The notes under the pieces were generated by a model. The model made no database searches and had not been told where the DNA came from. It saw only the letters and a list, made by a program, of their open reading frames with translations. Positions 1 to 32,347 of a stretch of 32,347 bases of DNA are shown piece by piece. Origin of the DNA: Erysipelotrichaceae bacterium (GTDB lineage: Bacteria > Bacillota_I > Bacilli_A > Erysipelotrichales > Erysipelotrichaceae); contig WSYG01000019.1 of the NCBI GenBank assembly GCA_009773735.1, positions 1 through 32,347 of the forward strand. Reading direction: 5' to 3'. A program made the position numbers and the translations under genes. The first letter of the stretch is position 1. Each line of letters opens with the position of its first letter.

Positions 1-9
1 AAAATCTTG

Positions 10-37
10 TTGACAAAGTCAGAAACTCTTGTATTAT
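10..37 (+). promoter_or_regulatory. Promoter of the GntR-ABC operon
   Basis: A perfect -35 TTGACA (10-15) lies 16 bp before the -10 TATTAT (32-37). The predicted start is near 44, giving a leader of about 32 nt to the ATG at 76. The -10 lies inside the left arm of the palindrome at 31-64. Confidence 0.75.
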
Positions 38-64
38 TGTATTAGGTGCTTAATACAATAGTAC
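31..64. promoter_or_regulatory. Palindromic operator, likely for the GntR regulator
   Basis: Arms of 14 bp (31-44 and 51-64) are complementary except for one pair (34/61), around a 6-bp centre. The inner 10 bp, TATTGTATTA and TAATACAATA, match perfectly. The element covers the -10 and predicted start site, the position expected for autorepression by a YtrA-type GntR protein. That the adjacent regulator binds it is inference. Confidence 0.7.
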
Positions 65-75
65 AAAGGAGACAC

Positions 76-444
76 ATGGACTCATTCCAAAACACCCAAC
101 CTATATATCTGCAAATCATGATGTTGATGAAACGGCAGATTGCGACATCTGTTTTAAGTCCTGGTCAATTACTGGATACTGTAAGAGATTTGGCACTGAC
201 TTATCAAGTCAATCCAAATACTGTCCAAAGAGCATTAAGCGAATTGGAAAGAGAAGGATTGGTTAAAAGCGATCGTACGATCGGTAGATATGTCACCCAC
301 GACCTTACTTTGATTCAGAAGTTGCATCAAGATCTATTTGATGAAGCTACACTAGTCTTTATCAATACGATCAAAGCATTACACATGTCAAATGAATCCG
401 TCATAAACGCCATCACAAACCGTTTGAAAGGGGAAAACACATGA
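76..444 (+). CDS. GntR-family regulator, YtrA type (122 aa)
   Basis: A short GntR-family repressor with an N-terminal winged helix-turn-helix (about residues 9-75; recognition region VNPNTVQRALSELEREG at 45-61) and only a short helical tail instead of a large effector domain. This is the layout of the YtrA subfamily, whose members sit next to ABC transporters and repress them. The start at 76 is chosen because AAAGGAG lies at the right distance; an upstream in-frame GTG at 46 would fall inside the operator. The stop overlaps the start of the ABC ATPase by 4 bp (ATGA), so translation is probably coupled. The effector cannot be told from sequence. Confidence 0.9.
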   Translation: MDSFQNTQPIYLQIMMLMKRQIATSVLSPGQLLDTVRDLALTYQVNPNTVQRALSELEREGLVKSDRTIGRYVTHDLTLIQKLHQDLFDEATLVFINTIKALHMSNESVINAITNRLKGENT

Positions 445-1130
445 TTGAGATTAAGAATGTTAGTAAACGATATGGTCAAAAAGTAGCCTTATCGAACGTA
501 GATCTTTCTTTGAAACCAGGAAAGATCATTGGTTTATTAGGTCCCAATGGATCTGGTAAAACAACGCTGATCAAAATCCTGAATGGATTGTTGAGAGATT
601 ATGAAGGTGAGGTAACCATCGAAGGTCATCCTATCAATGAAATTACCAAAGGCTTGGTTTCCTATTTACCAGATCGCAATTATTTGCCCAATTGGACCAA
701 CGCTGAAGGCGCCATCAAAATCTTTAAAGATCTATATTCAGACTTTGATGAATTGAAAATGAGAAGTCTACTGGAGAAGCTGAATCTCAATCCTAAAGAA
801 CCTTTGAAAACAATGTCTAAAGGGATGAAAGAAAAATTTCAGTTGGCTCTCGTTATGAGTCGTAATGCGAAAATCTATATTTTAGATGAACCTATTGGGG
901 GAGTCGATCCAGCTGCTCGTGAATTGATTCTAAAAACGATCTTGGAAAACTATGCCCAAGATTCCATGGTTTTGATTTCTACCCATCTTATTGCGGACAT
1001 TGAACAAATCTTTGATTCCGTTATCTTCTTAAAAGAAGGAGAAGTCGTTTTAAATGATGATGTCGACACCATACGTCAAACTCATGGGATGTCGATCGAA
1101 GCTTACTTCAAGGAGGTCTTCAGATGCTGA
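441..1130 (+). CDS. ABC transporter ATP-binding protein (229 aa)
   Basis: Nucleotide-binding subunit of an ABC-2 type exporter. Visible: Walker A GPNGSGKT (34-41), a degenerate signature MSKGM (125-129) in place of LSGG, Walker B YILDE (146-150), D-loop GGVD, and switch histidine H182. The length is typical of single-domain YtrB-like ATPases. It overlaps the regulator upstream by 4 bp and the permease downstream by 7 bp, so the three are one coupled unit. Systems of this type are often induced by envelope stress or cell-wall antibiotics in Gram-positives; the substrate here is unknown. Confidence 0.93.
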   Translation: MIEIKNVSKRYGQKVALSNVDLSLKPGKIIGLLGPNGSGKTTLIKILNGLLRDYEGEVTIEGHPINEITKGLVSYLPDRNYLPNWTNAEGAIKIFKDLYSDFDELKMRSLLEKLNLNPKEPLKTMSKGMKEKFQLALVMSRNAKIYILDEPIGGVDPAARELILKTILENYAQDSMVLISTHLIADIEQIFDSVIFLKEGEVVLNDDVDTIRQTHGMSIEAYFKEVFRC

Positions 1131-1948
1131 TCAAATTAATCAAACATGATTTAATGGCGACATATCGTGAGTTTACTGGACTCTATATCGCCTTACTCTT
1201 ACTTTCCATCATAGGTCCTTTCATTGTTAGTACAGAAATAGAATGGGCTATGTTTGTTTTGTTTTTAGTTATTTTCGGGGTTACTGTTGCTACACTGGTT
1301 GTAACTTTCTTAACAATCATTCGTCTCTATAGTCGCAGACTCTTCTCCAATGAAGGTTATTTAACACTAACTTTACCAGTCAAAACACGTGATACCATCA
1401 TCTCAAAAGTCATTACAGGCTTTGTATGGTCAAGTTTATCAGCGTTGGTACTTATCTTTTCTGGAATTATCTTTGTGTCATTCATGCTCATCGTTCCTTC
1501 AGTTTTTAGTTCCAGTTTTGATTCATTATCATTGTTGTTTAATGAAATATGGAAGACCAATGCCATGTGGGTTTATATGCAATCCTTCTTGGTTATCCTA
1601 CCTTCTAGTTTACTTGAATCGATTTACAGTTTGATTTTGTTGGTGTTTGTCATTACTTTGATCAATACTTCCTTCATCAAGAAATACAAAGTTGCAATTG
1701 GTATAGTGACCTACATACTCCTTAGTTTAGCTCTTAACTCACTTCTAGGAAATCTTCACGGAGAACTCTTAGTCTTCTCCCCTGTTACAACTCTTGACAA
1801 TGAGTTCTCACTTGAATTATTGAGACAACTCAGTTTTACAGTCAACGGGGTCAATTATGCGATCAACTTCATAGGATATCTGCTTTATATCGCCGGTCTA
1901 GGTTATGCAACTTGGTGGTTATTAGAAAACAAATTGGAAATAGAATAA
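1124..1948 (+). CDS. ABC-2 type permease (274 aa)
   Basis: Integral membrane partner of the ATPase at 441-1130. About six hydrophobic segments are visible (near residues 17-36, 39-68, 95-125, 155-182, 190-210 and 245-268), with charged loops between. A perfect AGGAGG (1111-1116) sits 7 nt before the ATG, inside the end of the ATPase gene. No substrate-specific motif is recognisable. The gene ends the operon and is followed at once by a terminator. Confidence 0.85.
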   Translation: MLIKLIKHDLMATYREFTGLYIALLLLSIIGPFIVSTEIEWAMFVLFLVIFGVTVATLVVTFLTIIRLYSRRLFSNEGYLTLTLPVKTRDTIISKVITGFVWSSLSALVLIFSGIIFVSFMLIVPSVFSSSFDSLSLLFNEIWKTNAMWVYMQSFLVILPSSLLESIYSLILLVFVITLINTSFIKKYKVAIGIVTYILLSLALNSLLGNLHGELLVFSPVTTLDNEFSLELLRQLSFTVNGVNYAINFIGYLLYIAGLGYATWWLLENKLEIE

Positions 1949-1950
1949 CA

Positions 1951-1971
1951 AAAAGAGCTTACGCTCTTTTT
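1951..1971. terminator. Bidirectional terminator between ABC permease and cyclophilin
   Basis: Perfect 8-bp stem AAAAGAGC / GCTCTTTT with a TTAC loop. A and T runs on the two sides let it work for both converging genes. Confidence 0.85.
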
Positions 1972-1983
1972 ACTTGAAACAGT

Positions 1984-2499
1984 TTATAACGTTACGACAG
2001 TATATGTTTCCCCAAAGGTGTCAACCGTTACTAAAACCATGGTTTGATTTTCTTTAGGACGATCTTGAGCTCCTGTTGGGACAGCTGCGATACGATCAAC
2101 TTCTTCGATGCCACTAATAACTTGTCCGAAAGCTGCATATTGTCCATCCAGATGAGATGAATCATTGTGCATGATGAAGAATTGGGAACCTGCTGAATCA
2201 GGATGACCTGATCTTGCCATTGAAATGACACCTCTGTTATGTTTCAAATCATTGTTAACTTTATTGGTTGAGAATTCGCCTTTGATGCTGTAACCAGGAC
2301 CGCCAGTTCCTTTCCCTAAAGGATCTCCGCCTTGGATCATAAATCCAGGAATGACTCTATGAAAGATGAGCCCATTGTAGAAACCTTTTTGAATAAGTGT
2401 GATAAAATTGGCGACTGTATTTGGAGCAGTCTTTGGAAATAACTCTAATTTAATGGATTGACCATTATTCAGTGTAATCGTTACGATTGGGTTTTGCAT
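1984..2499 (-). CDS. ppiB: Peptidyl-prolyl isomerase, cyclophilin type (171 aa)
   Basis: Catalyses cis-trans isomerisation of prolyl bonds during folding. Core motifs: [14 protein letters not shown] (46-59, with active-site Arg48 and Gln56), AGSQFFI (103-109) and the LDGQYAAFG loop. There is no signal peptide, so it is cytoplasmic. The open frame extends 21 codons upstream, but the start at 2499 is preferred because AAGGAG stands 5 nt before it and the protein then begins at the usual place. Monocistronic, with its own promoter and a terminator shared with the convergent ABC operon. Confidence 0.93.
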
Positions 2500-2524
2500 G
2501 TTTTCTCCTTGAATGTGCATCTTA

Positions 2525-2553
2525 ATGATACTTGAGCTGAGTGGAAGATACAA
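2525..2553 (-). promoter_or_regulatory. Promoter of the cyclophilin gene
   Basis: Minus strand: TTGTAT (2553-2548), 17-bp spacer, TATCAT (2530-2525). The short leader ends in AAGGAG before the ATG at 2499. Confidence 0.55.
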
Positions 2554-2677
2554 GGTCATCACTCATAATGATTATTTCATATGCATAGATTTACCCATTG
2601 ATCTATCAAAAGTGAGGTAGAATCCTCAAAGACAAGCATGAACCTTTATGTTAAACTTGGTTTGTTGAGGACACCTT

Positions 2678-3715
2678 ATGAACCTAAATCATGTCGTTAA
2701 GAAAATTAATCATTCCGTTTTGATTTCAGATCCAAGTATGATCCATTATTTATGTGGAACTCGTTTTCATGTTGGAGAAAGATTTTTAGGCTTATTGATT
2801 CAGGATCAACAAGCTACTCTGTTCTTAAATCAACTCTTCCCTTATGAAAATGAAGCTTTGAAGATTGTTAGGACGAAGGATGAAGAAGATCCCATCGTGA
2901 AAGTTGCCCAACTGCTTAGCTCTATCACTTTAAAAATCGACCATAACTTACCAAGCGGTTTTCTATTACGATTGATGGACTTAAAACCTGGATGTACTTT
3001 CGAACTTGATACACAATTAGATCAACTGAGATCCATTAAGAATGAAGATGAGATTTTATTGATGAGAGAAGCCAGTCGCTTAAATGATATGGTTATGGCA
3101 CAAGTCCCAAGTTTATTAAAAATTGGTGTTCTAGAAAGTGAAGTTAAAAGTAAAATCATAGAATTGTTTAAAGAAGTTTCTGATGGGTGTAGTTTTGACC
3201 CGATCGTTGCTTTTGGAGATCACGCGTCAGACCCTCACGCCTTTGCCCAAGATCGTCCACTTAAAGAGAATGAAGCCATTGTGATCGATATGGGTTGTGT
3301 CTATAAAGGATATTGTTCAGATATGACACGCACTTTCTTTTTAAGAAACAATCCGATGAAAGATATCTATGACCTTGTCTTAAATGCGAACTTAGCTGCG
3401 ATTTCAAGAGTAAAGCCTGGATTATTATTAAGTGAGATCGATGAGGCTGCTCGCTCTGTCATTACTGATGGAGGATATGGTTCTTACTTTATTCATCGTA
3501 CAGGGCATGGGATTGGAACCTCTGTTCATGAGCCTTATCCTGTCTCATCAGATTCACAGGTGATCTGTCAAGAAGGTATGATCTTTTCTATTGAGCCTGG
3601 GATATATATTGAAGGCCAAGGTGGAATACGAATCGAAGATCTCGTGTTGGTAACCAGCACTGGTGTTGAAGTTTTAAATCATAGCCCTAAAGACCAAGAA
3701 ATAATATTTGCATAA
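2678..3715 (+). CDS. M24-family metallopeptidase, Xaa-Pro aminopeptidase/dipeptidase type (345 aa)
   Basis: A cytoplasmic pita-bread metallopeptidase that removes residues next to proline from peptides. An N-terminal creatinase-like domain (about 1-120) precedes the catalytic domain. All five metal ligands are in place: D204, D215, H277, E306 and E320, with H284 nearby as a substrate-site histidine. The length fits PepQ/YpdF-like enzymes. The start follows a GAGG about 8 nt upstream. Which of aminopeptidase P or prolidase it is cannot be settled by reading. Its stop codon lies antisense to the U-tract of the proposed small RNA, so its mRNA would be complementary to that RNA if it reads on. 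Confidence 0.9.
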   Translation: MNLNHVVKKINHSVLISDPSMIHYLCGTRFHVGERFLGLLIQDQQATLFLNQLFPYENEALKIVRTKDEEDPIVKVAQLLSSITLKIDHNLPSGFLLRLMDLKPGCTFELDTQLDQLRSIKNEDEILLMREASRLNDMVMAQVPSLLKIGVLESEVKSKIIELFKEVSDGCSFDPIVAFGDHASDPHAFAQDRPLKENEAIVIDMGCVYKGYCSDMTRTFFLRNNPMKDIYDLVLNANLAAISRVKPGLLLSEIDEAARSVITDGGYGSYFIHRTGHGIGTSVHEPYPVSSDSQVICQEGMIFSIEPGIYIEGQGGIRIEDLVLVTSTGVEVLNHSPKDQEIIFA

Positions 3716-3811
3716 AAAAATACCGGCCTAAATTGGGGGAAGAGCCGGTATACCCTCAGTAAGTTAAAAATGGGTGGGGGATATCTTACTGAAGGTGGAA
3801 CTTAAGTTCCT
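3714..3811 (-). ncRNA. Candidate structured small RNA with two C-rich loops
   Basis: On the minus strand a perfect -10 TATAAT (3823-3818) predicts a start near 3811. The RNA of about 97 nt would fold into three hairpins without linkers. H1 is a 14-bp palindrome, GGAACTTAAGTTCC (3810-3797). H2 has a 12-bp stem with one G-U pair (3796-3785 with 3763-3752) and a 21-nt loop holding CCCCCACCC. H3 has an 8-bp stem (3751-3744 with 3727-3720) and a 16-nt loop holding CCCCC, followed by seven T (3720-3714): an intrinsic terminator. C-rich loops are typical of Gram-positive regulators that pair with G-rich ribosome sites. No good -35 is present; a palindrome AGTATACT sits in its place. No coding frame is evident. 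The family is not recognised. Confidence 0.7.
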
Positions 3812-3817
3812 ATTAAT

Positions 3818-3847
3818 ATTATAAATCATTATTTTGAAAAGTATACT
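3818..3847 (-). promoter_or_regulatory. Promoter of the candidate small RNA
   Basis: Perfect TATAAT at 3823-3818 on the minus strand. The -35 position (3846-3841) reads GTATAC and belongs to the perfect palindrome AGTATACT (3840-3847), which suggests an activator or repressor site rather than a core -35. Confidence 0.5.
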
Positions 3848-3870
3848 AAAATGAACCATATAGTGTGCAA

Positions 3871-3918
3871 AATAAGATGAAACCTTATTCATAATCCATA
3901 ACCCATGGTTACATTATG
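3871..3918. repeat. Two abutting inverted repeats upstream of the small RNA
   Basis: The first repeat is AATAAG (3871-3876) with CTTATT (3884-3889). It is followed without gap by an interrupted palindrome: CATAAT (3890-3895) and TAACC (3899-3903) pairing with GGTTA (3907-3911) and ATTATG (3913-3918). They could be hairpins of a second transcript or an operator. No function is claimed. Confidence 0.45.
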
Positions 3919-3969
3919 TGATAAATACCAAATGTAGCGTTGTATAATGCAAACAATACAGGGCTACAA

Positions 3970-4000
3970 AACAAAACTCACGGTTATCGTGAGTTTTGTT
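3970..4000. terminator. Terminator of the 3-hydroxybutyrate operon
   Basis: Perfect 13-bp stem (3970-3982 with 3988-4000) and a 5-nt loop. It ends in a TTTTGTT-rich arm followed by TTTTG on the minus strand, 28 bp after the permease stop. The T-rich arm on the plus strand may also stop transcripts of the M24 peptidase. Confidence 0.85.
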
Positions 4001-4027
4001 AACATGGGATATGTTGTTAAGTAAGGA

Positions 4028-5377
4028 TTAATAGATGCCCATTACCGCTAAGATAATGGCAGGAATCGTTGCGATGATCGGCAAGATCAAAGATACGACC
4101 ATGATATCAAAGTAGGAGTCTTTATGAGACATGCCAGTATTATTCAGCAATGTCAATACAGCTCCATTATGAGGTAAGGTATCCAAACCACCGGAAGACA
4201 AGGAAGCGATACGGTGGAAGGCTTGAGTTGAAATGCCTGAAGTCTTGGCCAATTCTACATATTTTGAACCAAGCGCAGCCAAAGCAATGCCCATACCGCC
4301 TGAAGCAGAACCAGTGGCACCAGCCATTAAGTTGACTGCGACTGACAATGAAATCAAAGGATTGCCTGGAACAGATAGAACGATGTTGGTCAAATCAGCA
4401 AAGCCTGGAACAGCTTTAACAACAGCTCCGAAACCAACAGCTGCGGAAGTATTCAGTACAGCGCCGATGGCTCCTTGAGATCCAACAGTGATGCATTTTA
4501 CGAAAATGTCTCTTTTCTTAAGATTTAAAACCATAACCAATGCAATACCAGATAACAATGCATAGATGATGTATTCATTGGCTGATCTGCCAGCTTTGAT
4601 CTGATCAGCAGTAAATTTCATGAAATTAGGCAAAACATTTAAGACGGTGATAACAACGACTAGTGGAATTAGAGCCACTAAGACGTTTGGAAGATTTTCA
4701 TGAGATACTGCTGCTGCTGCATGTTTAGCATCAGGTTCAGTATAGAATTCGCCTGCTTTTTCAATTTTTCTGCGTTTCCATTCCATGTAGTAAAGCCCAC
4801 CAAAGAGTAAGATTGCGGTTGCAGTCAAGCCCATGATTGGACCTGCTGTAGCGGTGGTCCCAAAATACGTTGTTGGGATCAGGTTTTGAATTTGTGGTGT
4901 TCCGGGAACAGCGGTCATGGTGAATGTGAATGCACCTAAGGCAATGGCTCCAGGAATTAATTTACGTGAGATATTAGCTTCTTTGAACATCGCTAAAGCC
5001 AAAGGATAGATGGCGAATACGACGACGAATAATGAAACGCCACCTAAAGTTAAGACTGCACAAGACAATACGATGGAAGCAATTGCTGCTTTTGAGCCAA
5101 GTTTTTCAGTTAAGAAGATGGCGATGGACTTAGCAGCCCCGGTGTTTTCCATCAGGTTTCCAAATATTGCACTCAGCATAAATGCTGGGAACCAAGCCTT
5201 GACGAAACCGACTAGACCCACCATATACGGACCCATATAGGTTGATACGATATCCATACCACCAAATACAGTAACGACAGCAGCACACAATGGTGCAACC
5301 CAAACGATCGAATGACCCTTCAAAGCAAGATACATCAATAAGGCTAGGCCTATGAAAATACCAAATAGACTTGTCAT
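4028..5377 (-). CDS. GntP-family permease, likely for 3-hydroxybutyrate (449 aa)
   Basis: Integral membrane symporter of the GntP/gluconate permease family, with about 12 hydrophobic segments, Gly-rich loops and a charged cytoplasmic loop near residues 198-225. It is the last gene of the operon, 31 bp after bdhA. GntP-family transporters are found next to 3-hydroxybutyrate dehydrogenase in other bacteria (the pseudomonad bdhA neighbourhood), so uptake of 3-hydroxybutyrate or acetoacetate is inferred from context, not from residues. A gluconate-type hydroxy acid remains possible. AAGGAG lies 8 nt before the ATG. Confidence 0.85.
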   Translation of the reverse strand: MTSLFGIFIGLALLMYLALKGHSIVWVAPLCAAVVTVFGGMDIVSTYMGPYMVGLVGFVKAWFPAFMLSAIFGNLMENTGAAKSIAIFLTEKLGSKAAIASIVLSCAVLTLGGVSLFVVVFAIYPLALAMFKEANISRKLIPGAIALGAFTFTMTAVPGTPQIQNLIPTTYFGTTATAGPIMGLTATAILLFGGLYYMEWKRRKIEKAGEFYTEPDAKHAAAAVSHENLPNVLVALIPLVVVITVLNVLPNFMKFTADQIKAGRSANEYIIYALLSGIALVMVLNLKKRDIFVKCITVGSQGAIGAVLNTSAAVGFGAVVKAVPGFADLTNIVLSVPGNPLISLSVAVNLMAGATGSASGGMGIALAALGSKYVELAKTSGISTQAFHRIASLSSGGLDTLPHNGAVLTLLNNTGMSHKDSYFDIMVVSLILPIIATIPAIILAVMGIY

Positions 5378-5408
5378 TTCTCTTTCTCCTTTTTGTTAGA
5401 AATGTTTA

Positions 5409-6170
5409 CTAAGCTGCAGTCCAACCACCATCGATCGTCATTGTGGATCCGGTGATCATGCCTGCTTCATCTGTACACAAGAACTTAACAACGTTTGCGA
5501 CTTCTTCTGGTTTCAAGAGCTTTTTAACAGCTGCTTTAGCCAACATGATTTTTTCTACTACTTCTGCTTCTGAGATGCCATGATTGATGGCTTGAGCAGA
5601 AATCTGCTTATCAACTAGCGGTGTCTTAACATAAGAAGGACAGATTGAGTTGACAGTGATGCCATAAGCTCCGCCTTCTAATGCTGCTGTTTTTGTTAAA
5701 CCAGCCAAACCATGTTTTGCAGAAACATAGGCTGATTTGAATTCAGAAGCAACTAAACCATGAATGGAATTGAGGTTGATAACACGTCCCCATTTCTTTT
5801 CCTTCATGAAAGGCCAAGAATAACGAGTCAATAAGAATGGCGCAGTCAACATCAGGTTGATCATGAAATCCCATTTGTCTTCAGGGAAATCTTCAATCGG
5901 AGATACCGTTTGAATACCAGCAACATTCACTAGGATATCAACACCACCATACGTTTTTGCAGCAAAATCTACCGCATTCTTACAATCTAAACGTTTGCTG
6001 AGATCGGCTACGACATAACTTGAACCTAAACGAGCACAATGCTCTTTTAGTTGAGCTTCATTGATGTCGACCATGACGACTTTTGCTTGTTCAGCCGCAA
6101 ACATTTCTGCGATAGCCAATCCGATTCCACTGGCTGCACCAGTGACGATACATACTTTATCTTTTAACAT
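5409..6170 (-). CDS. bdhA: D-3-hydroxybutyrate dehydrogenase (SDR, 253 aa)
   Basis: NAD-dependent oxidation of 3-hydroxybutyrate to acetoacetate. Classical SDR fold: TGAASGIG cofactor loop (10-17), NVAG (82-85, normally NNAG), catalytic S135, Y148 and K152. The substrate-pocket residues known from bacterial 3-hydroxybutyrate dehydrogenases are all found at a constant offset: Q87, H137, K145 and Q189. This makes the specificity call stronger than usual for an SDR. The start at 6170 is set by AAGGAGG just upstream; the frame is open for 17 more codons. It lies between atoA and the permease in one operon. Confidence 0.92.
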   Translation of the reverse strand: MLKDKVCIVTGAASGIGLAIAEMFAAEQAKVVMVDINEAQLKEHCARLGSSYVVADLSKRLDCKNAVDFAAKTYGGVDILVNVAGIQTVSPIEDFPEDKWDFMINLMLTAPFLLTRYSWPFMKEKKWGRVINLNSIHGLVASEFKSAYVSAKHGLAGLTKTAALEGGAYGITVNSICPSYVKTPLVDKQISAQAINHGISEAEVVEKIMLAKAAVKKLLKPEEVANVVKFLCTDEAGMITGSTMTIDGGWTAA

Positions 6171-6220
6171 TTTGTTCCTCCTTGTGTTAAAAGTTCTGGT
6201 TGTGGATAAATCCACTCCCA

Positions 6221-6874
6221 TTACATTTGAAGTAAAGGCTCTGCGATAATGAGCGTTGGTTCAGTCATTTCTTGAACTTGCTCAACAGTAAACTCAGGAT
6301 TGATTTCTTTAAGTACTAAGCCCTCTGGTGTTACTTCAATGACACCCATTTCGGTAACGATCAGATTAACTTCATGAGCTGCAGTCAAAGGTAAATTACA
6401 TGCTTTCAAGATCTTCTTATCACCTTTAGCCGTATGTTCCATCGCAACGATGACTTTACGAGCGCCTGAGATCAAATCCATTGCACCACCCATACCAGGA
6501 ACCATTTTCCCTGGAATCATGTAGTTGGCAATATTGCCTTCTTCATCAACCTGTAAAGCACCTAATACGGTAAGATCAACATGTCCTCCACGTATGATCC
6601 CAAAGGATGTTGCGGAATCAAAGAAGATGCCTCCCGTTTTAATGGTGACTGGTTTTCCACCAGCGTTAGTGATATAAGTATCGATCTTGTCTTCTGTTGG
6701 GGTAGGACCTAAACCGACAAAACCATTTTCTGATTGAAACCAAACTGTTTTATCTTCAGGTACAAAATTCGCAACTAAGGTAGGTAAGCCAATTCCTAGA
6801 TTACAGACATTGCCATCTTGAAGTTCTTTCGCAACTCGTCTTGCGATGAATTCTTGGATCAGTTGTTTATCCAT
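6221..6874 (-). CDS. atoA: Acetoacetate CoA-transferase, beta subunit (217 aa)
   Basis: Catalytic subunit of a family I 3-oxoacid CoA-transferase. It moves CoA from an acyl-CoA donor to acetoacetate through a glutamyl-CoA intermediate. The catalytic glutamate is E49 in the SENG motif, followed by GFVGLGP; the PGKMVPGMGGAMDL stretch is typical of AtoA/CtfB/ScoB. Usual full length. It starts 2 bp after the stop of the alpha subunit, as expected for a stoichiometric heteromer. Confidence 0.93.
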   Translation of the reverse strand: MDKQLIQEFIARRVAKELQDGNVCNLGIGLPTLVANFVPEDKTVWFQSENGFVGLGPTPTEDKIDTYITNAGGKPVTIKTGGIFFDSATSFGIIRGGHVDLTVLGALQVDEEGNIANYMIPGKMVPGMGGAMDLISGARKVIVAMEHTAKGDKKILKACNLPLTAAHEVNLIVTEMGVIEVTPEGLVLKEINPEFTVEQVQEMTEPTLIIAEPLLQM

Positions 6875-6876
6875 GC

Positions 6877-7527
6877 TTATTCCTTTCCCTTCACGATGTA
6901 ATTGACGAAGACGCCAGGTGTTTCTGCTCTATCGGGACACAAGGCTTCTTCACTGTATTCATCAACTTCACAAATTGTTATATCAGCTGCTCCAGCCATA
7001 ACGGAGTTGAAGTTTTGAGCTGCACCGTGATAGGAGAGATTGCCATATTTATCGCCCTTATTGGCGAAGATCAGAGCTACATTTGCGTGTAGCGGTAATT
7101 CAAGTAAGTATTCTCTGCCATTAACTGGGATCATCATCTTGCCTTCAGCAACTTTGGTTCCAACGCCAGTTGCGGTTAGGATGCCTCCTAAACCATAACA
7201 AGCTGCTCTGATTTGTTCAGCCAAGGTTCCTTGAGGGGTCAAGACAACTTCAGTCTCGCCTTCCATCATTTGGCGACCTGTTTCTTTGTTGGTTCCAATG
7301 TGAGAAGCGATGATTTTACTAAATTGTTTGTTGACAACCAATTTACCGACACCGATGTCAACAAATCCACTGTCATTACAGATCAAAGTCAGATTCTTCG
7401 TTCCTTGCGCAACCAACGCATCGATCATTTTATGAGGTGAGCCTACGCCCAAGAACCCACCAATCATCACCACATCACCATCTTTTACTTTTGATACTGC
7501 TTCTTGTATAGAGATCAGTTTGTTCAT
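6877..7527 (-). CDS. atoD: Acetoacetate CoA-transferase, alpha subunit (216 aa)
   Basis: Partner of AtoA. It shows the GGFLGVGSP glycine-rich CoA-binding loop near residues 22-30, ASHIGTN near 74-80, the [10 protein letters not shown] segment and the usual 216-aa length of AtoD/CtfA/ScoA. The ATG at 7527 overlaps the thiolase stop by 4 bp (ATGA), so coupling replaces a strong ribosome site (only AGAAAGA is seen). The open frame continues upstream inside the thiolase gene, but those residues do not belong to the family. Confidence 0.93.
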
Positions 7528-8708
7528 ATTGTTCTTTCTACGATCACGGAGATCCCTTGTCCACCGCCGATACATAAGGTTGCTAAACCGTTTTTGGCAT
7601 CGCGTTTGATCATTTCATGGATTAAGGTGACCAAGATCCTAGCACCACTGGCACCAATCGGATGACCTAGGGCTATGGCTCCACCGTTAACGTTAACGAT
7701 GTCTGGGTTTAAGTTTAAATCTTTCATGACACTTAAGGCTTGTGCTGCAAATGCTTCGTTGCCTTCTACTAAATCTAGATCACTGACACTGAGTCCTGCT
7801 TTCGCCAACGCTTTTAAGGTTGATGGGATTGGACCTGTACCCATGATTTGTGGATCGACTCCTGCTGAAGCAGCTGCTTTAACAGTAACGAGAATGGTTA
7901 GACCTAATGCTTTGGCTTTTTCTTCACTCATAATGACGAAGGCTGCTGCCCCATCATTGAGACCTGAAGCATTGGCTGCGGTAACAACTCCATCTTTTTT
8001 AAAGGCGGGTCTTAGTTTAGCCAATCCTTCTAGTGTGGTTCCTGCTTTAGGATATTCATCGGTATCTATGACTAGGGAATCCCCTTTTTTCTGAGGGATA
8101 ATGACTGGTACAATTTCTGCTTTAAATTTTCCTTCAGCGATTGCTTTAATGGCTTTGACTTGACTACCAACCGCAAAGGTATCCAGTTGTTCACGTGTGA
8201 ATCCATATTTTTCAGCGATGTTTTCTGCGGTTATGCCCATGTGGACATCACTGAAGGCATCGGTCAATCCATCATGGACCATCGTATCAATCATACTGAC
8301 ATCGCCCATACGAGCACCCCAACGCGCTGATGGGACAACATAAGGAGATAAACTCATGTTTTCGGTTCCGCCAGCAACGATGACATCTGCATCTCCGTTT
8401 TGAATGGCCTGGACAGCTAATTGTACAGCTTTTAGTCCTGAACCACATACTTTATTGATGGTAAATGAAGATGTTTCAATCGGTAAACCTGCATGAATCG
8501 AAACTTGACGAGCTACGTTTTGACCTAAACCTGCTTGTAGAACATTTCCAAAGATGACTTCATCTACACTACTGGCATCTATTTTCGCTCTTAAAAGAGC
8601 TTCTTTAACAACCACAGTCCCAAGTTCAACGGCTGTGACTGATTTGAATACTCCGCCGAAAGATCCGATCGGTGTTCTTACGGCAGATATGATGACTGCA
8701 TTTCTCAT
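7524..8708 (-). CDS. atoB: Acetyl-CoA acetyltransferase / thiolase (394 aa)
   Basis: Cleaves acetoacetyl-CoA with CoA into two acetyl-CoA, or runs in reverse. Catalytic triad positions: nucleophile C88 in KVCGSG, H349 in [10 protein letters not shown], and C379 in CIGGGQG; NEAF is at 317-320. The length matches biosynthetic-type thiolases. The start at 8708 has AGGAG 7 nt upstream; 27 further in-frame codons upstream cross the leader and a cre-like site and are not coding. It is the first gene of the five-gene operon, which favours a catabolic role ending in acetyl-CoA. Confidence 0.95.
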
Positions 8709-8734
8709 GAAAGTTCTCCTATATTGATCATTGA

Positions 8735-8748
8735 GTAAAGCGCTTACA
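8735..8748 (-). promoter_or_regulatory. cre-like site in the atoB leader
   Basis: Minus strand TGTAAGCGCTTTAC matches 12 of 14 positions of the cre consensus TGWAANCGNTNWCA; only the final CA differs. It lies between the predicted start (near 8773) and the atoB ATG, where CcpA would act as a roadblock. Confidence 0.5.
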
Positions 8749-8779
8749 GTCCCATTTTCCATCAAAATCTCACTTGTGT

Positions 8780-8785
8780 AAAATA
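8780..8785 (-). promoter_or_regulatory. Possible -10 of the atoB operon
   Basis: TATTTT on the minus strand, with no good -35 behind it. This fits an activator-dependent promoter whose LysR box is just upstream (8804-8820). The predicted start is near 8773. Confidence 0.4.
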
Positions 8786-8800
8786 CCAATTTTTTATCGG

Positions 8801-8829
8801 TTGTATAAGTTGCGCTTATAGGTTAAAAT
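8801..8829 (+). promoter_or_regulatory. Promoter of the LysR regulator gene
   Basis: TTGTAT (8801-8806), 17-bp spacer, TAAAAT (8824-8829). The predicted start near 8836 leaves a leader of about 12 nt without a Shine-Dalgarno sequence. Confidence 0.5.
8804..8820. promoter_or_regulatory. LysR-type operator (T-N11-A)
   Basis: Perfect inverted repeat TATAAG / CTTATA around TTGCG; the core T-N11-A box is 8806-8818. It lies between the divergent lysR gene and atoB operon and overlaps the putative -35/spacer of lysR, as expected for activation of the operon with autorepression. Confidence 0.7.
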
Positions 8830-8847
8830 AAAGACACTTGGTAAAAA

Positions 8848-9765
8848 ATGGACATCTCACAGCTCAAGTATTTTGTATGCATCGTTGACAGTGACTTCAA
8901 TCTGTCAAGTGCATCTAGAAAATTACATATCTCACAACCTGCTTTGACTCAATATATCCGTAAGTTCGAGGATGAGGAAAATACAGAGCTTTTCATACGC
9001 AGTTCCGGTCGTTTGGTTGGTTTGACAGTCAGTGGCGAAAACTTTTATGTCAACGCAATGAATGTCGTCAAACATCACGAACTAATGCTTAAAGAATTGC
9101 GTGAAAATGCTTCCACCATCAAAGGAAAAATTGCGATTGGTGTTCCCCCATTGATCTTAACGGTTCTGTTTACAAGATTATTGTCACAGCTCATCACAAA
9201 AAATCCTTTTATTAATTTTGTTATCGTAGAAGAAGGTGCATTTGAACTTGAGAAACAAATGGTTTTACATGAGATAGACTTTGCGATCATACTTCAACCT
9301 ACCGATTTGAAACAACAATTGTTTAGTGAAGATCTAATTCATAAAGATGAACTGACCGCTTTTATGTCGATTGATCATCCTCTTGCACAACAAGACACAA
9401 TATCTTGGTTTGATTTAAAACAACATCCTCTCGCAATATTCAAAGAAACATTTATGATTCGCCATCAATTAGAACGTAAATTTGAAAGTCTTGGGTTTAG
9501 ACCTAATATTGCGATCACGTCATCTTCTTGGGATTTCTTATTAGAATCAACCCGTGGATCTAATTTCATCACAATTTTACCTTCTCCAACTCGTAATCAT
9601 ATGCGTATGGAAGGTATTGTTGAGAAGCATTTTGATCAACCCATATCTTGGCATGTTGTATTGGCTTACCCCATTAAACAACACCACAACCGTATAGAAA
9701 TCTATGTGAAAAGAAGTATCATCGATTTCTTTACCAAAGGCATAGACATAGAACCCATCAAGTAA
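8848..9765 (+). CDS. LysR-family regulator of the hydroxybutyrate operon (305 aa)
   Basis: N-terminal winged helix-turn-helix (about 1-60, with the LHISQPALTQYIRKFE recognition segment) joined to a periplasmic-binding-protein-like effector domain (about 90-295). Full length for the family. It is transcribed away from the atoB operon with a T-N11-A box between them, the normal arrangement for a LysR activator of the neighbouring pathway; the effector is probably an operon substrate or intermediate. The ribosome site is poor, and low-level or short-leader translation is likely. The regulatory target is inferred from position. Confidence 0.9.
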   Translation: MDISQLKYFVCIVDSDFNLSSASRKLHISQPALTQYIRKFEDEENTELFIRSSGRLVGLTVSGENFYVNAMNVVKHHELMLKELRENASTIKGKIAIGVPPLILTVLFTRLLSQLITKNPFINFVIVEEGAFELEKQMVLHEIDFAIILQPTDLKQQLFSEDLIHKDELTAFMSIDHPLAQQDTISWFDLKQHPLAIFKETFMIRHQLERKFESLGFRPNIAITSSSWDFLLESTRGSNFITILPSPTRNHMRMEGIVEKHFDQPISWHVVLAYPIKQHHNRIEIYVKRSIIDFFTKGIDIEPIK

Positions 9766-9790
9766 AAGACATCCAATGGATGCCTTTGTT
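9764..9790. terminator. Bidirectional terminator between lysR and prfB
   Basis: Stem AAAAGACATCC (9764-9774) with GGATGCCTTT (9778-9787), one mismatch and an AAT loop. T-rich on the plus side (TTTGTTT) and on the minus side (TTTTAC). Confidence 0.75.
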
Positions 9791-10888
9791 TAGATTAGAG
9801 ATTTTAAGTAAGCGTAAATAAATTCATCTAGACTTCCATCCATGACTTTTTGAAGATTTCCTTCTTCATACCCAGTACGATGATCTTTAACTAAGGTATA
9901 AGGCATAAATGTATAGGATCTTATCTGTGAACCCCATTCAATTGCTTTTTGTTCGCCCTTAATGTTTTTAAGCTTAGATTCTTGAGCTTCTATTTCAAGT
10001 TGGTAGAGCTTGGATTTCAGCATATTCATGGCTGTTTCACGGTTGTTGAGCTGTGAACGCTCCGTTTGACAGTTGACAACGATCCCAGTTGGTAAATGTT
10101 TTAAACGTACGGCTGAAGAAACTTTATTGACATTTTGACCGCCTGCTCCTGAAGCATGTCTAACTTCAAGTTCGATGTCTTTAGGATCAATCACGATTTC
10201 TATTTCTTCATTGAATTCAGGCATGACATCGAGTGAACAGAATGAAGTATGACGACGACCAGATGAATCAAAAGGTGAAACACGAACCAAGCGATGGACA
10301 CCACGTTCAGCTTTCAGATATCCATAAACCATATCTCCTTCAATCAAGAATGAGACAGATTTGATGCCTGCTTCTTCACCTTCTTGATAGTCGAGTACTT
10401 TTACTTTCCAACCACGCTTTTCCGCAAATCGTGTATACATCCGATACAGCATTTCTGCCCAATCTTGAGATTCAGTTCCACCTGCTCCTGGATGTAGTTC
10501 AAGGATGGCATTATTGTGATCATAAGGATGAGACAATAAGAGCTTGATTTCAAACGCATCAAAAGCATTTTGGGCTAAGACATATTCATCTTCAACCAAG
10601 ACTTTCATTTCTTCATCATAGTTGTCTTTTAAAAGTTCAACTGTTTCTTCTAATTCAGTATAAGACTTGTTGAGTGATGAATAAGTCGTCACCAACTCAT
10701 TAAGTCCGTTTCTTTCTTGAATGAGGATCTGGGCTCCTTTACGATCAGTGTAGAAGGAATCCGTCATCATCATCTCATCGATTTCTTTTATTCTTACTTC
10801 ATAACTAGCGAAGTCAAAGTGAGTCACCCAACTGCTTGAGTTTGTCCCTAGTACTGAGGACTCCTTGTTTAAGTTCGTAATACTCCAT
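9790..10888 (-). CDS. prfB: Peptide chain release factor 2, with programmed +1 frameshift (365 aa)
   Basis: Recognises UGA and UAA and releases the finished peptide. Translation starts at the ATG 10888-10886, one base after the secA stop, and runs 24 codons to CTT TGA C: Leu codon 10819-10817, in-frame UGA 10816-10814. The ribosome must skip T10816 and read GAC next (10815-10813). The joined protein is 365 aa, the normal RF2 length, with the SPF recognition tripeptide (204-206) and catalytic GGQ (249-251). The stimulatory Shine-Dalgarno-like element is weak (TTGGGTGA, rather far from CTT). The ribosome site is AAAGGA within the secA end. Co-transcribed with secA, as in many Bacillota. Confidence 0.95.
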
Positions 10889-10889
10889 C

Positions 10890-13232
10890 TTATTTATCTT
10901 CCTTTATTTCAATTTTCATACGCATACAGAAGTTTAATACTTCAGATGCGATCGTATTCATCATGTCTTCAAACAACTGGTAACCTTCTTCAACATAGGC
11001 TTGTAGCGGTTTAGCTTGAGCATAGGATCTCAAATGGATTCCCTCTCTTAGTTTACTCATGGTATCGATATGTTCTTGCCATGAGCGATCCACGATCGTT
11101 AGTACGACATTCTTTTCGAAGCCAAGGCCAAACTGTTTGATGGGCTCAAGTTTAAGTTCATAAGAAGCCCATGCTTTGTCTTTACAATACCCATGTACTT
11201 TATCGATATCCATAGAATTAAGTTCAGTTTCGGTAAGATTTATATCTTTAAAGCCAATCTTTTCTAAAGCAGTAATTAAATCCGCAGCTAAAATCTTTTC
11301 TTTTCCATCATGGGTAATATGGGCATTGACCAAATTATCGATGACACGGGTAAACATTTCTTCGATCAATGAGTGAACATCATCGTGTTCAAGGATATAG
11401 TTTCTTTGTTTATAGATGATTTCACGTTGTTGTCTTAATACATCGTCATATTCAAGTAAAGTCTTACGTACGTCAAAGTTGACACCTTCAACACGTTTTT
11501 GTGCGTTGGTGATGGAATTGGTTACCAATTTTGATTCAACAGCTTGATCACCTAATCTTGAGAAGAGTGCTTCGTATCGTTCTGAACCAAATCGAACCAT
11601 CAGTTCATCTTGGACAGAGACAAAGAATCGAGAAAAACCTGGATCACCTTGTCTGCCTGAACGACCTCTAAGCTGATTATCGATACGACGTGATTCATGA
11701 CGTTCTGAACCGATGACGGCCAGACCACCAACTTCACGAACACCTACCCCAAGTTTGATGTCGGTACCACGACCTGCCATATTGGTCGCAATCGTAATGG
11801 ATCCTTTTTGGCCTGCTTTAGCGATGATATCCGCTTCACGAGCATGATTCTTAGCATTTAGGACTTCATGTCTTAAGTGATTTTGAGTTAGGATCTTACT
11901 GATGAATTCTGATGTTTCAACCGCAATGGTACCGATCAGAATCGGTTGACCTAAAGTATGTCTTTCTTGAACTTCAGCCAATAAAGCTTGGAATTTTGAT
12001 TTACGGCTACCAAAAACTGCATCTGGCATATCGATACGAACAACAGGTTTATTGGTTGGAATCGCAACGACACGCATATTGTAGATGGATAAGAATTCTT
12101 CTTCTTCGGTTTTGGCTGTTCCCGTCATCCCGCAAAGTTTCTTATACAATCTGAAGTAGTTCTGATAAGTAATCGTAGCCATTGTTGAGGTTTCTTGTTT
12201 GATTGGAACCCCTTCTTTAGCTTCAATGGCTTGATGTAAACCATCCGAGAACACACGTCCTGTCATCATACGACCGGTAAATTGATCAACGATAACGATT
12301 TGTCTGTCTTGTACGACATAATCGACATCTAGTCCCATGATATAGTTGGCTCTTAGTGCTTGATGTAAATGATGTACTAAATTTGTATGTTGGATATGAT
12401 ATAAGTTTTCAATCTTAAATACTTTTTCAGCCTGAGCTACCCCTTTTTCAGTCAACTGAACAGCACGAGCCTTTAAATCGATATCATAACCATCGCCTTC
12501 TTTTAGACCTTTAACGAAACGATCTGCTAAAAGATAAAGATTGGCTGTTTGTCTTTGACCACCAGAAATGATCAGTGGAGTTCTGGATTCATCAACCAAG
12601 ATGGAGTCAACTTCATCCACCAAAGCCATATTTAAAGGACGAAGCACACGTTCCGTTACCTTTGTGACCATATTGTCTCTTAGATAATCAAAACCTGCTT
12701 CCGCATTGGTTGTATAGGTAATGTCACAGTTATATTGGGCACGTTTTTCACTGGGCACCAAACGTCTTAAATTTAATCCTACGCTCAATCCTAAGAAACG
12801 GTGAATGGCTCCCATCCATTTGGAGTCACGTTCAGCCAAGTATTCATTGACGGTAATGATGTGGACTCCTTGTCCACCTAGGGCATTTAAATACACTGGT
12901 AATACAGAAGTCAGTGTCTTACCTTCCCCAGTCTTCATTTCTGCGATATCGCCTTTATGCAAGACAATACCACCCATGATCTGAACCAAATAAGGATATT
13001 CACCAATAACACGTCTGGCTGCTTCACGGGCTACCGCAAAAGCTTCCACCATTAAATCATCCAAGGATTCTCCTTGGGTGAGTCGATTTTTAAATTCAAC
13101 GGTTTTGGTTTTTAATTCATCATCTGATAAAGCTGCGGTTGATTGTGATAAAGCATCAACCTCTAGCGCTTTCTTCCTTAACGATTCAAGTTGTTTGGCT
13201 TCTCCACCAAACAGTTTGTCTAGTATTCCCAT
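10890..13232 (-). CDS. secA: Preprotein translocase ATPase SecA (780 aa)
   Basis: Motor that pushes unfolded preproteins through SecYEG at the membrane. Walker A MKTGEGKT (99-106), DEVD box (206-209), preprotein cross-linking region, second nucleotide-binding fold with the [11 protein letters not shown] motif, and helical scaffold follow in order. The protein ends at EIKEDK and lacks the flexible C-terminal linker and Cys-rich zinc tail seen in many SecA proteins, so it is about 60 residues shorter than the 841-aa Bacillus form. The tail is dispensable in several lineages, and the gene otherwise looks intact. GGAGG stands before the ATG; prfB follows after one base. Confidence 0.97.
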
Positions 13233-13256
13233 GTGATCCTCCGAAATTCCATTGTT

Positions 13257-13270
13257 ATTATAACATTATA
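13257..13270 (-). promoter_or_regulatory. -10 elements upstream of secA
   Basis: Two copies of TATAAT on the minus strand (13270-13265 and 13262-13257). Only weak -35 candidates precede them (TTGTTG with an 18-bp spacer for the first). Confidence 0.45.
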
Positions 13271-13316
13271 ATTATGTGTACATTATGGCAACAACTAAGG
13301 TCAATTTTTGCAACAA

Positions 13317-13342
13317 AAAGGTTGGACTTTCGTCCAACCTTT
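13317..13342 (-). terminator. Terminator of the cold-shock gene
   Basis: Perfect 11-bp stem AAAGGTTGGAC / GTCCAACCTTT with a 4-nt loop, followed by TTTTTG on the minus strand, 6 bp after the csp stop. Confidence 0.9.
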
Positions 13343-13348
13343 ATGAGC

Positions 13349-13546
13349 TTATATCTTTGTGATATTTTGAGCTTGCAAGCCGCGATCTGTCTCGACTTGC
13401 TCGAATTCAACGTCAGCATTTTCTTCGATTGTTTTGAATCCGTCCATCTTCAATTGTGAATAATGGAAGAATACATCTTTACCGTCATTGTTGACGATGA
13501 AACCGAAGCCTTTTTCTTTGTTGAACTTCTTAACTTTTCCTTGCAT
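13349..13546 (-). CDS. cspA: Cold-shock protein, CspA family (65 aa)
   Basis: Single cold-shock domain, an OB-fold RNA and single-stranded DNA binding protein. Both nucleic-acid motifs are visible: RNP1 KGFGFI (12-17) and RNP2 VFFHY (25-29). The length is standard. AGGA stands close before the ATG. It has its own promoter and terminator, so it is monocistronic. Whether it is cold-induced or constitutive cannot be told; its leader is only about 40 nt, too short for the long cold-responsive leader known in E. coli. Confidence 0.96.
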   Translation of the reverse strand: MQGKVKKFNKEKGFGFIVNNDGKDVFFHYSQLKMDGFKTIEENADVEFEQVETDRGLQAQNITKI

Positions 13547-13592
13547 CTAATCCTATACCTTTCCCATGTAGATAATACTACACTACGTGTTC

Positions 13593-13620
13593 ATAATAAC
13601 ACAGTTCTAAATAATTGCAA
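13593..13620 (-). promoter_or_regulatory. Promoter of the cold-shock gene
   Basis: TTGCAA (13620-13615), 16-bp spacer, extended -10 TGTTATTAT (hexamer 13598-13593) on the minus strand. The predicted start is near 13586. Confidence 0.65.
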
Positions 13621-13630
13621 GAATATTCGC

Positions 13631-14299
13631 TCATATATTTGTATGATCAGGATGCATAGCCAAAACGATGACGATTATCGAATTGGCCAATGGTTTAAGC
13701 AGATCTACACAAGCTTTTAGAGAATGTCCCGTCGTGCACACATCATCAATAAGGACAATATCCTTGCCTTCTATCCACGCTGGATGGAGCAAGCGGATGT
13801 GGTTTTTAATCTTAGCACGTTGCGTCACATTACGCTGACTTTGTTTGATATCATCTTTTTCAAAGGGGCAAATCATCTCCCTATTTATTGCTTGAATCAT
13901 GCATCTTAAGGCATCAAAACCTCTTGATTCTGTCTTCTTACGTGAAGATGGTACTAAGACAAGGGTTTTATTGAGACAGCGTTTTTTTAAATCACCAACA
14001 TATGGATGAAGAAAAACCGGTGCCAAGGTTTCATCTTTGTTTTCTTTAACTTGATAGATCAATTTTTCAAAGAACGCATCGTACGCATAATACGCATACA
14101 CACTCTCACCTAAAACTTGAAACGATTTTCTGATCGGCTTGAACTGTTGCCTACAATATCCACATAAGACATCTTCTTTCCGAAAAAGATCCAATAACCC
14201 CAAGCCATCTGTCAAATCACAGAAACAATTCAAGCAGACGGGTTGGCTTTGCGTAAGTCGTGTAAGCAAGTCCTTAGAGCGTTTGACAATCGAAAACAT
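13631..14299 (-). CDS. comFC: ComFC-like phosphoribosyltransferase-fold protein (222 aa)
   Basis: Competence-associated protein of the ComF/GntX group, thought to help process incoming single-stranded DNA together with ComFA. Zinc-finger cysteines C22, C25, C46 and C49 are at the N-terminus; the phosphoribosyltransferase PRPP loop VLIDDVCTTGHS is at 182-193. The start at 14299 has GGGGAGGTG at proper distance and lies 70 bp inside the comFA gene, an unusually long same-strand overlap. No terminator is seen before the csp promoter. Confidence 0.88.
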   Translation of the reverse strand: MFSIVKRSKDLLTRLTQSQPVCLNCFCDLTDGLGLLDLFRKEDVLCGYCRQQFKPIRKSFQVLGESVYAYYAYDAFFEKLIYQVKENKDETLAPVFLHPYVGDLKKRCLNKTLVLVPSSRKKTESRGFDALRCMIQAINREMICPFEKDDIKQSQRNVTQRAKIKNHIRLLHPAWIEGKDIVLIDDVCTTGHSLKACVDLLKPLANSIIVIVLAMHPDHTNI

Positions 14300-15336
14300 A
14301 GAAACTTCACCTCCCCACTTGGATAAGCAGGATCTCTGCCCACTCTTCCTGCGATCTGCGTCAAAACCGCAGTATCAAAAACGCGATGATCTGCTTGTAT
14401 GATGGCGACCTGGATATCACTGAAAGTAACGCCTCTTTCTAACACTGTGGTTGTGACCATTCGTTTGATCGATTTCGATTTAAATCCTTGAATCAATTCA
14501 TCAAGATTCTCACTAGAAGCATGTACAAACGGAAGGCGCAATATTTTTGAAAGCCGCTTACCCACTTTTAAACTTGGGACAAAAATCAACCATGTCTTTT
14601 TGGATCGCTTTAATATCATCGCTAGAATGATCACCTGAACCCAGAAGGGAGAGAAAATGAGCTCAGGGATCGGAAGCGGTACAAGATGAGGCCTTTGATT
14701 CAATGTCAACATTTTTAACTTTCCTTGTTTAACTTGTCTCAATAACTTCTTATCGGGTGTCGCCGTCAGATAGATGATATGTCCTTTCACAGCTTGTCTC
14801 ATGAAACCTTCTAGGACTGGGTTATTACGATAAGGAAAGGCATCTGGTTCATCTAGAATCAAACAATCAAAGGACTTCCTAAAGCGATAAAGCTGATGAG
14901 TCGTCGTGATGATCAGATGACCTTTTAAGTCCTGAGTATGACCTTCGCAAACCACAATGACTTTGAGTATTGGAAATGCATCTTTAAATCTCTGATATAA
15001 CTGTAGGGCAACTTGTTTTCTAGCTACTGCAACCCCAACACTTTGCGAGCGATTCAGTTGATCTTGAATGGTCTCCATAACAAGTTCCGTTTTCCCTGCA
15101 CCACAAACCGCCCAAATCAAGACATCACTTGTTTTCACTAGGGTTTTGGTTTGATTTGAGATTTCCATTTGAGCTTTAGTTAGTTTAAACGATAGTTTGT
15201 AATCTACTGTATCTTCACTAAAAACCGGTTGCGCATCATCACCTTGATAGGCAATACAACGTCTACAGATCCATTGACCTCTGATGTTCACAAAGGTTCT
15301 AAGGTCAGTATTCAGACAACGTTCGCATATCGGCAT
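14230..15336 (-). CDS. comFA: ComFA-like DEAD-type DNA helicase (368 aa)
   Basis: Cytoplasmic superfamily 2 ATPase that helps draw DNA through the ComEC channel during transformation. A four-cysteine zinc motif (C4, C7, C24, C27) opens the protein, then Walker A VCGAGKT (77-83), DEPD (162-165), TATP and the QIAGRVGRD motif VI near the end. It is clearly shorter than the Bacillus ComFA (about 460 aa), because the region before the zinc motif is missing, but the ATPase core is complete. AAGG precedes the ATG. Other competence genes are not in the window, so transformability is unproven. Confidence 0.88.
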   Translation of the reverse strand: MPICERCLNTDLRTFVNIRGQWICRRCIAYQGDDAQPVFSEDTVDYKLSFKLTKAQMEISNQTKTLVKTSDVLIWAVCGAGKTELVMETIQDQLNRSQSVGVAVARKQVALQLYQRFKDAFPILKVIVVCEGHTQDLKGHLIITTTHQLYRFRKSFDCLILDEPDAFPYRNNPVLEGFMRQAVKGHIIYLTATPDKKLLRQVKQGKLKMLTLNQRPHLVPLPIPELIFSPFWVQVIILAMILKRSKKTWLIFVPSLKVGKRLSKILRLPFVHASSENLDELIQGFKSKSIKRMVTTTVLERGVTFSDIQVAIIQADHRVFDTAVLTQIAGRVGRDPAYPSGEVKFLCFRLSNALRTCLHDLRKANPSA

Positions 15337-15384
15337 ACTACCTTATTGTTTATCAATGAATTTTTTCCTAAAACAACATAAAAA

Positions 15385-15402
15385 AACCGTCACTTGACGG
15401 TT
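15385..15402 (-). terminator. Terminator after the HAD gene
   Basis: AACCGTCA / TGACGGTT inverted repeat followed by a T7 run on the minus strand. It overlaps the HAD stop codon and separates this operon from comFA. Confidence 0.9.
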
Positions 15403-15958
15403 ATAGATTTGGCCATATGTCGATATGATTTGGACTAACGAAGAAGGCACGTTTCGCAAACTTCGCTAAAGGTGTATCTGACAGTGAATCCGAGTAGAAT
15501 TCATCGATCGAATTTAAATCAAAAAGTTCAGCGAATCGCTTTACCTTTTCAGGTCCCCAGCAATTTTCTCCAGTATATCCTGTATTTTGATCAACAACGC
15601 TCGCAATCAACACACAGCCCCATTCATCAATTAAAGGCTGAAGTAAGAAAGCTGGTGATGCTGATATGATTACATCATCATTTTTCTTTTGACTCAGATA
15701 AAAGTCTCTTAGATATTTCCTGTGACTGATCCAAAAACCTTTGACTCGATCTTCCATGTTGACGATGGTTTTCATATAGACATAGAAAACTTGTTTCATC
15801 TGGGTCTTAGGGATTAACTTTAGTTTATAGCGTATCATTGCGCTGGCTTGTTTAGGAAAAAATCGCAATAAAGTCCAATCCTTCTTTAAGTTATACACAT
15901 AGAAGTCAATGGAGGAATCTCTTGCGTAGATTGTTTTATCAAAATCATAAACATTCAT
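15401..15958 (-). CDS. HAD-superfamily phosphatase, SerB-like subclass (185 aa)
   Basis: Phosphomonoesterase of the haloacid dehalogenase superfamily. Motif I DFDKT with nucleophile D5 and acid/base D7, motif II serine S99 in ISASP, motif III K138 in GPEKVKRF, and motif IV SDSLSD with D157 and D161 are all present, so it should be active. A helical cap lies between about residues 15 and 85. It follows the membrane proteins with 2 bp spacing and has only a weak ribosome site, suggesting coupling. A phospholipid-related substrate is possible given those neighbours, but this is a guess. Confidence 0.85.
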   Translation of the reverse strand: MNVYDFDKTIYARDSSIDFYVYNLKKDWTLLRFFPKQASAMIRYKLKLIPKTQMKQVFYVYMKTIVNMEDRVKGFWISHRKYLRDFYLSQKKNDDVIISASPAFLLQPLIDEWGCVLIASVVDQNTGYTGENCWGPEKVKRFAELFDLNSIDEFYSDSLSDTPLAKFAKRAFFVSPNHIDIWPNL

Positions 15959-15960
15959 GA

Positions 15961-16428
15961 TTATTGCTCAAAGGGCTTGTCTTCACCAACTTCTAAGCCT
16001 TTTGGAGTCTTAAACATATTGACGATGGCATATGCCATGCTAGCGATGACCCATACATGGAAGATCGCATCGATGACCCACTCAAAACCACCAAAAGAAG
16101 TATAGATAAAAATCATGGCGGTCGTATCTAAAATATAGATAATTAAACCCAAAATCATCAATTTTGGTTTTTTAGCCAACGCAAGATAAGAACCCAAGAA
16201 TCCTCCAAAAACTAAAACCACGATCGAGATGTATATGATTGCCTCTACTATATATCCTGATTGAATACTTTGGGTTGCCCAAGATCCCAACAACAACGGT
16301 GTAAACATCGAAAAAGGAAATAAAATACTCATGTCAAGCAAGAAGAGAACATAATTGATGAGCGTGAAAATCATAACCAATGCCATATTGGCTTTAGCAG
16401 ATTGCAATGCAGATTGTTTTTTAAACAT
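15961..16428 (-). CDS. Small four-helix membrane protein, paralogue B (155 aa)
   Basis: Not recognised. Four hydrophobic segments are visible (about 14-33, 37-48/55-75, 86-107 and 115-137), with KKPK at the third segment and a polar C-terminal tail. It resembles the product of 16421-16882 in spacing of segments, the FPxxxxTP stretch in the first loop, the KKPK-x-M motif, and the ending helix. Its ATG lies within the upstream gene (8-bp overlap, AAGGGA as ribosome site). The two are likely an old tandem duplication working as a pair. Confidence 0.75.
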   Translation of the reverse strand: MFKKQSALQSAKANMALVMIFTLINYVLFLLDMSILFPFSMFTPLLLGSWATQSIQSGYIVEAIIYISIVVLVFGGFLGSYLALAKKPKLMILGLIIYILDTTAMIFIYTSFGGFEWVIDAIFHVWVIASMAYAIVNMFKTPKGLEVGEDKPFEQ

Positions 16429-16882
16429 TTTGGGTTCCCTTTATAGATTTAATCCCTCTAAATATATAGTATAGGATAAATATATGGTATGCCATTTGAA
16501 TCAGAAATGAAATGGTGAAACTTAAATTCAGAAACAACATAAAGGTATCAAATATGATCACACCAAACGCAATCTTCATCGCCTTTGGCTTCTTTTCGCT
16601 TCTAAAGTAGGAGTATATCATTAGGGCAACTAGTGAAACCGCAAAACCTCCCCATATGAACTTAAAGTTGACAACATCTTGAGGTGTTTTTAAAATCGCT
16701 AAAATATCTTCCGGAATGGTGTTGATGGTGCTGATAAAACTAGGCGGAGTTATCAGGGCCAAAGGGAAAATTGGCGGCCATTTCAATAAGACCATGACCA
16801 TATTCAAACTTGTCATCAAGATGACAACTCCAATGGCATTACGAGCGATTACGATGGGATTCATCGATTTTAAGTTTTTCAT
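16421..16882 (-). CDS. Small four-helix membrane protein, paralogue A (153 aa)
   Basis: Not recognised. Hydrophobic segments lie near 10-30, 70-90, 98-120 and 124-142; a proline-rich loop KWPPIFPLALITPP and the EKKPKAM motif are shared in kind with the next gene. GGAG precedes the ATG, and a candidate extended -10 TGTTAAAAT (hexamer 16909-16904) lies just beyond the kinase terminator. It is the first gene of a three-gene unit with paralogue B and the HAD phosphatase. Confidence 0.75.
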   Translation of the reverse strand: MKNLKSMNPIVIARNAIGVVILMTSLNMVMVLLKWPPIFPLALITPPSFISTINTIPEDILAILKTPQDVVNFKFIWGGFAVSLVALMIYSYFRSEKKPKAMKIAFGVIIFDTFMLFLNLSFTISFLIQMAYHIFILYYIFRGIKSIKGTQNV

Positions 16883-16918
16883 AGAGTAAATCTCCTAGTG
16901 TGTATTTTAACATAAAAA

Positions 16919-16947
16919 AACTTCCTCTTATATTAAGTGAGGAAGTT
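16919..16947 (-). terminator. Terminator of the two-component operon
   Basis: AACTTCCTC / GAGGAAGTT 9-bp stem, followed by TTTTTTT on the minus strand. The loop contains the histidine-kinase stop codon. Confidence 0.9.
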
Positions 16948-18055
16948 CCACTTCGAAGATGGTTCCTTCATCAGGTTTACTGATCGTATTGATCAAGCCT
17001 GAATGACGTTGAATGATGTTGAGGACCAAGGAAAGACCTAAACCTAATCCTTCCTTATCTGATCCTTCGACTCGATAGAAAGGTTCAAAGATATGGTGCA
17101 TATCTTCTTCTGAGATGCCTTTACCAGTATCTGCGATCGTAACTTTTGTTCCATGTTTGAAACATTCCAGTTTAATATAAACACGACCTTCTGGATGATT
17201 GTATTTAATACCATTCTCGATCAAGTTATAAAATGCTCGATATAGTAAGACTTGATTGCCTTTACTTGATGGGCATTCTGATAATTGCTGATCTAAACGA
17301 ATGTTGTGTTGTTTGGCGTAAGGTTGAATATCAGTGATTACATCCAGTAAGATTTCATCCATCATAATGGTATCATCGATCGACGCTGTGGTTAAGACAC
17401 TGCTATCCAGTAATGTTTCAATGACCGCATTCATCTTTTGTAAGCTTTGATGAATGATGGCGATGGTTTCTTGATAGTCATTGATATTTTTGCCTTCTAA
17501 GTGATTTAAGACATCGATGTGAGCTTTCATGACAGCTAAAGGAGTCTTAAGTTCATGGGCTACTGATACATTAAAATGTTTCTGAGCACTTAATGCCCCA
17601 TCTAACTTACTAAGCATTTCATTGTAGGTTTGAGATAGGGTTTGAACTTCATCACTGCTTGAACTTAGTTCTGCTTGTTTTCCAGCTTTGACTTGTTTGG
17701 TGAGATCTTTGATGGGTCGATTGAAATGCGCAACGATCAAATAAGCGATCCCTATTAGCATCAACATCGCTACGACAGTAATGATGGCTGTATTGATAAC
17801 GAGATTGGTTTTAAATGAATCGACATCGACGGTGATGATGATCCCGCTTTTATTGTCACTTGTATTATCTTTGATTGCTGAATAATCAAAATCGTTTTGG
17901 ATGGCTTCTTGTTGGTCTTTACGCGTCATTTCATCATGATAGAGACCAACTAAGGTCTTGGTTGCGAAATCAACACTCATCAAGTAGAAAACGCCACAGG
18001 TGAAGATGGCGAATGCTAAAGCGATAAAGGTTTTGGTTTGTATTGATTTTTTCAT
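16928..18055 (-). CDS. Sensor histidine kinase, HAMP type (375 aa)
   Basis: Membrane sensor with two transmembrane helices (about 8-27 and 87-109) and a 60-residue outside segment (28-86). A HAMP linker (about 110-160) is followed by the HisKA dimer helix with phosphorylated H167 in VAHELKTP, N-box N277/N281, G1 DTGKG (309-313) and G2 GLGLGLSL (336-343). All catalytic elements are intact. It starts 12 bp after the response regulator. The outer domain is too small and generic to name a signal; the co-encoded tiny membrane protein may take part in sensing. Confidence 0.93.
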   Translation of the reverse strand: MKKSIQTKTFIALAFAIFTCGVFYLMSVDFATKTLVGLYHDEMTRKDQQEAIQNDFDYSAIKDNTSDNKSGIIITVDVDSFKTNLVINTAIITVVAMLMLIGIAYLIVAHFNRPIKDLTKQVKAGKQAELSSSSDEVQTLSQTYNEMLSKLDGALSAQKHFNVSVAHELKTPLAVMKAHIDVLNHLEGKNINDYQETIAIIHQSLQKMNAVIETLLDSSVLTTASIDDTIMMDEILLDVITDIQPYAKQHNIRLDQQLSECPSSKGNQVLLYRAFYNLIENGIKYNHPEGRVYIKLECFKHGTKVTIADTGKGISEEDMHHIFEPFYRVEGSDKEGLGLGLSLVLNIIQRHSGLINTISKPDEGTIFEVELPHLI

Positions 18056-18067
18056 GGGTGAGGGGTG

Positions 18068-18739
18068 TTAGGAGTTGAATCGATAACCTACGCCTTTAAC
18101 GGTTTGTATAACATCGTCACGATGTGTCGTTTCCTGTATTTTCTTACGCAACGCGTAAATATGAACGCGCATTGCTTCGCTGAAGGGATCGGCTTCATCA
18201 TTCCAGCATTTCTCTAAGAGTTCTTCTGAACTGATGATACGATCCCTATTTGAAACGAGATAGGTAAATATCGTATATTCCTTAAGCGTTAAAATCATTA
18301 ACTTATCCTTATAAGTAATCTGATGTAGATTGAGATCAAATCTGAAATCATTCAAGGTCAAGATGTTGGGCTGCGATATGAAATCACGTCTCAACAAGGC
18401 TCTGATCCTGGCTTTTAGCTCCTGGAAGTCAAAAGGTTTGGTCAGATAATCGTTGGCCCCTAAATCTAGTCCTTCTATTCTTTGCTCAATGGAACGGTTG
18501 GCACTGACGATGATGATCTTAACAGATTCGTTTAAAGCACGAACTTGTTTAAGTACTTCGATCCCATTTAGTTTAGGGAGATTGATATCAAGGACGATTA
18601 AATCATAGGTATTGATCTCACACAGCTCAACGGCTTCTAAGCCATCTTTTGCGGTATCGATCGCATACCCGTCTTGTTTCAAACCCTTCACATAGGCATT
18701 TAGAAGTTGTGTTTCATCTTCAATCAGTAATAATCGCAT
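18068..18739 (-). CDS. OmpR-family response regulator (223 aa)
   Basis: Receiver domain with acidic pocket E7/D8, phospho-acceptor D51, switch S79 and K101, joined to a C-terminal winged-helix DNA-binding domain (about 125-220) of the OmpR/PhoB type. The start at 18739 is preferred over 13 extra upstream codons because AGGAAGG sits directly before it and the first strand then begins normally (MRLLLIEDE). Partner of the histidine kinase. Paired direct repeats in front of the operon (19016-19033) suit autoregulation. Confidence 0.93.
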   Translation of the reverse strand: MRLLLIEDETQLLNAYVKGLKQDGYAIDTAKDGLEAVELCEINTYDLIVLDINLPKLNGIEVLKQVRALNESVKIIIVSANRSIEQRIEGLDLGANDYLTKPFDFQELKARIRALLRRDFISQPNILTLNDFRFDLNLHQITYKDKLMILTLKEYTIFTYLVSNRDRIISSEELLEKCWNDEADPFSEAMRVHIYALRKKIQETTHRDDVIQTVKGVGYRFNS

Positions 18740-18746
18740 AGCCTTC

Positions 18747-18977
18747 CTAGTTCTTTTTGATTTTACGGTTAAGCGCAAAACCTACAATGATGAGTCCTAA
18801 CGTTGAGCCAATGACGGAGACAGTGACCATACTGGTATCTTGTGGTGCTTTTGGGCCGCCAGTCATATAGTAGATCCCATCTTCATAAACTCCATCAGCT
18901 GGTGCAACTGCATGTACGCCAAGCCCCATGGTGGCCAATAAGATAAGACTGAATAAGAAACCTGTGATCTTTTTCAT
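18747..18977 (-). CDS. Tiny membrane-anchored exported protein (76 aa)
   Basis: Not recognised. It begins with a clear signal peptide (1-24, MKK then a hydrophobic stretch, cleavage likely near HA-VA). About 25 outside residues follow that are rich in Gly, Tyr and acidic residues (about 26-50), then one transmembrane helix (51-70) and a basic cytoplasmic end. A strong AAGGAGG site heads the operon, so it should be made in greater amounts than the regulator and kinase 8 bp downstream. A sensor accessory role or a stress-induced output are both possible. Confidence 0.75.
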   Translation of the reverse strand: MKKITGFLFSLILLATMGLGVHAVAPADGVYEDGIYYMTGGPKAPQDTSMVTVSVIGSTLGLIIVGFALNRKIKKN

Positions 18978-19004
18978 AATGTTACCTCCTTATGGCACAA
19001 CTAT

Positions 19005-19037
19005 ATCATAGCGTATATTAAGTTAGTATTAAGTCAA
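19005..19037 (-). promoter_or_regulatory. Regulatory region of the two-component operon with direct repeats
   Basis: Minus strand CTTAATA occurs twice with an 11-bp period (19033-19027 and 19022-19016), upstream of a -10 TATGAT (19010-19005). An OmpR-type regulator bound there would cover the -35 position, where no consensus hexamer is found at 17 bp. Confidence 0.5.
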
Positions 19038-19115
19038 AACGAACATAAAATTTTACTTATTCATCTTGTTTAGAGGTTATTTTGTTTCATATGTTTATGA
19101 TAAACAATGAGCTAT

Positions 19116-19150
19116 AAAAAACCTCTTGATACTTTTTTGTAGTAAGAGGT
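19116..19150 (-). terminator. Terminator of htpG
   Basis: ACCTCTT / AAGAGGT arms with an imperfect inner stem, followed by TTTTTT on the minus strand, just after the htpG stop. Confidence 0.8.
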
Positions 19151-19167
19151 CTGTTCATATTTAGGTT

Positions 19168-21060
19168 TTATTTTGAGGCATCAATCATCAATTGTGCTAA
19201 TTGATTAGAGAATCTAACCGGATCTTCTAAGGTAAAGCCTTCAATAAGCAATGCTTGACTATAAAGCAACTCTGCATAATCTTTTACTTTATCAGGTGAT
19301 ATTTTACTAAGTGCACTGATCAAAGGATGATCAGAGTTGAGTTCTAGGATACGTTTGGCTTTTAAGCCAGGAGCCCCTTCAGGCATCTGTGAGAGGATCT
19401 TTTCCATCTCTAAGCTTAAGCCTTCATCGGATACCAAACACACTGGATGGGTCTTTAAACGGCTACTTAAGCGAACATCACTGACTTGATCTTTAAGGGC
19501 TTCTTTCAAGGATTCTAATAAAGGTTTATTGGCTTCTGCTTTATCAAGCAGAGCTTTCTTTTCTTCATCAGAGCCAATGTTTAATTCACCTTGGTTGATG
19601 GCTTTAAAAGGTTTTTCTTTATAAGTCCCAAAGACTTGTAGGATAAATTCATCCACATCATCAACCAGATATAAGATTTCAAAGCCTTTTTCTTTGACCC
19701 ATTCTGTTTGAGGTAAAGCATCACATTTCGCTAAACTGTCACCACACACATAATAGATTTCTTTCTGATCTTCTTTCATTCTTTCAACATATTCTTCTAG
19801 TGATACCATCTTTAGTTCTTTTGAAGAACCAAACAGAATCAAATCTTCTAGTAGTTCTTTATTGGCACCATATTGAGCATAAGCCCCATATTTGATCTGT
19901 AAACCAAAGTTCTTATAGAAAGCCTCATACTTCTCACGATCTGTTTTAAGCATGCCTAAGAGCTCGCCTTTGATCTTCTTCTCAAGACGAGATGCGATGG
20001 CTTTGAGCTGACGATCATGTTGAAGCATTTCTCGGGAAATATTAAGCGATAAGTCAGGTGAGTCTACCAAACCTCTAACAAACCTAAAGGCATCCGGCAA
20101 CAAATCTTTCGCATGATCCAAAATAAACACACCACGGCTGTAAAGCTGTAATCCAGCTTGATAATCTTGCGTATAGAAAGCCTGTGGAACATGAGACGGG
20201 ATAAACAACATCGCATCAAAACTCAACGCCCCTTCTAGATTGGTATGTATGACTTTTGAGGGAGCTTGGTAATCGTTGAATTTATCTTGATAGAAACTGT
20301 TGTAGTCTTCATCTTTGATGTCATTCTTATTTCTTTTCCATAAAGGAATCATCGAGTTTAAAGTGATTTCGACGTCTTTTGATCCGGTAACTTCACCTTT
20401 ATCGTCATAGTCTTTTTGTGTTTCCGTCATCTTAATGGGATAACGGATATAGTCAGAGTATTTCTTAATGAGACTCTTGATGTGATAGTTTTCTAAGTAA
20501 ATACTGTAGTGTTCACCTTCATCATCTGCTTTAAGATGAAGTTTAACCGTGGTTCCAATAGGTTGTTTATCGATGACTTCGATTCGATAACCATCTTCGC
20601 CTTCAGATTCGAATTTAACACTATCGCCACCTTTGGCGCTTTGTGAGATGACTTCTACTTTATCCGTAACCATAAAGGCTGAATAAAAACCTACCCCAAA
20701 TTGTCCGATGATGTCGATTTCACTTTGTTGGTCTTCTTCATTAAGACCTTTCTTAAAGGTATTGGAACCTGATTTTGCGATGACACCTAAGTTATCTTCG
20801 ATTTCAGCTTGAGTCATCCCAATGCCATTGTCACGAATGATCAGGGTACGAGCCTTCTCATCAATTTCTAAAGTGATCTGTAACTTGGTTCTATCGATAT
20901 CGACTTCATTGTGTAAAGAGGCATGATAAATCTTATCCAAGGCATCTGAGGCATTGGAGATCAATTCACGTAGGAAAATTTCCTTGTGCGTGTAGATTGA
21001 ATGGATCATTAGATCCAGCAGTCTTTTTGTTTCTGCCTTATATTGTTTCTTCTGGGCCAT
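19168..21060 (-). CDS. htpG: Chaperone HtpG (Hsp90 family, 630 aa)
   Basis: ATP-dependent cytoplasmic chaperone. The N-terminal GHKL nucleotide site is intact: LRELISNASDALDK (30-43, with E32 and N36), DNGIGMT (77-83) and GQFGVGFYSAF (119-129). Middle and C-terminal dimerisation domains follow, and the length is typical for HtpG. AAGGAG precedes the ATG. The promoter and a CIRCE element in the leader mean it is very probably repressed by HrcA. In Bacillus subtilis, htpG is not in the HrcA regulon, so this control differs from that model. Confidence 0.97.
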   Translation of the reverse strand: MAQKKQYKAETKRLLDLMIHSIYTHKEIFLRELISNASDALDKIYHASLHNEVDIDRTKLQITLEIDEKARTLIIRDNGIGMTQAEIEDNLGVIAKSGSNTFKKGLNEEDQQSEIDIIGQFGVGFYSAFMVTDKVEVISQSAKGGDSVKFESEGEDGYRIEVIDKQPIGTTVKLHLKADDEGEHYSIYLENYHIKSLIKKYSDYIRYPIKMTETQKDYDDKGEVTGSKDVEITLNSMIPLWKRNKNDIKDEDYNSFYQDKFNDYQAPSKVIHTNLEGALSFDAMLFIPSHVPQAFYTQDYQAGLQLYSRGVFILDHAKDLLPDAFRFVRGLVDSPDLSLNISREMLQHDRQLKAIASRLEKKIKGELLGMLKTDREKYEAFYKNFGLQIKYGAYAQYGANKELLEDLILFGSSKELKMVSLEEYVERMKEDQKEIYYVCGDSLAKCDALPQTEWVKEKGFEILYLVDDVDEFILQVFGTYKEKPFKAINQGELNIGSDEEKKALLDKAEANKPLLESLKEALKDQVSDVRLSSRLKTHPVCLVSDEGLSLEMEKILSQMPEGAPGLKAKRILELNSDHPLISALSKISPDKVKDYAELLYSQALLIEGFTLEDPVRFSNQLAQLMIDASK

Positions 21061-21072
21061 GTGGTTCTCCTT

Positions 21073-21099
21073 TTAGCACTTCGCTTATATGAGTGCTAA
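21073..21099. promoter_or_regulatory. CIRCE operator (HrcA site)
   Basis: TTAGCACTT (21073-21081), 9-bp spacer, GAGTGCTAA (21091-21099). This is the CIRCE consensus TTAGCACTC-N9-GAGTGCTAA with one changed base in the gene-proximal arm. It covers the predicted transcription start of htpG (near 21096). Confidence 0.9.
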
Positions 21100-21102
21100 T
21101 TT

Positions 21103-21130
21103 ATTGTAGCATACCTATCTTAAAATTCAA
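21103..21130 (-). promoter_or_regulatory. Promoter of htpG
   Basis: TTGAAT (21130-21125), 16-bp spacer, extended -10 TGCTACAAT (hexamer 21108-21103) on the minus strand. An extra GAGTGCTTG half-site resembling a CIRCE arm overlaps the -35. Confidence 0.75.
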
Positions 21131-21190
21131 GCACTCAAAGCACTGCTTGTTTGATTTTATATCAAGAATTTATAAGTTCTATAGCATTGT

Positions 21191-22114
21191 TTATGGGGTT
21201 ACTTCTAAATGATGAATACTGTCTACGGTCACATTGATCATTGATTTTGATGTCACGGTATTCAATACAAACACATTAGGTGCTTCGCTGGTAACTGTTA
21301 TCTCACCTCTTCGTTCATCTTTTGAGATGTTGACTGTGATGGGTTTCATTTCCCCAACAAACATCTCGAGCTTAGAAACAGCCATGACCGCAAATGAATC
21401 ATGAATTTGAATCCCTTCTAGATTTTCTTTATGTTTATTCTTTTCAGTGTAAAAATCAATGAGATCGATGAAGATCTTTTGTGTTGGATTAGGAGTCTTA
21501 ACTTTCTTAAGAATATCTTTAGATGTGATAAGAGTGGATCTTGTGATGTCTAGTCCTGCCATCGTTAAAGGCAAATTAGAATTTAACACGATGTTTAAGG
21601 CTTCCGGATCACTATAGGCATTGAATTCAGCAAAGCGAGTGATGTTGCCTACGGATAAAGAACCTCCCATAAAACTGATGGCTTTGATATTTGGTAACAA
21701 TTCAGGATGATTTTGGATCACATGAGCCACATTGGTCAATGGACCTGTCGCAATGATTGTCACAGGTTCTATGGTTTCACCCAAAAGTTTGACATACATC
21801 GCAGAAGCCAACATCACATGTTTTTCAGCGTCTAGGTCAATTTTCAATGTCCCAAAATCCTTAAGCGATCTAACCTCACGGCTATGTAGGATCTTGTTGA
21901 TCATCGGATAAGCAGACCCTTTTGAGATGGGCACTTTTATATTCAACACTTTTGCGATAGATCTGGTATTACGATACGTCTCTTCTATGGGTCCATTCCC
22001 ATATACACAAGCAATACCTAAGAGTTGCAAATTCGGTTGATCTATGGTCAACAGGATCGCTAAAGCATCATCAATTCCTGTATCGACATCCAATATTACT
22101 GGAATTTTCGTCAT
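21191..22114 (-). CDS. Nucleoside hydrolase, IunH family (307 aa)
   Basis: Calcium-dependent N-ribohydrolase that splits ribonucleosides into base and ribose for salvage. The N-terminal DVDTGIDD motif (9-16) supplies the metal-binding aspartates. TGPLTNVA near 115-122 and a conserved FMGGS stretch also fit. Full length. Whether it prefers purines or pyrimidines cannot be told. GGAGG precedes the ATG. It lies upstream of htpG on the same strand, but htpG has its own promoter; only a weak hairpin (21128-21149) separates them. Confidence 0.9.
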   Translation of the reverse strand: MTKIPVILDVDTGIDDALAILLTIDQPNLQLLGIACVYGNGPIEETYRNTRSIAKVLNIKVPISKGSAYPMINKILHSREVRSLKDFGTLKIDLDAEKHVMLASAMYVKLLGETIEPVTIIATGPLTNVAHVIQNHPELLPNIKAISFMGGSLSVGNITRFAEFNAYSDPEALNIVLNSNLPLTMAGLDITRSTLITSKDILKKVKTPNPTQKIFIDLIDFYTEKNKHKENLEGIQIHDSFAVMAVSKLEMFVGEMKPITVNISKDERRGEITVTSEAPNVFVLNTVTSKSMINVTVDSIHHLEVTP

Positions 22115-22238
22115 TATTATCCTCCTTCAAGGAAACATGCTATACATTCAGTTTAACCCTTTATATAATGAATGCGGGAAGTGTTTTCATTTTAGTTAAA
22201 AACAGAGCTTCAGGAACCCTGTAAAAAATGAGATAAAA

Positions 22239-22347
22239 ACCGCATGAACTCATGCTTTGATAAGGACTTTTGGGTGTTGGGCACACCTAGTCCTATGCAC
22301 TTCGATAGTTTACACAAAGACTGCAATCCGTGTTATAATCATGCGGT
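22239..22347. repeat. Inverted-repeat-bounded structured segment before the helicase gene
   Basis: ACCGCATGA (22239-22247) is perfectly complementary to TCATGCGGT (22339-22347). Its core can also pair locally with TCATGC at 22250-22255. Between them is a two-step hairpin: AGGACT (22263-22268) with AGTCCT (22289-22294), and GGTGT (22273-22277) with ACACC (22283-22287) around TGGGC. It may be a paired operator or a folded RNA; no known riboswitch was recognised. Confidence 0.5.
22332..22339 (+). promoter_or_regulatory. Extended -10 promoter of the DEAD-box helicase
   Basis: TATAAT (22334-22339) preceded by TG at 22331-22332 with one base between, an extended -10. A TTTACA lies 19 bp upstream. 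The predicted start is near 22346-22348. Confidence 0.65.
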
Positions 22348-22365
22348 ATGTCAGCACAGAAATGA
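22348..22365 (+). CDS. Possible five-codon upstream ORF (MSAQK)
   Basis: ATG at 22348 lies at or within two bases of the predicted transcription start and reads five codons to TGA (22363-22365). The stop is six bases before the helicase ATG, which itself has no proper Shine-Dalgarno sequence. If translated, it would be a leaderless mini-ORF feeding ribosomes into the helicase gene. Confidence 0.3.
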   Translation: MSAQK

Positions 22366-22371
22366 GAAAAA

Positions 22372-24042
22372 ATGAAATTTAATGAATTAAGCATAAGCAG
22401 TGAAGCACTAAAAGCCATTGACGAGATGGGCTACGAAGATTGTACCTATATCCAGGAGAAAACAATTCCCTTGATATTGGAAGGCAAGGATATCATTGGA
22501 CAAAGTCAAACCGGAACCGGTAAGACAGCGGCTTATGGCATCCCGTTGATTGAGAATCTTCAAAAGCTCGAAAGACGGATCCCTCAGGTATTGATCCTAA
22601 CCCCAACCCGTGAGTTAACCTTACAGGTCACCAACGAACTCAGAAAGTTCGCTAAATATAAAGAAGGCATACGCATAGTCTCCATCTACGGTGGAGAACC
22701 CATCAGTTCACAGATTCGCGATCTAAAAGGTGGAGCCGACATCATTGTTGGGACCCCTGGACGAGTCATGGATCATATGGAACGCAAAACCTTGCGTTTC
22801 AGTGACTTAAAAGCATTCGTCCTAGACGAAGCTGATGAGATGCTGAAGCTTGGCTTTAAAGAAGACATCGAAGAGATCTTAAAATCTTTACCGTCAGAAA
22901 AACAATTCTTATTGTTTTCCGCCACGATGCCTCGTGAAATCCTAAACATCACGGATGAATACCTGAATCATCCAATCCACATCAAGACCGCTCAAAAAGA
23001 AATGACCGTCAACTTGATTCAACAAGTCGCCTATGAAGTCAGCCAAGGCTCAAAAGCCGATACACTGGTTCAGCTGCTTGAATTCTACAGACCAGATTCT
23101 TGTATGGTCTTCTGTAATACAAAGAAGATGGTCGATGATATCGCCGCTCTACTGGGCTCAAAAGGCTACAACAGTGCTGCCATCCACGGTGATCTCAAAC
23201 AAGAAATGCGTACGATCGTTATGGATCGCTTCAAAGCCAAGAAGTTAAACATCTTGGTATGTACCGATGTCGCTGCCCGCGGGATCGATGTTGATGATTT
23301 GGATATCGTTGTGAATTATGATGTTCCTCAAGAACTTGAATACTATGTTCATCGTATCGGTCGTACAGGCCGTGCTGGTAAAGAAGGTCTATCTGTTACT
23401 TTGATCACACCGCGCCAACGCAACGTACTGACCATATTAGAAAGACTAACAAAAGCCAGTATCGCTAAGAAGAATTTACCTTCCTTAGCTGAAATCCAAG
23501 CAGTACGCTTTACCCATTTGACTCAAGACGTCATGAAGTCTCTACAGAAAAATGACATACCTGTAGAAATAAAAGCATTGACCGAGAAGTTGATGGATGG
23601 AGGTCTATCCCCAATTGAATTGGCCCATGCGTTATTGTTTAAACTGGTAGGTAATGATATCTTCACTGAAATCAAAGAACCCATCAATACGACCAAACGT
23701 GCTAAACGTGTTGCGACAGCCACTGTCCAAATGGATGTTGGACGCAAACACAATGTTGCCCCTGCTCATATCGTATCTGCAATTGCTGAATCAACTGGCA
23801 TTTCTGGACAAGATATCGGTAAGATCCGCATCTCTGAAAACAATACAACAGTGGAAGTTCCTCTGGAATTCCTAGAAGATGTATTGCGCATCATGAATGA
23901 AGGAACGATCAAAGGCTATAAGATCAAAGCCTTTGAATTAAAGAATCCAGCTATGGAACCTAAACGCCGTTATGCGAATGACAGTCATGGATCCTATCCG
24001 AATAAACACAGCTTTAAAACAAGACATGGAAAAACCGAGTAA
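22372..24042 (+). CDS. deaD: DEAD-box RNA helicase with DbpA-type RNA-binding domain (556 aa)
   Basis: ATP-dependent RNA unwinding, with roles in ribosome assembly, mRNA decay or cold adaptation. Q-motif Q28, Walker A SQTGTGKT (45-52), PTREL (78-82), DEAD (152-155), SAT and HRIGRTGRAGKEG are all present. After the two RecA domains comes a linker and, near residues 455-525, a DbpA/CsdA-type RNA-binding fold, then a short basic tail. This architecture matches DeaD/CsdA and CshA-like proteins better than DbpA itself, as the linker is long. Ribosome site weak (GAGAAAAA). Confidence 0.93.
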   Translation: MKFNELSISSEALKAIDEMGYEDCTYIQEKTIPLILEGKDIIGQSQTGTGKTAAYGIPLIENLQKLERRIPQVLILTPTRELTLQVTNELRKFAKYKEGIRIVSIYGGEPISSQIRDLKGGADIIVGTPGRVMDHMERKTLRFSDLKAFVLDEADEMLKLGFKEDIEEILKSLPSEKQFLLFSATMPREILNITDEYLNHPIHIKTAQKEMTVNLIQQVAYEVSQGSKADTLVQLLEFYRPDSCMVFCNTKKMVDDIAALLGSKGYNSAAIHGDLKQEMRTIVMDRFKAKKLNILVCTDVAARGIDVDDLDIVVNYDVPQELEYYVHRIGRTGRAGKEGLSVTLITPRQRNVLTILERLTKASIAKKNLPSLAEIQAVRFTHLTQDVMKSLQKNDIPVEIKALTEKLMDGGLSPIELAHALLFKLVGNDIFTEIKEPINTTKRAKRVATATVQMDVGRKHNVAPAHIVSAIAESTGISGQDIGKIRISENNTTVEVPLEFLEDVLRIMNEGTIKGYKIKAFELKNPAMEPKRRYANDSHGSYPNKHSFKTRHGKTE

Positions 24043-24059
24043 CAAACTCGGTTTTTTTT
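24031..24059 (+). terminator. Terminator of the DEAD-box helicase gene
   Basis: AAAACCGAGT / ACTCGGTTTT 10-bp stem with an AACAA loop and a run of eight T. The helicase stop codon lies in the hairpin. Confidence 0.92.
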
Positions 24060-24081
24060 GTATATCATACACCTCATATAA

Positions 24082-24101
24082 AAAGCCACTGATGTGGCTT
24101 T
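24082..24101 (-). terminator. Terminator of the DegV gene
   Basis: AAAGCCAC / GTGGCTTT stem with a TGAT loop and TTTTTATA on the minus strand, just after the degV stop. Confidence 0.88.
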
Positions 24102-24110
24102 AAGAATCAA

Positions 24111-24965
24111 TTAGGCTTTTAGAACAGGTTGAACACCAAACGCAAAACCTGTGTGTGCAGCAACTCCTGCAGGTAAGACAATGAATTCAAATTCATATCC
24201 AGGATCTTTTTCATTTAGATAAGCTTTGAAGGCTTCGGCACGATCCGCAGATTCACAGTTAGGTAAATAGATCTTGTGGGTCTTTGGCGAATTGCCGCGC
24301 GCTTTCATATCTTCTACAATGGCTTGGAATAGTTTAACATCGGTTCTTGCGGTATCGAGTTTTTCGATGGCAGGAACTTCATGATCGATCTTCAATAGTA
24401 ATTTAATTTTTAATAGAGTTCCCAGTAATGCAGTAGCGCCTTTAACACGACCACCATGGATCAGTTGTTCAAGGTTATCAGGCAAGATGTAGGTTCTGGA
24501 ATCTTTGGCGATGATATTGACGATATGAACGATTTCTTCAACGCTCTTGCCTTCATCTGCCATTCTCTTGGCGACGATGACTGCGTGTTTACATGGTCCA
24601 CAAATCGAAAAGGTATCGATAATACTGGTCATGCTTTCAACTTCTGCATTGATTGCACCTAAACGGAAAGTTTGATATGTCCCAGAAAGAACGGATGACA
24701 GCGAAACAACGATCACATGATCATAACCTTCAGCTTTTAAACGATGAAAAAGATCTTCGACAAAGCCTACATTAGGTTGAGAGGTTTTGATGTCTCTTTT
24801 AGCCCTAAGGGCTTCTACGATATCCTTTGGTTGAAGTGTAATTAGATCCTGAAATTCTGTTCCGTCAATTATGACCTGCAAAGGGGCTACGAATATACCT
24901 AGTTCTTCAGCTTGCTTAGGTGTAATGCTGGTCCCCGAATCTGTTACGATCGCGATTTTACTCAT
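24111..24965 (-). CDS. DegV-family fatty-acid-binding protein (284 aa)
   Basis: Members bind one fatty acid and, as FakB, present it to the kinase FakA for phosphorylation and entry into phospholipid synthesis. Family marks are TDSGTSIT near the N-terminus (8-15), the VSLSSVLSGTYQ loop near 82-93 and the GGRVKGA segment near 167-173. Full length. AAGGAG precedes the ATG. It has a strong promoter of its own, so it is largely independent of proC upstream. No fakA lies in the window. Confidence 0.9.
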   Translation of the reverse strand: MSKIAIVTDSGTSITPKQAEELGIFVAPLQVIIDGTEFQDLITLQPKDIVEALRAKRDIKTSQPNVGFVEDLFHRLKAEGYDHVIVVSLSSVLSGTYQTFRLGAINAEVESMTSIIDTFSICGPCKHAVIVAKRMADEGKSVEEIVHIVNIIAKDSRTYILPDNLEQLIHGGRVKGATALLGTLLKIKLLLKIDHEVPAIEKLDTARTDVKLFQAIVEDMKARGNSPKTHKIYLPNCESADRAEAFKAYLNEKDPGYEFEFIVLPAGVAAHTGFAFGVQPVLKA

Positions 24966-24989
24966 GTGTTCTCCTTGGTTTGTGAGTCT

Positions 24990-25018
24990 ATCATAAAGAA
25001 ATGAAGGTTAAATGTCAA
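24990..25018 (-). promoter_or_regulatory. Promoter of the DegV gene
   Basis: Perfect TTGACA (25018-25013), 17-bp spacer, TATGAT (24995-24990) on the minus strand, with a leader of about 18 nt that includes AAGGAG. Confidence 0.8.
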
Positions 25019-25039
25019 ACATTACTCTTTTCTAACAAG

Positions 25040-25843
25040 TTAAATTTTTCCTAGTGCTTTAGCACGTGCTTCAGATTGACGCACCGCATGTACGATTTGG
25101 TTTTCAACTCCGTCATCCCTTAATGATTGGATGCCTTCAATCGTAGAACCATTGGGTGAACACACTCTTTCAATCAGATCTTGTGGATCCATATTGTTCT
25201 CTTGTAGGTAAGCAATGGTTCCTGTAATGGTGTGATAGAGCATTCTGTAAGTCTCTTTATCGCTGAATTGTCCGGAAGCACCCAATTTCATCGCATTGAT
25301 GAAGTAGGCCAAGAAAGCAGGACCACTGCCGATCAACACAGACCCGATGTCCATCTTATTTTCATCAATCAAAACAACCAAGCCCAACTTTGAAAACATG
25401 ACCGCACAGATATTCAAATTTTCGTGATTCAAATTGTGTGCTTTGCTTAATAAAATGACACCCTCTTGAACTTCAACAGCCAGGTTTGGCATGACCCTTA
25501 TGACTTGTGTACTTGGTTCTACCATCGCAACCAAATTCTCTGTGGTGATTCCTGCCGCAATTGATATGATGACCTTGTTTTTTAAGTGATTTCTTAAAAT
25601 CCTTAGAACTGAAGGCAAAATCTGTGGTTTGACTGCCAAAAGGATGATGTCGCTTTTTTCACACATCTCATAGGAATCCAAACAAATATTCACTCCAGGA
25701 TGATCTGATTTGGCTTTTGGTGATGAATGTGGCGTATATACAAAAAGGTTGGTTTCGTCTAAAAATCCTTGTGTGATCAACCCATCAATCAAAGCTTTTC
25801 CCATCTTTCCGTAACCTAAAAGTCCAAGCTTAAATGGTTTCAT
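25040..25843 (-). CDS. proC: Pyrroline-5-carboxylate reductase (267 aa)
   Basis: Last step of proline synthesis: NAD(P)H-dependent reduction of pyrroline-5-carboxylate. N-terminal Rossmann loop GYGKMGKAL (10-18), VIRVMPNLA near residue 115, GSGPAF near 172, and SPNGSTIEG in the C-terminal helical dimer domain where most ProC have SPGGTTIEG. The divergent residues make a related imine reductase possible, though ProC is much the best fit. AAGGGG is the ribosome site. It shares a palindromic intergenic region with the divergent CoA-binding protein. Confidence 0.88.
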   Translation of the reverse strand: MKPFKLGLLGYGKMGKALIDGLITQGFLDETNLFVYTPHSSPKAKSDHPGVNICLDSYEMCEKSDIILLAVKPQILPSVLRILRNHLKNKVIISIAAGITTENLVAMVEPSTQVIRVMPNLAVEVQEGVILLSKAHNLNHENLNICAVMFSKLGLVVLIDENKMDIGSVLIGSGPAFLAYFINAMKLGASGQFSDKETYRMLYHTITGTIAYLQENNMDPQDLIERVCSPNGSTIEGIQSLRDDGVENQIVHAVRQSEARAKALGKI

Positions 25844-25853
25844 AGTGACCCCT

Positions 25854-25912
25854 TATATCTATTTTAAGGTATACTGCTTTAAACTTCATCATATTTTGTT
25901 AAAATAGATATA
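25854..25912. promoter_or_regulatory. Long perfect inverted repeat between proC and the CoA-binding gene
   Basis: TATATCTATTTTAA (25854-25867) and its exact complement TTAAAATAGATATA (25899-25912), 31 bp apart. Each arm contains a -10-like TAAAAT facing outward to its own gene, so both promoters appear to be built from the same sequence. Confidence 0.65.
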
Positions 25913-26298
25913 TGAACAATCCACTAACCATTTTAAAAGACAGTCAAACCTTCGCGGTCCTTGGGGTCAATCAGGATTTTGACTCTTATGCCAATAAGAT
26001 TTTACGCAAACTTCGTGAGAAACATAAAGTTGCTTTTCCTGTTAATCCAAAGTATACAAGCTTGTTTAATGAGATCATTTATGAGCGACTAGAAAACACA
26101 CCGACAGTGCCTGAAGTCGTTGTATTCGTTGTTAATCCAACTATAGGTATCCAGTATCTACAAACCATCAAAGATCTAGGCATCAAAACCATTTGGCTTC
26201 AACCTGGAACGATCAGTGATGAATTGTTAGCTAAGGCTAAAGAGTTAGATCTTGAAGCCATAGATGCTTGTGTTTTAGTTGTTAGTCAGTACTTATAA
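25912..26298 (+). CDS. CoA-binding-domain protein, YccU type (128 aa)
   Basis: Small Rossmann-fold protein of the CoA-binding family, similar to the N-terminal domain of succinyl-CoA synthetase alpha. Marks are FAVLGVNQD near 14-22, FPVNPKY near 42-48 and TIWLQPG near 94-100. The role in the cell is not established for the family. No Shine-Dalgarno sequence precedes the ATG. A TAAAAT -10 (25900-25905) predicts transcription from the A of the start codon, so the mRNA may be leaderless. Confidence 0.88.
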   Translation: MNNPLTILKDSQTFAVLGVNQDFDSYANKILRKLREKHKVAFPVNPKYTSLFNEIIYERLENTPTVPEVVVFVVNPTIGIQYLQTIKDLGIKTIWLQPGTISDELLAKAKELDLEAIDACVLVVSQYL

Positions 26299-26317
26299 CC
26301 GCTTTTGCGGTTTTTTT
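26297..26317 (+). terminator. Terminator after the CoA-binding gene
   Basis: AACCGC / GCGGTT stem with a TTTT loop and a T run, overlapping the stop codon. Confidence 0.88.
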
Positions 26318-26356
26318 CAATAAAACCCTGCTTAAACATTAAGAAAGGCTCTGTTT

Positions 26357-27415
26357 ATGACCCCTCTTAAAGAAATCGCTCTAATCTTTCTAAAACTTGG
26401 TACTTTTGCTTTTGGTGGACCTGCTGCCCATATCGCCATGATGGAAAAAGAATTCGTTGAAAAGAGACAATGGTTGTCTCAAGACGAATTTTTGACCATG
26501 ATGGGTTTTACCAATCTAATACCTGGTCCCAATTCAACTGAGATGGCTTTGCATATTGGTTATTTGCGAGGTAAAGGAAAAGGTATGCTGGTAGCTGGAA
26601 TTTCCTTTATTCTGCCTGCTACACTTATGGTTCTGGCATTAACTTCATTGCTTATTGAATACGGATCCATTCCTTCAGTGTATAGTGCACTCTTGGGGGT
26701 AGGTCCTGTTATGTTGGGGTTGATCCTAAGTGTCATCATCAAGTTTTCTAAGCCTATCCTAAAGAATACGACACAATGGTTTGTGTTGATCGTTGCTTTT
26801 GTAGCTTCTTTCTTTATCAATGAATTGGCGATCTTACTGATGACAGGGCTATTATTCTTTCTATTAAGTAAAAGAAGAGCTTATGTTTTGGAACCCATTA
26901 GTCTACTGACTCTATTTCTGATCTTTCTTAAGATTGGATCCATTCTATATGGAAGTGGTTATGTCTTACTAGCCTTCATCAAAACTGAATTCATGGACAT
27001 ACGTCAAGTGTTGACCCTTAAAGAAATCATGGATGCGTTAACCATTGGACAACTAACGCCTGGTCCTGTCTTCACAACCGCAACTGCCATTGGAGTTTTG
27101 CTTCATGGATGGGTTGGCGGTTTGGTCGCAACAGTTGGGATCTTCTTGCCTGCTTTCCTCTTGGTTTATTTCTTACATCCTTTATTTAAGAAATTGAGTC
27201 AAAATGCTTCATTAAAGACTTTCTTAGATGGTTTAAAATTGGCTTCATTGGCACTCATGATGAAAGTTGCTTTTGATGTTGCATGGAGTTATAGAGAGAA
27301 TTGGTTGTTGGTGTTGGCTCCGATATCCATGTTCTTATTGATTAAAACAAAAATAAACCCCACATTTTTGATACTAGGTGGGGTCATCATTGGTTGGTTA
27401 GCTCGTTTTCTATAA
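26357..27415 (+). CDS. chrA: ChrA-family chromate/anion transporter (352 aa)
   Basis: Polytopic membrane protein with two tandem CHR domains. The first holds FGGPAAHIAMME near 18-29 and the NLIPGPNSTEMA loop near 53-64; the second holds the corresponding QLTPGPVFTTATA loop near 233-245. About ten hydrophobic segments. Well-studied members export chromate; many others are of unknown anion specificity, so resistance is not implied. AAAGG precedes the ATG. Its end overlaps the convergent murQ by 6 bp and carries the terminator of that operon antisense. Confidence 0.9.
   Translation: MTPLKEIALIFLKLGTFAFGGPAAHIAMMEKEFVEKRQWLSQDEFLTMMGFTNLIPGPNSTEMALHIGYLRGKGKGMLVAGISFILPATLMVLALTSLLIEYGSIPSVYSALLGVGPVMLGLILSVIIKFSKPILKNTTQWFVLIVAFVASFFINELAILLMTGLLFFLLSKRRAYVLEPISLLTLFLIFLKIGSILYGSGYVLLAFIKTEFMDIRQVLTLKEIMDALTIGQLTPGPVFTTATAIGVLLHGWVGGLVATVGIFLPAFLLVYFLHPLFKKLSQNASLKTFLDGLKLASLALMMKVAFDVAWSYRENWLLVLAPISMFLLIKTKINPTFLILGGVIIGWLARFL
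27341..27384 (-). terminator. Terminator of purB-murQ, antisense within chrA
   Basis: ACCCCAC / GTGGGGT 7-bp stem (27384-27378 with 27363-27357 on the minus strand), 14-nt loop, then TTTATTTTTGTTTT. It lies about 25-70 bp after the murQ stop, within the coding region of chrA. Confidence 0.65.
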
Positions 27416-28303
27416 GATTGCTTTTCTTATAAATCCATTGGCTTTCTCAAGACGCTTCAAGGCGTCTTCTTTTGTACAACCTGTTTTGATCATAACGATG
27501 GCTAGTTTGGGTTTTTGATCGCATTCTTTTAGCGTTTTTTCAGCCACATCTTCTAAACAATCTGTAGCACTCATAACAATGCGTTTAGCCCGATCATAGA
27601 GCTTAATGTTGACAGGTATCACATCGACCATAAGATTTGAGTATACTTTTCCGAGTCTTACCATGGTTGCTGTAGACAACATATTCAACACCATCTTTTG
27701 AGCTGTGCCTGATTTTAAACGGGTTGAACCTGTGAGTATTTCTTGACCGACTCCCACATCGATGGATACATCTGCGATTTCTGACATCTTTGAATGTGGA
27801 TTGGCAGAAATTCCAATGGTTTTACCACCCAATTCTTTACCATATCTTAAACCAGCTAATGCATAAGGTGTTCTGCCTGATGCAGCGATGGCGATAAAAC
27901 AATCTTTAGGTGATGCATTAAGTTTCTTTAAGTCTTCTACAATGGCACTTTCTGAGTCTTCTATGCCTTCTACAGCATTCCTCAACGCAACATCACCACC
28001 TGCCACAATGCCTTGGATCTCATCTTTTAATCCAAAGGTTGGTAAACATTCCGAGGCATCCAAAACACCTAAGCGTCCTGATGTTCCAGCCCCAAAATAC
28101 AAACAACGTCCTCCGTTTTGAATGGTTTGAGTCATAAGTTCAATGCCTAATGCGATGTTTGGCAATTGCGCTTTGATGCCTTCTAAGACGTGTTTGTCTT
28201 CATCGTTCATTAAGGTTACGATTTCTAAGGGACTCATCTGATCTAAATTTAAGCTTTTTGGATTTCGTCCTTCTGTTTTCAATGCGTTTAATTTTTCACT
28301 CAT
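27410..28303 (-). CDS. murQ: N-acetylmuramic acid 6-phosphate etherase (297 aa)
   Basis: Removes the lactyl ether from MurNAc-6-phosphate, giving GlcNAc-6-phosphate in cell-wall recycling. SIS-fold sugar-phosphate domain with GAGTSGRLG (71-79), catalytic E85 in DASECLP and a second glutamate near E112 in AVEGIED. Standard length. A strong AAGGAGG precedes the ATG, 11 bp after purB. No MurNAc phosphotransferase or MurR regulator is next to it, which is the more usual company. Confidence 0.94.
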   Translation of the reverse strand: MSEKLNALKTEGRNPKSLNLDQMSPLEIVTLMNDEDKHVLEGIKAQLPNIALGIELMTQTIQNGGRCLYFGAGTSGRLGVLDASECLPTFGLKDEIQGIVAGGDVALRNAVEGIEDSESAIVEDLKKLNASPKDCFIAIAASGRTPYALAGLRYGKELGGKTIGISANPHSKMSEIADVSIDVGVGQEILTGSTRLKSGTAQKMVLNMLSTATMVRLGKVYSNLMVDVIPVNIKLYDRAKRIVMSATDCLEDVAEKTLKECDQKPKLAIVMIKTGCTKEDALKRLEKANGFIRKAIL

Positions 28304-28314
28304 AAAGGTCCTCC

Positions 28315-29607
28315 TTATAGACCAACTCTTTTATATATGGCATCTACATGTCTTAAGTAAAACTCTAATGTAAAACAAGACTCAATTTCTTCTTGAGTTA
28401 ATACAGAAGAGATCACTTCATCTTGACTTATAAGTCCTTTGAATGCTTTGTGTTGAGTCCAAGCAATCATTGCTAAAGGTTGAATCAAGTCATAGGCTTT
28501 CTCTCTAGAGAATGCTTTCTCATCAATCAGTTTATTCATGACTCTTTGAGCAAATATCACACCTTGTGTCAACTCAATGTTTTTTAGCATGTTATCTTCA
28601 AACACTTGGATATTGCTGATTAAACCTGTCATTCGATTTAACATATAATCCAAAAGAATGGTCGCATCAGGAAAGATAATGCGTTCTACGGATGAATGCG
28701 ATATATCACGTTCATGCCAAAGCGGGATATCTTCATAGGCACTCATCATATATCCTCTTATGACTCTTGATAATCCAGCAATGTTTTCAAATGAAATTGG
28801 ATTGCGTTTATGAGGCATGGCTGAAGACCCTTTTTGACCAGCACTAAAACCTTCTTCAACTTCTCTAACTTCTGTTCTTTGTAAATGCCTAAACTCTATT
28901 GCGATTTTTTCAAGACTGGTTGCGATCAAAGCTAAAACGCTCATGTAGGCCGCATGTCGATCACGTTGTAAGGTTTGCGTAGAGATGGGTGCACTTTGCA
29001 TCCCTAAAATCTGACACACATCATCTTGAAGCTCAACACCTGTGTATAAACAATTCCCAACAGCACCTGATATTTTTCCACATTCGATGTCTTTACAAAC
29101 TTCATCGAAACGCTTAAGTTGACGATTGAATTCTTCAAACCATAAGGCAAACTTTAAACCAAAGCTGGTAATTTCCGCATGTATCCCGTGAGTTCGTCCC
29201 ATACAAGGGGTCATTTTATATCTCAAAGCTTGTTTCTTTAGCACTTCACGCAGAGCCACAAGATCAGCTCTTAATAAAGCATTGACATCTTTCATGATGA
29301 GACCTGTCGCAGTATCGACCACATCCGTGCTTGTCAATCCATAATGGATCCAGCGTTTCTCATCCCCTAAACTCTCAGAAACAGCGCGTGTAAAGGCAAC
29401 CACATCATGCTTGGTTTCTTTCTCAAGTTCATTGATTCGCTCGATAGAAAAGGAAGCTTTGTTTAAGGCAACAAGTTCTTCTTTCGTTATTTTACCGTCA
29501 TGGGCAAGCACTTCACATACAGCCAATTCGACTTTGAGCCAAGCATTATACTTTGCTTCTTCAGTCCAAAGATCACTCATTTGCTTTCTGGAATATCGCT
29601 GTATCAT
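28315..29607 (-). CDS. purB: Adenylosuccinate lyase (430 aa)
   Basis: Acts twice in purine synthesis: releases fumarate from SAICAR and from adenylosuccinate. Fumarase/aspartase superfamily signature GSSAMPHKRNP with its mobile catalytic-serine loop, TSTDVVDTA near 90-98 and GRTHGIHAE near 138-146 are present. The ATG at 29607 is chosen over a GTG one codon upstream because AGGGGG is 5 nt from it. It precedes murQ in one transcription unit; no other pur gene is near. Confidence 0.95.
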   Translation of the reverse strand: MIQRYSRKQMSDLWTEEAKYNAWLKVELAVCEVLAHDGKITKEELVALNKASFSIERINELEKETKHDVVAFTRAVSESLGDEKRWIHYGLTSTDVVDTATGLIMKDVNALLRADLVALREVLKKQALRYKMTPCMGRTHGIHAEITSFGLKFALWFEEFNRQLKRFDEVCKDIECGKISGAVGNCLYTGVELQDDVCQILGMQSAPISTQTLQRDRHAAYMSVLALIATSLEKIAIEFRHLQRTEVREVEEGFSAGQKGSSAMPHKRNPISFENIAGLSRVIRGYMMSAYEDIPLWHERDISHSSVERIIFPDATILLDYMLNRMTGLISNIQVFEDNMLKNIELTQGVIFAQRVMNKLIDEKAFSREKAYDLIQPLAMIAWTQHKAFKGLISQDEVISSVLTQEEIESCFTLEFYLRHVDAIYKRVGL

Positions 29608-29619
29608 CACAACCCCCTA

Positions 29620-29628
29620 TGGTATACT
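29620..29628 (+). promoter_or_regulatory. Extended -10 promoter of the YigZ gene
   Basis: TGGTATACT, an extended -10 with hexamer 29623-29628. The predicted start is near 29635, two bases before the ATG. A TTGACA just downstream (29628-29633) would place a start inside the gene and is not favoured. Confidence 0.55.
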
Positions 29629-29636
29629 TGACATAG

Positions 29637-30251
29637 ATGTCGTACCGTATACATTTTAACACACGCAATATCTTAAACATTAAGCACTCTGAATTTATCA
29701 CCCATCTTGAGCGTGTTTTTTCATTTGAGGAAGTTAAGGTGCTTTTAACTCAATTAAGATCTCAACATCCTGAAGCCACCCACATCACCTATGCTTATCG
29801 ATCTAATACAGAAGAGCGAACTGGAGATGATGGGGAAGTGCCAGGTACTGCTGGAAAGACAGAACTTAAGGTCTTGAAGGAACAAGAAATCATCGATATC
29901 GTAGCTGTCGTGATTCGATACTATGGCGGAACTCAACTCGGTATCAACGGTTTGGTCCACGCCTATATGGATTCTGTCATACAAGCCCTAAAAAAAACTA
30001 TGTTATGTGAATTGGTAAAAATGAACGAATACTTCGTACGTATCCCAATTGAAAAAATCGATATCGTTAAAAGATACAATCGTGAATCTTTAAGAGAAAC
30101 CACATTTGAGGAGAATGGATTCAATGCGTTGATGAGGTTTGTGTGTGATCGTGATGATCTCATGCAAGTTTTGGGCAATCAAACGCTTGGGTCTGCTCAC
30201 TTGATCCAACACCAAACAATTCTCGAAGAAAAATTAATCGATCGCATATAA
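29637..30251 (+). CDS. yigZ: YigZ/IMPACT-family protein (204 aa)
   Basis: N-terminal IMPACT (UPF0029) domain, with the KHSEFI opening near 16-21, the DDGEVPGTAG signature near 64-73 and VIRYYGGTQLGINGLVHAY near 92-110, followed by a smaller C-terminal domain. Eukaryotic IMPACT is linked to translation control, but the bacterial role is unknown. The start gives the usual N-terminal length, yet there is no Shine-Dalgarno sequence and the promoter is almost on the ATG. The last 92 bp overlap a convergent gene. Confidence 0.88.
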   Translation: MSYRIHFNTRNILNIKHSEFITHLERVFSFEEVKVLLTQLRSQHPEATHITYAYRSNTEERTGDDGEVPGTAGKTELKVLKEQEIIDIVAVVIRYYGGTQLGINGLVHAYMDSVIQALKKTMLCELVKMNEYFVRIPIEKIDIVKRYNRESLRETTFEENGFNALMRFVCDRDDLMQVLGNQTLGSAHLIQHQTILEEKLIDRI

Positions 30252-31059
30252 AAAGGTGACTGATCAATCTCCAAAGTTCACTATAGGCAATGAAAGTTAC
30301 AGAGTCTGCATTCAATTTGGCTTGATGTCTTTGTTTCTTCACATCTCCCCCACACTCTTTATCCAACAGATGACGATTCATCATCGTTTGAACATATAAT
30401 ACTTTCTTCATCAAGAACCAAGATGTCACAGCCTTATAAATCAAAGGTGCACGATGTTTATGCTCTTTGAAGTCTTCTTTGATTCTTGTTTGTAGAGTTT
30501 CTGCTTCTGCTTTGATAAGGTTTTTTAGTGCATTAAGATCTGTATAATACTGTGAGTCGATGAATCTTTGGGCAGCCCCGCATTTGATCTCACGCTTGGT
30601 AAGTTGAGTGATGACTTTTAATCCAACCTCATTGAGGTGGGCAACAATGATACTATTTCTAAGGCTTTCTAAGAGTGCCTTGTTTTCTGTGATCGCGTAA
30701 TATAAACCTTTAAGGACAGTATAGGTTTCTGATAGAGGATCAGCGAGTATAAACCCGACTGGCTCATCGTTGGTATCCAAACCATATACAAACATCGGCA
30801 AAACAAAAGGATGAGCCGGAAGTTTGGCGATGTCTTTATAACGTATGATCTGATTGGAGACCGCCTCTGCTTGGATATCAAAATGATATCCAATCATGAT
30901 TCTAAAATCAGGGTTTAAAGCAACTAAAGTTCTTAGTGTTTCTCTGATAGGACTTTCATCTATGATCTCCAGATAATCTTCGAGAAAACCATTGAAAGCA
31001 CATGCATGATTGCCTTTTCTTTCATCGATAATCTCAGTTAAGAAAGTCAGTTCAGTCAT
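30160..31059 (-). CDS. Unknown protein coupled to the EamA transporter (299 aa)
   Basis: Not recognised. Appears soluble: no signal peptide or clear membrane helix. The N-terminal half is mixed, and the second half (about 125-290) is strongly helical with alternating charges and several Lys/Arg/His clusters. The ATG at 31059 overlaps the transporter stop by 8 bp, and AGAGG lies within that gene's end, so translation is coupled. The last 30 codons or so lie antisense to yigZ with no terminator between. Two cysteines (about C185 and C244) have no partner motif. A real gene by coupling and length. Confidence 0.7.
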   Translation of the reverse strand: MTELTFLTEIIDERKGNHACAFNGFLEDYLEIIDESPIRETLRTLVALNPDFRIMIGYHFDIQAEAVSNQIIRYKDIAKLPAHPFVLPMFVYGLDTNDEPVGFILADPLSETYTVLKGLYYAITENKALLESLRNSIIVAHLNEVGLKVITQLTKREIKCGAAQRFIDSQYYTDLNALKNLIKAEAETLQTRIKEDFKEHKHRAPLIYKAVTSWFLMKKVLYVQTMMNRHLLDKECGGDVKKQRHQAKLNADSVTFIAYSELWRLISHLFICDRLIFLRELFGVGSSEQTQAFDCPKLA

Positions 31060-31933
31060 AATCACCTCTTTTTAATTTTACTCCTATTCTAGGTCCAAGT
31101 TCAACCATAAAAACAGCACACATCATTAAAAAACCACCAATTAATGTGTTTTTACTGAAAGGTTCATGCAAAATCAGTACTGCACCCAATGCCCCAAACA
31201 AAGCTTCAAAGGCTAAGAGGATTCCTGATATGGTAGAGTTGACATGTTTCTGTCCATAAATCTGAAGTAAGAAGGCTAAACCACTCGCAAATAATCCCGC
31301 ATACAACACATAAATCCAGCCTTCTGTAGGGATAACAGGTTGCGTAAAGGCCGAAATTCCAAAGCCTAAAATGCTTACTGTAAAGACCTGAATTAGTGTC
31401 GCTGCCATCACATCATTGTATTTGGCCAGTTTTTCAATGACCACGATATGTAAGGCAAAAACAACTGCACAAGCTACCAGTAAAACGTCTCCTAGTTGAA
31501 ATGAAAATGAATCGTTTAATGTTAAAAAGCCTGTACCGATCACCGATAGACCAACACCCAAGATTACACTGGTAGTAATCTTACGTTTTCTAAACATCAA
31601 TAAAGGTATAAACACGACATATTGGACAGTGATGAATGATGCGTTGGAGACAGTTGAATAGATTTGACCATAGGTCTGAAAAACAAAGCCGACAAATAAA
31701 ACCACCCCTGCCAGAAAGCCATATAGCATCAATCCTTTGTTTCTCCAAAAAGGTCTTCTAAAGGCAACTAAACTTATGGCAGCAGAGGCCAATAATCCTC
31801 TGAATGCCAATAAGATAAAAGGAGTCCATCCTCGATTAAGTGCTTCTTGAACTGCCACAAAAGAAATACCCCAAATAAGTGCGGATGTAAGTAATGCAGT
31901 TTTACCTGTGGTGCTGTTTCTGGTTATGGACAT
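31052..31933 (-). CDS. EamA/DMT-family transporter (293 aa)
   Basis: Drug/metabolite transporter superfamily membrane protein with ten hydrophobic segments in two EamA repeats (about 10-140 and 148-285). The LIWGISFVAVQ opening and the FEALFGALGAVLILHEP ending of the second repeat are typical. The exported compound is unknown. A very good promoter ends so close to the ATG that the message would have three or fewer leader bases, and no Shine-Dalgarno sequence exists. Confidence 0.9.
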   Translation of the reverse strand: MSITRNSTTGKTALLTSALIWGISFVAVQEALNRGWTPFILLAFRGLLASAAISLVAFRRPFWRNKGLMLYGFLAGVVLFVGFVFQTYGQIYSTVSNASFITVQYVVFIPLLMFRKRKITTSVILGVGLSVIGTGFLTLNDSFSFQLGDVLLVACAVVFALHIVVIEKLAKYNDVMAATLIQVFTVSILGFGISAFTQPVIPTEGWIYVLYAGLFASGLAFLLQIYGQKHVNSTISGILLAFEALFGALGAVLILHEPFSKNTLIGGFLMMCAVFMVELGPRIGVKLKRGDYD

Positions 31934-31942
31934 AATGGACTC

Positions 31943-31971
31943 ATTATACTGGAGTCATCAATAGTTCTCAA
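31943..31971 (-). promoter_or_regulatory. Promoter of the EamA operon
   Basis: TTGAGA (31971-31966), 17-bp spacer, perfect TATAAT (31948-31943) on the minus strand. The predicted start near 31936 is three bases before the ATG at 31933. Confidence 0.8.
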
Positions 31972-31991
31972 GCAAGAATGACGAAAGAATG

Positions 31992-32009
31992 GGCTTAAGC
32001 GCTTACTAA
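31992..32009. promoter_or_regulatory. Weak cre-like palindrome
   Basis: TAAGCGCTTA (31996-32005) is a perfect 10-bp palindrome sharing GTAAGCGCTT with the cre-like site before atoB. It lies about 25 bp upstream of the EamA -35. It matches the cre consensus less well (11 of 14). Confidence 0.3.
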
Positions 32010-32010
32010 A

Positions 32011-32347
32011 TCAATGCACTTCAACATAAGACTTTAAAGCCAATGAATACATGTATGCTTTAACCGGTTTATTGGGTCGCATTTGTTGCAGTACACGAAC
32101 ATAATCTCTGAGCTGATCGGTATACAACTCGAGTAAAACTTCTTTTGAATCAACACGATCTGTCTTAAAATCGATGAGAATCGTTTCCTCTGATGTAAAG
32201 GCCACCATATCCATATATCCATGGATGACTTCTGTACCCAATAAAGCATAAAACGGGAATTCATGATGGATTTCACCTTTAGCAATCTTCGCATAGATTG
32301 GATTTGTATAGAAAGCCAAGATAGATTGAATGTCTTTGTCCTTGATG
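32011..32347 (-). CDS. addA: ATP-dependent helicase/nuclease subunit A, C-terminal part (partial)
   Basis: The last 111 residues of a gene whose start lies beyond the window. The reading frame is open to the edge, and an internal TTG at 32319 is not a real start. The PD-(D/E)XK nuclease core is visible: EFPF, then GYMDMVAF with the first acidic ligand, IDFKTDRV with the DxK pair, and the QLRDY motif. This is the RecB-type nuclease end of AddA, which degrades and resects double-strand ends at Chi during recombinational repair. Another RecB-family nuclease remains possible, since the helicase motifs are outside. Confidence 0.85.
   Translation of the reverse strand, partial: IKDKDIQSILAFYTNPIYAKIAKGEIHHEFPFYALLGTEVIHGYMDMVAFTSEETILIDFKTDRVDSKEVLLELYTDQLRDYVRVLQQMRPNKPVKAYMYSLALKSYVEVH

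Follow-up and report, generated by a model that had tools for sequence, protein, structure and literature searches.

Does the minus strand just downstream of the M24 metallopeptidase gene (2678-3715, plus strand) carry a small-RNA gene of its own, and if so, how would that RNA act? A first-pass annotation of the window (the whole 32,347-nt stretch analysed here, one contig of the 1.94-Mb, 82-contig genome of an uncultured Erysipelotrichaceae bacterium) had proposed a trans-acting regulator of translation belonging to an unrecognised family. We examined its fold, conservation, distribution, surroundings and candidate targets.

Fold and anatomy of the predicted RNA

Folding of 3812-3712 on the minus strand yields three abutting hairpins within 3811-3714, with a run of U at the end and a minimum free energy of -34.6 kcal/mol. 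Shuffled sequences average -17.25 kcal/mol, and none of 200 was equally stable (z = -6.8); the plus strand of the same region reaches a z of only -2.05. The three hairpins follow one another without a single unpaired base between them in both the minimum-energy and the centroid structure, just as the first-pass annotation had described. Hairpin 1 (3797-3810), at the very 5' end, has 5 bp (GGAAC/GUUCC) and a UUAA loop. Hairpin 2 (3752-3796) has the 12-bp stem reported earlier, with 2 bp further in, and a 15-nt loop containing UAUCCCCCACCC. Hairpin 3 (3720-3751), predicted to be the stem of an intrinsic terminator, has 8 + 2 bp and an 11-nt loop containing CUUCCCCCAAUU. The seven U said to come after this last hairpin are indeed there (3720-3714), but the first of them is paired with A3751. 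The U-run reaches, in antisense, the stop codon of the M24 gene (3713-3715), as had been noted.

Both large loops expose a CCCCC run whose probability of being unpaired is 0.99-1.0, so the two open C5 loops of the first-pass annotation stand; what they share is seven letters, UCCCCCA, at 3775-3781 in hairpin 2 and at 3734-3740 in hairpin 3. In 1.16 Mb of the genome, there are just two places where the heptamer appears twice on the same strand within 100 nt, and the one described here is among them. None of the candidate small open reading frames in the region is retained in the sister species described below.

Promoter and upstream block

The TATAAT that the first-pass annotation had placed on the minus strand lies at 3823-3818 and is also kept in the sister species, although no recognisable -35 element is found 17 nt from it. 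If this promoter is used, the predicted transcript (3714-3811) would be about 96-98 nt long. Further upstream, a conserved block, TGCACACTATA...TATACT (3840-3869, minus strand), is a candidate second promoter or activator site; it holds a second promoter-like pair, TGCACA-18-TATACT (3869-3840), which by itself does not rise above shuffled sequences in a scan for promoter consensus. This second pair is conserved as well, and the 5' end of the RNA may lie at either ~3811 or ~3833.

In the sister species, TGCACACTATA belongs to a near-palindrome, TGACACTTATAGTGTGCA. An exact second copy of TGCACACTATA occurs once in the compared part of that genome, 152 nt from the start of a response regulator, and no other copy occurs in the compared part of the genome studied here; thus, no regulon is seen in the parts compared.

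Conservation in a sister species

A second species of the same genus, represented by the metagenome-assembled genome W9_Combined_metabat2_129 (Erysipelotrichaceae; contig JAAXXT010000023.1), carries the element beside the same M24 gene, and the 93 nt from 3711 to 3803 are identical in the two, letter for letter. The background is far more divergent: alignable DNA is about 79% identical, the median identity of 256 pairs of orthologous proteins is 75%, and the M24 protein itself is at 67%. Within the parts of the two genomes that entered the comparison (1.16 of 1.94 Mb and 0.60 of ~1.9 Mb), no exact match is longer than the element once rRNA, tRNA and clusters of core protein genes are set aside. 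The other exact blocks of at least this length that were looked up proved to be rRNA, tRNA, or genes for ribosomal or other core proteins, and among blocks without an open frame running through them, only tRNA blocks and those from ribosomal-protein operons are longer. On these comparisons, the 93-nt identity is not a product of chance.

The conservation is also sharp-edged, beginning at the promoter and ending at the terminator. Identity is 100% over 3796-3717 and 80-95% over 3855-3797; it drops to 40-65% upstream of ~3856 and to 65-75% past the U-run, in the end of the M24 gene. Inside the RNA, the two species differ at just two bases, both in the loop of hairpin 1, which reads GAAA in the sister species with the stem kept; one base is inserted just upstream of the RNA. 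What the computation finds conserved, then, is one transcription unit. Sequence and fold together show the parts of an independent trans-encoded small-RNA gene: a promoter of its own, a short structured non-coding RNA and an intrinsic terminator. Because conservation spans exactly the stretch from promoter to terminator, and because the exact match is exceptional, we consider it very probable that this is a real and independent small-RNA gene.

An identity so extreme against the background could also stem from a recent exchange between the two species, by transfer or gene conversion, rather than from purifying selection. We regard this as extremely unlikely: in both species, the element sits next to M24 at the same position and in the same orientation, the promoter and flanks show graded divergence, and no copy turned up in plasmids and phages (DNA search of the region) or in viral contigs (pattern search).

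The hairpins might instead do no more than serve M24 on the plus strand, as its terminator or as a structured 3' UTR, or they might terminate transcription in both directions. Hairpins are symmetric, and on the plus strand hairpin 1 is followed by a T-rich stretch. Yet the U-run and the TATAAT are both on the minus strand, the plus-strand fold is weak, and a terminator has no need of 93 identical nucleotides with open loops, all of which makes such an origin very unlikely.

Genomic surroundings

The order of genes around the element argues for an independent gene as well. The sister species has the element directly after its homologue of the window's prfB. In the window, the two are set apart by a 5.8-kb segment that encodes a GntP-type permease, an SDR, two CoA-transferase subunits, a thiolase and a LysR regulator. 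Thus, the upstream neighbour differs while the small RNA and its promoter are unchanged. A terminator-like hairpin (3974-4002, -17.6 kcal/mol), located between the permease gene and the small RNA, separates the latter from its upstream gene.

The sister species lacks the segment itself (4028-9765) at this locus, and the permease encoded in it was found in just 8 of the 60 genomes searched.

On its other side, the element faces M24, and this convergent order is kept in both species. Because no U-tailed terminator precedes the hairpin at 3974-4002, the M24 mRNA would run antisense through the small-RNA gene; in both species, the next strong terminator-like hairpin of M24 lies beyond that gene. 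The RNA might therefore be a cis-acting antisense partner of M24, pairing over its whole length with the read-through mRNA, such that either RNA could titrate the other. Pairing alone, however, leaves 93 identical nucleotides unexplained while M24 diverges to 67%, and we judge this reading unlikely.

Distribution and Rfam

The element is narrowly distributed. Among 60 relatives searched, only the sister species has it, and that metagenome-assembled genome was also the sole match in a pattern scan of 84,980 genomes; the genome studied here holds one copy. A covariance search of the kind the first-pass annotation had proposed, with a three-hairpin model of the pair, gave matches confined to these two genomes among sets of 118 relatives, 8 genomes of the genus, 273 of the family and 316 of the order. 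Stems and C-rich loops are kept in both, but with just two near-identical sequences in the 316 genomes of the order, the pair is too alike for covariation to test the fold. The element was not seen downstream of M24 in other members of the genus; three of the six other members in the genus sample are less than 80% complete, so that a few absences may be gaps.

Weak matches of the model in three further genomes (E = 0.35-0.78 per genome) are at chance level for 273 genomes and lack the two C5 loops. A blast match in another genome looks like coding DNA and was rejected as a relative.

No family of Rfam 15 reaches its gathering cut-off in the window; at the position of the RNA, Yfr10 comes closest, with 21.9 bits where 43 would be needed (E = 1.2). 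Of the earlier proposal, the idea of a small-RNA gene from a family not yet described is thus well supported by conservation of the unit and the lack of an Rfam match, while regulation of translation in trans gained no signal from the target tests reported below.

Proposed mode of action and target tests

The best joint explanation, which we hold to be somewhat more probable than its negation, is an independent small-RNA gene whose loops block Shine-Dalgarno sites without Hfq. Its own promoter would give rise to an RNA of ~97 nt (or ~120 nt) that ends at its own intrinsic terminator and whose 5' hairpin would protect the RNA end. Hairpin 2 and the terminator would each offer an unpaired UCCCCCA, and each loop would most likely first contact an mRNA at a Shine-Dalgarno sequence of the UGGGGGA type; the ribosome would then be kept from binding, with no Hfq involved. 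We infer all three of the steps: transcription, pairing with mRNAs and repression. Hfq is absent by computation: the Pfam model found it neither in the genome itself nor in 30 relatives, with positive controls in B. subtilis and E. coli. Blocking of G-rich ribosome sites by C-rich loops fits both the anatomy and this absence.

The G-rich ribosome sites that had been pointed out nearby do exist: AAAGGGGAA of the ABC ATPase at 427, AGGGGG of purB at 29618, and AAGGGG at 25854, which precedes a gene starting at 25843. None of the three contains the full complement, TGGGGGA. Target prediction with the two loops, which the first-pass annotation had suggested, did not bear out the expectation: in the parts of both genomes compared, candidate sites were no commoner than with shuffled loops, and start codons were set by a simple rule that blurs tests of this kind. 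When paired with ribosome-binding regions, the real loops gave duplex energies no better than shuffled or reversed ones. Over 184 ortholog pairs, strong pairings (-11 or better) shared by both species numbered 6 with the real loops against a mean of 18.5 with shuffled ones. The pattern TGGGGGA-N3-10-ATG is equally frequent in members of the genus that lack the RNA.

The one TGGGGGA-ATG site conserved in three genomes was set aside: it is apparently internal to a gene, given the motif DGGTHE known from GyrB/ParE. Candidate targets, which we offer as leads only, include the ribosome site AATGGGGGATACCT upstream of a lipoprotein-like gene. The usual AGGAGG is a poor partner for CCCCC, which may restrict the RNA to a small number of sites.

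A real small RNA could also act otherwise; for example, its C-rich loops could bind a protein, or it could sponge another RNA. The absence of target enrichment would agree with this, as would the conservation of the stems along with the loops at the level of rRNA and tRNA. Two open copies of one heptamer are nevertheless a hallmark of pairing regulators, and we see such other modes as possible but distinctly less than probable. It is doubtful, though conceivable, that all of the following hold together: that the small RNA arose recently, is narrowly restricted and works without Hfq; that its heptamer seed is present twice, the second time in the terminator; that rRNA-like constraint extends over its full length; and that its own convergent M24 mRNA is a built-in sponge.

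Comparison with known regulators

The preferred reading, in which the loops block Shine-Dalgarno sites, has precedents in Gram-positive bacteria. C-rich sites of LhrC (Listeria monocytogenes) and of RsaE act on Shine-Dalgarno regions, and the terminator loop and loop A of LhrC are redundant (PMC4132741); in Staphylococcus, C-rich sites of IsrR pair with the Shine-Dalgarno regions of mRNAs (PMC9410917). By analogy, the RNA may work like LhrC- and IsrR-type regulators in mode of action, which does not imply membership.

LhrC1-5 are likewise Firmicute small RNAs; both a stem-loop and the terminator loop contain C-rich sites (UCCC), which are redundant, and Hfq is dispensable in the regulation of lapB (PMC4132741). 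They differ in having five copies, a third, single-stranded CU-rich site and LisRK control, whereas here there are one copy, two sites, the heptamer UCCCCCA, three abutting hairpins without linkers and no Rfam match; the single copy speaks against LhrC membership. IsrR likewise has hairpins followed by a terminator, and uses C-rich regions, two of them in loops and one a run of 4-7 C, on mRNAs with G-rich Shine-Dalgarno sequences (PMC9410917). It is, however, 174 nt long, is controlled by Fur, and has three C-rich regions and a poorly conserved terminator, while the terminator loop here holds one C-rich site and is fully conserved. RsaE/RoxS are Gram-positive small RNAs that also direct C-rich unpaired motifs against Shine-Dalgarno sites (UCCC in RsaE, as cited in PMC4132741); unlike them, the RNA here reaches no Rfam family at gathering score.

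Little seems to have been published on small RNAs of Erysipelotrichaceae, and a literature search found no description of any; nor did the search for Hfq find it in the lineage. A gene under such constraint over 93 nt, but known from just two species, would offer a way into the study of RNA regulation without Hfq in this family.

Two further features of the window deserve mention. The prfB gene (10889-9790, minus strand) has the classic programmed +1 frameshift, at CTTTGAC, and is given a shortened start by a plain ORF finder. Between a comF-like gene and secA, a 65-aa open reading frame (13349-13546, minus strand) resembles cold-shock proteins; its region scores 21 bits against the Rfam cspA thermoregulator, below the cut-off of 78, and a near copy of the frame with its leader occurs elsewhere in the sister genome.
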